From: Mesorhizobium sp.
GTDB lineage: Bacteria; Pseudomonadota; Alphaproteobacteria; Rhizobiales; Rhizobiaceae
Assembly (NCBI RefSeq): GCF_017306545.1
Contig: NZ_JAFKID010000009.1
Location: forward strand, 62,001-126,000
Length of the DNA: 64,000 bases
Direction: 5' to 3'
Shown: piece after piece, positions 1 to 64,000 of the stretch
How positions within the stretch are numbered: the first letter of the stretch is position 1
Layout of the letters: each line of letters starts with the position of its first letter
Position numbers and translations under genes: made by a program
Notes under the pieces: model-generated
What the model saw: only the letters and a program-made list of their open reading frames with translations
The model's database searches: none
Told to the model about the DNA's origin: nothing

Positions 1-632
1 AGCACCTCGCGCGCGGCGTCGAACTCCTGCTGGCCGACGACGGCCGGGCAGCCGCGCTTGAAGATGCCGGCCTTTTCGGCGGCGATCAGTTCGACGCGGT
101 CGCCGAGATAGGCCTCGTGGTCGAGCGAGATCGGCATGACGACGGAGACGGCCGGCCGCTTGACGACATTGGTGGCGTCGAAGCGCCCGCCCAACCCGAC
201 CTCGATAATCGCGGCATCCGCCGGATGCTCGGAAAACAGCACGAAGCCCACGGCGGTGAGGATTTCAAAGACGGTGATGGTCTGGCCGGCATTGGCCTCG
301 GCGACGCGGTGGATCGCCTCGGCGAAGACGCGGTCATCGACCAGCCGGCCGCCGCCGGGCGCGGCCAGCCGGTAGCGCTCGTGCCAATGGACGAGGTGCG
401 GCGAGGTGTGGACGTGGACCTTATAGCCGGCCTCCTCCAGCAGCGCGCGCGTGAATGCGGCGCAGGAGCCCTTGCCGTTGGTGCCGGCGATGTGGATGAC
501 CGGCGGCAGCCGGTCCTGCGGATTGCCGAGCTTCTCCAGCAGGCGCGAAACCCGCTCGAGCGACAGGTCGAACCCCTTCGGGTGCAGCGCCATCAGGCGC
601 TCGATTTCGAGGTCGGCGGACAGGGTGGTCAT
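1..632 (-). CDS. folC: Bifunctional folylpolyglutamate/dihydrofolate synthase, N-terminal part
   Basis: FolC adds glutamate to folates, and in bacteria it also joins dihydropteroate and glutamate, using ATP in the cytoplasm. The visible N-terminal ~210 residues contain the Mur-ligase-type P-loop IAGTNGKGS, the loop EVGLGGRFDATNVV and the motif SLDHEAYLG, all typical of FolC. The ATG at 632 begins MTTLSADLEIERL. The gene runs off the left edge, so the C-terminal half is not seen. It lies downstream of accD on the same strand, an order common in Rhizobiales. The 162 bp between accD and folC show no clear gene or terminator. Confidence 0.93.
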   Translation of the reverse strand, partial: MTTLSADLEIERLMALHPKGFDLSLERVSRLLEKLGNPQDRLPPVIHIAGTNGKGSCAAFTRALLEEAGYKVHVHTSPHLVHWHERYRLAAPGGGRLVDDRVFAEAIHRVAEANAGQTITVFEILTAVGFVLFSEHPADAAIIEVGLGGRFDATNVVKRPAVSVVMPISLDHEAYLGDRVELIAAEKAGIFKRGCPAVVGQQEFDAAREV

Positions 633-794
633 GGACTGTTCCCAGGGCGGCTCCGGTCTTCACGGAATCGGCAGGACCGCTCTATTTCCTATTTGCCGCA
701 TCCCGGACGCAAAGCCGTTTCACACTCTTGCTGGAAATGCTCTAGGCGCGGCCAGGGCCGGGCACCGTCGTCGTTGCGGCAGGCTTTGTCCCAA

Positions 795-1721
795 TCAGGC
801 CGAGGGACGCGGCGCTTCCGGCTTGGCGACGGCCGGCGGCGGGATTTCGGGCGCGGCCGGCTTTTCCTCCGCCGGCACCTTCATCAGAAGCTTGAGCAGG
901 TTGGCCACCGTCTTCTTCATCTCCAGCCGCGAGACGACCATATCGACCATGCCGTGCTCCATCAGGTACTCGGCGCGCTGGAAGCCGTCCGGCAGTTTTT
1001 CGCGGATGGTCTGTTCGATGACGCGCGGGCCGGCGAAGCCGATCAGCGCGCCCGGCTCGGCGATGTGGACATCGCCCAGCATGGCGTAGGATGCCGTCAC
1101 GCCGCCGGTGGTCGGGTTGGTGAGCACGACGATATAGGGCAGGCCGGCTTCCTTCAGCCGATCGACGGCGACGGTGGTGCGCGGCAGTTGCATCAGCGAC
1201 AAAATGCCTTCCTGCATGCGCGCGCCGCCCGATGCGGCGAACAGGATGAGCGGCCGCCTGCGCATCACCGCCGTCTCGAAGGCGTGGACGATCGCCTCGC
1301 CGGCGGCCATGCCGAGCGAGCCGCCCATGAAGGCGAAGTCCTGCACGGTGACGACGACCGGCAGGCCGTCGATGGTGCCGGCGGCGTTCAGGATGGCATC
1401 CTCGAGGCTGGTCTTGGCCTTGGCTTCCTTGAGGCGGTCCGTATAGCGCTTCTCGTCGCGGAATTTCAGCGGGTCCTGCATCACCTTGGGGTTCTCGACG
1501 ACGTCGTATTTGCCGCCGTCGAAGAAGAATTTCAGCCGCTCCTTGGCCGAGATCTTCATGTGATGGCCGGAGGACGGAATGACGAACTGGTTCCCTTCGA
1601 GGTCCTTGTGAAAGACCATCTCGCCCGTCTCGGGGTCCTTGACCCACAGGTTTTCCGGCACGTCGCGCCGGCCGAGCATGGAATTGATCTTCGGGCGGAC
1701 GAAATTGGTGATCCAGTTCAT
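795..1721 (-). CDS. accD: Acetyl-CoA carboxylase carboxyltransferase subunit beta
   Basis: AccD and AccA form the carboxyltransferase that moves a carboxyl group from biotin to acetyl-CoA, the first step of fatty acid synthesis. The 308-residue protein has the crotonase-like core, with [18 protein letters not shown] and [18 protein letters not shown] conserved. The N-terminal zinc ribbon of the E. coli enzyme is absent: the position that usually reads WxKCPxTGE in rhizobia reads WVKDPETGE here, and no cysteine occurs in the first ~100 residues. The ATG at 1721 follows an AGGAG at good spacing. The gene lies 36 bp downstream of trpA on the same strand. The C-terminal tail is rich in Ala, Pro and Glu and poorly conserved. 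Confidence 0.95.
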
Positions 1722-1757
1722 GGCTGAACTCCTGTCTGTCGCAGGGAGGTAGGAAAA

Positions 1758-2600
1758 TTATTCGGCGGCGGCAAGGCGCGCCTGCCGCACGCCCTGTGCC
1801 AGCCCGCCGACCAGCGTGGCCACCGCCTCTGCCGGATCGGCAACCTTTTCGCCTTTCGGTCCGAGCACGTTGGCGACCGCGTTGACGATCGCCGTGCCGA
1901 CCACCACGCCGTCGGCCGAAGCGCCGATGGCACGCGCCTGTTCCGCAGTCTTGACGCCGAAGCCGACGCAGACCGGCAGCGCCGTGTGTCCCTTGATGCG
2001 CCTGACCGCCTCGCTCACCTTGGCGGTGTCGGCCAGCGCCGAGCCGGTGATGCCGGTCATCGAGACGTAGTAGACGAAGCCGGAGGTGTTCTCCAGGACT
2101 TTGGACAGGCGTTTGTCGTCGGTGGTCGGGGTGGCAAGACGGATGAAATTGATGCCCGCTTTCAGCGCGGGAATGCACAGTTCCGCGTCCATCTCCGGCG
2201 GCAGGTCGACGACGATCAGGCCATCGACACCGGATGCCTTGGCATCGGCCAGGAAGCGCTCGACGCCGTGATTGTAGACGGGGTTGTAGTAGCCCATCAA
2301 AACGATCGGCGTCTCGTCGTCGTCCTTGCGGAAGTCGGCCGCCATCGCCAGCGTCTTGACGAGCGTCTGGCCGCCCTTCAGCGCGCGCAGGCCGGCGGCC
2401 TGGATCGCCGGGCCGTCGGCCATCGGATCGGAGAAGGGCATGCCGAGTTCGATGATGTCGGCGCCCGCCTTCGGCAGCGCCTTCATGATCGACAGCGAGG
2501 TGGCGTAGTCGGGATCGCCGCCCATGAAATAGGTGACGAGCGCGGGGCGGCCCTCGGCCTTGAGCTTGCCCATACGGCGGTCGATGCGGGTGATGGTCAT
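1758..2600 (-). CDS. trpA: Tryptophan synthase alpha chain
   Basis: TrpA cleaves indole-3-glycerol phosphate to indole, which is channelled to TrpB. The 280 residues form the expected TIM barrel, with the catalytic Glu in [10 protein letters not shown] and the catalytic Asp region near MGYYNPV. The usual start is the ATG at 2600 ([10 protein letters not shown]), typical of rhizobial TrpA. Its ribosome-binding site is weak: a purine run lies about 12-25 nt upstream. The same reading frame stays open upstream through the whole ParE-like toxin to 2909, so a 383-residue toxin-TrpA product is possible. Gene order trpF-trpB-[toxin module]-trpA-accD indicates one transcription unit. Confidence 0.94.
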
Positions 2601-2909
2601 GGCCAAGCTTAAGCCTTCTTCCTGCAGTCCGAGTCTTGCCGGATCGGAACGCTGATCCCAGATGCGGACGACCTCAATCTGTTCTTCGGTTACGCGATAA
2701 ATGATCGCGAATGGAAGACGCGGGATGCTGTAGCTGCGCAACCCTGTCTCGTCCACAGGTTTGCCGATATATGCGTGCCTTGAAAGGTTTTCGACAGCCC
2801 TGACATACTGCTTGGTCGCACGTTCCGCTCCGGCCTGACGGACGCTGCCGTAGTACTCCTGAACCCATGCCAGATCGTCGTTGGCCGAAGCAAGGTAGAT
2901 CAGCTCCAT
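2601..2909 (-). CDS. RelE/ParE-family toxin, in frame with trpA without a stop
   Basis: About 103 residues match the RelE/ParE toxin fold: an N-terminal [16 protein letters not shown] helix, a central [17 protein letters not shown] strand pair, and the end [15 protein letters not shown]. ParE toxins act on gyrase and RelE toxins on ribosome-bound mRNA; which applies cannot be told here. The ATG at 2909 overlaps the end of the antitoxin gene by 10 bp, a normal coupled arrangement. No stop codon follows: the frame continues through [10 protein letters not shown] into the TrpA start at 2600. The end coordinate given is therefore the junction with trpA, not a real stop. This could be a lost stop, a natural fusion, or a sequencing error. 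Confidence 0.8.
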
Positions 2910-3172
2910 GAACGACGGGGCTTCAGAAAGACGTCCGGTTCAGGTGGCGGCAGTTCGTTTTCGGTGCCCCAGCTTTCGATCCAGCGATGCATAGCTTCTT
3001 GCGAGATAAATATGCCCTTGTCCGCTTCGGCGATACGCTCTTTCAAAAGTCTGCGCTCTGCTGATGATCTCTTTAAAAAGGAAGCATAATCACCGTGCGG
3101 CCCATCAGCAAAGGACGGATCGCCCTCCTGCCTGGTTTCCAAATGGCTTACCGTGCTTTCTCGTCTGGCCAT
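2900..3172 (-). CDS. Antitoxin of the ParE-type module
   Basis: This 90-residue protein (ATG at 3172, [10 protein letters not shown]) lies directly upstream of the toxin, overlapping it by 10 bp. Its C-terminal half has a charged helix followed by [15 protein letters not shown] and ELPPPEP. The SWGTxNELPPP ending is recurrent in alphaproteobacterial antitoxins paired with ParE-like toxins. The expected role is to bind the toxin with the C-terminal part and repress its own promoter. A more distant start at 3211 in the same frame is possible but adds a poorly conserved tail. The pair is inserted between trpB and trpA, so it is probably also transcribed from the trp promoter. Confidence 0.75.
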
Positions 3173-3275
3173 GTCGAATTCCCTGGCGTCACGTTGACGC
3201 GAAACTAGCACGACCGCCTGCGTGGCTCAAATTTTCCGGCCCGCGTCGCCAATCGTCCATGGGAGGGCTTGGCCT

Positions 3276-4496
3276 TCAGATCTCCATGCCCATCATGCCG
3301 GCCACGGTGTGCACGTCCTTGTCGCCGCGGCCGGAGAGGTTGACGATGACGATCTCGTCCTTGCCCATGGCCGGCGCGATCTTCATCGCCTGGGCGATGG
3401 CATGGGCCGATTCCAGCGCCGGAATGATGCCTTCCACCTTGGTGCAGAGCTGGAAGGCCTCCAGCGCCTCGTCGTCCAGGATCGGCACGTAATCGACGCG
3501 GCCGCTATCGCGCAGCCACGAATGCTCGGGGCCGACGCCGGGATAGTCGAGACCGGCCGAGATCGAATGGCCGTCGAGGATCTGGCCGTCGTCGTTCTGC
3601 AAGAGATAGGTGCGGTTGCCGTGCAGCACGCCGGGCCGGCCGGCATTCATCGAGGCGCAGTGCTCGACGCCTTCCAGCCCGCGCCCGCCGGCCTCGACGC
3701 CGATGATCTTCACTTGTGTGTCGTCGAGGAAAGGATGGAACAGGCCGATGGCGTTCGAGCCGCCGCCGACGGCGGCGATGATGACGTCGGGCAGCCGGCC
3801 TTCCTGCTCGAGAATCTGCGCGCGCGCTTCCGAGCCGATGACCGACTGGAAGTCGCGCACCATCTCCGGATAGGGATGCGGGCCGGCGGCAGTGCCGATC
3901 AGGTAATAGGTGTCCTCGACGTTCGTCACCCAATCGCGAAGGGCTTCGTTCATGGCGTCCTTCAGCGTGCCGTGGCCGGCGGAAACAGGCCGGACCTCGG
4001 CGCCGAGAAGCTTCATGCGGAAGACGTTCGGCTTCTGCCGCTCGACGTCGGTGGCGCCCATGTAGACCACGCAGGGGTAGCCGAAGCGCGCCGACACCGT
4101 GGCCGAGGCCACGCCGTGCTGGCCAGCACCCGTCTCGGCGATGATGCGCTTCTTGCCCATGCGCTTGGCGAGCAGGATCTGCCCCAGGCAATTGTTGATC
4201 TTGTGCGAGCCGGTGTGGTTCAGGTCCTCGCGCTTGAAGTAAATCCTGGCGCCGCCGAGATGCCTGGTGAGGCCTTCGGCGAAATAGAGCTTCGACGGAC
4301 GGCCGGCATAGAAGGTGGAGAGCGCGGTCAGTTCCGCCTTGAAGGCCGGGTCATCCTTGGCCTTGTCCCACTCGTTTTCCAACTCGAGGATCAGCGGCAT
4401 CAGCGTCTCGGCGACGAAACGGCCGCCGAAGATGCCGAACATGCCCTGCTCGTCGGGACCGGTACGGAAGGAATTGGGCAAAGCCGGCTTGTTCAT
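3276..4496 (-). CDS. trpB: Tryptophan synthase beta chain
   Basis: TrpB condenses indole with serine to give tryptophan, using pyridoxal phosphate. The 406-residue sequence contains the PLP-lysine motif [10 protein letters not shown], the AETGAGQHG loop, and the phosphate-binding stretch [10 protein letters not shown]. Length and motifs are those of the classical TrpB1 type that pairs with TrpA. The ATG at 4496 begins [10 protein letters not shown]. It is 87 bp downstream of trpF. It is followed by the toxin-antitoxin genes rather than directly by trpA, an interruption of the usual tight trpB-trpA spacing. Confidence 0.96.
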
Positions 4497-4583
4497 CGCC
4501 GATCTCCTGTCATTGGTCTGCGGCCCACCTGCCTTGAGGCCGGCCGCTTCAATATATCTCCGGCCATGCTTTAAGGGTGCCTG

Positions 4584-5243
4584 TCAAGCGGCGCGATGCT
4601 TGGCGGCGTTGTCCACGGCGCGGAAAAACGCCTCGATCAACGCCGTGTCCTTGATCCCCGGCGCGCTTTCCACGCCCGACGATATGTCGATGGCCGGCGG
4701 CGCGGCGACACACAGCGCCTCGCCGATGTTGCCGGCATTGAGGCCGCCGGAGAGAAAATAGTCGGTGCCGGCTGGAATTTCGGCAAGCAGCGCCCAGTCG
4801 AACGACACGCCGTTGCCGCCGGGAAGCTCGGAACCCCTGGGCGGCTTGGCGTCGAACAGGAAGCGGTCGGCGATGCCGCGATAGGGCTCGATGGCCACCA
4901 GATCGGCGGCCGTACGCACGGAGAACGCCTTGACGACGGGCAGCCGGAAGCGCGCCTTGACGGCAGCGACGCGCTCCGGCGTTTCGCCGCCGTGAAGCTG
5001 GAGCAGGTCGGGCGCCATCGCCGCGACGATGCGGTCGAGAAAGGCGTCGTCGGCATCGACGGTCACGGCAACGGCCAGCGCCTTGCCGCGCGCGGCCTGC
5101 CGCAACCGGCCGGCTTCTTCGGGCTCGATGTTGCGCGGGCTCTTGGGAAAGAAGATGAAACCGGCATGGCTGGCGCCGCCGGCGAGCGCGGCCTCCAGCG
5201 CCGCGCCGGTCTTCAGGCCGCATATCTTGATGTCGAGAGCCAT
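4584..5243 (-). CDS. trpF: Phosphoribosylanthranilate isomerase
   Basis: TrpF isomerises N-(5-phosphoribosyl)anthranilate in tryptophan synthesis. The 219-residue protein starts MALDIKICGLKT with the catalytic cysteine in KICGL. It has the general-acid aspartate region VTVDADDAF, the phosphate-binding SGGLNAGN loop, and the family's normal length. The ATG at 5243 is preferred over an in-frame ATG at 5261 because family members begin just before the KICG motif. It is the first gene of the leftward trpF-trpB-trpA-accD-folC group and is divergent from the small gene at 5348. Confidence 0.95.
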   Translation of the reverse strand: MALDIKICGLKTGAALEAALAGGASHAGFIFFPKSPRNIEPEEAGRLRQAARGKALAVAVTVDADDAFLDRIVAAMAPDLLQLHGGETPERVAAVKARFRLPVVKAFSVRTAADLVAIEPYRGIADRFLFDAKPPRGSELPGGNGVSFDWALLAEIPAGTDYFLSGGLNAGNIGEALCVAAPPAIDISSGVESAPGIKDTALIEAFFRAVDNAAKHRAA

Positions 5244-5347
5244 GGCGGCGGGGCTTCGCACGAAACGGCAAAAGAGTCGAGGAAAAGCATCGGTTGCAGC
5301 ACGGCGCCAGTGCGCTAGTTTCGCTGAAACGAACAGCGGAGCGCATC

Positions 5348-5566
5348 ATGGCGAACGGAAACGACGGCGACCTGAAGGCGAAGCTGGCGCAGGCGCGCGC
5401 GGTTATCGCGCATCTGATGGAAAAAGCATCCTATGACGGCGCGGAAGCGCAACGCGCGCTCGCCTATTTCGACGACGACGGCTTCGACGCGAACTTCCTG
5501 CCGTGGCCGCGCCATGAGGAGGAAGGATTGCGGCCGGAAGACTTGAACGCGGCGAACGACGGTTGA
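5348..5566 (+). CDS. Small acidic hypothetical protein
   Basis: A 72-residue acidic protein (MANGNDGDLKAKLAQAR...) of unknown function. GGAG lies about 7 nt before the ATG at 5348, supporting this start over an upstream in-frame ATG at 5294. It has an N-terminal amphipathic helix and an acidic C-terminal half, with no membrane segment and no cysteine pattern. It is divergent from trpF and convergent with the metallopeptidase gene. No family is recognised. Confidence 0.55.
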   Translation: MANGNDGDLKAKLAQARAVIAHLMEKASYDGAEAQRALAYFDDDGFDANFLPWPRHEEEGLRPEDLNAANDG

Positions 5567-5613
5567 GGAGAGAAAATAGAGAGTAGCGAGAGGGCCGACA
5601 CGAACCCTATTCG

Positions 5614-6372
5614 CTATTCAAACGCGATCGCCTGCAAGGCGCCGCCGTTGCGCTTGAGCCAGGCCTTGCAACGGTCGGTGTCCGGGCAAAGCTCGGTGCA
5701 CAGCTTCCAGAATTTCGGGCCGTGGTTCATCTCTTTCAGATGCGCCACCTCGTGTGCGACGAGGTAGTTTATCACCGGCTGAGGCGCCATCATGATGCGC
5801 CAGGAGAAAGACAGGTTGCCGTCCGTGGTGCAGGAGCCCCAGCGGCTCGACGTATCCTTGAAGCGGACCGCCTTGGCCTTGCGGCCGACGGCCTGCGTGT
5901 GTTTCGCAACCAACGCCTCGATCTCGCGCCTGGCCTCGCGCTTCAAGAAGTCGGCGACGCGGCGCGGCAGGTGCAGCCGGTCGCCGTGAACGATCAGCGT
6001 CGGTCCCGACACGTCGCGCGAAACCTCCACCGTGCCGCGCTTGCCGGGCTCGTGCACGATCAGGTGCGGCACGCCGCGCACCGGAATGCGGATGCCGGGG
6101 CGCACCTGCGGCCGGTCCGGCACCTTGGCCAACCGCTGCTCCAGCCAGCCCTGATGCCGGATGAGGAATTTTTCCACCTCGCCCAGCTTGAGGCCCGGCG
6201 GAACGGTGATGCGCAGGCCCTGCCCGCCGGCGTCGATGCGCAGCGTCAACCGCCGCGCCCGCTCGTTCTCGACAACGCGCAAGGGCAGCGTACGGCCGGC
6301 GACCTGATGCTCGCGCAGCTCTACCGGCTGCGGCGCCGGTTTCGACAGGGATCGGAAGAAGCCGAAGGACAT
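5614..6372 (-). CDS. YgjP-like (DUF45) metal-dependent hydrolase
   Basis: A 252-residue protein of the YgjP/DUF45 metallopeptidase-like family. It has the family block DTSSRWGSC followed by a FSWR segment and the zinc motif HEVAHLKEMNH (HExxH plus a downstream His). These proteins are soluble cytoplasmic zincins; physiological substrates are not established. The ATG at 6372 (MSFGFFRSL) is preferred. A longer reading from 6411 would start inside the terminator hairpin at 6408-6443. It lies downstream of the DUF2852 gene but is separated from it by that terminator. Confidence 0.85.
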   Translation of the reverse strand: MSFGFFRSLSKPAPQPVELREHQVAGRTLPLRVVENERARRLTLRIDAGGQGLRITVPPGLKLGEVEKFLIRHQGWLEQRLAKVPDRPQVRPGIRIPVRGVPHLIVHEPGKRGTVEVSRDVSGPTLIVHGDRLHLPRRVADFLKREARREIEALVAKHTQAVGRKAKAVRFKDTSSRWGSCTTDGNLSFSWRIMMAPQPVINYLVAHEVAHLKEMNHGPKFWKLCTELCPDTDRCKAWLKRNGGALQAIAFE

Positions 6373-6407
6373 GGCGCGACGATAGGTGATTCGAGGATCG
6401 GGATAGA

Positions 6408-6443
6408 ACAAAAAAGAAACGGCGCCGTCGTGGCGGCGCCGTT
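6408..6443 (-). terminator. Rho-independent terminator after the DUF2852 gene
   Basis: A perfect 10-bp stem (AACGGCGCCG at 6418-6427, complement at 6434-6443) with a 6-nt loop. On the minus strand it is followed by a T-rich tract (complement of 6408-6417). It ends transcription of the DUF2852 gene. Confidence 0.85.
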
Positions 6444-6467
6444 CGTTCGCTTCTCTTGCAGGGCCGC

Positions 6468-6971
6468 TCAGTCGTCGAGCAGGTTGGTGCCCTTGTCGCC
6501 GTCCTTGTCCTTGCCCTTTGCCGGCTTATCGGGAGCGGACTTGGTCGTGGTCGGCGCGGTGTGCCGGTTGCGGTTGGCCATGAAGCGGTCGAACTCTTCC
6601 TGGTCCTTGGCGCGGCGCAGTTCGCGGGCGTATTCGTCGAATTCGCTCAACATCTCGTCCAGCTTGCGGCGCTCCTCGGCCAGACGCTCCAGTTCCTTGT
6701 CGCGCCAGTCGTCGAAGGCGACGTTGCCGGTCCTTGGGCCGGTGCGGCCGCCATAGCCCCAGCGCTGCGCGCGGTCGGCACCGCGGCGGCAGCCGGCGAA
6801 GACGCCGTCGGTGGCGCGGTTGACGTCGCGCTTGAAGCCGTCGAGCCGATCGCCCCAGATGATATAGGCGAGCATGGCGAGGCCCAGCGGCCAGAACACG
6901 ACGAAGCCGATCACCATCAGCGCAATGGTCGCCGGCGTCCACGCCGGGCGGATCAAAGCAGATGCGTTCAT
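6468..6971 (-). CDS. DUF2852 membrane-associated protein
   Basis: A 167-residue protein of the DUF2852 family, common in Rhizobiales and of unknown function. One or two hydrophobic segments at residues ~10-40 (TIALMVIGFVVFWPLGLAML) precede a positively charged stretch and a long charged coiled-coil region (DKELERLAEERRKLDEML). The tail is rich in Lys, Asp and Gly. The topology suggests an inner-membrane anchor with a cytoplasmic coiled coil. The ATG at 6971 has a strong GGGAGA directly upstream, which decides the start over an upstream ATG at 7073. Confidence 0.85.
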   Translation of the reverse strand: MNASALIRPAWTPATIALMVIGFVVFWPLGLAMLAYIIWGDRLDGFKRDVNRATDGVFAGCRRGADRAQRWGYGGRTGPRTGNVAFDDWRDKELERLAEERRKLDEMLSEFDEYARELRRAKDQEEFDRFMANRNRHTAPTTTKSAPDKPAKGKDKDGDKGTNLLDD

Positions 6972-7086
6972 TTCTCCCGTTCCTTCGGTTGGAGGCAGCC
7001 GGTGCGGCTGCGTCATTTCGAAATGGGAGAGGAAAAACGGCGATTCAAGACGGCGTCGGGTGAAACCGGACAAGCCCTTGATGGGG

Positions 7087-8229
7087 CTACTTCTTTTTCA
7101 GCCTGTCGAGGCCGGCGACGGCCAGGCCGGCGACAAGCCCCCAGAAGGCCGAGCCGATGCCGAACAGCGCGAGGCCCGAAGCGGTGACGGCAAACGTCAC
7201 GGTCGCGGCCATGCGGCCGGCCTCGTCCCTGAGCGCGATGGAGAGCGCGTTGGCGAGCGAGCCGAGCAGCGCCAACCCCGCCACCAGCACGATCAGGCTT
7301 TGCGGCAAAACGGCGAAGATCGCCACCAGCGAGGCGCCGAAGGCGGCGAAGACGAGATAGGCCAGCGCATAGAACGGCCCGGTCATCCAGCGCTTCGTGG
7401 GATCGGGATGGACGTCCGGCCCGGTGCAGATGGCGGCCGAGATCGCCGCCAGGTTGGTGGTCGAGGCGCCGAGCGGCGCGGTCAGCACCGACACGAAGCC
7501 GGTGACGCCGATCAGCGGGCCGGGCGGCGGCTCGTAGCCGTCGGCGCGCAGCACCGCCAGGCCCGACAGATTCTGCGAGGCCATGGTGACGAGGTAGAGC
7601 GGCACCGCCAGCCCGATGATCGCCGAGGCCGTGAACTGCGGTCCTATCCATGTCAGCGTCGAAAGCTCGGGCGCCGGCAGGCCGCCGACACGGCCGGTGA
7701 GAAGGGCGGCCACCACGCCGCCGACCAGCACAACCAGCACCGACAGCGACGGGTTCCACAGCCTGACGAGGAAGAAAGCGGCGACCAGCGGCAGGATCAG
7801 CTACGGATCGGCGGGCACGGTTTTCGCCGCATTCATGGCGAAGGTGACGACGATGCCGGCGAGCATACCCGAGGCGACCGAACCGGGAATTTTCGCGATC
7901 AGCCGCGTCAGCGGCCGAAACAGGCCGGTGACGACGAGGAGTGCGCCGGTGACGATGAAGGCGCCGACCGCCTCCGGCATGGTGAAGCCGGACGAGGCGG
8001 CGATCAGCGCCGCGCCCGGCGTCGACCACGCGGTGATGACCGGCATCTTCGTGCGCCAGGACAGCCAGGCCGTTTCCACCGCCATGGCGAGGCAGATGGC
8101 CGTCACCCAGCTCGCCGTCTCGATCTGCGTCGCGCCGACGGCGCTTGCCGCCGCGATGATGATGGCCAGCGTGCCGCCGAAGCCGACGATCGCCGCGACG
8201 AAGGCGGATGTGGGGATGGAGGCGCGCAT
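7087..8229 (-). pseudogene. benE: BenE-family benzoate/H+ symporter, broken by an amber stop
   Basis: The reading frame from ATG 8229 to the stop at 7087 encodes a BenE-type transporter of about 380 residues with many membrane helices; BenE proteins import benzoate with protons. A single in-frame TAG at 7801-7803 interrupts it at about residue 143. The frame continues directly with LILPLVAAFFLVRLW and on to the normal C-terminus. Both halves match one protein and share one frame, so this is a point nonsense mutation or a sequence error, not two genes. The start is 1 bp beyond the stop of the hydrolase gene upstream, implying co-transcription. Confidence 0.85.
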
Positions 8230-8230
8230 G

Positions 8231-9007
8231 TCAGGCCGCCCTCTCCACCATCGCCTCGACTGCGCCGAGCAGCATCTCCAGATCCTGCGGGCGCGACAGG
8301 CGATGGTCGCCTTGCGGTATCAGCGACAGCGTCACGTCGTCGGCCGGCAGCAGGCTGGCAAGCTTCAGGGCATGCGCAGGCGGCACGTCCGGGTCGGCCA
8401 GTCCTTGCAGGATATTCACAGGACAGTGGGTGTCGATCGGGCCGGTCATGACGAGGTTTTTCCTGCCGTCCTCGATCAGCGCGCGCGTGTAGATATAAGG
8501 CTGGTCCGAGTATTCCGAGGGCTCCTCGAAATAGCCGTTCTCGGCGAGCGCCTTCTTCTGCCGGTCGGTCAATTGCGGTTCCACCAGTTCGGCGGTGAAG
8601 TCCGGCGCCGGCGCCAGCAGCACCAGGCCGGCGAGGCGATCCTCGCCCGCCTTGCGCAGTTCCTGCGCCATGCGCAGCGCGATCCATGCTCCCATCGAGG
8701 AGCCGACCAGCACCTGCCTGCCTTCGCTGAAACGCCGGAACACGGCGAGGCTTTGCGCCAGCCAGGTGGAAATGGTGCCGTCGGCGAAGGCGCCGCCCGA
8801 CTCGCCATGACCCGAATAATCGTGGCGCAGGAAGGCGCGGCCCTGCCGCCCGGCCCAGGCGGCCAGCGTCTCGGCCTTCGTGCCCAGCATGTCCGACTTG
8901 TAGCCGCCGAGCCAGACCACGCCGGGCGCAGCACCCCGTTGCCGGCGCAGCGCGATGGCGGTTCCCGCGACGTCGAGGAATTCTGGCTGCTTGTCGGGCA
9001 TGGGCAT
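8231..9007 (-). CDS. Alpha/beta hydrolase
   Basis: A 258-residue alpha/beta-hydrolase-fold enzyme. Visible motifs are the HDYSGHGES oxyanion region, the nucleophile elbow VGSSMGAW (Gly-x-Ser-x-Gly variant SSMG), the acid region LQGLADPDVP and the catalytic His in QGDHRLSRP. Sequence style matches small serine esterases/thioesterases; the substrate is unknown. The ATG at 9007 (MPMPDKQPEF) fits homologues; upstream in-frame starts up to 9112 add a low-complexity basic tail. It precedes benE by 1 bp and is probably the first gene of that two-gene unit. It is divergent from infC. Confidence 0.85.
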   Translation of the reverse strand: MPMPDKQPEFLDVAGTAIALRRQRGAAPGVVWLGGYKSDMLGTKAETLAAWAGRQGRAFLRHDYSGHGESGGAFADGTISTWLAQSLAVFRRFSEGRQVLVGSSMGAWIALRMAQELRKAGEDRLAGLVLLAPAPDFTAELVEPQLTDRQKKALAENGYFEEPSEYSDQPYIYTRALIEDGRKNLVMTGPIDTHCPVNILQGLADPDVPPAHALKLASLLPADDVTLSLIPQGDHRLSRPQDLEMLLGAVEAMVERAA

Positions 9008-9214
9008 CGGTTCCGGCTCGGTATTTTCGCGGGCCGGTTTTGTGGCACAGCCGGCGGCGCGCGGAAAGCGCCCCGGCCTCTTCTTCGTTTGGCTCAGCCG
9101 ATACACCGGCACTGGTGATTTCTTGTCAGGCCTGTGCTATTGACTCGCCCCGCGCGCTTCCCACATTGGCGCGTCTCGCATTCATGAACCCCAAACCCTG
9201 ACCTGAAACGGCTC

Positions 9215-9232
9215 GAGGAGACCACGACCATT
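9215..9232 (+). promoter_or_regulatory. infC ribosome-binding site and AUU start codon
   Basis: GAGGAG (9215-9220) lies 9 nt before an ATT codon at 9230-9232 that opens the IF-3 frame (IRRPFKAT). AUU starts are the hallmark of infC: IF-3 itself discriminates against them, giving negative autoregulation. This is known from E. coli and inferred here from the conserved arrangement. Confidence 0.8.
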
Positions 9233-9766
9233 CGCAGACCCTTCAAAGCAACGGCGCCCACCAAGGACGGCCCTCGCTCCAACATGGACATCCGGGTTCC
9301 CCGGGTCCAGCTTATCGATGCCGACGGCAACAACCGCGGCGACGTTTCCATCAACGATGCATTGCTGGCCGCCGAAGAGGCAGGCCTCGACCTCGTCGAA
9401 ATCTCTCCCAACGCCCAGCCACCGGTCGTCAAGATCCTCGACCTCGGCAAGCTGAAATACGCCACCCAGAAAAAGGCGGCCGAAGCGCGCAAGAACCAGA
9501 AGGTCATCGAGATCAAGGAGATCAAGATGCGCCCCAACATCGACACGCATGATTACGACGTGAAGATGAAGGCGGTGCGGCGCTTCTTCGAGGAAGGCGA
9601 CAAGGTCAAGCTCACGTTGCGCTTCCGCGGCCGCGAAATGGCGCATATGGAGCTCGGCATGCAGCTTCTCAACAAGGTGCGCGAGGAAACCGCCACCATC
9701 GCCAAGGTCGAGGCGGAACCGAAGCTCGAAGGCCGACAGATGATGATGGTGCTGGCGCCGCGCTGA
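9230..9766 (+). CDS. infC: Translation initiation factor IF-3
   Basis: IF-3 binds the 30S subunit, prevents premature 50S joining and checks the start codon. The 178-residue protein has the N-domain [13 protein letters not shown] and [18 protein letters not shown], a lysine-rich linker, and the C-domain LRPNIDxHDYDVK-like segment with RFRGREMAH. The start is the non-canonical ATT at 9230 behind GAGGAG. The next ATG at 9284 would remove 18 conserved residues (RRPFKAT...KDGPRSN). An intrinsic terminator follows at 9788. Alphaproteobacterial infC is often monocistronic, as here. Confidence 0.95.
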
Positions 9767-9787
9767 GCGTCGATCGGTGAGGGAATC

Positions 9788-9817
9788 GGGCGCTCCTGAA
9801 GGGGCGCCCTTCTGTTT
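9788..9817 (+). terminator. Rho-independent terminator after infC
   Basis: A 9-bp stem (GGGCGCTCC at 9788-9796 with GGGGCGCCC at 9801-9809, including G-T pairs) and a TGAA tetraloop, followed by TTCTGTTT. It lies 21 bp after the infC stop. Confidence 0.85.
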
Positions 9818-9863
9818 GCAGCCGGAGCCGGCGGGCAAGCGGGTGGCCATGGACGGAGCTCCG

Positions 9864-10508
9864 ATGAACGACACGACAAACGACCGGCAGCCGCGCGGCG
9901 CCGCGCTGAGCCGCTACCAGTCCATGCGCCGGCTGATGCTGGCGGGACTGGTGGCGCTGCTTTTCGTGCTGCTGCTGTTCGGCCAGTCGGTCTTTCCGCC
10001 CGAGACGATCGTGCACGAGATCATCGAGATGTTCGGCGTGCTGCTGATCTTCCTCGGCATCGTCGGGCGACTGTGGTCGACCCTCTACATCGGCGGGCGG
10101 AAATCCGAAGAGGTCGTCACCGGCGGCCCCTATTCGATCACCCGCAACCCGCTCTACGTCTTTTCGAGCCTGGCGGCGGCCGGCGTCGGCGCGCAGATGG
10201 GCTCGTTCGTGGCGATGATCGGCTTCGGGCTCATCTGCGCCGGCGCCTTCCACATCGTCATCCGGCGCGAGGAGCGTTTCCTGAAGACCGCGATGGGCGC
10301 GCCTTACGAAGCCTACCTGAAGCGCGTGCCACGCTTCTGGCCAAAACTCTCGCTCTACCAGGAAGGCAACACCGGCTCCTTCAAGCCGAAGCTGCTGCGC
10401 ACCACGCTTCTCGACGGCCTCGTCTTCCTGGCCGCGGCACCCTTCTTCGAGATCATCGACGCCGCCCAGACGTCGGGCTGGTTGCCGGTGCTGTTTCGCA
10501 TTCCGTGA
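9864..10508 (+). CDS. Isoprenylcysteine carboxyl methyltransferase-like membrane protein
   Basis: A 214-residue integral membrane protein. The C-terminal half has the ICMT/PEMT-family core: GGPYSITRNPLYV, a hydrophobic helix, then IRREERFL and GAPYEAYLKRVPRFWP. Such enzymes use S-adenosylmethionine to methylate lipids or lipid-modified targets in the membrane; the bacterial substrate is not known. Membrane segments lie near residues 25-45, 55-75, 105-130 and 180-200. The ATG at 9864 has a GGAG 5 nt upstream, favouring it over the ATG at 9849. Confidence 0.85.
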   Translation: MNDTTNDRQPRGAALSRYQSMRRLMLAGLVALLFVLLLFGQSVFPPETIVHEIIEMFGVLLIFLGIVGRLWSTLYIGGRKSEEVVTGGPYSITRNPLYVFSSLAAAGVGAQMGSFVAMIGFGLICAGAFHIVIRREERFLKTAMGAPYEAYLKRVPRFWPKLSLYQEGNTGSFKPKLLRTTLLDGLVFLAAAPFFEIIDAAQTSGWLPVLFRIP

Positions 10509-10581
10509 GCCGCGCCTGCGGCATCACAAGGTGTTGCGCGTCGGCCCGCTTTGCAGTATAGGGCCGCGTTCCTACAGAAAA

Positions 10582-10609
10582 GCCGCCCGGCAGGGCATGC
10601 CGTGGCGGT
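10582..10609 (+). promoter_or_regulatory. Leader hairpin upstream of rpmI-rplT
   Basis: The 176-bp region before rpmI contains a strong stem-loop: GCCGCC with CGGCA at 10582-10592, loop GGGCA, and TGCCG then GGCGGT at 10598-10609, with one bulged T, followed by CTTTC. A weak sigma-70-like pair (TTGCGC near 10533, TATAGG near 10556) precedes it. In other bacteria L20 represses its own operon by binding the mRNA leader; a similar role here is inferred only. Confidence 0.4.
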
Positions 10610-10684
10610 CTTTCATGCTTTCCGGGCTTTGGTCGTCCGGAGCACATAAAGCGCAATCCAGCGCGCCAGAAAAAGGATAGCAAA

Positions 10685-10888
10685 ATGCCCAAGATGAAGA
10701 CCAAATCGGCCGCCAAGAAGCGGTTCAAGATCACGGCTACGGGTAAAGTCCTGTCGGCCGCCGCCGGCAAGCGCCACGGCATGATCAAGCGTTCCAACAA
10801 ATTCATTCGCGATGCCCGCGGCACGATGGTTCTGGCTGAACCGGACGGCAAGAAGGTCATCAAGAATTTTCTGCCGAACGGCCTGTAA
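10685..10888 (+). CDS. rpmI: 50S ribosomal protein L35
   Basis: A 67-residue basic ribosomal protein. [20 protein letters not shown] is the standard L35 N-terminus, followed by [20 protein letters not shown]. It is a component of the large ribosomal subunit. The start ATG at 10685 follows AAAGGATAGCAAA. It is 36 bp upstream of rplT and co-transcribed with it, as in most bacteria. Confidence 0.97.
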
Positions 10889-10924
10889 GGCCCGGCTGGA
10901 CACGCGATTTAAGGAGATCATGAC

Positions 10925-11326
10925 ATGGCCCGTGTGAAAAGAGGCGTCACCGCCCACGCCAAGCACAAGAAGGTCCTGAAAGCCGCCAAGGGTTTTTACG
11001 GCCGCCGCAAGAACACCATCCGCATCGCCAAGCAGGCGGTCGAGAAGTCGCTGCAATACGCCTATCGCGACCGCAAGGCGCGCAAGCGCAATTTCCGCGC
11101 CCTGTGGGTGCAGCGCATCAACGCCGCCGTGCGCGAGCATGGCCTGACCTACGCCCGTTTCATCGACGGGCTGAACAAGGCCGGCATCGAGATCGACCGC
11201 AAGGTCCTGTCGGACATGGCCATCCATGAGCCGCAGGCGTTCGCAGCGCTGGTCGCCAAGGCCAAGACCGCGCTCGAATATCTCAAGAACACCACGCCGA
11301 ACGCTTTTGAAAGCGCCGTAGCCTGA
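10925..11326 (+). CDS. rplT: 50S ribosomal protein L20
   Basis: L20 binds 23S rRNA early in assembly of the large subunit and, in studied species, represses its own operon. The 133-residue protein has [38 protein letters not shown] and [20 protein letters not shown], all diagnostic. AAGGAG lies 8 nt before the ATG. An intrinsic terminator follows at 11367. Confidence 0.97.
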
Positions 11327-11366
11327 GCTAGCGCCTTCCCAAGCTTTTCAATTCGTGATTTTGGGG

Positions 11367-11402
11367 AACCCGCGCTGGCACGGCTGGCGCGGGTTTTTCT
11401 TT
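11367..11402 (+). terminator. Rho-independent terminator after rplT
   Basis: A perfect 9-bp stem (AACCCGCGC at 11367-11375, GCGCGGGTT at 11387-11395), an 11-nt loop and a trailing T-rich run. It separates rpmI-rplT from pheS. Confidence 0.9.
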
Positions 11403-11467
11403 GGGCCTGACGTAATCAATTTGGCACCACCGTCGCCGGACCGGTGCCGACAGAAGAAAGTCCGATC

Positions 11468-12565
11468 GTGAACGCCGCTGCTGGAAATCTCGAAGTTCTT
11501 GAAAATTCCCTCCTCGCAGCCATCGCCGCGAGCGTCGACGAGGCGGCGATCGAGGCTGTGCGCGTCGCGGCCCTCGGCAAGAAGGGCTCCGTCTCCGAAC
11601 TGTTGAAGACGTTGGGGATGATGACGCCGGAACAGCGCCAGACCGAGGGGCCGGCGATCAACGGGCTGAAGAACCGCGTTACCGAAGCGCTGGGCGCTCG
11701 CAAGGCCGAACTGAAGGACGCGGCGATCACCGCCCGGCTGGCGGCCGAGACGGTGGACGTGACGCTGCCGGTGCGCACCGCGCCGGCCGAGCGCGGCCGC
11801 ATCCATCCCATCAGCCAGGTGATCGACGAGATCACCGCCATCTTCGGCGACCTCGGCTTCGCCATCGCCGAGGGGCCGGATATCGAGACGGACTACTACA
11901 ACTTCACCGCGCTGAATTTCCCGGAAGGGCATCCGGCGCGCGAGATGCACGACACCTTCTTCTTCCAGCCGGACGAGAAGGGCGAGCGCAAGGTGCTGCG
12001 CACCCACACCTCGCCGGTGCAGATCCGCACGATGGAAGCGCAAAAGCCGCCGATCCGCATCGTCATTCCCGGCAAGACCTACCGGCAGGACTCGGACGCC
12101 ACCCACTCGCCGATGTTTCACCAGGTCGAGGGGCTGGTGGTCGACAAGACCGCCACCGTCGCCAACATGAAGTGGGTGCTGGAGGAGTTCTGCAAGGCTT
12201 TCTTCGAAGTCAGCCAGGTCAAGATGCGTTTTCGCCCGTCCTTCTTCCCGTTCACGGAACCGTCGCTGGAAGTCGACATCCAGTGCGACCGTTCGCGGCC
12301 GGGCGAAGTGCGTTTCGGCGAAGGCAGCGACTGGATGGAAATCCTCGGCTGCGGCATGGTGCATCCCAACGTGCTGCGCGCCGGCGGGCTCGACCCGGAC
12401 GAATACCAGGGCTTCGCCTGGGGCATGGGCATCGATCGCATCGCCATGCTGAAATACGGCATGCCGGACCTGCGCCCGTTCTTCGACGCCGACGTGCGCT
12501 GGCTGGCTCATTACGGCTTCCGCCCGCTCGACATGCCGACGCTGTTCGGAGGGCTGAGCGGCTGA
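11468..12565 (+). CDS. pheS: Phenylalanine-tRNA ligase alpha subunit
   Basis: PheS carries the class II catalytic core of the PheS2-PheT2 enzyme that charges tRNA-Phe. The protein has an N-terminal coiled coil (to ~90), then motif 2 ([16 protein letters not shown]) and motif 3 ([16 protein letters not shown]). No ATG lies near the expected N-terminus. GTG at 11468 ([14 protein letters not shown]) gives 365 residues, close to the rhizobial length; GTG at 11444 would add 8 residues. The start is the least certain part. pheT is separated from pheS by three small genes on the same strand. Confidence 0.93.
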
Positions 12566-12567
12566 CG

Positions 12568-12816
12568 ATGCCGACCGTTCTGCGGAAATACGGAATACGG
12601 TTCCATTTCTATGGTTCGGACATGACCGAACCTCCGCACATTCACGCGACCGGTCACGGCGGAAGTGCTAAAGTGTGGCTGGACTCGCTGGAGTTCGCCG
12701 ACCAGCAGGGGTTCAAGTCATCGGACCTGAAGCGGATTCTCGAAGTGGTGAACGATCACCGGACGGAAATTCTGGAGGCTTGGAATGAGTTCTTCCAAAA
12801 TCTACACGGAGAATGA
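12568..12816 (+). CDS. DUF4160 protein
   Basis: An 82-residue DUF4160 protein: MPTVLRKYGIRFHFYGSD, then EPPHIHATGHGGSAKVWLDSL and a helical C-terminus. The His-x-His in PPHIHA is the conserved core. The start follows the pheS stop by 2 bp. It overlaps the next gene (DUF2442) by 32 bp. DUF4160 and DUF2442 genes very often occur side by side, which has led to suggestions that they form a toxin-antitoxin-like pair; no function is established. Confidence 0.85.
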   Translation: MPTVLRKYGIRFHFYGSDMTEPPHIHATGHGGSAKVWLDSLEFADQQGFKSSDLKRILEVVNDHRTEILEAWNEFFQNLHGE

Positions 12817-13063
12817 TCGACCCACCCAGGCATGGTGCGATCCCGAGAGGCTGCATGTTCTCTTGGCCGACGGGCGGGAACTGACGACGCCGCTGTGGTG
12901 GTATCCTCGGCTCGCCAACGCCACCGCCGCCCAGCGCAACAATGTCGAACTCATGCTCGACGGCGTCCATTGGCCCGATCTCGACGAGGACCTGTCCGTG
13001 CGCGGGATGCTGAGCGGCTGGAAATATCCGACCGCCGTTCCGCCGAAGAAGAACGCGGCGTGA
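12785..13063 (+). CDS. DUF2442 protein
   Basis: A 92-residue protein with the DUF2442 pattern: a short beta region VLLADGRELTTPLWWYPRL, then the polar segment VHWPDLDEDLSVRGMLSG. It overlaps the upstream DUF4160 gene, so the two are translationally linked. DUF2442 members are often partners of DUF4160 proteins. Both lie inside the pheS-pheT interval on the same strand and so are expected to be co-transcribed with the synthetase genes. Confidence 0.85.
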   Translation: MSSSKIYTENDRPTQAWCDPERLHVLLADGRELTTPLWWYPRLANATAAQRNNVELMLDGVHWPDLDEDLSVRGMLSGWKYPTAVPPKKNAA

Positions 13064-13121
13064 AGCGGCCGGTCGCGGCGGAATGACGGTGGGCGTAGGG
13101 CTGACCAAGAAAGCTTAAGAC

Positions 13122-13550
13122 ATGAACGGACCCACTCTCCACGCCGGCGGCTGCCGCTGCGGCGCCGTGCGCTTCGAGGCGAACGCCGAGCCGCACTTTA
13201 TCGGCTATTGCCATTGCGGCGACTGCCGCAAGGCGACCGGCGCGCCGGTTTCGGCGTTCGTCGGCTTCAAGGCCGGCGAAGTGGCGCTCGACGGCAAGAC
13301 GCTGAAGACCTTCGAGAACGGTCCGGTGGCGCGCTCCTTCTGCGGCACCTGCGGCTCGCCCGTCGCCTATGTCGACAGCCGGCTGCCGGACGATGTCTGG
13401 TTCATGCTCGGCGCCTTCGACCAGCCGGCCTATTTCAAGCCCACGCACCATGCCCATGTGCGCGAGCAGCTTCCCTTTGTCCACATGCCGGACGGCCTGC
13501 CCCGACACCTGAAAGGCAGCGTCCCCAGACCTGACGGAACAGAAGAATGA
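13122..13550 (+). CDS. GFA (CENP-V) family zinc protein
   Basis: A 142-residue protein of the GFA/CENP-V fold, related to glutathione-dependent formaldehyde-activating enzyme. Zinc ligands are visible as CRCG (~12-15), CHCGDC (~31-36) and CGTCGS (~74-79). Most members have unknown substrates, and a role in formaldehyde metabolism should not be assumed. Its stop overlaps the pheT start in an ATGA, so pheT translation is probably coupled to it. Confidence 0.88.
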
Positions 13551-15958
13551 AATTCACCCTTTCCTGGCTCAAGGACCACCTTGAAACCGACGCCTCGCTT
13601 GCCGAGATCGTCGAGCGGCTGACGTCGATCGGGCTCGAGGTCGAGCATGTCGACGACAAGGCGGCGCTGAAGCCCTTCGTCATCGCCAAGGTGCTGACCG
13701 CCGAAAAACATCCCGACGCCGACAAGCTGCGCGTGCTGACGGTGGACATCGGCAATGGCGCAGCGCCGGTGCAAGTCGTCTGCGGCGCGCCGAATGCCCG
13801 CGCCGGCCTGATCGGTGCCTTCGCCGCGCCCGGCACCTATGTGCCCGGCATCGACGTCACGCTTTCGGTCGGCAAGATCAGGGGTGTGGAAAGCCACGGC
13901 ATGATGTGCTCGGAGCGCGAGCTGGAAATCTCCGACGAGCACAACGGCATCATCGACTTGGCCGCCGATGCGCCGGTCGGCACCAGCTTCGCCGCCTATG
14001 CCCATCTCGACGACCCGGTGATCGAGATCAACCTGACGCCGAACCGGCCGGACGCCACCGGCGTACACGGCATCGCCCGCGACCTCGCCGCCTCCGGCCT
14101 CGGCACGCTCAAGGCCGTGCCGGTGGAGGCCGTTCCCGGCAAGGGCGCCTGCCCGGTCGAAGTCGTCATCGAGGCACCGGACCTTTGCCACACCTTCGCG
14201 CTCAGGCTCGTACGCGGCGTGAAGAACGGACCGTCGCCGAAGTGGATGCAGCAGCGGCTGATCGCCATCGGGCTGCGCCCCATCAACGCGCTGGTCGACA
14301 TGACCAACTACGTCACCTTCGACCGTGGCCGGCCGCTGCACGTCTTCGACGCCAAGAAGGTCGCCGGCAACCTCGTCGTGCGCCGTGCCAGGGACGGCGA
14401 GGAGGTGCTGGCGCTCGACGGTCGCACCTATAGGCTGACGCCCGCCATGTGCGTCATCGCCGATGATAACGGCGTGGAGTCCATCGCCGGTGTCATGGGC
14501 GGCGAGCATTCCGGCTGCGACGAGACGACGACCGACGTGCTGATCGAGGCAGCGGTGTGGGAACCGCTCAACGTCGCCCGCACCGGTCGCTCGCTCGGCA
14601 TCGTCACCGACGCGCGCTACCGCAACGAGCGCGGCATCGACCCGGCCTTCAACCGACCGGGCATCGAGCTTGCCACCCACATGGTGATGGAGCTGTGCGG
14701 CGGCGAGCCGTCCGAGGTGTTCACCGCCGGCAAGACGGAGATCGCCCGCAAGGTCGTCGCCTTCCCGCTGGCCGAGGTGAAGCGGCTGACCGGGCTCGAC
14801 GTGCCGCGCGCCGAAAGCCTCGGCATCCTGAAGCGCCTCGGCTTCGAGCCGAAGGACGACGGCAAGGCGGTGGTGGATGTCACGGTGCCGAGCTGGCGGC
14901 CCGACGTCGACGGCAAGGCCGACCTCGTGGAAGAGGTCATGCGCATCCACGGCGTCGACGAAATCCATCCGCGTCCGCTCGCCAGCCACGACGCCGTCAA
15001 CGGCCGTATCCTCACCACGTTGCAGGTGCGCAGCCGCGCCGCCAAGCGGGCGCTCGCCGTGCGCGGCATGATGGAGGCCGTCACATGGTCGTTCATCCCG
15101 GCCAGGCACGCCGAGCTGTTCGGCGGCGGCCAGCCGGCGCTGAAGCTCGCCAACCCGATCGCCGCCGACATGTCGGACATGCGGCCCTCGCTGCTGCCCG
15201 GCCTGATCGCCGCCGCGCAGCGCAACGCCGACCGCGGCTACGGCGACGTGGCGCTATTCGAGGTGTCGGGCACCTATGAAAGCGATACTCCGCAAGGCCA
15301 GCGGCGCGTTGCCGCCGGCGTCAGGCGCGGCACAGCAGGGCTGACCGGCGCAGGCCGCCATTGGGACGGCAACGCGGCGCCCGTCGGCGTGTTCGACGCC
15401 AAGGCCGACGCGATCGCAGCACTGGAAGCCTGCGGCGCGCCGGTGGACCGCTTGCAGGTCGAGACGGGCGCTCCCGACTGGTACCATCCCGGCCGCTCGG
15501 GCGTGATCAAGCTCGGGCCGAAGGTCGTGCTCGGCCACTTCGGCGAATTCCATCCGAAGACGCTGGAGACGCTGGACGTCGCCGGCCCGCTCTGCGGCTT
15601 CGAGGTCTATGTCGACGCCGTGCCGGAGCCGAAGGCCAAGGCGACCAAGACCAAGCCGAAGCTCGACCTGTCCGCCTTCCAGGCGGTCAAGCGCGACTTC
15701 GCCTTCGTGGTCGACCGCACGGTCGAGGCCGGCGCGCTGAGCAAGGCGGCGGCAGCAGCCGACAGGAAACTGGTGACGGGCGTCAACGTCTTCGACGTGT
15801 TCCAGGGCGCCTCCCTCGGCCCCGACAAGAAGTCGATCGCCATCGAAGTGTCGATCCAGCCGCTCGAGCGCACGCTGACCGACGAGGATTTCGAGGCGCT
15901 GGCGAAGAAGATCGTCGACAACGTCGCCAAGCAGACCGGCGGCGTGCTGAGGGCCTGA
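13547..15958 (+). CDS. pheT: Phenylalanine-tRNA ligase beta subunit
   Basis: PheT supplies tRNA binding and editing in the PheS2-PheT2 enzyme. The 803 residues match the long bacterial form: N-terminal tRNA-binding (EMAP-II-like) domain at ~40-150, B3/B4 editing domains in the middle, B5 domain at ~400-475, catalytic-like core, and C-terminal FDX-ACB anticodon domain from ~710 ([18 protein letters not shown]). The ATG at 13547 overlaps the stop of the GFA gene (ATGA). Confidence 0.96.
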
Positions 15959-15998
15959 CGGCTTGCGCGACCGGTCCGAATCGCCTTCTCAATGGGCG

Positions 15999-16601
15999 AT
16001 GGACCCGCTGTGTCACTCCGGCCTGCCGTTCGAGGAGCAGCGCGCGCTCTTCCTCGACATCGTCCTCGCCGATCCGCTGATCGGCGAGGCGCTGCGGCGC
16101 GCCGCGGCGCTCGCGCTGCCGGACTGGCTGATCGTCTCCGGAGTGCTCTACAACGCGGTCTGGAACCGGCTGACCGGCAAGCCTTCCGGCCACGGCACCA
16201 AGGACATTGATCTTTTCTATTTCGACGCCTCCGATCTTTCCTATGAAGCCGAGGATGGCGTCATCGGCGCGGCAGAAGCGCGGTTCGCGGACCTGCCAGT
16301 GTCGGTCGAGATCCGCAACGAGGCGCGCGTCCATCTCTGGTTCGAAGCACGTTTCGGCGGCCGTTACCCGCAGCTTTCCTCGTCCGCGCAAGCGCTTGGC
16401 TATTTCGCCGCGCGCACCCATGCCGTCGGCCTGCGGCTCGATGCGGCCGGCCGGCCGGAACTGTTCGCGCCGTTCGGCCTCGACGACATTTTCTCCTTCA
16501 GGCTGACGCCGAACCGCGTGCTGGACAACCGGCGCACCTATGAGGAAAAGGCCGCGCGCGCGCGGCAGAACTGGCCGCAGATCGAGCTCGTGCCCTGGTA
16601 G
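15999..16601 (+). CDS. Nucleotidyltransferase family protein
   Basis: A 200-residue protein resembling the nucleotidyltransferase-like DUF925 family, with WLIVSGVLYNAVWNRLTG and then KDIDLFYFDASDLSYE. The ID-L-F acidic pair is the likely metal site of a Pol-beta-type fold. The substrate is unknown. The ATG at 15999 is preferred; a TTG at 15963, close behind pheT, is an alternative. It lies 40 bp after pheT and may be co-transcribed. It is convergent with the aldo/keto reductase gene. Confidence 0.8.
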   Translation: MDPLCHSGLPFEEQRALFLDIVLADPLIGEALRRAAALALPDWLIVSGVLYNAVWNRLTGKPSGHGTKDIDLFYFDASDLSYEAEDGVIGAAEARFADLPVSVEIRNEARVHLWFEARFGGRYPQLSSSAQALGYFAARTHAVGLRLDAAGRPELFAPFGLDDIFSFRLTPNRVLDNRRTYEEKAARARQNWPQIELVPW

Positions 16602-16637
16602 GCGAAATCCCGATCTCGATCATGCCGTTGATTCGCC

Positions 16638-17654
<1,017 letters not shown>

Positions 17655-17767
17655 TTAGCCCGATTGTGCCCATCGCTGCCTGTCGGGCGCAACCCACTGA
17701 GCCGAAAGAATCGGCTCGGATACGGATATTCTGGAAGAACCTCTCTTCATCCGTCGTTGCATGATCG

Positions 17768-18352
17768 ATGCCGTCTTTTCGTCTGCGCAACACCACCACC
17801 CGCTACGGCTGGATCGCGATCCTGCTGCATTGGCTGATTGCCGTGCTGTTCATCGGCCAGTTCGCGCTGGGGCTCGCAATGGTGCGCATCGCCAGCCAGC
17901 GCACGGCCTTCGAGCTGATCCAGTGGCACAAATCTTTCGGCTTCCTGCTGCTCGGGCTGGTGCTCGTCCGGATCGGCTGGCGGTTGGGTAACGCCCGGCC
18001 GACACTGCCGGAAACGGTCGCGTCGTTCGAGCGGCGGGCAGCCCCGCTCGTCCATGCCCTGCTCTATGCGGCACAACTTGGCGTTCCGCTGAGTGGCTGG
18101 GCGCTGGTGTCGGTCTCGATGCTGGAGGTGCCGAGCGTGCCGTTCGATCTCTTCGTCATGCCGAACCTGCCGCTCGTCGTTTCCGACGACGCCGAGACGT
18201 TCTGGTCCGGCGCACATCAATGGCTCGCCTGGGCGGGCATGGCACTGGCGGCACTGCACATCCTTGCCGCTCTGCGCCACCGTTTCCTGCTCCGCGACAG
18301 CGTCTTTCAACGCATGATCGCGCCGTCGTCCGGTGACGAACCGCGGGAATAG
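17768..18352 (+). CDS. Cytochrome b561 family protein
   Basis: A 194-residue integral membrane di-haem cytochrome of the bacterial b561 (CybB) type. Four membrane helices are visible. Likely haem-ligand histidines lie in ILLHWLIA, IQWHKSFGF, LVHALLYA and AALHILAALRHR. These proteins move electrons in the inner membrane between quinols and periplasmic acceptors. A YceI-family gene follows 70 bp downstream on the same strand; cytochrome b561 and YceI genes are frequently paired, so they probably act together. Confidence 0.9.
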   Translation: MPSFRLRNTTTRYGWIAILLHWLIAVLFIGQFALGLAMVRIASQRTAFELIQWHKSFGFLLLGLVLVRIGWRLGNARPTLPETVASFERRAAPLVHALLYAAQLGVPLSGWALVSVSMLEVPSVPFDLFVMPNLPLVVSDDAETFWSGAHQWLAWAGMALAALHILAALRHRFLLRDSVFQRMIAPSSGDEPRE

Positions 18353-18422
18353 ACCCGCTCCGTACTTCGTTCGTCTCAGGAAGGCCCGCCGCGTCGGGCG
18401 GCCTTGCCCAAGGACCGCAGCC

Positions 18423-18998
18423 ATGTTCGTCCGCACGCTGGCGCTGCTTGTCGCGCTCTCGCTTCCCGTTTCCACGGCCTCGGCCGACGTTTCGCTCGGC
18501 GATGCCGCGGGCCGCTACAGTATCGGTGCCGGCGGCTCGTCGATCCGCTTCTCCATCGCCAAGCTGGGCGGCGGCGGGCTGAACGGCGCCTTCGGCCGCT
18601 TCTCCGGCACCATCCGCATCGACGGCGCCGATGTCGGCCGCTCCAGTGTCGAGATCACCATCTTCCCTGACAGCGTCGGCACCGGCCAGGGCCGCATCGA
18701 CGCCTTCCTGCGCTCCGACGCGGTCTTCGACAGCGCGAACGCGCCGCAGATCGTCTTCCGTTCCACCAGCGTGAAACGCACCGGCGAGACGACCGCCGTC
18801 ATCGCCGGGCGGCTGACCGCGCGCGGCAGGTCGTCGCCCGAGGTGTTCACCGCGAAGCTGGACAGCCTGAAGCGCGGCACCGTCGCCTTCCACGTCACCG
18901 GCAAGGTGCTGCGCTCGAGCTACGGCATGGATGTCGGCACGCCGATCTACTCCAACGTCGTCGACTTCGACATGACGCTGGTCGGCCGGCGCGGCTGA
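18423..18998 (+). CDS. YceI family periplasmic protein
   Basis: A 191-residue lipocalin-like YceI protein that binds isoprenoid-type lipids in characterised relatives. An N-terminal signal peptide is clear (MFVRTLALLVALSLPVSTASA). The mature part has alternating beta strands such as YSIGAGGSSIRFSIAKLG and GTIRIDGADVGRSSVEI. The ATG at 18423 places the signal peptide correctly. It lies directly downstream of cytochrome b561, a pairing seen widely and consistent with a role in periplasmic redox or quinone handling. Confidence 0.9.
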   Translation: MFVRTLALLVALSLPVSTASADVSLGDAAGRYSIGAGGSSIRFSIAKLGGGGLNGAFGRFSGTIRIDGADVGRSSVEITIFPDSVGTGQGRIDAFLRSDAVFDSANAPQIVFRSTSVKRTGETTAVIAGRLTARGRSSPEVFTAKLDSLKRGTVAFHVTGKVLRSSYGMDVGTPIYSNVVDFDMTLVGRRG

Positions 18999-19076
18999 GG
19001 GCCATCCTCCCGGCCATTGGCATGGGCGCCGTTTTCGGGCACACCTTGCCCGAAGGCAATGCGCAGGAGAGGAAAC

Positions 19077-20078
19077 ATGTTCCGCTGGGGTGTTCTTTCG
19101 ACGGCCAAGATCGGGCGCGAGCAGGTTCTGCCGGCCATCGCCGATTCGCAAAACGGCGTGCTCGCCGCTGTCGCCAGCCGCGATCCCGCCAAGGCGCGCG
19201 CACTGGCCGACCGCTTCGGCGCGCCCCATGCCTTCGGCTCCTACGACGAATTGCTGGCGTCGAAGGCGGTGGACGGCGTCTATATCCCGCTGCCGACAGC
19301 GCAGCATGTCGAATGGACGGCGAAGGCGATCAAGGCGCGAAAACATGTGCTGGTGGAAAAGCCCCTGGCGCTGGACGCCAAGGACATCGAGCCGCTGATA
19401 AAGCTGCGCGACGCCCATAAGGTGCTGGTGTGCGAGGCCTTCATGGTCATCTACCATCCGCAATGGATCAAGGTGCGCGAACTGGTGCAATCGGGCGCCA
19501 TCGGCCGGCTCAGGCACGTACAAGGCGCCTTTTCCTACTTCAACGTCGATCCGGCCAACATGCGCAACCAGCTCGCCCTCGGCGGCGGCGCGCTGCCCGA
19601 CATCGGCGTCTATCCGACGGTTTCGACGCGCTTCGTCACCGACCGGGAACCGGTGCGCGTGCAGGCGACGATCGAGCGCGACAAGACGTTCGGCACCGAC
19701 ATCTATTCCTCGGTGCGCGCCGATTTCGGCGACTTCGAGCTGTCCTTCTATCTTTCGACGCAGATGGCGGCGCGGCAGGCTATGGTCTTCCACGGGGACG
19801 CAGGCTTCATCGAGGTCGCCTCGCCGTTCAATGCCGGGCTCTACGACCATCACCGCATCGAACTGCACAACCACAATCATGCCGAGGCGCAGGTCTTTCG
19901 CTTCCCCGGCACGCAGCAATACCGGCTGGAGGTCGAGACGTTTGCGCGCGCGGCGCAAAGCGGTGAAAAAGGGGGCGGCAAGGAGCGGGTCTTCACGCTG
20001 GAGGAATCGGTGCTCAACCAGAAGGTCATCGACGCCATCTTCCGCGCCGGCGACAAGGACGGATGGGAGACGGTGTGA
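19077..20078 (+). CDS. Gfo/Idh/MocA family oxidoreductase
   Basis: A 333-residue NAD(P)-dependent dehydrogenase. The N-terminal Rossmann domain begins [21 protein letters not shown] and contains the family's LVEKPLAL motif with the catalytic lysine. The C-terminal alpha/beta domain has [13 protein letters not shown]. Substrates in this family are usually sugars or related alcohols; the exact one is unknown. AGGAGAGG lies just before the ATG at 19077. It overlaps the following FAD-dependent enzyme, so the two are coupled. Confidence 0.92.
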
Positions 20079-21727
20079 GCGACGCTGACGCCGTCATCGT
20101 CGGCGCGGGCCTCGCCGGGCTGGTCGCCGCCTGCGAATTGACCGACGCCGGCAAAAAGGTCGTCGTTCTAGACCAGGAACCCGAGCAATCGCTGGGCGGG
20201 CAGGCCTTCTGGTCGTTCGGCGGGCTGCTCATGATCGACACGCCCGAGCAGCGGCGCATGCGCATCCGCGATTCGCGCGATCTCGCCTGGAGCGACTGGC
20301 TGGGCACCGCCGCCTTCGACCGGCGGGAAGACCATTGGCCGCGCCGATGGGCAGAAGCCTATGTCGATTTCGCCGCGGGCGAAAAGCGGTCGTGGCTCGT
20401 GGCGCGAGGGATAAGATTCTTTCCCGTCGTCGGCTGGGCCGAGCGCGGCGGCGGCAATGCGTCGGGCCACGGCAATTCCGTGCCGCGCTTCCACATCGTC
20501 TGGGGCACAGGGCCGGGCGTGCTGGAACCGTTCGTGCAACTGGCGCGGGAGGCCGAAAAAGCCGGACTGCTCACCTTCCGCTTCCGCCACCGGGTCGACG
20601 GGATCGTCACCGCCAACGGCACGGTGAGCGGCGTGCGCGGCGCCGTGCTGGAAGAGAGCGCGGTCGGGCGCGGTGAAAAGAGTTCGCGCGGCGTCGTCGG
20701 CGATTTCGACCTGACGGCGCCGATCGTCATCGTCGCGTCCGGCGGCATCGGCGCCAATCACGACCTGGTGCGGCAGAACTGGCCGCAGCGGCTCGGCGCG
20801 CCGCCGAAGCGCATGATCACCGGCGTGCCGGATCATGTCGACGGCCGCATGCTGGCGATCAGCGAGGCGGCCGGCGGCCGGCTCATCAACCGCGACCGCA
20901 TGTGGCATTATGTCGAGGGCATAAAGAACTGGGCGCCGGTGTGGACCGACCACGCCATCCGCATCCTGCCCGGTCCGTCTTCCATCTGGCTCGACGCCAC
21001 CGGAAAGCGCCTGCCGCCGCCGCTCTATCCGGGCTTCGACACGCTGGCGACGCTGGCGCATCTGCGCGCCACCGGCCATGACCATTCCTGGTTCATCCTG
21101 ACGGAAAAGATCATCCGCAAGGAATTCGCGCTTTCCGGCTCGGAGCAGAATCCGGACCTGACCGGCAAAAGCTGGCGGCAGGTGCTCGGCCGCGCCACGT
21201 CGGGCATTCCGGGCCCTGTCAGGGCCTTCATGGACAAGGGCGAGGATTTCATCATCGAGCACGACCTGGCGAAACTGGTCGAGCGCATGAACGCGCTGGC
21301 CGGCGACGCGCCGCTGCTCGATGGCGCACAAGTCGAGCGCGAAATCCGCGCCCGCGACCTGCAACTCGACAATCCTTTCTCGAAGGACGCGCAGATCGTC
21401 GCCCTGCGCGGCGCGCGCAAATATCTCGGCGACCGGCTGATCCGCACCGCCAGGCCGCACAAGATCCTCGATCCCGAAAACGGGCCGCTGATCGCGGTAC
21501 GGCTGAACATCCTCACCCGCAAGACGCTGGGCGGGCTGGAGACGGACCTCGACAGCCGCGTGCTCGGGCATGACGGCCAGCCTGTGCCCGGCCTCCACGC
21601 CGCGGGCGAGGCAGCCGGTTTCGGCGGCGGCGGCATGCACGGCTATGCCGCGCTGGAAGGCACTTTCCTCGGCGGCTGCATCTTTTCGGGCCGGATCGCG
21701 GGGCGGGCGGCGGCAAAAGCCGGTTAA
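20063..21727 (+). CDS. FAD-binding dehydrogenase
   Basis: A 554-residue flavoprotein of the fumarate reductase/succinate dehydrogenase flavoprotein-like superfamily. The N-terminal dinucleotide motif is [16 protein letters not shown]. The C-terminal FAD segment is [19 protein letters not shown]. Homologues are annotated as FAD-binding dehydrogenases or ketosteroid-dehydrogenase-like enzymes with unknown substrates. Its ATG (20063) lies inside the end of the oxidoreductase gene; a GTG at 20075 overlapping that gene's TGA is an equally good coupled start. Confidence 0.88.
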
Positions 21728-21749
21728 CCGCCCCGCGAATGGTTGGAGA

Positions 21750-22358
21750 TTACGCCGCCAATCCTTCTTCGCGCAGGCTCTTCTGCACGGCGGGGCGCGC
21801 CGCGACATCGGCGAGGAAGCGCTGCACGTTGGCGAAGCCGGAGAGGTCGGGGCCGACATGGCCGGCCCAGCCGAGCACGGTCCACAGATAGGCGTCGGCC
21901 ACGGTGAAGGTGTCGCCCGTCAGGTATTTATGATTGGCGAGATGCGCGTCGAGGAACTTGGCGCGCTTGGCCAGGTGTTCCTTGCTGATGACCCTGGCGG
22001 CGTCCGGCGTGTTCGGCTTGAGCAGCGGGCTGAAGCCCTTGTGCAGTTCGGTCGCGACGAAATTCAGCCATTGCTGGACGCGGTAGCGGGCCATTTCGCC
22101 GGCCGCCGGGATCAGGCCGTTGCCGGGCTTGCGGTCGGCCAGGTACTGCACCACGACGGACGCCTCGGTCAGCGTTTCGCCGTCGTCGAGCACCAGCGCC
22201 GGCACATAGCCGTTGGGGTTGGTGGCCAGGTAGTCCTGCTCGGTTTCCGTCTTCTTGCTGGCGCCGTCGACCCTGACGAGATCGAGGGCGATGCCGGCCT
22301 CGTTGGCGACGATGTGAGGGGCCAGCGAGCAGGCGCCGGGCATGTAGAAAAGCTTCAT
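21750..22358 (-). CDS. Glutathione S-transferase, beta class
   Basis: A 202-residue GST. MKLFYMPGACSLAPHIV carries the Cys10 typical of bacterial beta-class enzymes. The thioredoxin-like domain (to ~80) has NPNGYVPAL and the helical C-domain has LTGDTFTVADAYLWTVL. It conjugates or transfers glutathione in detoxification or redox roles; its substrate is unknown. The ATG at 22358 is the family start. It is convergent with the FAD enzyme gene and divergent from dnaK. Confidence 0.93.
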   Translation of the reverse strand: MKLFYMPGACSLAPHIVANEAGIALDLVRVDGASKKTETEQDYLATNPNGYVPALVLDDGETLTEASVVVQYLADRKPGNGLIPAAGEMARYRVQQWLNFVATELHKGFSPLLKPNTPDAARVISKEHLAKRAKFLDAHLANHKYLTGDTFTVADAYLWTVLGWAGHVGPDLSGFANVQRFLADVAARPAVQKSLREEGLAA

Positions 22359-22492
22359 TTCGCGAGATGCTCCATCGAGAGGAAATGCGCACCCCTTCCC
22401 ACAAGAGAGGCACCGCTCCAACCCCGCCGCCGGTGAACAGAGCGTTTATCACGTCCGGTTGCCGCATACCGCGCGAAGGCGTGCGCAGACTG

Positions 22493-22521
22493 CTTGCGCA
22501 GCAAGGGGCCTGTTCTTATAT
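22493..22521 (+). promoter_or_regulatory. Putative promoter upstream of dnaK
   Basis: CTTGCG at 22493-22498 and TTATAT at 22516-22521 are 17 bp apart, close to the rhizobial housekeeping consensus (CTTGAC-N17-CTATAT). It lies about 120 bp before dnaK. No clear RpoH-type or CIRCE element was seen in the 285-bp gap 22359-22643. Confidence 0.45.
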
Positions 22522-22643
22522 ACGCCGCACAACCGTCCGAGCCGTGCACGCCACGGCTTGCGGCGGAATTCTTGTGAACAGGGGCTTTCGCCGGAACGCC
22601 TGACAGGGTCCTTGAAAGCCTGCTCGAAGGAGAGAACGACAAA

Positions 22644-24557
<1,914 letters not shown>

Positions 24558-24577
24558 GCGGTCGAGATTGCCATTCC

Positions 24578-24604
24578 ACGGGCCGGATTTTCCGGCCCGT
24601 TTTG
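24578..24604 (+). terminator. Rho-independent terminator after dnaK
   Basis: A perfect 10-bp stem (ACGGGCCGGA at 24578-24587, complement at 24591-24600) with a TTT loop, followed by TTTTG. It should separate dnaK from the downstream ATPase gene and dnaJ. Confidence 0.9.
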
Positions 24605-24619
24605 CTATTTGAATGAGTT

Positions 24620-24645
24620 TATGTGATTATACATGGAATCGCATA
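24620..24645 (+). promoter_or_regulatory. Imperfect inverted repeat upstream of the AAA ATPase gene
   Basis: TATGTGAT (24620-24627) and ATCGCATA (24638-24645) form an inverted repeat with one mismatch around a 10-bp AT-rich centre, ending about 18 bp before the ATPase ATG. Together with ATATAA it could be a promoter-operator. The region is markedly AT-rich against its surroundings. Confidence 0.35.
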
Positions 24646-24663
24646 TAAAAGGCTAAACTCTTT

Positions 24664-25857
24664 ATGGACCGCATTCGCAATCCATATGCCCCTGGCGCCG
24701 GCAGCCCTCCTCCAGAATTGGCCGGACGAGAAGCTCTGATCGAGGAAGCACACGTAATCCTGGGGCGCACACGAATAGGGCGTCCTGCGCAGGGTATGAT
24801 TCTGGTCGGCTTGAGGGGCGTCGGGAAAACGGTTCTGCTTTCAGAGGTCCGCAAGATTGCGGAAAGAGAAGACTTTGCAGTGATCTTCGTCGAAGCACAC
24901 GAAGGAAAGAAGCTGGCGGAACTGATCGTGCCGCCGTTGCGAGAACTACTCTATGCGATAAGCTCGCTCGAAAGTGCCAAAAATCTCGCGGCTCGCGGGT
25001 TGCGGGTTCTAAAGAGCTTTGTGTCGTCACTGACGGTCACGATAGAAGGCGTAACATTCGGGCTCGGAGTCGAACAGGAGGCTGGCGTCGCCGACAGTGG
25101 CGACATCGAAGCAGACTTGCCGCGGCTTTTCGAGGTGGTCGGCGAGGCGGCAGCGGCGGCCGGCAAGCCGGTTCTCCTGCTCATCGACGAAATCCAATAC
25201 TTGGAATCTGGAGAGTTCAGTGCATTGATCATGGCGATGCACCGGATAAATCAGCGCCAGATGCCGATGGCAATGATCGCCGCTGGTTTACCTCAGACTC
25301 TGGCCTTGGCAGGCAATTCCAAATCTTATGCCGAACGGCTTTTCCGCTATCCTGAGGTCGGCGCACTGAATGACGCGGATGCCCGGCGCGCGCTGGAGGA
25401 ACCCGCCCGCTCCGAAGGCGTGGCGTTCGAGGAAGGGGCTATCCGGCGCATCCTTGATGTTACCAAGCGCTATCCATATTTTCTTCAGCAGTGGGGCTAT
25501 GACGCTTGGAATTCAGCAGAAGAAAGTCCCATATCTGCGCATGACATCGACATGGCGACAGGACGCGCAATAGGCGAACTCGACCAAAGCTTCTTCAAGG
25601 TGCGCTTTGACCGTTGCACGCCAGCAGAGAAACGATACATGCAGGCACTCGCCTCACTAGGTCCGGGAAAGCAGCGCTCAGGCGACGTCGCGGAGAAACT
25701 GGGTGTCAAGGTAACGTCACTGGGGCCGGTGCGAAATTCGTTGATTCGCAAGGGAATGATCTATTCGCCTGCCCACGGCGATACGGCATTCACGGTCCCC
25801 TTGTTTGACGAATTCATGAAACGGGCAATGCCGGACAAAGCGGTGCGAGCAGAATAA
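24664..25857 (+). CDS. AAA ATPase (Orc1/Cdc6-like P-loop protein)
   Basis: A 397-residue P-loop ATPase. Walker A is GLRGVGKT (residues 49-56) and Walker [10 protein letters not shown] (~170-178). A winged-helix-like C-terminus follows ([28 protein letters not shown]). The overall plan, with an N-terminal GREALIEEA segment and C-terminal helices, resembles AAA_16/Orc1-type ATPases. Its function is unknown. Base and codon use are less GC-rich than in dnaK and dnaJ. The gene is inserted between dnaK and dnaJ with its own AT-rich upstream region, which suggests acquisition by transfer. dnaJ starts only 4 bp downstream, so dnaJ may now depend on this transcript. Confidence 0.82.
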
Positions 25858-25861
25858 AAAC

Positions 25862-26998
25862 ATGTCCAAGACTGACTTCTACGAAACGCTCGGCGTCAAG
25901 AAAGGCGCCGACGAGAAGGAACTCAAGACGGCGTTCCGCAAGCTCGCCATGCAGTTCCATCCCGACCGCAACCCCGGCGACCATGCCTGCGAGCACAAGT
26001 TCAAGGAAATCAACGAAGCCTACGAGACGCTGAAGGACCCGCAGAAGCGCGCCGCCTACGACCGCTTCGGCCACGCCGCCTTCGAGAACGGCGGCATGAA
26101 CGGCGCCGCGCACGGTTTCGCCGCCGGCGGCTTCGCCGACATCTTCGAGGATATTTTCGGCGACATGATGGGCGGCGGCGGGCGGCGGCGTTCGTCGGGC
26201 GGGCGCGAGCGCGGCGCGGACCTGCGCTACAACATGGAGATCTCGCTGGAAGAGGCCTATGCCGGCAAGACCGCGCAGATCCACGTCCCGGCTTCCGTCT
26301 CCTGCACCGAATGTTCCGGCTCCGGCGCCAAGCCCGGCACCCAGCCCGTCACCTGCACGCTGTGCGGCGGCCACGGCAAGGTGCGCGCCACGCAAGGGTT
26401 CTTCTCCATCGAGCGCACCTGCCCGCAATGCCAGGGCCGCGGCACGACGATCAAGGACCCTTGCACGAAATGCGCCGGCCAGGGGCGCGTCACCGAGGAA
26501 CGGTCGCTGTCGGTCAACATTCCGGCCGGCATCGAGGACGGCACCCGCATCCGGCTGGCCGGCGAGGGCGAGGCCGGCCTGCGCGGCGGCCCGGCTGGCG
26601 ACCTCTACATCTTCCTGGCGGTGAAGCCGCACGAATTCTTCCAGCGCGACGGCGCCGACCTCTACTGCAAGGTGCCGATCTCGATGACAACGGCGGCGCT
26701 TGGCGGCTCCTTCGAGGTGGCGACGCTGGACGGCACGCAGACGCGCGTGAAGGTGCCGGAAGGCACGCAGAACGACCGCCAGTTCCGCATGAAGGGCAAG
26801 GGCATGCCGGTGCTGCGGCAACCACAGGTCGGCGACCTCTACATCCAGGTGGCGGTCGAGACGCCGCAGAACCTGACGCGGCGCCAGCGCGAATTGCTGG
26901 AAGAGTTCGAACAGCTCTCCTCGAAGGAGAATTCGCCGCAGTCGAGCGGCTTCTTCAGCCGCATGAAGGATTTCTTCGAATCCTTCGGCGAACGCTGA
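25862..26998 (+). CDS. dnaJ: Chaperone protein DnaJ (Hsp40)
   Basis: DnaJ delivers substrates to DnaK and stimulates its ATPase. The 378-residue protein is a type I Hsp40: J domain with HPD at 33-35, a Gly/Phe-rich region with [15 protein letters not shown], and four CxxCxGxG zinc repeats ([32 protein letters not shown]). The C-terminal substrate domains follow. The start ATG at 25862 comes 4 bp after the AAA ATPase stop, with only AATAAAAAC before it and no good Shine-Dalgarno, so translation may depend on coupling. Confidence 0.97.
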
Positions 26999-27168
26999 CG
27001 CTGTCGCCCGAGAGCGGACACCGGTTTCGGGATAAAACCGCGCGTGAAACCCGAAGGGCAAAGCGACAAAAAATGTCTTGTCCACGACTTTTCGCGTCGT
27101 TCTTTTCTTGCTTACGCTGCGGCACTCGTTCATAGCGGGCCGGGGAGCCCAGCGGGAGATGAACTTTG

Positions 27169-27768
27169 ATGGCACGCAGCATCGGGTTGAAGCGGGCGCT
27201 CGCCGAACGCTTCGATGACGAACTCCAATTCTTCAAGGGCTGGATCGACAGGCCGAAAACCGTCGGTTCGATCGTGCCCACCAGCTCCGTCACCGCCCGC
27301 AAGATGGCTTCCATCGTCGACACCGGTTCCGGCCTGCCGGTGCTGGAGGTCGGGCCCGGCACCGGCGTCATCACCCGCGCCATCCTGGCCCGGGGAGTGA
27401 AGCCAGAAAACCTCTATGCGCTGGAATATTCGCCGGAATTCGTGCGCCACCTGCGCCGCCTCTATCCGCGCGTCAACGTCATCGAGGGCGACGCCTTCAA
27501 CCTGTCGGCGGCGCTCGGCGACCATCGGGACAGAACCTTCGATTCGGTCGTCTCGGGCGTGCCGCTGCTCAACTTTCCCGTGCCGCAGCGCGTTGCCTAT
27601 ATCGAAAGCCTGCTCGACCGGATTCCCGCGGGCCGGCCGATCGTTCAGCTCACCTACGGCCCGCTGTCGCCGATTCCGGCCGGGCGCGGCGCCTATACGG
27701 TCGAGCACTTCCACTTCATTTTCCGCAACATTCCGCCGACGCAGCTTTGGATCTACCGCCGCCGCTGA
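27169..27768 (+). CDS. pmtA: Phosphatidylethanolamine N-methyltransferase
   Basis: PmtA methylates phosphatidylethanolamine stepwise to phosphatidylcholine with S-adenosylmethionine, a membrane-lipid pathway typical of rhizobia. The 199-residue soluble enzyme has the SAM motif [14 protein letters not shown] and the PmtA-like N-terminus [19 protein letters not shown]. The C-terminus is [22 protein letters not shown] lies 10 nt before the ATG at 27169; a TTG one codon earlier is possible. Closely related proteins are sometimes annotated only as SAM methyltransferases. Confidence 0.85.
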
Positions 27769-27839
27769 ACCGGCACGCGCCTCGGCATTGATCTTTCCCC
27801 GGCTTTGCCTATACAGCGCTTCCAGTGCAGGGAGCGCCG

Positions 27840-28436
27840 ATGCCCGTCATCCCGAAAATCCTCGTCTTCGCCGGCTCCGTCCGCAGCGGCGCCTTCAGCG
27901 GCAGGACGGCGGACGTCGCCCAGAAGGTGCTGGCGCTGGAGGGTGCGGAGGTGACGCGCGTCTCGCTGGCCGACTATCCGCTGCCGATTTTCGACCAGGA
28001 TCTCGAGCGGGAAAAGGGCATTGCCGACAATGCCATGAAGCTCGCGCGCCTCATCGCCGCACAGGACGGCGTGCTGATCGCCACGCCGGAGTACAACGGT
28101 TCCATCCCGCCGCTGCTCAAGAACGCGATCGACTGGGTGAGCCGGGTGCGCCACGACAACGGCACGGTTCTGCGGCCGCTGGCCGGAAAGCCGGCCGGGC
28201 TATGCTCGTCCTCGGCCGGCCATTTCGCCGGCATCCGCGCCGCCAACCACCTGCGCGCCGTGCTGGTGCGCTGCCAGATGGAGGTGGTGACGCCCGAATG
28301 CTCGGTGCCGGAAGGGGCGACAGCCTTCGACGAGGCCGGCCATTTCCGCGACGAGCGCCTGTTGAAATCGATGGAGGTCCTATGCCGAACGCTGACGCAA
28401 GCCGCCCGCCTCGCCTCGACGCGCATCGAGCCGTGA
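27840..28436 (+). CDS. NADPH-dependent FMN reductase
   Basis: A 198-residue flavodoxin-like reductase. The FMN-binding loop is [15 protein letters not shown], and the family signature [18 protein letters not shown] is complete. Members reduce quinones, azo compounds or chromate with NAD(P)H; the natural role here is unknown. AGGGAG precedes the ATG at 27840. Its TGA overlaps a GTG that could start pyrF, so the two are probably one operon. Confidence 0.92.
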
Positions 28437-28447
28437 GCGCCGACACC

Positions 28448-29131
28448 ATGCGCGAACGCCTGATCGTCGCGCTCGACGTGCCTTCGGTCAAGGACGCCGA
28501 AACGGTGGTGCGCGATCTCGGCGACGCCGTCTCCTTCTACAAGGTCGGCTATCAGCTCGCTTTCGCCGGCGGCCTCGACTTCGCCCGCGACCTGGCGCGC
28601 ACCGGCAAGCAGGTCTTCCTCGACATGAAGCTGCTCGACATCGACAACACGGTGGCCAAGGGCGTCGAAAACATCGCAAAGACCGGCATGGCGATGCTCA
28701 CCATCCATGCCTACCCCAAGGCGATGAAGGCGGCGGTCGAGGCCGCGCAAGGCAGCGGCCTCGTCCTGCTCGCCGTCACCGTGCTCACCTCCATGGACGA
28801 GCGCGACGTGATCGACGCCGGCTACGAATACGATCCGCACACGCTGGTGCTGCGCCGTGCCGAACAGGCGCTGGCCGCCGGCATGGGCGGCATCGTCTGC
28901 TCGGCCGAGGAGGCAGCGGCCGTGCGCCGGATCGTCGGCCCCGATCTCGCTGTCGTCACGCCCGGCATTCGCCCCGCCGGCGCCGCACACGGCGACCAGC
29001 GGCGCGTGGTGAACCCGGCACAGGCGATCCGCAACGGCTCCAGCCATCTGGTCGTCGGCCGGCCGATCGTCGGCGCGGTTGACAGGCGGGCGGCTGCGGA
29101 GGCTATTCTGACCGAGATGCGTTCGGCCTGA
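28448..29131 (+). CDS. pyrF: Orotidine 5'-phosphate decarboxylase
   Basis: PyrF makes UMP from OMP, the last step of de novo pyrimidine synthesis. The 227-residue barrel has [14 protein letters not shown], the catalytic loop [11 protein letters not shown], and the C-terminal TPGIRPAG with [12 protein letters not shown]. The ATG at 28448 gives [16 protein letters not shown] at 28433 that overlaps the preceding stop (GTGA) adds five residues and would give coupled translation. Confidence 0.95.
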
Positions 29132-29226
29132 ACGGGCGGGCGCCGGCTCGGCAATTTCGGGAAAACCGGATACCGGTTCTACGTCTGGACTTGCGGGAGA
29201 ACATGGGAATAGCAGGAGAACAAAGA

Positions 29227-29514
29227 ATGCCGAAGGGATACTGGATCGCCCGCGTCGACGTGCGCGATCCCGAGCGCTACAAGGACTATGTCGCGGCCTC
29301 CAAGATCGCCTTCGACAAATACGGCGCCAAATTCCTGGCGCGCGGCGGTGAACACGAGAAGGCGGAAGGCCAGGGGCGCGGCCGCAACGTCATCATCGAG
29401 TTCGAGACGCTGAAGGTGGCGCACGACTGCTACCACTCGCCCGAATACCAGCACGCCGCCGCCATCCGCCAAAAGGTCGCCGACGGCGAGATCGTTCTGG
29501 TCGAAGGCAACTGA
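29227..29514 (+). CDS. DUF1330 protein
   Basis: A 95-residue protein of the DUF1330 ferredoxin-like (dimeric alpha-beta barrel) family. It begins MPKGYWIARVDVRDPERYKDYV, with the typical GGEHEKAEG and ending SPEYQHAAAIRQKVADGEIVLVEG. Function is not known. AGGAG precedes the ATG. It follows pyrF, an adjacency seen in rhizobial genomes. Confidence 0.92.
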   Translation: MPKGYWIARVDVRDPERYKDYVAASKIAFDKYGAKFLARGGEHEKAEGQGRGRNVIIEFETLKVAHDCYHSPEYQHAAAIRQKVADGEIVLVEGN

Positions 29515-29630
29515 AGGCCCACTTGCAGACAAGTTTGCGCGCCCCGCTCAACGAATCTTAAGGCGGGGCGGGTAATTGCTTGGCCTCGCGTATCGGCCCG
29601 GCCGATGCGCCGTCGAGCGAGCGCCCGTTC

Positions 29631-30707
29631 ATGCAACGCACAACAGCCCCGCGCCTCTACAACCTGGACCTCCTGCGGCTCGTCTCGGCCGCGACCGTGC
29701 TCTGCTTCCACTACGGCTTCCGCATGGCGATTTCCGGCGAGGGCGGCGGCGTCGGCTTCCCTGAACTGGCGCCGGTGACGATGTGGTTCGACGCCGGCCT
29801 CCTGGTCTTCTTCGTCATCTCCGGCTACGTCATCGCCCTGTCGGCCGAAGGCCGTTCGGCCTTCGACTTCGCCGTCGGGCGCTTCGCCCGGCTGTGGCCG
29901 ACCTTCGTCGTCTGCGCCACGGTGACGGCGCTGGTACTGCTCGCCTGGCCGGTGCCCGGCATTCCGCGCCCGACGCTGCCGCAATGGCTGGCGCAGTTCG
30001 TCTTGATCTCGCGGCTGGCCGGCCAGCCCTTCATGGACGGCGCCTACTGGACCATCGCCTACGAAATCATTTTCTACAGCTGGGTGTTCCTGCTTCTCGC
30101 CGCCGGCTGGTTCCATAAAGGCTGGCGCATCGCCGTGCTCGCCTGGCTGGCGATCTCGGCCGGCAACGAGTTTTTCCTGCATTCCGAAGCGGTCACGAAG
30201 CTCTTCATCACCGAATATTCCGGCTTCTTCGCTTTCGGCCTCGTCCTCTTCCACGCCCGCCAGCGCTTCGACCGGCGGGCTGCCGCGCTGCTGGCGCTGG
30301 CGCTCGCCTGGGGAGTCGCCTCGACCTATGTGGTCGAGCCGCGCATGGTCGAGCAATACGGCGTGCATCGCGCCTTCTGGGGCGTCGGTCTGACCGGCAT
30401 CGCGGCAACCGGCCTGGTCACGCTGGCCGCCGTCCTTCCGGCGCTGCCGATCCGCCCGGCGCTGGCCTACGGGCTCGGCGCACTGACCTATCCGCTCTAC
30501 CTGCTGCACCAGCATATCGGTTACGCCGTGTTCACCCGCTTCGCCACGCCGCAGAACCGCTGGCTGGTCGCCGGCCTGCTGGTCGCCGCCCTGCTTCTCG
30601 CCGCCTGGCTCATCGCCACGCTGGTCGAGCCGCCGGCGCGGCGCGCCATCGTCACCGCCTCGCGCCGACTGAAGCTGCCGGTTTTTTCGCGCCGCCACCC
30701 GGCCTGA
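29631..30707 (+). CDS. Acyltransferase family 3 (OafA-like) membrane protein
   Basis: A 358-residue inner-membrane O-acyltransferase with about ten hydrophobic helices. The family's N-terminal segment YNLDLLRLVSAATVLCFHYGF holds the conserved His. FFVISGYVIALSAEGRSAFDF and RLWP follow. These enzymes acylate surface or exported sugars. The ATG at 29631 is preferred to an upstream TTG. The gene is convergent (5 bp apart) with a polysaccharide deacetylase gene, which supports a surface-glycan role. Confidence 0.9.
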   Translation: MQRTTAPRLYNLDLLRLVSAATVLCFHYGFRMAISGEGGGVGFPELAPVTMWFDAGLLVFFVISGYVIALSAEGRSAFDFAVGRFARLWPTFVVCATVTALVLLAWPVPGIPRPTLPQWLAQFVLISRLAGQPFMDGAYWTIAYEIIFYSWVFLLLAAGWFHKGWRIAVLAWLAISAGNEFFLHSEAVTKLFITEYSGFFAFGLVLFHARQRFDRRAAALLALALAWGVASTYVVEPRMVEQYGVHRAFWGVGLTGIAATGLVTLAAVLPALPIRPALAYGLGALTYPLYLLHQHIGYAVFTRFATPQNRWLVAGLLVAALLLAAWLIATLVEPPARRAIVTASRRLKLPVFSRRHPA

Positions 30708-30712
30708 GGCGT

Positions 30713-31753
30713 CTACATCAGCCGAAAGGGAATGCCGGAGATCAGCGCCTTCACATAGCGCTTCTTCTGATAGAGGCCGTTGAGCGACACGCGGCCGATG
30801 GCGGTCGGCCGCTCGAGCGTCCAGGGGCCGAGCACGCCGGGTTGCGTCGTCACCGCCACAGTAAGGCCGGCATCGGCCGCCGCCCGGAACTCACGCTCGC
30901 CCACCGCGGCGGGAAAACCATAGGGATAGGCGAAGCTCTGCGGCCGGCGTCCGACATAGGCAGCGACCGCCTCGATGGAACCTTCGATCTCGGCGCGCAG
31001 CCGCGCCGCATCGACACGCCGCAGCGCGACATGGGTGAGCGTATGCGCCCCGAACCGGGCAAGCGGATCGGCGGTGGCCAGGGCCGCGAGTTCCGCCGCA
31101 TCCATCACCAGCCGATCAGCGATGCCGAGCGGATCGATGCCGTGCGCCCGCGCGGCCTCGTCCAGCCGGGCTATGGCGGCATCCTCGTCGCCGCTCTGGA
31201 CGAAGGTGCCGAGACGGTCGAAGACGGCCTGCTTCTCGGCCGGGGTTGCCAGCGGCACGGCTTCGACGCCGGCGCCGAAATCGAACTCCAGCCTGCCGGC
31301 GGCGCCCGTCAGCGCCTCCGCCGTCTCCCACCAGAGCGAGCGCCTGCGCTCGACGAAACCCCTGGCGATGAAGATCGTATAGGGCACGCCATGGCGGCGA
31401 AAGACGGGCGCCGCATGCTCGGCATTGTCGCGATAGCCGTCGTCCAGGGTGAAACAGACGAAGCGCCGCCGCTCCGACGGGTCGGCGAGCAGCGCCGGCA
31501 GGTCTTCCAGGGCCGCCGGCACCAGCCCGCATTCGAGCGCGGCACGGATCGCGATGTCGAGAAAATCCGGCGTTATCGAAAGCAGGGCATTGGGATCGTA
31601 CGCCTTGGAGACACCCGGCCGCACATGGTGCAAGGTGAAGACGAGGCCGCGCCCGCCCGCCGCCGGCCACAGCTTCCAGCCACGGCTCAGCGCCACGGCT
31701 TCCAGCCCGCCTTGAATGGCGGCGCGCTTGAGGAGGCGTTTTACGGTGCTCAT
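30713..31753 (-). CDS. Polysaccharide deacetylase family protein
   Basis: A 346-residue NodB-fold (CE4) protein. The metal/catalytic motif FTLDDGYRDN and the preceding LHHVRPG are visible, with FGAHTLTHVALRRV as the zinc-histidine motif and SFAYPYGFP later. Such enzymes remove N- or O-acetyl groups from glycans. No signal peptide is seen, so the site of action is uncertain. It lies 20 bp downstream of the ATP-grasp gene and is probably co-transcribed with it. Confidence 0.9.
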   Translation of the reverse strand: MSTVKRLLKRAAIQGGLEAVALSRGWKLWPAAGGRGLVFTLHHVRPGVSKAYDPNALLSITPDFLDIAIRAALECGLVPAALEDLPALLADPSERRRFVCFTLDDGYRDNAEHAAPVFRRHGVPYTIFIARGFVERRRSLWWETAEALTGAAGRLEFDFGAGVEAVPLATPAEKQAVFDRLGTFVQSGDEDAAIARLDEAARAHGIDPLGIADRLVMDAAELAALATADPLARFGAHTLTHVALRRVDAARLRAEIEGSIEAVAAYVGRRPQSFAYPYGFPAAVGEREFRAAADAGLTVAVTTQPGVLGPWTLERPTAIGRVSLNGLYQKKRYVKALISGIPFRLM

Positions 31754-31772
31754 GCAGCGAAGCCGTCGCCTG

Positions 31773-32993
31773 TCAGCGCAGGATGCGGCGCGTCAGCACG
31801 CGCCATCCGGTCAGGGGCAGGTCGATCAGCCCCGGCACCGGATCGTCGCCGGCAAAGGTCGCCCAGGCGCGCACGGCGCCGAAGGAGCGCAGGTAGGCGG
31901 CCGGCTTCAGCGCGCCGCGGCCGATCAGCGTGGCCGCCGACGCCATGTCGCGCGCCAGATACATCCAGGCGGTGCCGGGACGCGCCTTGGCCGGGGCAAC
32001 CGGCAGGCCGTTCGCGCTCTGCCACGCCAGCGCGCCGAGATCGATGCCGGCCGCCGCCGCCAGGCCGAACCACGACCAGGGGCGCGGATTGACGTCGAGC
32101 AGTTTGAAAGTGCCGTCGCGGGCGTCGCGCTTGAATTCGATCTCGACCAGGCCCTGATGGCCGATCGAGCCCAGCAGCCGCCGCGCCGCCGCCACGATTT
32201 CGGGCACGTCTACCACTTCGACATAGGTAGAGGTGTAGCCGAAATCGACCGGGTACTGCCGCGTCCGCCGCGCCGTGAACTCGGCCACCGGCTGCCCCTG
32301 CCGCCACAGGGCCGCATAGGAGAACTGGCTTTCGCCTCCGCCGGGAATGAGCTGCTGGACGACGACATTATCGAGGCCGATCTGGCCGACGGCGTCCCGG
32401 TAGGCCGCAACGAAGGCGTTCCGGTCGTCGGCGCGTACCACCTTGGCGCGCGAGAGGCGGTTGTCGCCGCCGCCCATATTGGGCTTCAGCACGACGGGAA
32501 AGCGGATGTCGGCGCGCATGGCCTCGTCCAGCGAGGCGAAGCGATAGGTTTTCGGGACATCGAGGCCGAGTTCTTCGGCGCGACGATAGAGCAGCGGTTT
32601 CTCGCACATCCATTTCAGCCGTTCCCACGGCGGCAGCATGACCCGGAAGGCGCCGGAGAGCGCTTGCGCCGCCTGCGAGACGAAGCGCACCTCGGCATCG
32701 CCGCCGGGAACCAGAAGGGCGTCGCGCAAGCCGTGCGTGGCGGCGAGGTCGAGCAGGAAGTCGACCGCTCCGCCGGAGTCCGGACCGTCCCATCGGCTGG
32801 TGCCGCCGACGCGGCGCGACCAGCCGGGCAGCGGCGTATCGTTGGAAACCAGATGCACCCGCACGCCCCCGGCGCCGAGGCTGCGCGCCAGCGCCAGCGT
32901 GCCATGCGCGCCGCCGAGCACGACGACGCCCGGCGCCATGGGTGGCGTGCCGGAAACGCGGTCGTCCAAACCGGGGTGAGGCGTGTCGGACAT
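31773..32993 (-). CDS. ATP-grasp family carboxylate-amine ligase
   Basis: A 406-residue ATP-grasp ligase. VVVLGGAHGTLALARSLG is the N-terminal domain, FPVVLKPNMGGGDN the ATP-binding strand, and GLVEIEFKRD with LLDVNPRPWSW the metal-binding end. The substrate is not identifiable; relatives sit in polysaccharide or peptide modification clusters. GGAG at 6-7 nt supports the ATG at 32993; an in-frame ATG at 33041 would add 16 residues. It forms an operon with the deacetylase. Confidence 0.87.
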   Translation of the reverse strand: MSDTPHPGLDDRVSGTPPMAPGVVVLGGAHGTLALARSLGAGGVRVHLVSNDTPLPGWSRRVGGTSRWDGPDSGGAVDFLLDLAATHGLRDALLVPGGDAEVRFVSQAAQALSGAFRVMLPPWERLKWMCEKPLLYRRAEELGLDVPKTYRFASLDEAMRADIRFPVVLKPNMGGGDNRLSRAKVVRADDRNAFVAAYRDAVGQIGLDNVVVQQLIPGGGESQFSYAALWRQGQPVAEFTARRTRQYPVDFGYTSTYVEVVDVPEIVAAARRLLGSIGHQGLVEIEFKRDARDGTFKLLDVNPRPWSWFGLAAAAGIDLGALAWQSANGLPVAPAKARPGTAWMYLARDMASAATLIGRGALKPAAYLRSFGAVRAWATFAGDDPVPGLIDLPLTGWRVLTRRILR

Positions 32994-33317
32994 GGTCTGC
33001 TCCGGCAACCGGCACTCATCGTCGAGAGCAAAGCGCGCCATTGGCAGGCCGATTGGATGTTTCGGCCGATCCTAGCCATGGCCGGTTAACAAACTGCTCC
33101 GGCAGCGGTCCACAAGCCGGCCGAACGGCCGCTGTCACGGACTGTGCCATAGGTGTTCGGCCGCGGACGACGAGAGCCTCGGACCATGACGTCGGGCACC
33201 GGCAAGCGGAAAAGCGCTCCTGCGCCATTCCCCATTGAAGCAGGCTCCTGCTTCCGCTAAGAAGCCGGAGCCGGCCGGCTCGCCGGGCGGCATCTGGCGG
33301 TTCATGCAACCGCCCGA

Positions 33318-33394
<77 letters not shown>

Positions 33395-33605
33395 ACAAAC
33401 CCAGCATTCTCAAGGCTTCCAGCGGTCTCGGTTTGTTTCTTCTGCAGCTTCATGCGGTTCGATGCCGGAACAGAGCAGGAATTTGAGGCTCTTTTCCGTA
33501 CAAATCTCGTACACCGTTTCCCTTTTTGTTCTGGAGGTCGCTTGCGATCGAAATAGGAACGTGCTTGCCTCCCGCCACTGGGGCGACCTTTGAATGGAGG
33601 CCGCA

Positions 33606-33830
33606 ATGGCAAGACGACAAAAGCCGAAAATGCTCTCGCAAACCGAGGTCGGTCAAATTCTGGCCGCCGCCGAGTGCCTGATGAACACCATCAACCGCGC
33701 GAGTGTCCGTACCGACACGGATCAATACAGAGCGATGCGAGACATCAACGATGCTGTTTGGGAGGGCGCAAAGATAATCGCCGGGTCGGACAGGCCGTGG
33801 CCCATTTATAGCTCCGTGGGGCCGTGCTGA
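33606..33830 (+). CDS. Hypothetical protein, first gene after the tRNA
   Basis: A 74-residue protein (MARRQKPKMLSQTEVGQILA...) of unknown function. GGAGG lies 5 nt before the ATG at 33606. It has a basic N-terminus, one or two helices and a polar C-terminus, and no cysteine motif. It precedes the first copy of the 87-bp promoter cassette. The 211 bp between the tRNA and this gene contain GTAC/GTAC inverted-repeat bases but no further gene. Confidence 0.55.
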   Translation: MARRQKPKMLSQTEVGQILAAAECLMNTINRASVRTDTDQYRAMRDINDAVWEGAKIIAGSDRPWPIYSSVGPC

Positions 33831-33873
33831 CGGGCGGCGCGGCTGTAAAAAACTTCACCGGCCTGCATTTTCT

Positions 33874-33960
33874 CTCTTGCAAATACGGATAAAATCCGTA
33901 TATTAAAACCATCAGCAACGGGGCAGCGCCCCACTTCCTCGGGAGACGATCCGATGACCA
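33874..33960 (+). repeat. 87-bp direct repeat, copy 1: promoter, operator, leader, RBS and start codon
   Basis: This stretch is identical to 35494-35580. It contains a -35 (TTGCAA, 33877-33882), a -10 (TATATT, 33899-33904) and, between them, a perfect palindrome ATACGGATAAAATCCGTAT (33883-33901). A short GGGGC/GCCCC hairpin in the leader (33920-33932), GGGAGA, and the ATG with the first codons of the downstream gene follow. The palindrome fills the promoter spacer and touches the -10, a classic site for steric repression. Confidence 0.92.
33877..33904 (+). promoter_or_regulatory. Promoter with palindromic operator, copy 1
   Basis: TTGCAA, 16 bp, TATATT: a near-consensus sigma-70 promoter with an 8-3-8 perfect inverted repeat (33883-33901) inside it. 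Expected to drive the gene at 33954 and those after it. The regulator is probably encoded in the prophage; the XRE-like gene at 35132 is the nearest candidate. Confidence 0.75.
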
Positions 33961-34346
33961 CCATCACCATCCAGCCCAAGTTCTACGAAGAGAGCAACCG
34001 CCCTGGCCGTCTCCAGATCGTCGCCCCCATGCCTGCTCTGACGGGCAGCGAGAAGCAGATCGCCTGGGCGACCGACATCCGCTCCGCAATGCAGATCGAA
34101 CTCGGCGAGAAGCTTGCCAAGATGATCGGCGTCAACTGGGGTTGCATCCTTCAGAGCGACATCGACTACATCGCCGAATGCCAGGCCAAGCTCGATGCGT
34201 TTTGCGCCGACCCGAAATATACCGCCTCCTTCGACAAGCTCGAGGCCGCGTTCTCGATCGCACAGGCTCATTTCTGGATCGAGAACCGCGACGACACGAT
34301 GGACCAGTTGGTCCGCAGCGCAGCCGCCTTCCTGGCGAGCGCCTGA
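33954..34346 (+). CDS. Hypothetical phage protein with an EKQIAWA motif
   Basis: A 130-residue soluble protein (MTTITIQPKFYEESNRPGR...). The segment TGSEKQIAWATDIRSAM recurs in many phage and plasmid proteins of unknown function. A helical, acidic C-terminal half follows (FDKLEAAFSIAQAHFWIENR). The ATG is inside promoter-cassette copy 1, with GGGAGA 7-8 nt upstream. The next gene begins 1 bp after its stop. A DNA- or nucleoprotein-related role is possible but not shown. Confidence 0.7.
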   Translation: MTTITIQPKFYEESNRPGRLQIVAPMPALTGSEKQIAWATDIRSAMQIELGEKLAKMIGVNWGCILQSDIDYIAECQAKLDAFCADPKYTASFDKLEAAFSIAQAHFWIENRDDTMDQLVRSAAAFLASA

Positions 34347-34347
34347 C

Positions 34348-35118
34348 ATGTCGGCCTTGGCTGAAATCAAGGTCGTGCCGCTCCCCATGGGGGCGGCATC
34401 CGGCGCGGCGGTGAGCTTTGCGAAGGATGCGGAGCGTAACGCCCGATTCAAGGCGCGCTTTCCGAAGGCTCGCTGGAGCAGCCAAACAGGCTCATGGCTG
34501 ATATCCGGCAAGACGGCAGCCGAGCGCGCCGCCCTCTGGGCCGAGGAAGAGGCGGCCCGCGGCGCCTTGGAAGCCAGGCTGCGCCTGCGAGCCGAGATTG
34601 ATCGCGCCTGGCACGAGGCCGACCCTGCGGTGCGCGCGGCGAAGGAAGAAAGACGCCGGCGGCGCGAGGCAGAAGACGCCGCAGCCGAGGAAAAGCGCCA
34701 GGTAGAACTCGACAGCCGCCGCTACAAGCCGGACGATGCCATGATCGAGAGGATCGTGGCCGCCCACATGAGGAGCGTCGAAGCCGGCAAAGGCCGCATC
34801 GGTCCGGCCTACACCGTCGGCCCGGAGCGCCTGCGCACCTTCCTGCGGCGAGGGATCGCGCCGGGCAGCCACACGTCCGCCGGGCCGGATAGAGAGCATT
34901 TCGGCGCCGGCCTGACCGTGACCTATCTTGGTGACGGCCGCATGCTGCTGGTTTCGAAGTATCCGCGCATCCGTGGCCGGAACGGCAGGTGGCAGGAGGT
35001 TGAGGTCAGCCGACGCGAAATGATCGCGTCGACCGAACTCATGGAAAAGCTGCTGTCGCACCTCGCATGGCGCGAATTCATGCCGCGCAGCGGTTTCGGC
35101 GTACCCAACTGCAGATGA
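34348..35118 (+). CDS. Hypothetical phage protein with a charged coiled-coil centre
   Basis: A 256-residue protein. The N-terminal ~60 residues (NARFKARFPKARWSSQTGSW) have an F-K...RW...W pattern reminiscent of HARP- or DUF5710-type small domains. A very charged helix follows (~80-130, rich in Arg, Glu, Ala), then a globular C-terminal half with YTVGPERLRTFLRRGI. Function is unknown. It follows the previous gene by 1 bp, so both come from promoter copy 1. Confidence 0.65.
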   Translation: MSALAEIKVVPLPMGAASGAAVSFAKDAERNARFKARFPKARWSSQTGSWLISGKTAAERAALWAEEEAARGALEARLRLRAEIDRAWHEADPAVRAAKEERRRRREAEDAAAEEKRQVELDSRRYKPDDAMIERIVAAHMRSVEAGKGRIGPAYTVGPERLRTFLRRGIAPGSHTSAGPDREHFGAGLTVTYLGDGRMLLVSKYPRIRGRNGRWQEVEVSRREMIASTELMEKLLSHLAWREFMPRSGFGVPNCR

Positions 35119-35131
35119 CAGGAGACAAGCG

Positions 35132-35422
35132 ATGAACGGGACCGAACTGCGCGAAGCGCGCGCTGCCCTTGGAAAACTGTGGAAGCTCGACCGACCCCTG
35201 CACCTGGCCGAGATCGGCAGGGCGCTGCGCCTGACCGGGCGCGATCCGGGCGAGACCGTGCTTAAATGGGAGCGTGGCAACGGCCCCAGCGGCCCCGCAT
35301 CTGTCGCCATCGAAATGATGCTGGCCGGCTCGCCACCGCCCGACGACATGGCCACGATCATTTCGCAGCGCGGCCGGCCGTCTGTGGTCACCGCGCTCGA
35401 AGGAGAGTCTAGCAGCGAGTGA
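35132..35422 (+). CDS. XRE-like helix-turn-helix regulator (candidate repressor)
   Basis: A 96-residue small protein. LHLAEIGRALRLTGRDPGETVLKWERG reads like a helix-turn-helix with the WERG ending of XRE regulators, and GPASVAIEMMLAGSPP follows as in related rhizobial phage regulators. ACAGGAGA lies before the ATG. It is the last gene of the first promoter unit and sits just upstream of promoter copy 2. That position, between two identical operators, makes it a good candidate to bind the palindrome. This is inference; no binding evidence can be seen. Confidence 0.65.
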   Translation: MNGTELREARAALGKLWKLDRPLHLAEIGRALRLTGRDPGETVLKWERGNGPSGPASVAIEMMLAGSPPPDDMATIISQRGRPSVVTALEGESSSE

Positions 35423-35493
35423 GGCTGTTCGTTCCGAACGCAATAGCCCAGCTCAAGCCGCGGCTGAAAAAACGTCATCCCCGCACATTTTCC

Positions 35494-35580
35494 CTCTTGC
35501 AAATACGGATAAAATCCGTATATTAAAACCATCAGCAACGGGGCAGCGCCCCACTTCCTCGGGAGACGATCCGATGACCA
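35494..35580 (+). repeat. 87-bp direct repeat, copy 2
   Basis: Identical over 87 bp to 33874-33960. It carries the same -35, palindrome (35503-35521), -10, leader hairpin, GGGAGA and ATG. The sequences diverge immediately after the shared ATGACCA, so the same control unit is attached to two unrelated coding regions. Similarity fades in the ~30 bp upstream. Confidence 0.92.
35497..35524 (+). promoter_or_regulatory. Promoter with palindromic operator, copy 2
   Basis: The same TTGCAA-16-TATATT promoter with the 8-3-8 palindrome in the spacer. It should drive the tightly packed genes 35574-37918 under the same control as copy 1. Confidence 0.75.
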
Positions 35581-35891
35581 TCACTTTCAAGACCGTCAAG
35601 GGTGCCACCGTCGAGTTGACCGCCAACTACGGCATCGAGGCGCGGGTTATCGGCCGAGACGATATGCGGTTTTCCGGCGTCGAGCTTGTCGAGGTCGCCG
35701 GGCACGGCCTCTGCGTCGCAATGGGGCCGATCAAGGCTGAAATCCGCAGCGAAGACCTGGATGCGGTCAAAGCCTTTTTCGCTGCCGAGGAAATGGCTCG
35801 CAAAGAGCGCGCCGCAGCCTACCTGGCCTCTGACGAGCACAAGGACGACGCCTTCCGCGCCAAGTTCTACCGTCGCAACAGCGACTATTGA
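35574..35891 (+). CDS. Hypothetical phage protein
   Basis: A 105-residue protein (MTITFKTVKGATVELTANYG...). The first half is predicted beta-rich, the second an Ala/Glu/Lys-rich helix (AFFAAEEMARKERAAAYLAS). No family recognised. Its ATG lies in promoter-cassette copy 2, and the following gene begins 12 bp after it. Small size and position suggest an early or accessory phage protein. Confidence 0.65.
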   Translation: MTITFKTVKGATVELTANYGIEARVIGRDDMRFSGVELVEVAGHGLCVAMGPIKAEIRSEDLDAVKAFFAAEEMARKERAAAYLASDEHKDDAFRAKFYRRNSDY

Positions 35892-35903
35892 TGGGAGGAT
35901 AAG

Positions 35904-36302
35904 ATGGACAACCGCCAGAAGATCGCCCTGCACAAAGCCCTCGAAACCCCGATCCGGCTTACCCGCCACGACGCGGCCCGTATCGCGCTCGCCCTCGAAT
36001 TGCTCGGCGAGCAGCATTGGCGCCTCGCGGCCGACCTTGAAAGCGCCATGGCACATACGCTGTGGGCCGCCGAAAACCTGGCACAGGTCGAGGCCGCAGC
36101 GCCCAAGGTTGCGGGCGATTTCCCCGGCTTCGACAGGCCGGTCGAAACCCCCGAAGTCATAGCCGCCCGCCAGCACGTTGATCGCTACGAAAAGGAGTGG
36201 TGGGCGGTCAAAGCCAGGATCGACGCCGTCTCGACCGAACTTGAGCAGTCGATCGGCCTCGCTGCCTATGCCGCCCACGACGAGGCTCGGGTGCCGTCAT
36301 GA
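35904..36302 (+). CDS. Hypothetical phage protein
   Basis: A 132-residue mostly helical protein (MDNRQKIALHKALETPIRLT...). No motif, signal peptide or membrane segment is seen. GGGAGG precedes the ATG. Its stop overlaps the next start (ATGA at 36299), indicating translational coupling in this operon. Confidence 0.65.
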   Translation: MDNRQKIALHKALETPIRLTRHDAARIALALELLGEQHWRLAADLESAMAHTLWAAENLAQVEAAAPKVAGDFPGFDRPVETPEVIAARQHVDRYEKEWWAVKARIDAVSTELEQSIGLAAYAAHDEARVPS

Positions 36303-37216
36303 GCCTCAATCCCATCATTACCGCGGTCGCCAGACAGGCGGCCGCGATGGACAGCCCGATTTCGAGCGTCTCGATCACGTCGCCGCTGGTCACCGGGACC
36401 GCCCTCCTGTCCATCAGTTGGGCGAAATTCGATGACGGCCAATGCGACATCGACGACATGCCGGCAGGTGTCGGGGTCCGCATGATGTGCCGCGCCCCCG
36501 ACAGCGTAGCCCCCTTGCCGCCCATGGTGGACGCCGAGGGCATGGCAATAGGCGCGGCCTGGGCGCACGGCGCCTGGGATATCAACCGCACGGTGATCCC
36601 GGCTGGCTATGATGGTCCCCTGCCGCCGAACGTTGCCTTGATCGCAGATGCGGTGCGCGAGCAAGGATATGTATCGTGGACCTGGCGGCCCATGCTGCGC
36701 GGCCCGGAAATCCGGGCCAAGCAGAAGCGGCCGGACCTGACGTTGGACAAATGGACGCTCGGCCGTGATGGCGCCCCGCCGGAAGTGCGCCGCCCTCCGA
36801 TCGTCGCCGGCCGCTCGGTCCTTATCAAGCTCGGAGACGACGGCACCCGCAAGCCCGCCGCCAGCAGGCGCAGGTCGTGGCTCGCGACCGACCGCCAGCG
36901 CGCCTATCTGCAAGTCCTGCTGCGCAAGGCCGGCGAGGACGAGACGCTGCCGGACGATCTCGACAAGCGCTCGGCATCGGCATGGATCGACAGGCTGACT
37001 GGCACAGCGATTCCTGCACCGGCTCCAAAGCCGAGAAAACGGTCCTTGCGCATCACCGTCAACCAGTGGCGGCTGATCGACCACTACCTGTCCCGGCTCG
37101 GCCGCGGTGGCCTGCCGATCAACACCATGAGGCTGATGACCCACGACAAGGCGCAAGCGATGCTCGCCGAGCTGCAGGCTCTCCTCGTGGCCAGATCAAA
37201 GAGGGACGCCGCATGA
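36299..37216 (+). CDS. Hypothetical phage protein with C-terminal helical repeats
   Basis: A 305-residue protein. The N-terminal part is beta-rich and unlike known families. The C-terminal part has LATDRQRAYLQVLLRKAGED followed by KRSASAWIDRLTG, a pattern (xxxQxxYLxxLxxxAG...A..WIDRL) found in many phage and plasmid proteins. A further basic segment, LRITVNQWRLIDHYL, follows. The pattern recalls the EKQIAWA segment of the gene at 33954. Function is unknown. Both ends overlap neighbours in ATGA. Confidence 0.65.
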   Translation: MSLNPIITAVARQAAAMDSPISSVSITSPLVTGTALLSISWAKFDDGQCDIDDMPAGVGVRMMCRAPDSVAPLPPMVDAEGMAIGAAWAHGAWDINRTVIPAGYDGPLPPNVALIADAVREQGYVSWTWRPMLRGPEIRAKQKRPDLTLDKWTLGRDGAPPEVRRPPIVAGRSVLIKLGDDGTRKPAASRRRSWLATDRQRAYLQVLLRKAGEDETLPDDLDKRSASAWIDRLTGTAIPAPAPKPRKRSLRITVNQWRLIDHYLSRLGRGGLPINTMRLMTHDKAQAMLAELQALLVARSKRDAA

Positions 37217-37671
37217 CGAAATTTATCTGGCACGTCGCTCTCGGGGCGGGCGATGCGACGGCAGAGCCGTGCGGCTACACCGACGCGCAGCTTGCGGCGT
37301 GGCGCGGCCACATCGACCATGCGATCGACGCCAACGCTGGCGCGCCGATCCCCGGCCAGCCGGGGTATGCGGTGTCAGCCCGCGTGATCGGCAGGTCGCT
37401 GCTGTGTAGCGTCGGCCGCGCAGACGATAAAACCGCCCTCGTCACATTTTGCGTCGTCGAGCATCAGCGACAGGCCCGCAAGGCATGGGAGGCCTTGCAC
37501 GAGGGCTACCCCCAGTTTGCCGCGACGCTGACCGCGATACCGCAGGTGCCCTACTGCGCGGTGCGGGCCGAGGCGGGCCTTGTCTACGATCAAGCAGCCG
37601 CCGCCTGGCTCGACGGCTACCAGCTCGCCGTCGCATGGGCGTGGCTGACCAGGAGGGATACCGATGCCTGA
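37213..37671 (+). CDS. Hypothetical phage protein
   Basis: A 152-residue protein (MTKFIWHVALGAGDATAEPC...) with no recognised family. It looks soluble and mixed alpha/beta, with several aromatic residues and three or four cysteines. It overlaps the preceding gene by 4 bp and the next by 8 bp, so it is a genuine member of the coupled operon. Confidence 0.65.
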   Translation: MTKFIWHVALGAGDATAEPCGYTDAQLAAWRGHIDHAIDANAGAPIPGQPGYAVSARVIGRSLLCSVGRADDKTALVTFCVVEHQRQARKAWEALHEGYPQFAATLTAIPQVPYCAVRAEAGLVYDQAAAAWLDGYQLAVAWAWLTRRDTDA

Positions 37672-37918
37672 GCCTCACGACTGGACCGCAGATCCGCGAC
37701 CGCTGTCCGACTGCCTCAAGGATTTCAACCGGATCATCAACGGCGGCCGGGTTTCGGGCGCCCGTATGGCCGGACAGACCGCACTCGGAATTCGCAGCGC
37801 CGACACCTACGCAGCCCTGCTTAAAAGCGGATACTCGACACCCTGGGAGGCGGTACTGCGCCTTGCCATGGTCGAGGCCGAGAGACGGGGCGGTGGACAA
37901 GCAGCCGGAAAACCTTGA
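37664..37918 (+). CDS. Small hypothetical phage protein, possibly DNA-binding
   Basis: An 84-residue protein (MPEPHDWTADPRPLSDCLKD...). The segment GARMAGQTALGIRSADTYAALL followed by WEAVLRLAMVEAERR could form helices like a small helix-turn-helix, but the match is weak. It is the last gene of the coupled group from 35574. About 90 bp with no gene separate it from 38007. Confidence 0.55.
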   Translation: MPEPHDWTADPRPLSDCLKDFNRIINGGRVSGARMAGQTALGIRSADTYAALLKSGYSTPWEAVLRLAMVEAERRGGGQAAGKP

Positions 37919-38006
37919 CGCCTCGCGCGCAGCACTCTCTACTGCCACTGTCGCCTCCGGGCGTGGGTCCTAAGATCATCAGCAGCACATCGCAGGGTGG
38001 GGACCC

Positions 38007-38783
38007 ATGCCGTACCAATCGCGCGAGGAGCGACAATCCTCTCCGCATCCGGGCCTGCTTGCCAAACCTCCGGTCGCGCCGGCACCTCCATCCCGCACGG
38101 CTTATGCAAACCGCCCTCGCCTGCTGGCCGGCCCCTACGTCGCGCCGACGGTCCAATGCGGCGATGTCCTCGCCGACGAGATCGACGGCGACGTCGAGGT
38201 CGGCTCCTACTCGGCAGGCCGCATTGCGTGGCCCTGCCGTCGCAAGCCCGGCCGGCGAAGCCTGATCCTCACCGGCGACCTGGTGCTGGCGGTGCGGACC
38301 GAAAGCAGCGAGGCGATCCAGTATTGGTTCGGGGTCGGCGCCGTCACGGCCTGGAAATGGCGTTCAGCGCTCGGCGTGGACCGGCAAAACAACGCCGGCA
38401 CGCAAAAGCTCTACCGCGACCTCAAGCCGGCCAAGCTCACGCCGGACCGCGCCGCCAAGGGCCGGATCGCCGCGGCGTCGCCCGCCGCCATCGAGCGCAT
38501 GGCGGCGGCAAAGCGAGGCGTCCCCGCGCATCCCCGCACAAGGGCGGCGCTGATCGAGGCGGCGAAAGCGCCCAAGCCGGACGGCTGGGGCGAAAGAGCG
38601 AATCGGTGGATGCTGGCCGGCAAGGCGGCGACCCCTGAAACGCAAAAAGCCCGCCCCGGCGAGCCGGAGCGGGCGGGCAAGTGCAGATGGTGCGCAGCAG
38701 TCAGGGAGGCGGCCGGCCTGTCATCCATGTGTAGACGCCGACCAGCCATCCGGCGGCGCCGACCACACCGATCCCGATCCTGA
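38007..38783 (+). CDS. HTH-like phage protein with NUMOD3-like repeats
   Basis: A 258-residue protein. After a proline-rich start it has GDVLADEIDGDVEVGSYSAG, then IAWPCRRKPGRRSLILTGDL and YWFGVGAVTAWKWRSALGV, which looks like a helix-turn-helix. The later IERMAAAKRGVPAHPRTRAALIEAA resembles the repeats in NUMOD3-type modules. A similar layout is recalled from proteins of unknown function in planctomycetes and some phages. The last ~45 residues run through the terminator of the opposite operon and overlap the DUF1515 gene by 83 bp. Confidence 0.6.
   Translation: MPYQSREERQSSPHPGLLAKPPVAPAPPSRTAYANRPRLLAGPYVAPTVQCGDVLADEIDGDVEVGSYSAGRIAWPCRRKPGRRSLILTGDLVLAVRTESSEAIQYWFGVGAVTAWKWRSALGVDRQNNAGTQKLYRDLKPAKLTPDRAAKGRIAAASPAAIERMAAAKRGVPAHPRTRAALIEAAKAPKPDGWGERANRWMLAGKAATPETQKARPGEPERAGKCRWCAAVREAAGLSSMCRRRPAIRRRRPHRSRS
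38643..38678 (-). terminator. Rho-independent terminator of the phage late operon
   Basis: GC-rich hairpin (outer 7-bp stem 38649-38655 with 38672-38678; inner stem CCGG/CCGG around CGAG), followed on the minus strand by TTTTT (complement of 38644-38648). It lies 22 bp beyond the last late gene (stop at 38701), inside the coding region of the convergent gene 38007-38783. Confidence 0.85.
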
Positions 38784-39045
38784 TGAGCCATCGGCCGAGC
38801 GTGCCGGCGCCCTCTGCCTTGGTGATGAGCGTCGTCGTCTGGACGGTTACCTGCTCCATCCCGTCGAGCTTTGTCTTCGTCGAGGCAACGTCGGCCTCCA
38901 GATGCGTGGTCCGCATCACCAGGTCGTCGAGCCGCCGGTGCACCCCCGCCCGGCTCGTCTCGGCCTTTTCCATGCGATCCTCGATGCCCTCGATCTTGCC
39001 GAGGATGATGCCGAGGGTCCGCTCGACGCTTGCATTGGTTGCCAT
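38701..39045 (-). CDS. DUF1515-like membrane-anchored coiled-coil protein
   Basis: A 114-residue protein with a long charged coiled coil (residues ~10-75: EGIEDRMEKAETSRAGVHRR) and one C-terminal membrane helix (IRIGIGVVGAAGWLVGVY). The layout matches DUF1515/XhlA-like phage proteins that sit in lysis cassettes. It may be a holin accessory or holin-like protein; this is not proven. It is the last gene of the late operon, directly after the 25-residue peptide gene. Confidence 0.7.
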   Translation of the reverse strand: MATNASVERTLGIILGKIEGIEDRMEKAETSRAGVHRRLDDLVMRTTHLEADVASTKTKLDGMEQVTVQTTTLITKAEGAGTLGRWLIRIGIGVVGAAGWLVGVYTWMTGRPPP

Positions 39046-39046
39046 T

Positions 39047-39124
39047 TCAAAGCGGCCTCGTCGCTGTGTAGATGAGGATCAGGGCGGACACGGTGACGCC
39101 CGCCCATAGCACCAGGTCGATCAT
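39047..39124 (-). CDS. 25-residue membrane micropeptide
   Basis: ATG at 39124 overlaps the TGA of the outer-spanin gene (ATGA). The frame reads MIDLVLWAGVTVSALILIYT and ends RPL. The peptide is essentially one membrane helix. Its stop is 2 bp before the DUF1515 start. The tight coupling supports real translation, and its place in the lysis cassette suggests a holin or lysis-timing role by inference. Confidence 0.55.
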   Translation of the reverse strand: MIDLVLWAGVTVSALILIYTATRPL

Positions 39125-39327
39125 TTCCAGCAGCCTTGCGAGGCGCCGAAACGATTGTGGGCGGCGACCTGATCGGCAAAGGGCCGATCCGTCTTGAGGA
39201 TCGTCACCGACGTCTCAAGGCTCGGCCGAAGCTTCCGCCAGCCGTCGCACGCACTCGCCGATGTCTGCGTCTGACAGCCCGAAATCAGCACACAGAGCGG
39301 CAGCATCAGCAGCAGAGATCGTGTCAT
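39121..39327 (-). CDS. Outer-membrane spanin lipoprotein (Rz1-like)
   Basis: A 68-residue lipoprotein. The signal peptide MTRSLLLMLPLCVLISGC ends in the lipobox LISGC (Cys18), followed by a short polar mature part. The gene starts inside the Rz-like gene in another frame and runs 94 bp past its stop. This is the classic Rz/Rz1 layout. O-spanins pair with i-spanins to fuse inner and outer membranes at lysis. Confidence 0.8.
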   Translation of the reverse strand: MTRSLLLMLPLCVLISGCQTQTSASACDGWRKLRPSLETSVTILKTDRPFADQVAAHNRFGASQGCWK

Positions 39328-39484
39328 CGATCTGGTCCCTTTCGCGGAGGATTTTGACGGAGGTTTCGAGCGCGTCCACGGCGGCCTGCTGGCGGCCATT
39401 GTGGGAGCCGATCAGGTACAGCGGCCCGGAAACGACGAGCGCGCCCAGCGCGGCGCCGGCTGCGATTTGGAGCCAGTTAAACAT
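39215..39484 (-). CDS. Inner-membrane spanin (Rz-like)
   Basis: An 89-residue protein with an N-terminal membrane helix (FNWLQIAAGAALGALVVSG) and a helical periplasmic part (AAVDALETSVKILRERDQI). The C-terminus CVRRLAEASAEP is recalled from rhizobial phage proteins. Topology and position after the endolysin fit an i-spanin. It is shorter than lambda Rz (~150). Its ATG overlaps the endolysin stop (ATGA), and it contains the Rz1-like start. Confidence 0.75.
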   Translation of the reverse strand: MFNWLQIAAGAALGALVVSGPLYLIGSHNGRQQAAVDALETSVKILRERDQIDDTISAADAAALCADFGLSDADIGECVRRLAEASAEP

Positions 39485-40329
39485 CACCCCTCCACCGCGC
39501 CGCGAATATCCTCCACCGCCGCGATGATCTGCCGGCGCAACAGGATCACGACGACGAGGCCGCCCAGCGACAGCCCGCCTATGGCAAGGATCGTCTGCCA
39601 GTCCGCCCCGAGCAGGCCGGCGACGCCGACCCCGCCCGAACCGAAGATCGTCGTCAGCCAGCCCCACAGCGTCGTCTTGGACTTGACCTCGCTGTCGATC
39701 CGATCCGGGACATAGGGCGTATCCACGATGACCTTCGGCTGGCCCTCGGCATGGCGCTTGGCGACCTCGGCCAGCGCCGCCTTGACCTGAGAGACGGACA
39801 CACCCGCGTTTTGCCCGGCATAGTGGCCCTTGCCGTCGGGCTTGGGTATCGACGCCCACTCCTGTGCCAGGTTGCCGATTAGCGTGTCGAGCTTGAGCCG
39901 GCCGGACAGCCACTTGTCGATGCCGCGCTGGCCTAGCAGGTAGCAGGCGATCTCATCCTGGCAGTCGGCATCGAACAGGCGGGCGTCGGGATAGCGGTCG
40001 GGAAGCTGCTCGCGGATATCCCGGAACGTGGTGCGGATCACCTGGTAGCGCCCGACCGCCGACGAGTTGAGCCGCTTGTTGTCGGGGTCTTTGAGCATCC
40101 GGGTCTGGAGCTTGTCCACCTGGTCCAGTGTCATCGACACCAGATCGATCGTCGGCCCCTTGCCCTTGGTAACGCGGCCGTCGAGCATGACGCCGTAGCC
40201 CAGCGTCTCGTTGTAGCCGCGGCCCTTGTCGGTCCCTTCGGATTTGCCGATCAGGTCGAGCATGGGGCGGTACACATGGTACTTGTCGCGCGCAGCAGCA
40301 GTCGCCGCGCCGGTGGGCACGTTGAGCAT
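39484..40329 (-). CDS. Phage lysozyme-type endolysin with C-terminal membrane segments
   Basis: A 281-residue muramidase-like endolysin. The catalytic Glu is probably E31 in LIGKSEGTDKG, and NSSAVGRYQVIRTTF plus FDADCQDEIACYLL are typical of this phage lysozyme group. No N-terminal signal is seen. The C-terminal ~70 residues contain two hydrophobic stretches (WGWLTTIFGSGGVGVAGLL and TILAIGGLSLGGLVVVILL), so the enzyme may be membrane-tethered or carry a holin-like part. The spanins follow directly. Confidence 0.82.
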   Translation of the reverse strand: MLNVPTGAATAAARDKYHVYRPMLDLIGKSEGTDKGRGYNETLGYGVMLDGRVTKGKGPTIDLVSMTLDQVDKLQTRMLKDPDNKRLNSSAVGRYQVIRTTFRDIREQLPDRYPDARLFDADCQDEIACYLLGQRGIDKWLSGRLKLDTLIGNLAQEWASIPKPDGKGHYAGQNAGVSVSQVKAALAEVAKRHAEGQPKVIVDTPYVPDRIDSEVKSKTTLWGWLTTIFGSGGVGVAGLLGADWQTILAIGGLSLGGLVVVILLRRQIIAAVEDIRGAVEG

Positions 40330-40367
40330 TGTGATGGTCCTTTCGAGGGAGTTTTAACCGTGGGCGA

Positions 40368-41972
40368 TCAGGTCACGGCCAGATACGGCTGGATGTGCCG
40401 CGCGATCATCCGCGCCATCTTGACCATGCCCGAGGCGTGCGGATGCAACCCGTCCTCAAGGTCGCGGCCGGGGCCGATCACCTTGTCAGGGTCCCAAATC
40501 TCGAAATCCTTGACGATCCCGGCCTCGGCCGCGCCGTCGATCACGATAAATCCGTAGCGCTCGGCAAGCGCCCTCAGCCCGTCCGTGAGGGACTGCATCG
40601 CTGCCGGCTCGATGTCGGCGCGCTGGATCGGCAGGACGCAAAACGGCGTCGCCATCGGCCAATGTATCTGGATGGTCCACATCGCCCAGCGGGCGGCCTC
40701 CAGCGTCTTGGATCGGTCGAGATCGTCGCGCGTCGCCTTGCCCATGGCCGTGGCGTAATCGCCGAGATTGGGCAAGCCGGTGGCATAGTCGTTGGTGCCG
40801 TTTGCCAGCACCACGTAGTTGGCCGAGCGGCCGTCCGCATAGGCGCGGCTGACCTGATTGTAGATTTTTTGCAGGTCTTCCTGGCCGCCATACTCCCGAA
40901 ACGACGCGCCGGACGTGGCGTAGTTGTACCAACTATCAGCCCCCAGCATCGGCATGGCGTAGGTCGGCCAGTTGGGCTGTACGCCCTCGGTGTAGCCGCC
41001 GCTCATGTCCTTGGTCGCCGTTGCGGTGATCGAATCGCCGAACAGCAAAAACGACGCATGACGCGGGACGGGCGTCCGGTTGCCGTCGACCGCGACGACG
41101 CGCTCGGTGTAGTTTTCGGCCGACGTGGCGCGGGTGCCGAACTCAAGCTGGATGCCGCCATAGGCGGCCGCACTGGCATTGCGCTGACGCGGCGAAAACT
41201 GGAACCATTCGGCGTCGGGCGGGACCGGAATGGTCACAGGCGCCGTCATCGCATCGGTGAGATTTTCGACCGCGACGACGGTCGTCTTGTCGGCCGCCAG
41301 AAAGCGGCTCCACGGCCCCGCCGTCGATCCCGCCTGCAAGCCCCGGATCGTGAGTGAGCCCATGCCCTTGACGTAAATCTTGTCGGAGATGGACGAGTTA
41401 GCCTGCACCTGCAACGTGCCGTCGGCATAGACCTCCTGCCCCTCGGTGACGGCGAGGTAATCAAACAGGTTGACCGTGCCGCCCACGATCTTGGCGGATT
41501 GCGCCCCGGCGCCGAGTATCACAAACGGATAGGTGGTCGATGCGTTGTCGGCGATGCACAGCCACGTCGTCTCCCCGTTGACCGTGCCGGCGGTCACGAA
41601 GACCGACAGCCCGACCAGTTCGGCGGATGTGTCGGCGCCGGTGTGGCGCGTCCACGATCCTGCCCCGGTGACATAGACACCGTTTTGCGCTTCGTCGGTC
41701 TGGTTTTTGACCAGCGCCGTCGAGGAGGACGTGGTAACGCCGTCGATGGTCTGCTCGCCGGAGAGCGTGATGTTCGAGGTCGTCGCGAGATCGGCGATGA
41801 TCTGGCTTTTGATGCGAGACCCAGCGATGGCGGCAACTTCATCAAGGCCAGATTCGAGAGCCGTGATACGGCTCTCCTTGTCCGTGCCCCATGACCGAAT
41901 TTCAGACTTTTTCGGTTCCTTGGGATTGCTGATGGGGCCGTCACCCCAGATGTTGTTTGCCGTGTCGGACAT
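40368..41972 (-). CDS. SGNH-hydrolase tail protein
   Basis: A 534-residue protein. The N-terminal third is a phage tail-fibre type region (ATTSNITLSGEQTIDGVTTS, VKNQTDEAQNGVYV). The C-terminal half is an SGNH/GDSL hydrolase: block I FGDSIT (~residues 309-314), block III NGTND (~392), block V DGLHPH (~509). It probably deacetylates or de-esterifies host surface glycan during adsorption. GGAG lies 8 nt before the ATG at 41972; a TTG at 41978 is possible. Confidence 0.85.
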   Translation of the reverse strand: MSDTANNIWGDGPISNPKEPKKSEIRSWGTDKESRITALESGLDEVAAIAGSRIKSQIIADLATTSNITLSGEQTIDGVTTSSSTALVKNQTDEAQNGVYVTGAGSWTRHTGADTSAELVGLSVFVTAGTVNGETTWLCIADNASTTYPFVILGAGAQSAKIVGGTVNLFDYLAVTEGQEVYADGTLQVQANSSISDKIYVKGMGSLTIRGLQAGSTAGPWSRFLAADKTTVVAVENLTDAMTAPVTIPVPPDAEWFQFSPRQRNASAAAYGGIQLEFGTRATSAENYTERVVAVDGNRTPVPRHASFLLFGDSITATATKDMSGGYTEGVQPNWPTYAMPMLGADSWYNYATSGASFREYGGQEDLQKIYNQVSRAYADGRSANYVVLANGTNDYATGLPNLGDYATAMGKATRDDLDRSKTLEAARWAMWTIQIHWPMATPFCVLPIQRADIEPAAMQSLTDGLRALAERYGFIVIDGAAEAGIVKDFEIWDPDKVIGPGRDLEDGLHPHASGMVKMARMIARHIQPYLAVT

Positions 41973-42038
41973 CGACAAGCTCCATGCGGTTTCGGCCCGG
42001 CGATTGACCAGGCCATCAGGATTGAAGTTGATCGGTAA

Positions 42039-44447
42039 TCAGGTGATGAGTTCGATCCGGCTCACGGCGGCAGCGTTCTCGCCGCCCGCGCCGTAGCCGC
42101 TGACATCGATGGTCCCGGCCTCGCTGACCGCTGCCTTGTAGTATGCCGCCCAGCCCGTCAGGACGCTCTTGCGCCGGACGGCACTCGCCGCGCTGAAGTG
42201 CATCGACACGATCAGGTCTTTGCCGGTCTGCGGAGTGAAGGCGATGGCATCGGTGGCCACTGTTTGCCCGGCAGAAGCAGTGATGCCGTTGGCCCCGCCG
42301 AACTTGAGTTGCGTCGGCGCCGCCTCGAAATCGCATGGATCGCCGGATGCCGCCGCATATCCGATATACGCTGCGTCGATTGTAAAGCCTGCCGAGTTGG
42401 CGGCCGCGAATGTGACCTTGACCTTCGTGCCGGTCGCAGACGACAGCAAATCTTGGTCGATCACCTGGCGCAGCGTATACCCGCTCCAGCCCGCGCTGTC
42501 GTCGTCGAGATCGGCCTGCACATACACCATGCCGCTGACAGCACCGATCTCGGCCACGATCTCAGCCGCTGGCGTGCTCCACTCGCCGTAGGTGCCTCGT
42601 GACCCGACAAACGCGGCCTGCACCTCGAACGTCTCGTTTGCCTGCACCGGATTGGTGTCGAGCGTGTAGACGCCGCTCGACAACGCTGCGGTCGGAAACT
42701 CCTGCTCCACCCACTGGCCTGTAGTCTTGATCCGGTAGCGCAGGACCGGCGTCACCGTGTCGTCGAGCGGATCGCCCAGCACAACACGCAGAAACACCGA
42801 CGATCCGTTGCCAAGCGCCGACATGGACGTGATGACAGCAGCCGGGACGCCCTTGCTGTTCGGCTTCGTTGGAACCGGCGGGGCCGCACCCTCGTCTGTC
42901 GCGGGCGTCCATGCGTCGATGTCGTCGGGGTGCAGCGCCCACTCAATCTGAAATCCGCCGTTCTTCAGGGCGAGAAACGCCCGCTTGATCTCGATGATCT
43001 TTCCGTTCAGCGCGGGGAGGCGAACAGGCGTGTTGAGCCGAACCCACCTCTTCGTCACCTCGTTGATGCCGGACATGCGGCAGTCCAGCGTGCCGGACTT
43101 CTTCATTTGGAGCCGCTGCCACTCCCGCTTGCCGAGGCGGCGAGCCTGGCGCCACTGCTGGACACCGGCGTAGTCGGCCTCCTGAGAGAGCACCTGACCG
43201 ATCTCGGCCTGGTCCGTCGCGCTCTCGAAGTAGTCGGTGACGGCCTGCGTGTATTCCGTCGCGGGGTAGACGAATTTCGGCACCAGCCGGTTGATCTCGT
43301 CTTCCTCCAGCACGTCGTTGTGGACAGTGTGGCCGACGATGTCGGCGTCGGTCATTTCGCCTACCAGCTCCTCGCGAAACTTCCCGACCGTGAGTACCAG
43401 CCCGCCGTCTCCCATCTGCGCGATGTGACCGTCGCACGCCGACAGGATGACGTTCTGGATCGCGATCGGGTCCGTCTCGGTCGTCGCCCAGGTGTTGACC
43501 TCGTATCGCTTCTCCGTCCCGCCGGCGGCCAGCGGAACGTCCTCGTCGCAGATGTCGGCTTCCTCCTTCCATCGGTCGAGATAGGGGAGCAGGGCCTGCG
43601 TGTAGTCGCGGCGCGGACCGTAGGGGCAGAAGCAGAGCCACCATGCGTAGCAGAGCGCGGCGTTCTTCGAGAATGTCCATGTCGATTGATCGTCGGGGTC
43701 CTGATCGTCATCGCGGAAGTCCCACACCAGCGCCATGTCCACCTCGTCGGAAGGCTGCGGCGCGCCGTAGGGAAACGTCTCGGCGTAGCTCTTTGAGCTG
43801 ACCCCCTTGCATCGCATGAAGGCGGAGGCGGTCCCATCGCCGCGATGATCGTTCGTCCAGATGTCTTCCGCCGCGAAGGCGGTGACCGCGTCGGCATAGG
43901 CCGTCTCGGTATCCAAGCCGAGCCGGTACTGCATCTTCACCAGGTTGGAGTCCTTGCCGTATCGCTTCTTGTCGTCGCCAGTCACGGCCGAGCGGTCCAC
44001 CATGTCGGAGCCGTTAACCACCACGATGTCGTCGTGCAGCCAGTGCCGCTTGAACTGATGGACGCGGTGGCCGGCGATGGCGCGGATCAGGTAGTAGTAG
44101 TTGTCCTTCTCCTCCTTGAGCATCGCCGCGCCAGAGATGCGGTTGGTGCCGACACCGAAGATGACCGGCGGCATCGGCTGCTCGCGCGGCACCTTGCCAT
44201 CAGCGGGCTTCGGCGGTTTCGGGCTCAGCAGATAGTTGATGCCGAGCGAAATCGCCGTGGTCGCCAGCGCGGTCAGGCCGGACGTGACAAGGCTGACTGC
44301 TGCGGGGCCGAGCGCGAACACGGCCGAGTTCGTGACGGCTGTCAGGATGATCGCTTCGAGAAATCCGGTATGGGCAGCATGCGCCAGCGGCGATGTCGAG
44401 CATTCCAGCCCGAGGCGCTGGTTGCGCATGCGGATGTGCTGATTCAT
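42039..44447 (-). CDS. Tail tip / host-specificity protein (gpJ-like)
   Basis: An 802-residue protein with the plan of central tail-tip proteins: an N-terminal hydrophobic helical stretch (residues ~30-75), a middle part with repeated acidic and tyrosine-rich segments (PYLDRWKEEADICDEDV), and C-terminal fibronectin-like beta domains (LRYRIKTTGQWVEQEF; VSGMVYVQADLDDDSAGWSG). It would form the baseplate hub contacting the host. It overlaps the upstream peptidase-like gene by 4 bp. Confidence 0.75.
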   Translation of the reverse strand: MNQHIRMRNQRLGLECSTSPLAHAAHTGFLEAIILTAVTNSAVFALGPAAVSLVTSGLTALATTAISLGINYLLSPKPPKPADGKVPREQPMPPVIFGVGTNRISGAAMLKEEKDNYYYLIRAIAGHRVHQFKRHWLHDDIVVVNGSDMVDRSAVTGDDKKRYGKDSNLVKMQYRLGLDTETAYADAVTAFAAEDIWTNDHRGDGTASAFMRCKGVSSKSYAETFPYGAPQPSDEVDMALVWDFRDDDQDPDDQSTWTFSKNAALCYAWWLCFCPYGPRRDYTQALLPYLDRWKEEADICDEDVPLAAGGTEKRYEVNTWATTETDPIAIQNVILSACDGHIAQMGDGGLVLTVGKFREELVGEMTDADIVGHTVHNDVLEEDEINRLVPKFVYPATEYTQAVTDYFESATDQAEIGQVLSQEADYAGVQQWRQARRLGKREWQRLQMKKSGTLDCRMSGINEVTKRWVRLNTPVRLPALNGKIIEIKRAFLALKNGGFQIEWALHPDDIDAWTPATDEGAAPPVPTKPNSKGVPAAVITSMSALGNGSSVFLRVVLGDPLDDTVTPVLRYRIKTTGQWVEQEFPTAALSSGVYTLDTNPVQANETFEVQAAFVGSRGTYGEWSTPAAEIVAEIGAVSGMVYVQADLDDDSAGWSGYTLRQVIDQDLLSSATGTKVKVTFAAANSAGFTIDAAYIGYAAASGDPCDFEAAPTQLKFGGANGITASAGQTVATDAIAFTPQTGKDLIVSMHFSAASAVRRKSVLTGWAAYYKAAVSEAGTIDVSGYGAGGENAAAVSRIELIT

Positions 44448-44851
44448 GGATGCCAGACCGTGCGGATAAACAGGTTGCCGGGCAGATGCGCGAGTTGATG
44501 TTCGTCGGCGATGATCCAGCGACGGCCCCTACGGATCGCTCCGACATCAATGCCGTCGCAGACCACCACGCCTATGTCGCCGTCCTGCGGATCGCCGTCG
44601 CGGCCGCGCCAGCCGACATTGACCAGCGCCGTCATGATAAGAGGCACCAGCCCTCGCGCCCGCTCTATGATCGCCACCGCCTCCTCCTTGGTCGCGTACG
44701 TCCCGCGATAGACGCCGGGGTCGCCCCGCCCGAAGCTGTGTGCCCAGTTCGCCAGAAACAGCGTGCAGTCGTGCCCCTGCCAGCCATCGTGGCCACCGCC
44801 ATAAATCCACGGCCGCCGCGATGCCGCGTCGAGATAGTCGTCGAGGTGCAT
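44444..44851 (-). CDS. DUF6950 / NlpC-P60-like tail protein
   Basis: A 135-residue protein resembling DUF6950 and the NlpC/P60-like peptidases found just before the tail-tip gene in many siphoviruses and gene transfer agents. The N-terminal RRPWIYGGGHDGWQGHDCTL has the Cys of the D-C pair. The C-terminal DGDIGVVV and ADEHQLAHLPG follow the family layout. A role in local peptidoglycan cleavage at DNA entry is likely by analogy. Confidence 0.7.
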   Translation of the reverse strand: MHLDDYLDAASRRPWIYGGGHDGWQGHDCTLFLANWAHSFGRGDPGVYRGTYATKEEAVAIIERARGLVPLIMTALVNVGWRGRDGDPQDGDIGVVVCDGIDVGAIRRGRRWIIADEHQLAHLPGNLFIRTVWHP

Positions 44852-44858
44852 GTCAACC

Positions 44859-45458
44859 CTAGAACTTCGGCCAGGTCACCGGAGCGCCGCGCTCCATACG
44901 GGCCGTGCCGTCGCAGAACCTGTCGCCGGGATGCGCCGCCTTGTGGTGGACCGGGGACCATAGCGCCTGCGATGTGCGGTCCCGCGTCGTGATGCCGAAG
45001 CCGACCGACAGGGCCAGAGTAACGGTCGGGCTGTCTGTGCCGGTGACGGGCGGCATCGCCTCGGTGATGCGCGATGCCCTGCCCGTAATCATCGGGACGA
45101 CCGCCGACATCGGCTGGTAGTAGTCGTCCAGTGTGGTGATGCCGACGTGGAACGCCTTGCCGCGCACCTTGACCTCGTCCAGGTTCCAGCGCGCCATGGT
45201 CGCGGGTTCGATGCCCGAAACGATGAACTCGGCACGATCTGCGACGCCGTTGAGCACTGCCTCCAGCATCGGCACGTCCTGAAGGATGCCGCCGCCAAGA
45301 TAGGTTTCCTGCGTCGTCGCGTCGACACTCTCGATCCCGGCCGGAATGTCGTTGATGCCGAGCCAGAGACGGAGAGGATCGGGATCGAGGTCCAGCCGGA
45401 AGAAGATGCCGAGCTGATGCGAGCCGCGAAGTGCGGCGATGACGCCCGCCGGAACCAT
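44859..45458 (-). CDS. Tail assembly protein, GTA-like position
   Basis: A 199-residue protein (MVPAGVIAALRGSHQLGIFF...) between the DUF6950-like gene and the gene at 45458. It is beta-rich, without membrane helices. The place in the order tape measure - two tail proteins - peptidase - tail tip is that of small distal-tail proteins in siphoviruses. The specific family was not recognised. Its ATG overlaps the stop of the preceding gene (ATGA). Confidence 0.6.
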   Translation of the reverse strand: MVPAGVIAALRGSHQLGIFFRLDLDPDPLRLWLGINDIPAGIESVDATTQETYLGGGILQDVPMLEAVLNGVADRAEFIVSGIEPATMARWNLDEVKVRGKAFHVGITTLDDYYQPMSAVVPMITGRASRITEAMPPVTGTDSPTVTLALSVGFGITTRDRTSQALWSPVHHKAAHPGDRFCDGTARMERGAPVTWPKF

Positions 45459-46222
45459 CAGAACGCCTCCACGAACCGCATGGACGGACGGGACTGCCAG
45501 AAGCCTTCCGCCTCCCACGGCATCGTGAAGCCAGCCGGGAACTTCATCACGCAGCGCGGCCGGGCCAGTTCGATCCTCTGCCCCGCTTCAACCGCCTGAC
45601 GAAGCGGGACATCAATGGCGAGCGTGTACTGCTTGCCGCTGTAGGACACGCCATCCACAGTCTCGGATACGTCTGCCGGATCGGAACACTCCCAGTAACG
45701 CCACGCCCGCCAGCCCTTGACCGAATGATATGTGCTCATCCAGTCCGAGTGTCGCAGGTCGCGCGTCGCGCCATAGACGTTGACGACGATCTGGCCGGCG
45801 TTCAGCGCCGCCGATTGCGCAAACGTTCCGAACACAGTGGCCTGGCTATAGCCGGCGCCATCCGCGAACAGAGCGCCATCGCTGTGAGGGATGCCGTTGA
45901 TGATCGGTTGCGGCACCGGAGGATAGCCGGACAATACAGGAAACGGCCCCATCCAATCGGTGAGGAAAGGCACGACCATGAACCGGAACGAGCCGTTCAT
46001 GCGCGCCGCGATCCAGTTCGCGTATTCGTGTTCTTCCGGCGCTTGGACCCAGCAGTTTTCGAAAGCCCCGGCAATCATCGGGCCGCCCGACAGGCCGATG
46101 GTGATGCCCTCGCCGAGGCTGTTGCGGCCGCCCTCCATCCCGCCGCCGGGCGTATCGAAGGACATGCGCTGCGGCTTGATGAAATCGACATCGAGCGTCG
46201 GCAGGTTGATGTAAACCGCCAT
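45458..46222 (-). CDS. Distal tail protein
   Basis: A 254-residue protein (MAVYINLPTLDVDFIKPQRM...) directly after the tape measure gene. The sequence is beta-rich with many Trp and Pro residues (RHSDWMSTYHSVKGWRAWRYW), and no enzyme motif is seen. By position it is a distal tail or hub-attachment component. It starts 2 bp past the tape measure stop on the minus strand and overlaps the next gene. Confidence 0.6.
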   Translation of the reverse strand: MAVYINLPTLDVDFIKPQRMSFDTPGGGMEGGRNSLGEGITIGLSGGPMIAGAFENCWVQAPEEHEYANWIAARMNGSFRFMVVPFLTDWMGPFPVLSGYPPVPQPIINGIPHSDGALFADGAGYSQATVFGTFAQSAALNAGQIVVNVYGATRDLRHSDWMSTYHSVKGWRAWRYWECSDPADVSETVDGVSYSGKQYTLAIDVPLRQAVEAGQRIELARPRCVMKFPAGFTMPWEAEGFWQSRPSMRFVEAF

Positions 46223-46223
46223 G

Positions 46224-49200
46224 TCAGGCGCGCCTCTTGAGCCGCTGGTAGCGGTGATCGTCGGCCTTCGCGCCGCCATTGGACTGGCGATAGGCGTAGT
46301 TGCCGACAGCCCGGTTCGATTCCTGACGGGCCGGACCTTCCGATATTTTCTCCACCTTCGCCTGCCAGTTGCCGTCCTGGTCGACGTAGACCCGCACATC
46401 AGCGACGCCGGACGGCGCGTTGTTGCCGCCTACCACCTGGCGGGCATGCTCCATCGACCTGAACACCGGCTCGCCGCGTTTGAGGATCGCAGGCACCTCG
46501 TCCCCCGCGATGCCGCCGGAATGATACCGGGGCGCGTTCAGGAAAACGCCGTGATCGACATAGCGCATCTGCGAGGGCGAGCCTGCGATGCCGCCGGTGT
46601 GGTAGAGGCCGATATAGCTGCCCGGATTTGCCGACAGGAAATTGAACGCCTTCGACCCGCTGAACGCCGAGTTCAACCCGCCGAACAGCGAGCCGAGAAT
46701 GCCGCCCGCTCCACCGGAGGGCGCGGCCGGGAACTGGTTGAGGGCATGGCCGAGCTTGCCAAGCCCCCCGCCGAAGGTATCGAGGCTCTTACCGGCCTTG
46801 CTGACCGCTGCGTTGAACTTCTCGACATAGGCCGATCCAGTGGTGCCGAGCACGTCGGTCGCGCTCGGAGCGTTCGGCCGGCCGGTGAACCACATCGATG
46901 CAGCACCCGACGCGCCGTACTTGTCGACATATCCGCCGAAGCGGTGATCGAAGATAGCGTCTTGCAGCGCCGGGCTGCCCATGAATTGGGAGCGCGAAAC
47001 CGAATGCCCCAGGGCGGCTTTCGACCATGCCGGCAGATTTGCCTCCATGATCTGATACCGGCCGAGTGCCTGCCCCATCGTCTTGTGGATGGGGCCGAGG
47101 GCCGAATAACCGCCGCTGCCGACGCTTTCGATGGATGCGATGGCGTTCCGAAAGACCTCCATGCCGGCCACGGGCGAGCCGATGCCGGACAGCGAACGAG
47201 GAGCGGAGAAGTTGTCGTTCGCAGCACCCTTACCGCTGCCGAACAGCATCTCCGCAAAGCCGGTGGCCGTTCCGAATGCGCCGGCGCCGGCCGAAGCGCC
47301 GGCTCCCGAACCGCCACCCATGAAGACGCGGATGCCTTCTTTCAGGAAATTGCTGAAGGCGGTCTTCGCGACATCGGTCAGCTCACTGATCACCGCATTG
47401 CGGATCGCGTCGCCCAGCGCCTCGCCGAAGTCGTCGCCATTCTTGATGCCGTTCTCGAAATCATCCCAGAACGACATGCCGCGCTCGTAGATACGCTCCA
47501 TCCGGTCAAGCTGGCGCATCTGGAGCGCTTCGGGAGAGTTCATGTCGATCGGCAGGCCGGAACTGCGCTGCCGTGACGCGATTTGCTGCTCAAGCGGTGA
47601 GCGGAAGAACTGGCTGCGCTCAAACGACAGTTCGTCGCCCATCTTCGCCCGCGCCAGCGCATCGGCATATTTGCCCATCGCTTCGGCTGCGGCCTTGATG
47701 TTGGCGACTTCCTTCTGGTCGATAGGCTCCCCGGTACGCGCTGCCTGTTCGCGCAGCTCCTGCATGCGCTCGAATTCATAGGTCAGCTTGGCCTGCTCGG
47801 CGCCGGTCTTTCCGATCAGGTCGAGCTGTAGGCGATGCTGCTGGATCGAGCGTTCGATGGACTGGCTGCGCAGGATTGCAGCGTCACGGGCCTCGACCTC
47901 CTGCCGAGTGCGCTCCTCGGCGAGTGCGCGATCAACGCGAGCCTGCAATCCTCCGCCGCTGTCGCCGTCCTCTTTGGCGCGAGAGCGAACCTGCGCCTCG
48001 ATGGCGGCAAGTCGCTCGGAATTCGAGCGGGCGCGCGCAAGCTGCTGATCGGCGGCGAACTGCTGATCAAGGATAGCAACGTCGGCGTCGCGACCGGCGA
48101 CGTAACGACGAAGTTCACGTTGGTCACGAAGACCGGGACGCGTGTTCTCTTGATCGATGCGGCGCAGTACCTGCTCGACCTCCTTCAGCTTCTCGGCGAG
48201 ATTGACGACCTCCTTGGCGGCCAAGATCGCGTCATCGGCCTGCTTCCCGATCCCGTTCAGCTCACCGATGCGCCGAACGTTCGTCGCGAAGCTGGAAAGA
48301 TCGCTGTTGCCTTCCTTCAGTCCGAGCAGAAGGCGATCAATCTCGCTCTGGAACGGCGACATTTTGCCGGTGACGGAAAACGCATCGATCGCGGCGTCAG
48401 AAAGGCGCTGCATTTCTTCCGCAAGTTTGGCCGGTTCGCTCGACTTGCCTCGAAGATCGTCGAATATCTTGTTCAGGTTGGCGTCGAACTTTTCCAGGCC
48501 ACCCTTGCCACTCCTGATGGAGCTTAGAAGGTCGTCAACAGCCTGTTGGAACGGGGAGTTCCTGGAGGCGAGCAGATCGTCGAGGCCGCCAGTATTGGAC
48601 CCGAACATGCCGCCACGCAGAAAACTACCGCCGATGAACGTCTTCGACAAGTCGCCGGACTGCGACCGGATCGCGGCGCGAATGGTATCGACCTCGCTCC
48701 TCGCCTGCGCTTCGGTATACGCCGATCCACCGACCGGACCGCCGATGTTCTTCGACGCGTCGCCCAACTCGCCATACTGCTGTTTCAACCGGCTCAGCGT
48801 CGCGGAGTGGCTTTTCAGTACCTCATCCAGGTCTTTCGCGCCCTCTCGACCCTTCATGAACCACTGGATCGTCGCGGCGGTCGCCGCCGTGAACCCGACC
48901 GTGAGAAGCGTCGTGACGCTGAGAAGCGACCCAAGTCCTGCGCCGAGCGCGGCTAGGCCGCCACCCTGCTGGATCGCCGATGCCAGCGCCGGACCCTGCT
49001 GCAACGCAAGCGTGCCGGGCGCCTGTCCGAGGATGGACATCATTGCGATGTCCTGAAGCTGCTGGCCGGCGTTGAATCCAGCGGCCTGACGCGCGCCATG
49101 GGATATGACGTTGGAGTTCGCCGCCTGAAGCCGTTGCGATGCCACCGCGGCCTCGGCGAGTTCGGTGGCCTGGCGCTCGATCTGGACATTGGCACGCAAG

Positions 49201-49583
49201 ACCGCAGCCGCGAGTTCGTTCTGCCCCTTGGCAGCGATCTGCGCCACGTCGGCTGTCAGCCCAAGCCGCTGGTTCATGCCGATAAGGATGCGTTCCGCGC
49301 CCTCCATCGTGATCTTGCCGCTTTCCAGCCCTCGATTGAGCTGGTTGAGGCCCTGATTGAAACGCTGCTCTGCCGCATAGCCGTCGACAAACTGGCGCGA
49401 CAGACGAGCGAGAACGTCGCCGCTGGCGCTGATCTTCGCCGACGTATCAGTCACCGCTGCGCCAGCCTCGCGCGACGATGCGGCCATTGCCTTGTCGGCA
49501 GCGACCTTCTCACCGGCGCCGGCTGTATATTTTGAGGCATCGACCGCCGGCTGGACGATCAATGAACGGATTTGCTGAACCAA
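46224..49583 (-). CDS. Tail length tape measure protein with lytic transglycosylase domain
   Basis: A 1119-residue tape measure protein. Long Ala/Gln/Glu-rich helical regions include RQFVDGYAAEQRFNQGLNQL, and a hydrophobic stretch lies at ~215-245. The C-terminal third holds a lytic-transglycosylase-like domain (~812-925) with AIASIESVGSGGY (catalytic Glu ~817) and ALGRYQIM. The start is a TTG with GGAG 8 nt upstream. The protein sets tail length, and the enzyme domain likely opens peptidoglycan at injection. About 1100 residues implies a tail of roughly 150-170 nm by the usual scaling. Confidence 0.9.
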   Translation of the reverse strand: MVQQIRSLIVQPAVDASKYTAGAGEKVAADKAMAASSREAGAAVTDTSAKISASGDVLARLSRQFVDGYAAEQRFNQGLNQLNRGLESGKITMEGAERILIGMNQRLGLTADVAQIAAKGQNELAAAVLRANVQIERQATELAEAAVASQRLQAANSNVISHGARQAAGFNAGQQLQDIAMMSILGQAPGTLALQQGPALASAIQQGGGLAALGAGLGSLLSVTTLLTVGFTAATAATIQWFMKGREGAKDLDEVLKSHSATLSRLKQQYGELGDASKNIGGPVGGSAYTEAQARSEVDTIRAAIRSQSGDLSKTFIGGSFLRGGMFGSNTGGLDDLLASRNSPFQQAVDDLLSSIRSGKGGLEKFDANLNKIFDDLRGKSSEPAKLAEEMQRLSDAAIDAFSVTGKMSPFQSEIDRLLLGLKEGNSDLSSFATNVRRIGELNGIGKQADDAILAAKEVVNLAEKLKEVEQVLRRIDQENTRPGLRDQRELRRYVAGRDADVAILDQQFAADQQLARARSNSERLAAIEAQVRSRAKEDGDSGGGLQARVDRALAEERTRQEVEARDAAILRSQSIERSIQQHRLQLDLIGKTGAEQAKLTYEFERMQELREQAARTGEPIDQKEVANIKAAAEAMGKYADALARAKMGDELSFERSQFFRSPLEQQIASRQRSSGLPIDMNSPEALQMRQLDRMERIYERGMSFWDDFENGIKNGDDFGEALGDAIRNAVISELTDVAKTAFSNFLKEGIRVFMGGGSGAGASAGAGAFGTATGFAEMLFGSGKGAANDNFSAPRSLSGIGSPVAGMEVFRNAIASIESVGSGGYSALGPIHKTMGQALGRYQIMEANLPAWSKAALGHSVSRSQFMGSPALQDAIFDHRFGGYVDKYGASGAASMWFTGRPNAPSATDVLGTTGSAYVEKFNAAVSKAGKSLDTFGGGLGKLGHALNQFPAAPSGGAGGILGSLFGGLNSAFSGSKAFNFLSANPGSYIGLYHTGGIAGSPSQMRYVDHGVFLNAPRYHSGGIAGDEVPAILKRGEPVFRSMEHARQVVGGNNAPSGVADVRVYVDQDGNWQAKVEKISEGPARQESNRAVGNYAYRQSNGGAKADDHRYQRLKRRA

Positions 49584-49639
49584 TGGATTTCTCCACCAAA
49601 CGGCCTATTGTTGCCCAACCCATCGCGGAAGGATGAGCA

Positions 49640-50008
49640 ATGAGAACCGCTGTGCTGATTGGACTGGCGATGCTATTCGCCGCCGAGTCGTGGGCATCTG
49701 AGCGCTTTGATCTGTCGGAGGACGCGATCGCGAGCGTTCAGGCCGCCGTCACCTCCGTCCTAAAGGATCCAGACAGCGCGACATTCAGCGACTTGGCGGC
49801 GGCAAAGTCGCCGGCCGGCGACATCTTCGTTTGCGGCAAAGTCAACGCCAAAAATTCATTCGGCGGATATTCTGGCGCAGCACCTTTTATCGGAACGCTT
49901 ACACACGACCTAAAGAAGTTCGTCATAGAGCGCGTCGCTGAGACTGGAGATGAGATGGCGAGGGTAATCGTGCGATGCCGAGCTGTCGGGGCAATGGGGT
50001 TGTACTAG
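49640..50008 (+). CDS. Secreted moron protein, antisense to the late operon
   Basis: A 122-residue protein with a signal peptide (MRTAVLIGLAMLFAAESWAS) and a small mature domain. It has VTSVLKDPDSATFSD and the motif VCGKVNAKNSFGGYSG, a CGxVNxKNxxGGYxG signature seen in small exported proteins of Proteobacteria and prophages. AAGGATGAGCA precedes the ATG. It is the only plus-strand gene inside the late operon and so is probably expressed in the lysogen. Its stop and the opposite gene's stop share CTAG at 50005-50008. Confidence 0.75.
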   Translation: MRTAVLIGLAMLFAAESWASERFDLSEDAIASVQAAVTSVLKDPDSATFSDLAAAKSPAGDIFVCGKVNAKNSFGGYSGAAPFIGTLTHDLKKFVIERVAETGDEMARVIVRCRAVGAMGLY

Positions 50009-50361
50009 GCGTCTGCCGCTTTGCTGTCCTGCGCCGCATACTCCAGCCATTCATCATCAATCTGGTTCATGAACGCCAGAAACCGCTCGAACGCCTCCCC
50101 CTCGATGCCGTAGCGCCGGGCATAGCCGTCCAGCGCCATGAAGCTGATCGGCGTTTGACCGCCGAACGCAAAATACTGACGGTCGAACCGAAGCGCCTGC
50201 CAAGCCCGAAGGTAGAAGGCGTGCCAAGCCTCCGTTTTTGCCTCGGCAGGACGAACCGGCACAGTTCCGGGCGGGAACTCGTCCGGGAACTCGGCCGCGA
50301 GCTTGGCGATCCATTCGTCATGGCCTTTCCGCTTGAGGTCATAGCGGAAGGCCGCGGCTAG
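50005..50361 (-). CDS. Tail assembly chaperone, frameshift extension (gpT-like)
   Basis: This frame supplies the C-terminal 118 residues (LAAAFRYDLKRKGHDEWIAK...) of a longer chaperone made by -1 frameshifting from the gene at 50358-50795; the joined product would be about 263 residues. A start inside the frame (50421) lacks a convincing Shine-Dalgarno. Such G/GT-type chaperones keep the tape measure soluble during tail assembly in siphoviruses. Confidence 0.75.
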   Translation of the reverse strand, partial: LAAAFRYDLKRKGHDEWIAKLAAEFPDEFPPGTVPVRPAEAKTEAWHAFYLRAWQALRFDRQYFAFGGQTPISFMALDGYARRYGIEGEAFERFLAFMNQIDDEWLEYAAQDSKAADA

Positions 50362-50795
50362 TTTTTTGCCGATTCCTTGACGAACTCGATCTGGCGCTTG
50401 CCGACGCGACCGGCGCACCAATAGATCATGGAGCGAAGAACACGGTGCTCCTCGGCGGCGAGAATCGTTTCGACAGCATCGGCAGAATAGGCGATGTCGA
50501 AGCCACGCCAGCCGAGAAGAAGATGCTCGACGGCGAGTTGACCCTCGATGCGGGCGGCGACATCGGCCGGCACCTTGTCATCGGGATAGTTCTTCTTCAG
50601 GTCTTCCAACGCGGCCTGCCGCGCGGTCACATATGCGGAATAGTTCGTCGAGCGGACATGGAACGCGACACCAGGCAGAGGGGTCATTTCCATCGGCTTT
50701 TCGGGATTGAGGCCGGGCCATTCCTTCGGCTCTACCCACTCGCCGTCGCGTTCCTTGGTCAGGTCAGCCGCAAGGCTGCCGAGCTTGATCGTCAT
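50358..50795 (-). CDS. Tail assembly chaperone (gpG-like)
   Basis: A 145-residue acidic protein (MTIKLGSLAADLTKERDGEW...) between the tail tube and tape measure genes, the invariant place for the gpG-type chaperone. Its last codons are GCA AAA AAC and then TAG, forming a slippery site. Most ribosomes would stop and give the short form; some would shift by -1 and add the 118-residue extension. No enzyme motif. Confidence 0.8.
   Translation of the reverse strand: MTIKLGSLAADLTKERDGEWVEPKEWPGLNPEKPMEMTPLPGVAFHVRSTNYSAYVTARQAALEDLKKNYPDDKVPADVAARIEGQLAVEHLLLGWRGFDIAYSADAVETILAAEEHRVLRSMIYWCAGRVGKRQIEFVKESAKN
50361..50367 (-). promoter_or_regulatory. -1 programmed frameshift site A AAA AAC
   Basis: The heptamer A AAA AAC is in the correct phase (GCA AAA AAC TAG) immediately before the stop of the gpG-like gene. 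A -1 slip enters the downstream frame (CTA GCC GCG). The arrangement is the classical X XXY YYZ signal of siphovirus tail chaperones. Confidence 0.85.
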
Positions 50796-50884
50796 GTTTC
50801 ACCTATGTCGGTAGGGGTGGCCGGAGCGTCCGACAACGCTCCGGCCTGTTCGTGCACGAATCCTGATGTCGGCAGGTTCTGGCG

Positions 50885-52348
50885 TCAGGCCTCGAAATAT
50901 TCGAGGCGGTTGATGATTGCCGATGCCGCGGTCAGCGTGTCCTTCGAAACGCTGCCGGTAAGGTTCAGCATCACGTCCGTATTCTTCGATCCGGCCGATG
51001 GCGCACCGCCTGTGAAGGTGAGACGCGGCAGCGCCAGAATGACGGCCTGGCTGTTCTTCGCGGTGCGCAAGTTGATATTGCCGACCGTTCCGGCAAGCAG
51101 CTTGGCGAGCAGCGCATTCGACCCGAAATAGGTTTCCAGCGTCACATCAACCGCGAACTCACCGACGCCGATGTCAACGGCGCCGACGTTGCCGACGGCC
51201 GTGATCATGCGAAGGTTGTTGTTGAACGAGAGCTGCGCGCTTCGCACGAAGTTCGGTGACGTCACCGCGACGCCGGATTCCGCGATGCGGCCGACATTGA
51301 CGTTCGCCGACATGATCGGGTTCGAGGTTTCGGCATCCGGCGACGCATCCAGTGCGGATGTCGTCTGCTCGCCGGTCAGACCGTTCATCGTGAACGTGCC
51401 GGAAATCACCTGTTCCGTGGTGAAGTTGAGCGTCGCCTGACCGACGACCATGCCGCGCTGGATAATATAGGTCGGCACGGCCTGACCCATGAACCCGCGC
51501 TCGATGGTGTGCGAGATGCGGCTGACGCCGTTCTTCAACTGATCGCCGAACCAGACCTTGACGGTCTTGCCTGTACCGGCGTCTGTCGTCCAGCCTGACG
51601 GCAGATTGTCGAGGGTGAGCGCGTTCGTGGCTATCGCGGTGATGCGCGCCCATCCGTTGCAGGCTGCGGTCGCGAACTTATCGCCGGCAGCGGAACCACC
51701 GATCTTGATCCACTGGCCGACGGCGAGACCGAGCGTCGTGAAATCGAGCGAACTGGACGTCAGGCCATCGGCCGCTGCCGAGATGTCGGCTGACGCGCCT
51801 TGGAAACCGACAACCTTGAGCCGCGCGGTGGCCGGCGGGGCAGTTTCCGCCGTCAGGCTGAGCGATGATCCGACGATCGTGGTGCCGGTCGCCGACACGA
51901 CCTTGAATACCTGGTTGTTCGCTGCGTTCGTGAAGCCGGTCGCACGGACCAAGTGGCCGGCCTTGGCATCGTCGCCGTTCGCCGCAACCACATAGGTATC
52001 CGTCGTGGTGCCGGCGTCGGTGACGACACTGTCGGCGGTGCCGTCATTGTCGAAGGCCGGCGTGTTCGCCCACGAGTTGAACATCGTGGATTCGAGAAGG
52101 CTGGAGAGCGGGCTGTCCGACACCGGGTACGACAATTCGAAATTGATCGGGCCGGAGTTCTGCTCGTTGACCTTGATCGGGTCGCTGAGCATGCGGTCCG
52201 AGCGGATTTCGTTCGAGTTCACAAAATTCGGGGTGTATTGCAGCCCTTCGCCGGTAACGCGCATCGTACGCATGCGCGGGGTATCGGGCGTCGCGCCGAG
52301 GGTGCTTTCCTTGACAAGCGTCATGCGCAGGCGGTTGGAATCCGTCAC
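50885..52348 (-). CDS. Major tail tube protein
   Basis: A 487-residue tail tube protein. MTDSNRLRMTLVKESTLGAT and the GQATLNFTTEQVISGTFTMN and VDIGVGEFAVDVTLETYFG blocks match the large phage tail tube family. The middle (~100-300) looks like an inserted Ig-like or decoration region. No sheath gene is present, so the tail is non-contractile. It is upstream of the chaperones in the normal order. Confidence 0.85.
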   Translation of the reverse strand: MTDSNRLRMTLVKESTLGATPDTPRMRTMRVTGEGLQYTPNFVNSNEIRSDRMLSDPIKVNEQNSGPINFELSYPVSDSPLSSLLESTMFNSWANTPAFDNDGTADSVVTDAGTTTDTYVVAANGDDAKAGHLVRATGFTNAANNQVFKVVSATGTTIVGSSLSLTAETAPPATARLKVVGFQGASADISAAADGLTSSSLDFTTLGLAVGQWIKIGGSAAGDKFATAACNGWARITAIATNALTLDNLPSGWTTDAGTGKTVKVWFGDQLKNGVSRISHTIERGFMGQAVPTYIIQRGMVVGQATLNFTTEQVISGTFTMNGLTGEQTTSALDASPDAETSNPIMSANVNVGRIAESGVAVTSPNFVRSAQLSFNNNLRMITAVGNVGAVDIGVGEFAVDVTLETYFGSNALLAKLLAGTVGNINLRTAKNSQAVILALPRLTFTGGAPSAGSKNTDVMLNLTGSVSKDTLTAASAIINRLEYFEA

Positions 52349-52416
52349 GGCTTTTCTCCATGAAAGGGGCCGCCGCGATCACTCGGGCGGGACGATGTTG
52401 ATGATAGGGTGAGGGG

Positions 52417-52587
52417 TCAGTCGGTCTTCGACTTCGACGGCTTGGCGGGTTTCGGCGCGTCGTCTCCGATGAAGCCGCGCTTTACGAGAACGGCCGGATC
52501 ATGCGGCGATAGATCGTGGGCCGCCGTGATGGCGTCTCCAGTCCGGAAACGATGCGAACGCGTGGTGAAATCCTTGAGCGCCTTCAT
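52417..52587 (-). CDS. Small phage structural or regulatory protein
   Basis: A 56-residue basic protein (MKALKDFTTRSHRFRTGDAI...) with an Ala/Lys/Pro-rich tail. The fold could be a small beta domain of head or tail accessory type (TTRSHRFRTGD, LVKRGFI). The ATG at 52587 overlaps the previous stop (ATGA). A 29-bp-longer reading from 52605 is unlikely. Confidence 0.6.
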   Translation of the reverse strand: MKALKDFTTRSHRFRTGDAITAAHDLSPHDPAVLVKRGFIGDDAPKPAKPSKSKTD

Positions 52588-53012
52588 GCTGTATCCCTTT
52601 CCCATTCGATTGAGGCCGCCATCGCCCAGTAATTCGGGAAATCCCGGCCCGGTTCGCCTTCGCCGATTGACGCGTCACGGAAGCGGACGCCGTCGATCTC
52701 CTGACCCTGGAACAGTTCGATCAGGTCGCCGGCATAGCCCCTGGCTAAACCGGAGCCGGAGCCGGACGGAACCATGACGTGCATGAAGACGACGCCACCT
52801 TCGCGCCACCGGTTCGCCGTCACCGGCTCGGCACCGATGGATGCCTGGTCGAAGAAGTCGCCGAAGACCTCGACGTAGACCCATGCGGCTGTGTTCGCGT
52901 CGAGCAGGTCCTGCACGAATTCGTTTTCGTACCGGACAGGCAACGCGCCGACGCCAGCCGAATAGGTGTCGAGAACGCCCTTGATGGCGTTGAAGGCAGC
53001 TTTGCTAGACAT
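52584..53012 (-). CDS. Tail terminator / completion protein
   Basis: A 142-residue protein (MSSKAAFNAIKGVLDTYSAG...) with the profile of phage tail-completion proteins of the gpU/DUF4128 type: an N-terminal helix, then beta strands with VYVEVFGDFFDQASIGAEP and FMHVMVPSGSGSGLARG. It would cap the tail tube. It lies between the head-tail joining gene and the tail tube gene and overlaps the upstream gene by 1 bp. Confidence 0.7.
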   Translation of the reverse strand: MSSKAAFNAIKGVLDTYSAGVGALPVRYENEFVQDLLDANTAAWVYVEVFGDFFDQASIGAEPVTANRWREGGVVFMHVMVPSGSGSGLARGYAGDLIELFQGQEIDGVRFRDASIGEGEPGRDFPNYWAMAASIEWERDTA

Positions 53013-53647
53013 CAGTTCACCGGATTGATGATGAGCGCGGGATAGGTGATCTGGTCGCCGGCGGCCCGGCCCTTCCTACCCTGCCCGCGCTTGAGCCTGT
53101 ACGGCGCGAGAGGATGGACACCGCCCGGAACGTTGACGAACCGCAATTCAACGCTGAACGCCCCGGAAAATCGCCGAGACAGGACACGTTTTGCACCGTC
53201 GAAATGACGCGCGCCGGTCTTGTTCGCCCCGACTTCCATGCGGCGTGTGTACGGGCGCGGATTGAAGATGACGACCTCGGCGTCGGACCGCAGCTTCATG
53301 AAATCCGTCACCACGACACGCCCGCCGACGACAACCGTGAAACCATCCCGATACCGGCCCGACCGCACAGGAACTCGCTTGCGAAGATCCTCCAGCGCCG
53401 AATTGATGACCAGCGGCCAGTTCGTGAACTCGTAGACGATGCTGCCCGGCGCCTTGTAGGCTTCTTCCGGCGCCCCTCGAACCGAATTGACATAGCGCTC
53501 GTATTGCGGCGAGGCGATGCCCTCGGCAATGACCCGGCGAACCTCCTGCTTCGCGAACGCCGCGACAGCCTGGTTGATCGCTTCCGGCTCCATACCAGCC
53601 GTGGCGACGCGAAGATCGCGCTCGAAGAACTCGAAGCCGGTCGCCAT
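53012..53647 (-). CDS. Head-tail joining protein (HK97 gp10-like)
   Basis: A 211-residue protein (MATGFEFFERDLRVATAGME...) placed where HK97 gp10-type head-tail joining proteins lie. It has a helical N-terminal part, VPVRSGRYRDGFTVVVGGRV, a pattern typical of minor tail/neck proteins, and a basic C-terminus. Its start and the stop of its upstream neighbour coincide. Confidence 0.65.
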   Translation of the reverse strand: MATGFEFFERDLRVATAGMEPEAINQAVAAFAKQEVRRVIAEGIASPQYERYVNSVRGAPEEAYKAPGSIVYEFTNWPLVINSALEDLRKRVPVRSGRYRDGFTVVVGGRVVVTDFMKLRSDAEVVIFNPRPYTRRMEVGANKTGARHFDGAKRVLSRRFSGAFSVELRFVNVPGGVHPLAPYRLKRGQGRKGRAAGDQITYPALIINPVN

Positions 53648-54024
53648 CAGCCTGCCACCGTGAGTTCCACCCTGACCACCACGCCATCGACGCGGATCGG
53701 GTTGACGAAAGATACCTGTCGCGGCTTTCCGCCGACGACCAGAAAGTCATTCGGACGCGGGAGGCGCGGATCGACAGCGCCAGGCGTGACGGTGTGACCG
53801 GCAGGCCAGCCGGCAGCCAGTATCTGTGTCATCGAGATCACGGCGCGCGAAAACGCCTGGGTCGCCGTTCCCACGATTTCCGTGCCGCGAAGGCCGCGCA
53901 CGCTGGCGCGGACGGTCACGTCCCTCTCTGTGAGCTGTGTGCCTTCCTTGCGGCGCAGGGTGCAGTTCTCGCCATGCATCGCAAGGTGACGGTCCAGCAT
54001 CGCTATCGCGGCCGACGGTGTCAT
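53647..54024 (-). CDS. Head closure (stopper) protein
   Basis: A 125-residue protein (MTPSAAIAMLDRHLAMHGEN...). A beta-barrel-like profile (CTLRRKEGTQLTERDVTVRA, FLVVGGKPRQVSFVNPIRVD) and position after the gp6-like connector fit a head-tail stopper of the HK97 gp7 / phage adaptor type. ATG at 54024; the upstream frame to 54036 adds only four residues. Confidence 0.65.
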   Translation of the reverse strand: MTPSAAIAMLDRHLAMHGENCTLRRKEGTQLTERDVTVRASVRGLRGTEIVGTATQAFSRAVISMTQILAAGWPAGHTVTPGAVDPRLPRPNDFLVVGGKPRQVSFVNPIRVDGVVVRVELTVAG

Positions 54025-54025
54025 T

Positions 54026-54655
54026 CTACACACCAACCCGCCGATATGGCGCCAGCAGCATCGATGCTACAGGATTGCTTTCCAGCCCCGCCGTCATGTC
54101 TTGGTATTCGGTCGTGCTCACCCCTTCGACAGTTTCGCGCTTCACAACTCCGACAGCCGCGGTGGAAGTATACATGTCGCGAACGAACAGCATGATCGCC
54201 GTGCGAATCGGCGCCGGAACGGCTGCCGCCGCGCCATATCCGGCAACGAACGTGATGCTGACCGCATCGTCGCGGGAATAGACGCCAGGCCATGACTTGC
54301 CCGATGCAAGGTTCAAATACGGCCCGCGCGCGTCCGCCAGCATCATGTAGACGTCGGCATCCAAAGTCTGGCGCGCATTCTCCCCGTCGAAATACTCGAC
54401 CTTTTCGATCGATGCGACCGGAGCCAACGGCAGTCGCATGCAGGCCGAGAAGCGGCAGAAATCCTGCCGCCACGTCTGTGTGACCAGCGCCCGCCCGAGT
54501 ATGCCGCTCCAGCCGTCGAGATACGCCGTCGCGGCATCGATCAGCGAAGAGATCAACGTGTCGTCATCGGAATGATCGACGCGCAGATGCAGCTTCGCCT
54601 CGACGAGCGAGACGGGCGCGACGGAGGGAGCAACAGTTCGGACGGGCGCTAGCAT
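54026..54655 (-). CDS. Head-tail connector protein (gp6-like)
   Basis: A 209-residue protein of the phage gp6-like connector family: VSLVEAKLHLRVDHSDDDTL and LISSLIDAATAYLDGWSGI are diagnostic, with a helical C-terminus (APIRTAIMLFVRDMYTS). Twelve copies bind under the portal in related phages. It lies downstream of the capsid region, as usual. Confidence 0.85.
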   Translation of the reverse strand: MLAPVRTVAPSVAPVSLVEAKLHLRVDHSDDDTLISSLIDAATAYLDGWSGILGRALVTQTWRQDFCRFSACMRLPLAPVASIEKVEYFDGENARQTLDADVYMMLADARGPYLNLASGKSWPGVYSRDDAVSITFVAGYGAAAAVPAPIRTAIMLFVRDMYTSTAAVGVVKRETVEGVSTTEYQDMTAGLESNPVASMLLAPYRRVGV

Positions 54656-54664
54656 GGCGGTCTA

Positions 54665-55051
54665 TCAGGCCACCGGCGCGTCGTAGGGATGGCCGAGCGC
54701 AAAAACCGCACCGGCAGCGATCGACGTGCCGGAAGTCTTGGTGATGACCGCGCGGATGTAGCGCTTCGTGCCCTTGTAGCCGATCTTGTAGACCGAGCTT
54801 GCCGCAAGGCTGGCCGGGAATGCGCCCAGCATGTCGTCGTCGTCCACGTCGGTGAAGTCACCATCCGTGGTCGTATCGGACTCCTGCATGCTCATGACAT
54901 AGAGACCGTCGCCGGCTATCGCGCCGGTGTTGATGATCAGGGTCGCAGAGTTGTAGCCCTGCAAATCCGCATTGCTGCCCTTGGTCGTGGCCGAAACCAC
55001 GGCGGGGACCAGCGATGCGACGAGGCCGATGCCGGAAATGCCGTCCTTCAT
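54665..55051 (-). CDS. Phage virion protein, possibly head decoration
   Basis: A 128-residue protein (MKDGISGIGLVASLVPAVVS...) next to the major capsid gene. It is small and beta-rich with an acidic loop (DTTTDGDFTDVDDDDM), and no cysteine is present. The same small gene is recalled directly after the capsid gene in other alphaproteobacterial prophages. A decoration or head fibre role is an inference. Confidence 0.55.
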   Translation of the reverse strand: MKDGISGIGLVASLVPAVVSATTKGSNADLQGYNSATLIINTGAIAGDGLYVMSMQESDTTTDGDFTDVDDDDMLGAFPASLAASSVYKIGYKGTKRYIRAVITKTSGTSIAAGAVFALGHPYDAPVA

Positions 55052-55132
55052 GGGACTGTCCTTTCATGGGAGCGAGGAAGGAGCGGGCGGCCGGAGCCGC
55101 CCGCCGTGAATCAGGAAGGTGCGGATCTCCGA

Positions 55133-56557
55133 TCAGGAGGTCGCGATCTTCAGCAGCTTGATCGCCTCGAAGTTGACGATACCGCCGCCAACGCGCTTCG
55201 TGGTGTAGAAGTGCACGAACGGCTTGTTGGTGTAGGGATCGCGCAACACCCGAACGCCGAAGCGATCGACGATCAGGTACCCGCGCTTGAAGTCACCGAA
55301 TGCGATCGGGAACTTCCCGGCGCTCACCTCTTCCATGCCGTCGTCGTTGTAGACCGGCTTTCCGAGGATGGTGGCGACGCCAGCCGCAGCGGTCGGGGGC
55401 GCCCACAGATAGGCGCCCTCGTTGTCCTTGAACTTGCGGACCGTCGCCATCACGGCATCGCTCATCAGCCACGATGCGCCGTTTCGGTAGCCCGACTTGA
55501 GCGCATAATAGAGATCGATCAGCGCATCGGCCTTGCTGACGGTGGCCGAGGTGTCGGCGAAGTCGCCGGCCTTGCCGGAAGCCACATAGCCGAGCTTGCC
55601 CCACGCATAGGAAGCATTCGCCACCTTATCGTAGGCGAGCAGACCGCGCGGCTTGTTCACCCCGTTGCCGGAAATGAAGGCGGCGCCTTCCTGCTCCGCG
55701 AACTCGATTGCCACTTCGTCCGCCAGCCAGGCAGCGATGTCGATGCGAGCATCGTCCAGGGCCGTCTGCGTGATGGCGGGGTTGGCGTAGAGTTCAGCCG
55801 TGTTGACGGCGATTTCGCGAAGCGTCGGCGTATCCGTCTCGGGACGCGCCTCTTCCTCGCCGACCCAGCCGGAGCCGGCGCCGCCCATGTTCACCAGCTT
55901 CTTGTAGGTGCTGGTGCCGATGGAGATCGTCCGGGCAAGCTGCCGCATGACCGACACGGTGCCGAGAACGCGATCGATGCCGGCCTCGGTCTCCTCGGGG
56001 ACGAGGTAACCGCCGTCCGGATCGGACTGCGTGGTCATCTTGGCGTTGACCTCGAGTTCACGCATGTCGGCGTCGATCGCCCGGTCGCCCTTGCGGAACC
56101 AGGTGTTGAACGCGGCGGCGTGAGCGGCCACCGCGGGATCGACATCATCGCCGGCCCCGCCGACCTTGACCGCAGCGAGCGCCACGTTGGTTTCGTCGAG
56201 CGCCTTCTGAAGTTCGGCGATGGTGGCGTTGATGCGCTCGACCTTTTCGGTCTGCACCACGTCTTCCTGACCCTTCTTCAGGTCGGCAAGCGCCTTGTCG
56301 TTGTCGGCCTTGAAGGCCTCGAACGTCTGCTTCAGCTCGTTGAGGATCGCGGTCGCATTGCCACCGTCATTGCGAGTCGCGACAAGACCGCGAGCGCGGG
56401 CGTTGAGCGGGATCATCGCTCCCATGGCCGTGACGATGTCGGCATGATGGCCGATCATGGGGATGATGGAGGTGTGGTCGAACGGCGCGGCGCTGGCAAG
56501 CGACACGCCGCAGAGGATCATCGCCGCGAGAGCGGCGCAGAAAGTGGCGATCTTCAT
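55133..56557 (-). CDS. Major capsid protein, HK97 fold, with signal-peptide-like N-terminus
   Basis: A 474-residue HK97-fold capsid protein: a coiled-coil delta-domain region (~60-135, ETFEAFKADNDKALADLKKG-like) and the mature part with DPDGGYLVPEETEAGI and FISGNGVNKPRGLLAYD. The C-terminal FGDFKRGYLIVDRFGVRVLR is also diagnostic. The first 24 residues are unusual: MKIATFCAALAAMILCGVSL followed by ASAAP, which reads as a Sec signal peptide. GAAAGGA lies 8 nt before this ATG, so the start is well supported. The part before the mature coat is normally removed by the prohead protease. Confidence 0.9.
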   Translation of the reverse strand: MKIATFCAALAAMILCGVSLASAAPFDHTSIIPMIGHHADIVTAMGAMIPLNARARGLVATRNDGGNATAILNELKQTFEAFKADNDKALADLKKGQEDVVQTEKVERINATIAELQKALDETNVALAAVKVGGAGDDVDPAVAAHAAAFNTWFRKGDRAIDADMRELEVNAKMTTQSDPDGGYLVPEETEAGIDRVLGTVSVMRQLARTISIGTSTYKKLVNMGGAGSGWVGEEEARPETDTPTLREIAVNTAELYANPAITQTALDDARIDIAAWLADEVAIEFAEQEGAAFISGNGVNKPRGLLAYDKVANASYAWGKLGYVASGKAGDFADTSATVSKADALIDLYYALKSGYRNGASWLMSDAVMATVRKFKDNEGAYLWAPPTAAAGVATILGKPVYNDDGMEEVSAGKFPIAFGDFKRGYLIVDRFGVRVLRDPYTNKPFVHFYTTKRVGGGIVNFEAIKLLKIATS

Positions 56558-56569
56558 CGCTGTGTCCTT

Positions 56570-57424
56570 TCAGGATTTCATTGCGTTGATGAGCTGCCGG
56601 ATGGCAGTCACGTCGATGCCTGCATCACGCGCGGCGGGTTTGCGGCTTGCATCGCGCGGGGCCGCCGAAACGCCCATCTCTGTCAGCAGTTCAGAGCGTT
56701 TGTCTCGGGTGAAACCGGCTCGTGCGAGCGCGGCTTCCGTCTGCCGGCGAGCCATCAGCCCCCGGTCCATGTTCTTTGCATCGCCTTCCGGCTGCTCGAT
56801 CCCGTCATCGACGACATCGGCGAAGCCCTTCTCGACCGCCTCAGACGGCCCCATGAAGGTCTCGGCATCCATCAGTTTTTCGACATCGGCACGCTTCATG
56901 CCGGTGCGAGCCTCGTAGATATCGACGATCGCGCTGTCGAATCCATCGAACAGATCGGCCGCTTCGCGCATGTCGTGGCGGTTTCCGATCACCACGCCCC
57001 AGGCATTGTGCACCATCATGAATGTGCCGAGTCCCATGCGGATTTCGTCACCCGCCATGGCGATGATGGATGCAGCCGACGCCGCCCAACCCAGCACCTC
57101 GACCGTGACTTTCGCCTTGTGGGCGCGCAGCAGGTTGTAGATCGCGATGCCCTCGAACATGTCGCCGCCGGGCGAATTGATCTTGACCGTCACGTCCTTG
57201 TCGCCGATCGACCGCAGCGCGGCCGAGACGCGCTTCGCCGTCACGCCGCCGCCGGTCCACCAGTCCTCGCCGATCACCTCGAACATGGTGATGGTGCTGT
57301 CGTCCGACTTGTCGGCCGCGAGCGGCGTTTCCGCCCACTTCGCCAGCACGTCCGACGGCGCGTCCCACTGGAAGTTCTGCGGACGCTGAAACGTCTTCGC
57401 CTCAGGCAGCTTGCGAAGGCTCAT
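56570..57424 (-). CDS. ClpP-type prohead protease
   Basis: A 284-residue S14 (ClpP-fold) protease. VTVKINSPGGDMFEGIAIYN is the oxyanion region, WAASAASIIAMAGDEI contains the nucleophile Ser, and FMMVHNAWGVVIGN has the catalytic His. In phages of this type it cleaves the capsid delta domain, working as protease and partly as scaffold. Three in-frame ATGs (57433, 57430, 57424) follow AAAGG; 57424 has the best spacing. It overlaps the portal stop. Confidence 0.88.
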   Translation of the reverse strand: MSLRKLPEAKTFQRPQNFQWDAPSDVLAKWAETPLAADKSDDSTITMFEVIGEDWWTGGGVTAKRVSAALRSIGDKDVTVKINSPGGDMFEGIAIYNLLRAHKAKVTVEVLGWAASAASIIAMAGDEIRMGLGTFMMVHNAWGVVIGNRHDMREAADLFDGFDSAIVDIYEARTGMKRADVEKLMDAETFMGPSEAVEKGFADVVDDGIEQPEGDAKNMDRGLMARRQTEAALARAGFTRDKRSELLTEMGVSAAPRDASRKPAARDAGIDVTAIRQLINAMKS

Positions 57425-58682
57425 CGCCATCATCCTTTTCGGGCTTGTCGCCGCCGGCCGTGTTCGGCGGATCGTAATACTGGCCGCCCTCGCCATCTTC
57501 GCGAGGATTCATGTCTTCCAGCGCGCGCACTTCATCGGGGCTGTAGACACCCCACTGCAGGGCTTTCACATAGGCTTCCCAGCGGGCCTTGATGTCACCG
57601 CGCACCAATGCCGCGCGGTTGAAGCGGGCATAGACATTCGCCTCATCGCCGATCAGGTCGCGATTGATCGTCTCTTCCCAGATCGTCAAATCGTCTTCGG
57701 CCGAGAAGGTGATGAAGCCCTGCGTCTGCGACTCGATGCCCGTTCCCCAGGATGTGTTCTTCTCGGTGTCGCCGATCATGTGCGGCGGGACGCCGAGGAA
57801 CATGGCGATATCGGTGCGCGAGAATTTGCGACTCTCGATCCACTGCGCATCCTCGGCCGTCATGGCGAGCGGCGAAACCGACATCCCCTCCTCGAGGATC
57901 AAAGCCTTGCCTTCGCTCTCGCCGCCGGCCCGATAGTCATCCAGGCTCGCCCGCAGAAACTCCAGCCCTTCCTTGCCGAGCTTGCCTGGGTGCGTCAGGA
58001 CGTTGGAAACGCGGGCGCCATTCTTGAAGACCGTCGCGCCGTGTCCTTCCTGCGCCAGCGACAGGCCGATAGTCTCCCGCGCATAGGTGATCGCGGAAAC
58101 GCCGTGAACGCCGTCGAGCGTCAGGCCGACGAGGTGGAACACCTCCGACTGCTTCAGTTCGATCCGGCGGCCATCCTTGCGGGTGTAGGTGTAGACCAGC
58201 GACAGGTCGTCATTCTGCTTGCACTCGACACGATCCGGGTTGAGCGGGATCATCTCCAGCGGCAGGCCGCGCGACCGCACGATCATCGCATAAGCATTTC
58301 CGCGCAGGATCAGGTGCGCCTGCATCATCCGCTTGAACTGCGCCGGCGTCTGCCACCGGTTCGGCTTGCGGCGCAGCAGCGTCCACGCCGGATGGTCGGT
58401 GGCGTCTTCCCGCGTCCTGTCGTCCAACCGGCGCTTGATGTGGAGCGGCATGTTCGCCACCACGCCGCAGCGAACCCGGACGCAGGCATAGACTGCCGCA
58501 ACGCGCATCGCCGTGTTCGGTGTCACCGTCGCGCCGGACGCCGTCACATTGCCGGTGCGAAGTGCTTCTTCCAGTTCCTGCGGCGTGGTGATGACGACAC
58601 CGCCGCCTGCCTGCTGGATCGCCGCGCGCGGCTCAGGGGATCGGGAAGCGCCGCCCCCGAAGATGCGTGTCCAAAGGCTCAT
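57402..58682 (-). CDS. Phage portal protein, HK97 family
   Basis: A 426-residue HK97-family portal. VYACVRVRCGVVANMPLHIK, DHPAWTLLRRKPNRWQTPAQ and LILRGNAYAMIVRSRG are family blocks, and PPHMIGDTEKNTSWGTGIES is near the end. Twelve copies form the ring through which DNA enters. It lies between the large terminase and protease genes, the standard order, and overlaps the protease start. Confidence 0.92.
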   Translation of the reverse strand: MSLWTRIFGGGASRSPEPRAAIQQAGGGVVITTPQELEEALRTGNVTASGATVTPNTAMRVAAVYACVRVRCGVVANMPLHIKRRLDDRTREDATDHPAWTLLRRKPNRWQTPAQFKRMMQAHLILRGNAYAMIVRSRGLPLEMIPLNPDRVECKQNDDLSLVYTYTRKDGRRIELKQSEVFHLVGLTLDGVHGVSAITYARETIGLSLAQEGHGATVFKNGARVSNVLTHPGKLGKEGLEFLRASLDDYRAGGESEGKALILEEGMSVSPLAMTAEDAQWIESRKFSRTDIAMFLGVPPHMIGDTEKNTSWGTGIESQTQGFITFSAEDDLTIWEETINRDLIGDEANVYARFNRAALVRGDIKARWEAYVKALQWGVYSPDEVRALEDMNPREDGEGGQYYDPPNTAGGDKPEKDDGDEPSQAA

Positions 58683-58692
58683 TCGAATTCCT

Positions 58693-60393
58693 TCAGGCGA
58701 CGAGGAGGCCGCGCGCGCGATAGATGGAATTCCCGTAGGCTTCCGGATTCCAGCTCATCAGGATCGCCGCGCAGAGCATGGCGATGACGGGATCGATCTT
58801 GGCGCGGCCGGCGGCCTGCTTGGTCGCCATGTTGCCGTTGCCCTTGACCTCGATCTTCACGTTGCCGACCGACCAGGACATCAATCCCGATCCGTCATGG
58901 CTGATCGTGTCGTCGGACAGTTTGTGCTCCAGCCCCCACAATGCCGGCGACAGCGCCGGCCCCTGGCGGAGGCGATGAAGCATCGCGCCGTCGATCCCTT
59001 CCAGCGCCAGAGCGTCGACGAAGGCGGCGATGTTGTTCGGGTCGAAGCCGACCGCGTTCTTTTCCGGCAGCAGGCCGGCGTCGCGCAGCCTGGCGGCGAT
59101 GGCCGCTATGCGGGTGACGTACTCCGAAACCTCGCAGAACGTCAGCGACCCTTCCGCCTCGAAATCCTTGAGCTGCGCGGCGATTTCCTTTCGCCTCTCC
59201 AGCACCTTCGGGTGCGCGAAGGCATGACACCAGACCAGCCAGCGGCGCGTTACCTTCTCCCGGCCGACGACGCAGACGCCGAAGAGATCGTCCAGCCCGC
59301 CGCCGTCGGCGCCGACCACCGCGACCTCGGAACGCTCGATCAGCGATTCCAGCGTCAGCGTCGGGTCCGCGCGAAGATCCCAGAATTCGGCGCCGCGCCA
59401 GGCGTCGTCGCCGATACCGACACCGATCTCGATGTTGAGATGCTGGCTGGCCCAGATTTGCTCGGCCTGCGCGGTAGCGCGACCGTTGTTTTCGTAGTCG
59501 GCAATCAGCCGCGCCTCGTCGATCGACCGACCGATATTCGGCAAAAGGAGCCGCCACTTGTCCTGGTCGCGCCAGAAGTCCTGGTCTTTCTGCAGGTCAG
59601 CCGGGAATTCGTACAGGACCGGCAGCATGATCGGCGATGCGCCGCCCTGCCCGTCCCTGATCTTGCGGGCCTTGATCAGTTCCGTGCGCCAGATGCCGGC
59701 CGGCGCTTCGTCCGATTGCGTCGTGATCATCAGGACCTGGCCGCCCTGCTTGGTGATGCCACCGCCCCGAATCTGCTGCATGACGGCCGCCGCCTTTGCC
59801 TTCTTGCCGAGCTCATGCACTTCGTCGATGATGGTCAGCACCGGAATTTCGCCGGTAACGATCGACGTGTCGAAACTCTTTACGTTCAACTGGGTGCCGG
59901 TCTTGCGCCGCGTGATCGACTTCAGGTGATCCTGCACCAAGAAGATTGACTTCAGCCGCTCATCGAGGCGGATCATGCCCTGAGCCTGGTCGAAGCACCG
60001 CTCCGAGATGTTCTGGCTCGGCGCCACGATCAGCATCTGCCGGTTGGGCGCTTCCTCCATGAACAGGGCGGTCAGGCCGAGCGCCGCGACATAGGTGGTC
60101 TTCGAATTCTTCTTCGGGACCATGCAAAGCAGTTCCCAGACGAGCCGCTGGCGGGTCACAGGATCCTCGCTCGCCAGGAAGGCGCAAAGGATCTCGCGGA
60201 ACCAGTCGCCGCAGGCCTCCTCCAGCGCCGGCGTGCCGGGAACGTCCGGCAGGCGCAGCCGATTGAAGAATGCCACCGCCTTCGCCGCCTTTGCCGCATT
60301 GACCGGCACGTCGGCCATCGGCATCTCACCCGCCTGGATGCGCTCCCACCAGTCGGGACACGCGAAGCGCGGCAAGGCGTCAGTGCGTGACAT
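58693..60393 (-). CDS. Terminase large subunit
   Basis: A 566-residue TerL. Walker A-like VPKKNSKT (~92), Walker B LTIIDEVHEL (~184) and the nuclease segment VVGADGGGLDD (~360) are visible. It is the ATP motor and nuclease that cuts and packages the genome. The ATG at 60393 overlaps the small-terminase gene by 14 bp; a reading from 60414 would start with a short basic tail. Confidence 0.94.
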   Translation of the reverse strand: MSRTDALPRFACPDWWERIQAGEMPMADVPVNAAKAAKAVAFFNRLRLPDVPGTPALEEACGDWFREILCAFLASEDPVTRQRLVWELLCMVPKKNSKTTYVAALGLTALFMEEAPNRQMLIVAPSQNISERCFDQAQGMIRLDERLKSIFLVQDHLKSITRRKTGTQLNVKSFDTSIVTGEIPVLTIIDEVHELGKKAKAAAVMQQIRGGGITKQGGQVLMITTQSDEAPAGIWRTELIKARKIRDGQGGASPIMLPVLYEFPADLQKDQDFWRDQDKWRLLLPNIGRSIDEARLIADYENNGRATAQAEQIWASQHLNIEIGVGIGDDAWRGAEFWDLRADPTLTLESLIERSEVAVVGADGGGLDDLFGVCVVGREKVTRRWLVWCHAFAHPKVLERRKEIAAQLKDFEAEGSLTFCEVSEYVTRIAAIAARLRDAGLLPEKNAVGFDPNNIAAFVDALALEGIDGAMLHRLRQGPALSPALWGLEHKLSDDTISHDGSGLMSWSVGNVKIEVKGNGNMATKQAAGRAKIDPVIAMLCAAILMSWNPEAYGNSIYRARGLLVA

Positions 60394-60856
60394 TCTGCGC
60401 CGCCTCGTTATCAAGCTCGGCCATCAGGTCGGCATCCGCCGCAGCCGCGCGCAGTTCGTCGACCACCTTCTTGCCAGGCTTCTCCGTCGGGGCGTTCGAT
60501 CCCTTGCCGCCCATGTCCGCCTCGATTTGCATGCGGTCGTTCTTCTCGATCATCGCGCCGAGCTCCTTGAGCGCGGTGATGTTGCCGGCGTTCGCCTGCT
60601 CCATCGCGATCTCGAATCGCCGAGCCTCCAGCCGGTCGCGCATCGCGTCCCGTTGCTTCAACTCGGCTCTAAAATACCGCTTCACCGTCGCCGGCGAGAT
60701 GCCGACACCGTTGGCGATCCGCGAGATCGACCAGCCGAGCGCCAGCAAAAGCTTGATTTTGTTCCGGTCTTTTTCCGTCGCCTCGTAAGGAGGCCGCCCG
60801 CGCTTGCCCAAGCCCTCACGAACGGGATGACCGAACAGGTCCAAAATCTGTTCCAT
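60380..60856 (-). CDS. Terminase small subunit
   Basis: A 158-residue protein with an N-terminal helix-turn-helix (GWSISRIANGVGISPATVKRYF) and a long helical remainder, as in small terminase subunits that recognise the packaging site. It directly precedes and overlaps the large subunit. The upstream region to the HNH gene may hold the packaging site. Confidence 0.8.
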   Translation of the reverse strand: MEQILDLFGHPVREGLGKRGRPPYEATEKDRNKIKLLLALGWSISRIANGVGISPATVKRYFRAELKQRDAMRDRLEARRFEIAMEQANAGNITALKELGAMIEKNDRMQIEADMGGKGSNAPTEKPGKKVVDELRAAAADADLMAELDNEAAQNVTH

Positions 60857-61017
60857 CGAATAAAAAATCCGCAGATGAGGGGGGGAGCGGGTCTAGGGCC
60901 GAAGGGGGTCCAGACTTTCGACCCACCCCCTCCCCGGCTGCTTGTGCAGCAAGGTCGCCGTTGTCACGGCTCGGGAAGGTTGGTGTGATCTACTGCCCCG
61001 GTTGCCACCGCTGTTGC
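60857..61017. other. Intergenic region between HNH and terS, possible cos/pac site
   Basis: 161 bp with no gene. It has runs of G (GGGGGGG near 60880) facing C-rich sequence (CCACCCCCTCCCC near 60925-60940), giving imperfect inverted repeats around GGGTC/GACCC. The HNH - cos - terS order is common in cos-packaging phages with an HNH enzyme. No cohesive-end sequence can be defined from this alone. Confidence 0.3.
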
Positions 61018-61347
61018 TCAGTCCCAGCATCCGCGCGTGTGCAGGCTCGCCTGCTCCTCGCGCTGCACGTCGCTGTCATGGACCGACTTGGCGATGGTCT
61101 CAATGTTCTCCGGGTCCCAGAACAGGTCCGGGTCGCCGCGATGCGGGCGCTTGTGGTTGGCAACGGGACTGTTCGGCGCCGGATGCTTGCCGAGGCACAG
61201 CACCCCGGTGCGCTGGCAGACATACAGATCGCGCAGGTGCACGGACTGCTTAAGCTTCTGCCAGCGCGCGGTCTTGTACCATGCGCGCCAAGGCTGCGTC
61301 GCGTCGCGCTGCCGCGACCGCTGCTGTTCGTTCGATTGTCGGGACAT
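61018..61347 (-). CDS. HNH endonuclease next to terminase
   Basis: A 109-residue HNH nuclease. SPVANHKRPHRGDPDLFWDP and the following VHDSDVQREE give the His-Asn-His layout. The usual second CxxC zinc pair of this group (CKPCHDS) reads AKSVHDS here, so the zinc site appears lost. Such enzymes adjacent to terminase assist genome cleavage during packaging in characterised phages. It lies between the NusG-like gene and terS. Confidence 0.85.
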   Translation of the reverse strand: MSRQSNEQQRSRQRDATQPWRAWYKTARWQKLKQSVHLRDLYVCQRTGVLCLGKHPAPNSPVANHKRPHRGDPDLFWDPENIETIAKSVHDSDVQREEQASLHTRGCWD

Positions 61348-61453
61348 AGCTTCCGCACTGGCCCTGAGTCGATCACCTCGATTGGCGGTGTCAGGGCAGG
61401 ACGAGGCGTCGTTCTCGAATGGCGACTATGCTTCTCGACCTTGGGCGGATTCG

Positions 61454-62077
61454 CTAAGCCAGCTTTTCGAGATCGTCAATACCGCATCGCGTCGACACCT
61501 CGCGCCCGAACAGCATGGTGCTGATCAATGCCTCACGCTTTTCCGCGTCGATCTCGATGACCGTGCCACGCAGCTCTGCCATCATGCCGAGCGGATGCAG
61601 CACCGTGTCACCAAGCATCAGGCCGGTTGCCTGCTCCACCGGGCAGGACACCGATTCCCCAAGCATCGCCATGATGTTAGCCATCTCGCCGCTGAGCACG
61701 GGCACAGGCGTTTCGCCATCGCCGAGCAGGCAGTCGACACCGTCGAAACTCATGACGCCGAGCCATGCGCTGGCCGCGATGACGGTGCGTACGAAGACGT
61801 AGTTTCCGAGCGCGGGCATTTCCACAGAAAATCGCTTCATCGAGCGCGGATGCCGCTTCCAGATGCGCCGCATCGGGCAAACCGCCTCGATCCCGGCTGC
61901 TCGAAGTTCGCCTGCGACCGAATCAGCAGGCCAGTTCGTCCGCGCCACATACCAGGCCATCCGGGCATCGCGGGCCGCCGCCTCGCCGCGCAGCCAGTTC
62001 ACCAGTTCCGCCTTCGCGCGGGCACGCCGCAGAGCCTCAACCTCGCGCTCGCTGATCTCCGGCTTGACCGCCATCAT
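61454..62077 (-). CDS. NusG/RfaH-like transcription factor
   Basis: A 207-residue protein. After a helical N-terminus, AWYVARTNWPADSVAGELRA (~41-60) starts a NusG N-terminal domain with RIWKRHPRSMKRFSVEMPAL and NYVFVRTV. The C-terminal LGDTVLHPLG...GTVIEIDAEKREALIS matches a KOW domain. NusG paralogues bind RNA polymerase and prevent pausing or termination. In this phage it would allow transcription of the ~22-kb leftward operon. ATG at 62077 overlaps the previous stop (ATGA). Confidence 0.85.
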   Translation of the reverse strand: MMAVKPEISEREVEALRRARAKAELVNWLRGEAAARDARMAWYVARTNWPADSVAGELRAAGIEAVCPMRRIWKRHPRSMKRFSVEMPALGNYVFVRTVIAASAWLGVMSFDGVDCLLGDGETPVPVLSGEMANIMAMLGESVSCPVEQATGLMLGDTVLHPLGMMAELRGTVIEIDAEKREALISTMLFGREVSTRCGIDDLEKLA

Positions 62078-63174
62078 TCCGCCGCCTCATTGACCGGCTC
62101 GCTATGCGAGCGCACCGCCGCCTCGAATTCGCTCAACCGCTCCGGCCCGCCGGCCGGGAAGTAGATCACGCGCTGCTCGCCGGGATCCGGCAGCCACGGC
62201 CAGCCCCGCCGCTCGAACTCCGCGCGCCACGCCTCGAACATCGCGGTGCCGACCGGAACCGCCTCCATCGCCGGCTTCAGGCCGTGCCACCGCTCGCCGA
62301 ACCGATGGCCTCGACCAAGGCGGGCCTGCCGGTAGAGCGTGTCGACCGGCTGGACGTTGCCGGTGGCGAGACTGCCGACGATAAACGCGCTCCAAACCGG
62401 CCCGAAGGGCGGAGCATAGTCGTCAACGGTAACAGGCTGCGCCTCTGGCGGCGGGAGCCGTTCCCACCGCTTCTCACCGAGATATTTCCCGAACGAGCAT
62501 AGCGTCTTGCGCCCTCCGGCTTTGCCGGCCGAGGTGGCATAGTCCGCCTGTCGTTCTATCGCCGCCGCTCGCTCCGGCTGGGACAGCCTGGCCCACGCCA
62601 GCCGGGCAGCCGGTTCTGAGTCGTCCAGATAGGTCGGCCAAGCGGCGAAGGCTCGGCGGAAGGCCCGTTCCCCCAATTCCCGATCTTCCGGCCCGCGCGG
62701 CAGCGCTCTCTCTCCCGTTTCTGAATCGGTCGTTCTGAAAGGGTCGTTCTTAGGTGCCGGTTCTGGACCGGCAGGGGGTGCCGGTTCTGGACCGGCAGGG
62801 GGTGCCGGTATATCGGCAGGGGTGCCGACTGGTCGGCAGGGGTCAGCCGCCTCGGTTTCCTCCACCGAAACGCTTGCCGGATCAGGGTGTTTCGGGTCGA
62901 GAATAACGCGATAGACATGCGGGCTGTCGCGGCCGTTGTCGCTCTCCTGCACATAGCGCTCCAGGTAGCCCGCCTTTACCAGACGCTCGATCGCCTCGAA
63001 GACCGTTGAGCGTGCGCAGCCCATTTCATCGGCCATCTTGACCTGGCTCTTGCGGCACCAGCCGAGGTCGTCGGTATGGCGGCCGAGGACGCACAGAACC
63101 TGCAGGTCGCGTGGTTTCAGCGCCGGGTCAGTCGCGGCGCGCGCCGGAATGATTGAAAGTCTCGGCCCAGTCAC
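62074..63174 (-). CDS. Winged-helix phage protein, replication-initiator-like
   Basis: A 366-residue protein with an N-terminal winged helix (LKPRDLQVLCVLGRHTDDLG, CRKSQVKMADEMGCARSTVF, AIERLVKAGYLERY), a proline-rich linker encoded by tandem repeats, and a C-terminal domain with WARLSQPERAAAIERQ and KYLGEKRWERLP. The helix-turn-helix plus long C-terminus is seen in many phage replication or regulatory proteins. The start is a GTG at 63174 overlapping the preceding TGA, with GGAGG 9 nt upstream; ATG 63192 is an alternative. Confidence 0.75.
   Translation of the reverse strand: MTGPRLSIIPARAATDPALKPRDLQVLCVLGRHTDDLGWCRKSQVKMADEMGCARSTVFEAIERLVKAGYLERYVQESDNGRDSPHVYRVILDPKHPDPASVSVEETEAADPCRPVGTPADIPAPPAGPEPAPPAGPEPAPKNDPFRTTDSETGERALPRGPEDRELGERAFRRAFAAWPTYLDDSEPAARLAWARLSQPERAAAIERQADYATSAGKAGGRKTLCSFGKYLGEKRWERLPPPEAQPVTVDDYAPPFGPVWSAFIVGSLATGNVQPVDTLYRQARLGRGHRFGERWHGLKPAMEAVPVGTAMFEAWRAEFERRGWPWLPDPGEQRVIYFPAGGPERLSEFEAAVRSHSEPVNEAAE
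62753..62841. repeat. Tandem repeat in the linker of the winged-helix gene
   Basis: Two exact 24-bp units (62753-62776 and 62777-62800) followed by two degenerate ~21-bp units. They encode a proline-rich linker (PAPPAGPE repeats). Confidence 0.8.
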
Positions 63175-63578
63175 CGCCCCGCCCTCCGCCATGCCTCGAA
63201 CTCGCCGCGCAGCGCCTCCAGGAAGGCGCGGAATGCCGGCTCCTCGCACTTCATGGCGCACTCGGCGGCGAAATCCTTCGGCGAGTCCTGCCGCGGCGTC
63301 TCATTGCGCTCCGGCGGTTTCAGCCGGGCAATAGCCCGGTCGACGAGGCCGAGCAGGAACTGCATGTTCTCGGGCGCGGCGACGACAAAGGCGATTTCCG
63401 CCTCGCTGGCGCCGGCATCGAAGCGCAGCACCGGCGAAAGCTCGCCCATCGGCCCCAGCGCCTCGACGAAACAGCCGGCGTCGTCGGTGCGGCCGTCATG
63501 CACACGCGCCCAGGACGCCGGCGCGATGGCCGTGAGCTGGTCGCGGACGCGCGCGAGACGGGCGGCCTCGGAAATCAT
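63171..63578 (-). CDS. Hypothetical phage protein
   Basis: A 135-residue protein (MISEAARLARVRDQLTAIAP...). It is soluble, mixed alpha/beta, and ends with a helix rich in Glu and Arg (FRAFLEALRGEFEAWRR). A similar small protein (ASWARVHDG, EIAFVVAAPENMQFLLGLVD) is recalled next to replication genes in other rhizobial prophages. It overlaps both neighbours (ATGA at 63575, GTGA at 63171), so it is part of the coupled operon. Confidence 0.65.
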   Translation of the reverse strand: MISEAARLARVRDQLTAIAPASWARVHDGRTDDAGCFVEALGPMGELSPVLRFDAGASEAEIAFVVAAPENMQFLLGLVDRAIARLKPPERNETPRQDSPKDFAAECAMKCEEPAFRAFLEALRGEFEAWRRAGR

Positions 63579-64000
63579 TCCGCGGCCTCCATCGCGCGCG
63601 CCAGATGGCCGCAGTTCGCGCCGGCCAGCGCCATCGCCACATAGGGGGAGACGCTGTTGCCGCAGCACGAAATCTGCGCGTCCTTCGGCAGCGGCCTGCC
63701 GTTGAACTCCAGGTCGATGATGTAGTCGGGCGGAAAGCCCTGTGCGGAGAACAGCTCGCGCGGGGTCAGCATGCGCATGCCGATGTCGACGATGGTGAAC
63801 GTCTCGCCGTCGATATCGACGGTGACGAACTCGCGCTCGTCCCAGAAGCCGTGCGCGCGCATAAAGTCCGCCACCTCGCGGGCGCGGGCGATCTGCGCCT
63901 CGGAAAGCCGCTCGGGCACAAGCTCGCCCCTCGACATAGCCGAAGCGGTCCTTGACCGTGACGGTATGCGATGGCTCGTCGAGGCGGGCGCCGTCGCCTG
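63575..64000 (-). pseudogene. C5-cytosine DNA methyltransferase, C-terminal part, frameshifted
   Basis: The downstream frame (63575-63937) encodes motifs IX-X of a phage cytosine-C5 methyltransferase: GMRMLTPRELFSAQGFPPDY and ISCCGNSVSPYVA. Upstream, the other frame reads DEPSHTVTVKDRFGYVEG, the normal preceding segment. The two are joined if one base is removed from GGGG near 63927-63930. The N-terminal catalytic part is outside the window. It could be a disrupted gene, a sequencing error in a G run, or a phase-variable enzyme. Confidence 0.75.

Follow-up and report, generated by a model that had tools for sequence, protein, structure and literature searches.

A recurrent phage start module, duplicated in a Mesorhizobium prophage, as a probable shared switch for two operons

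An 87-bp unit that precedes two gene sets in a Mesorhizobium prophage is probably a start module that moves between phages. In this reading it is an early switch of the Aca-like, autorepressed kind, copied so that one repressor governs two operons. Positions 33874–33960 and 35494–35580 of the window (the whole 64-kb stretch of DNA that was analyzed) are identical over 87 bases, with one mismatch flanking the identity on each side, and form the only direct exact repeat of at least 40 bp in the window; inverted exact repeats of at least 40 bp were not found in it. A weaker match (92%; 33847–33963) extends around copy 1. Each unit consists, in this order, of TTGCAA (−35), a 16-nt spacer, TATATT (−10), a GGGGC-AGC-GCCCC leader, GGGAGAC and ATG, the −35 and −10 elements being predictions assigned by consensus only. 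The spacer is filled by a palindrome, ATACGGAT-AAA-ATCCGTAT, with arms that are exact in both copies and a right arm that overlaps the −10 element by 3 nt; further sites at up to three mismatches were found neither in the window nor in 100 shuffles. The first-pass annotation had reported just such a pair of identical copies with a perfect spacer palindrome, and the exact repeat confirms it. The features to which we refer below are the following.

33348–33394, + strand: tRNA-Arg (CCG) 3' end, attachment core; second 47-bp copy at 78605–78651 (continued coordinates, outside the window)
33594–33830, + strand: 78-aa ORF between attachment site and module 1; contig C21, from this genome too, has a counterpart
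33874–33960, + strand: start module copy 1, 87 bp, by sequence identity
33877–33882, + strand: predicted −35 TTGCAA, copy 1, by consensus
33883–33901, + strand: putative operator palindrome, copy 1, fitting TAC-N11-GTA, by sequence
33899–33904, + strand: predicted −10 TATATT, copy 1, by consensus
33920–33932, + strand: leader hairpin GGGGC-AGC-GCCCC, copy 1, by sequence and predicted fold
33941–33945, + strand: Shine-Dalgarno GGGAG inside GGGAGAC, copy 1, by sequence
33954–34346, + strand: operon 1 gene 1, 130 aa, EKQIAWA-type phage protein, ATG at 33954
34348–35118, + strand: operon 1 gene 2, 256 aa
35132–35422, + strand: operon 1 gene 3 (35132), 96 aa, helix-turn-helix (HTH) family by family comparison, proposed repressor of both copies
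35494–35580, + strand: start module copy 2, 87 bp, by sequence identity
35497–35502, + strand: predicted −35 TTGCAA, copy 2, by consensus
35503–35521, + strand: putative operator palindrome, copy 2, by sequence
35519–35524, + strand: predicted −10 TATATT, copy 2, by consensus
35540–35552, + strand: leader hairpin, copy 2, by sequence
35561–35565, + strand: Shine-Dalgarno GGGAG, copy 2, by sequence
35574–35891, + strand: operon 2 gene 1, 105 aa
35904–36302, + strand: operon 2 gene 2, 132 aa
36299–37216, + strand: operon 2 gene 3, 305 aa, DUF3072 match
37213–37671, + strand: operon 2 gene 4, 152 aa
37664–37918, + strand: operon 2 gene 5, 84 aa

The setting agrees with the earlier claim that one promoter-operator-ribosome-binding-site unit stands before two gene sets of a phage. 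A prophage of about 45.3 kb (33348 to 78651 in window-continued coordinates) lies in a tRNA-Arg gene, bounded by a 47-bp repeat of the tRNA 3' end, and the 87-bp pair sits near one of its ends; an ORF close to the far end presumably resembles an integrase. Judged by position, three genes make up the putative operon 1 (33954–35422) and five ORFs the putative operon 2 (35574–37918), past which the called genes point the opposite way. Matches of the operon genes were confined to DUF3072, for the 305-aa gene, and weak families, and PADLOC matched none of them.

The same genome holds a third, diverged copy of the module, with its own flanks, on contig C21, whose ORFs suggest a second prophage. On C21, module 1 is followed by the three operon-1 genes (79%, 83% and 85% protein identity), while operon 2 is absent behind them; the C21 leader is 96% like that of the window over 78 bases, the −35 is changed and the palindrome is imperfect. 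In G576, which belongs to another genus, two unrelated genes each follow a module copy; these two copies agree in all 86 bp from the −35 through ATGACCGA, and an HTH gene lies behind the module. The boundaries of this pair equal those of the window pair, but its letters are only 83% like the window copies. Since the C21 copy has diverged between flanks of its own and G576 has an identical pair with equal boundaries, an assembly artifact, which had been named as a possible refutation of the duplication, is an unlikely origin of the two copies. The G576 pair also lends weight to the claim that a control module had been copied or homogenized: equal boundaries with different letters suggest either that module copies were re-copied or converted within one phage or that duplication happened twice. 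Duplication or gene conversion within the phage is thereby supported, and the copy may be recent or else old and maintained by conversion. We do not claim an ancestral pair, because the first genes of window operon 2 and of the G576 pair have no significant homology (E 0.78). G118 has the gene order of the window but a different palindrome and a different hairpin sequence.

A family search of 394 genomes singled out the own genome and G576; another 44 matches (E 0.001–0.1) were short pieces that we took as chance after inspecting only some of them. The leader found three sites in the own genome, a module-like site with another operator in G884 and a match in G847, discarded as chance by its context, among 397 genomes of the order; five matches beyond the own genome in 385 genomes of the class were discarded likewise. 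In phage and plasmid records the 87-mer had no match, and the leader met only 18–19-nt pieces in four phages and one plasmid (E 3–4), which were taken as chance. The palindrome alone, used as query, gave at least 116 stretches in genome contigs, 60 of these a Cloacimonadota-type repeat, and 18 in viral contigs. The first-pass annotation had proposed to search genomes for the palindrome and the 87-bp unit; this succeeded in part, in that the palindrome was dropped as a search key, the fetched matches all being without module context as judged by their flanks, and the leader led to the module in many phages.

An exact scan with the leader core CAACGGGGCAGCGCCCC returned 62 viral stretches, 61 of which placed it immediately before a Shine-Dalgarno sequence and ATG (the exception being L263), and 56 leader-core sites were preceded by promoter-like sequence under a loose −35/−10 pattern. 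Some units are intergenic, follow a stop codon and have no visible promoter, so that the hairpin is there inside operons. From exact and looser scans we collected at least 100 distinct units, redundancy among related contigs included, almost all of them from IMG/VR contigs. The proteins encoded behind them fall into 71 families (blastp 1e-4, single linkage), and the hairpin element ends 10–26 nt before the ATG. The palindromes vary between contig groups, and the leader hairpin is the most constant part across phages. An inverted repeat scoring at least 6 was present in 15 of 35 non-redundant upstream stretches, as against 6.4% of shuffles, some of the 15 lying outside the −35/−10 spacer. In some cases (L278, L271) one palindrome is common to several promoters within a contig and thus behaves like a regulon mark. 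One promoter family covers 11 loci with 9 downstream protein families and another 8 loci with 5, one gene family is found behind both, and the junction of this mosaic is the start codon. Judged from these sequences, the unit is a start module of mosaic build that is widespread in phages and to which a repressor-like protein family is linked; a description of the hairpin module was found neither in Rfam nor in the open-access papers searched. The first-pass annotation had missed that the module recurs across phages, that its leader hairpin is constant and that its palindrome is phage-specific.

The linked family is that of gene 35132. As queries against viral contigs, 35132 and its counterparts from L194, C21 and G576 yielded 30 loci; 22 of these carry GGGGC modules in the available stretch, and 13 of the 30 contigs also appear in the leader-scan lists. 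Of the eight loci that lack a GGGGC module, L410, L415 and L423 at least are truncated near the gene, while truncation is no explanation for L409, L414, L418, L419 and L437; L418 has a spacer palindrome and lacks the hairpin. Conversely, an HTH protein scoring at least 45 bits is encoded at 26 of 57 module loci and at 0 of 99 control loci (27 and 2 at 25 bits), the controls being chance contigs from a stem-free scan, unmatched for host or GC, and the profile having been trained partly on the tested contigs, although 16 of the 26 positives are less than 90% identical to any profile row. The HTH gene starts 0.2–1.3 kb behind the module hairpin in the window, C21, G576 and the ten viral loci checked. 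Two phages with named hosts, Paracoccus phage vB_PkoS_Pkon1 and Pseudanabaena phage Pan3, also encode a regulator relative that follows a leader hairpin; in Pkon1 the p72-p71 pair lies behind TAGCGCCATTGGCGCTA and the hairpin. Inspection of a weaker match, Vibrio phage IKEMa6-1, revealed no clear module. While neither Pfam nor NCBIfam has a family that matches 35132 itself, Pfam HTH_3 scored above its cut-off in five of six clade-B relatives scanned (the two clade-A proteins scanned had no match at all), and 35132 is 43% identical to one such clade-B relative (2e-10), so that its relatives place it among HTH DNA-binding proteins. A two-sequence AlphaFold model of 35132 was poor (pLDDT 54), and a fold search, which found no match, was not relied on.

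The clade of the HTH protein accompanies the type of palindrome, with exceptions. In a first set, with hand-corrected clades in which G576 was counted as A and G118 among the others, TAC-N11-GTA lay upstream in eight of eight clade-A phages and in none of seven others. In a larger set it was present in 11/19 clade-A and 0/10 clade-B phages (Fisher 0.0035, too favorable a value, since the phages tested had also served to define the operator classes and are related by descent), against a background of 45 in 20,000 windows. The looser TRC-N11-GYA occurred in 13/19 and 0/10, respectively, and a B-type operator pattern in 7/10 clade-B phages and 1/19 clade-A phages. The exceptions comprise G118, which falls in clade A in the larger set yet has a B-type site, three of the ten clade-B phages, which are without a B-type site, and eight of the 19 clade-A phages without TAC-N11-GTA (six without the looser form); several A phages have other palindromes. 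Together, the co-occurrence of the family with modules and the association of clade with operator favor the first-pass annotation's suggestion that the 35132 gene is a likely regulator.

The palindrome might instead be the operator of a different regulator, such as a main CI-like prophage repressor or a host protein, with 35132 a mere carried-along neighbor. Small HTH genes are frequent in phages, binding of the palindrome by 35132 is a proposal, and the prophage early region at about 70–74 kb (continued coordinates) could hold another repressor. However, genome-wide the pattern has two exact sites, at these two promoters, and a third site, with two mismatches, on contig C46; moreover, HTH clade matches operator type in most phages, and the HTH gene keeps its place behind the module hairpin at the loci checked. 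We consider a different regulator unlikely.

The preferred regulator, the 35132 product, may work like an Aca protein. The Aca autorepressors Aca10, Aca2 and Aca3 are likewise small HTH proteins encoded last in operons of small genes, and their palindromes overlap the −35 and −10 elements. By position, 35132, third after module 1, is also a gene inside an operon behind a promoter inverted repeat, and the HTH gene has a similar place behind the module in C21, G576 and several viral loci. In the available text on the acrIC7-acrIC6-aca10 operon (PMC9410881), Aca10 binds a 19-bp minimal operator, ATACGCTCATTGAGCGTAT, in a TTGCAA-N16-TATTCT promoter, a layout that matches the TTGCAA-N16-TATATT of the window with ATACGGATAAAATCCGTAT, and ATACGCTCATTGAGCGTAT fits TAC-N11-GTA as the window palindrome does. 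In contrast, sequence similarity between Aca proteins and the 35132 family is weak, and other HTH proteins score equally: the family profile met Aca3 at 7e-4, Aca2 at 0.46 and 7xi5 (a code from the Aca10 paper) at 1.2 in the PDB, but a designed binder and MBF gave matches comparable to that of Aca3, so that the link to Aca is unspecific. Aca2_YdiL matched four of six clade-B and neither of two clade-A proteins, below cut-off (0.01–0.09). The window operons further differ in being without a known acr gene, clade A of the 35132 family has about 8 extra residues ahead of the HTH, and the start hairpin is constant here and some phages have several promoters.

Based on these results, we suggest that a sigma70-type promoter would be followed by a constant 5' RNA hairpin, a Shine-Dalgarno sequence and ATG, its −35/−10 spacer serving as the operator of a phage-encoded Aca-like HTH repressor, the product of 35132, with which operon 1 ends. 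When the phage enters a cell or is induced, free promoters would fire and both small-gene operons (33954–35422 and 35574–37918) would be expressed; as the 35132 product builds up, it would bind, presumably as a dimer, to TAC-N11-GTA in both copies and shut both operons, so that a single repressor would give the two gene sets a common early pulse. The second copy would thus place the five genes at 35574–37918, absent behind the C21 copy, under the shared switch, and recent copying or gene conversion would have kept the copies within the phage identical. The hairpin would most likely control or protect translation starts, and the operon genes may have an anti-defense role.

Several observations bear on the hairpin. 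GGGGC-N3-GCCCC forms in the minimum-energy fold of 98 of 100 units. Most scans admit only query-like units, which in part accounts for how little the stem varies. When the stem was left free, at least 92 distinct matches resulted; the 15 five-pair ones in module context were all GGGGC/GCCCC, and among the matches listed was L393 with GGGGCTTCGGCCC, the remainder looking like chance. A gene-start scan untied to GGGGC found 78 GGGGC starts, GGGGA/TCCCC at four starts in three contigs and 32 assorted stems, while 101 control loci (818 kb; chance contigs from the stem-free scan, unmatched for host or GC) had neither GGGGC nor GGGGA stems at starts. Across 39 distinct leaders, all 195 of 195 cells were paired and three were changed on both sides, and none of 500 shuffles equaled either count. 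Covariation support from these counts is nevertheless thin, as only one of the five pairs varies and the structure slid by −3 columns scored higher (0.109 versus 0.058 for the true position), although just 54% of its cells pair. Leaders found via the protein offered variant stems as single cases, CGGGC/GCCCG in Pan3, GGGCA-ATAG-TGCCC in G118, GGGC/GCCC with a 6-nt loop in Pkon1 and GGGCC/GGCCC in L437; given the 32 other GC-rich stems at starts in one scan, any of these may be due to chance. In the fold model the Shine-Dalgarno sequence is mostly free in only 28 of 100 units, and a mostly paired one would suit translation control, a hint that proves nothing. A terminator was rejected as a reading of the hairpin, since a T-run is absent and the hairpin precedes the Shine-Dalgarno sequence. 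An Rfam scan of 33000–38800 gave only the tRNA at gathering score and nothing credible at the modules.

With arms that are nearly invariant, a free center, as in a dimer site, and change in just one of five pairs, GGGGC-N3-GCCCC could also be a second DNA operator, a 13-bp palindrome, and not an RNA element. We regard this as quite unlikely, as several copies lie between genes, directly before a Shine-Dalgarno sequence, where a promoter was not seen; paired stem changes occur at the equal place (the GGGGA/TCCCC starts), accompanied by the single paired variants of Pan3, G118 (4-nt loop) and L393, perhaps chance; and the loop is not always equally long, a variation hardly compatible with a fixed dimer site. 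The hairpin is thus likely to act as RNA. That the unit is mainly a recombination seam, whose shared start sequence lets phages swap small genes, with regulation secondary, would suit the junction at the start codon, the promoter family before 9 protein families and the gene family behind two promoter families, but is improbable, as a mere seam needs neither a palindrome that tracks HTH clade nor a hairpin that stays paired when letters change.

The nearest start-associated elements that we found, judging from the available parts of the sources, are the SAS/ESAS of cluster K mycobacteriophages, in which many non-structural genes carry a constant element at their start codons and ESAS-type inverted repeats, which differ among subclusters and contain putative promoters, lie upstream of a subset of SAS (PMC3203893, PMC11373665). 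The combination of a constant start element with variable upstream palindromes resembles the module; however, SAS is an asymmetric 13-bp sequence, GGGATAGGAGCCC, located 3–7 bp from the ATG and not found in the window modules, whereas the module has the GGGGC-N3-GCCCC hairpin. In the same available text, the authors regard RNA pairing within the extended repeats as poorly supported and mention no linked HTH family (PMC3203893, PMC11373665). In viruses of archaea, many early genes, anti-defense genes among them, are marked by a common regulatory sequence and its strong promoter, according to the accessible part of that report; unlike here, the hosts are archaea, and that part mentions neither a start hairpin nor a spacer operator (PMC11065993).

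Natural repressor-operator pairs seem to have changed specificity jointly while the start hairpin stayed constant. A 2024 Nature paper on Aca2 reportedly describes an RNA site at the acr start, with ribosomes being blocked. An Aca protein can indeed bind RNA, as a structure of an Aca2-RNA complex exists, according to the part of the source available (PMC11239489); here, in contrast, the hairpin is constant and the DNA operator variable. We put forward, tentatively and as a doubtful but possible extension, that the start-codon hairpin, as a structured RNA absent from Rfam, tags the early regulon of a large set of phages and that the Aca-like HTH protein reads the palindrome with its recognition helix and the hairpin at every start of the regulon with its conserved SGPASVAIE region, shutting off transcription and translation together. 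With variable operators beside constant hairpins, such pairs would allow a direct test of RNA reading by these repressors. If dual reading of DNA and RNA were true, the 71 protein families behind the units, mostly small unnamed proteins, would be a list of candidate host-takeover and anti-defense genes. If the switch model is right, the 25-nt leader together with the small repressor family would provide a searchable mark for the early regulon in phages known mainly from metagenomes.

When genome contigs were searched with the operator palindrome alone, 60 of the 116 matches listed belonged to a repeat of nested palindromes centred on ATACGGAT-N3-ATCCGTAT. The loci of this repeat (e.g., L022) lie mostly in Candidatus Cloacimonadota, with many copies per assembly, and the repeat has no relation to the phage start module.

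In two contig stretches, start modules are arranged in pairs, with related operators:
L253:8350-8470 and L251:2840-2970, opposite strands, back-to-back modules
Each such arrangement makes a predicted divergent promoter pair under one likely repressor.

Contig C21 of the source genome, which carries a diverged module, encodes two relatives of the 35132 protein, the proposed repressor. One is a helix-turn-helix protein combining a 35132-like part with about 110 additional residues without assigned function:
L142:2848-3462, C21 helix-turn-helix gene (204 aa)
The second (G000:C21:79907-80086, L193; 38%, E = 1.7e-4) lies apart from the C21 module.

Beyond the window, close to where the prophage ends on that side, lie three further ORFs:
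Window-continued 74496-77089 (L143), ORFs of 300, 124 and 386 aa
By resemblance, they may represent a diversity-generating retroelement, comprising target, accessory protein and reverse transcriptase.

By eye, other promoter-like sequences with palindromes precede the EKQIAWA-type protein, represented here by the 130-aa first product of operon 1, in several further phages (L144-L156, L197). Because it recurs behind such sequences, the EKQIAWA-type gene may commonly travel as an early passenger.
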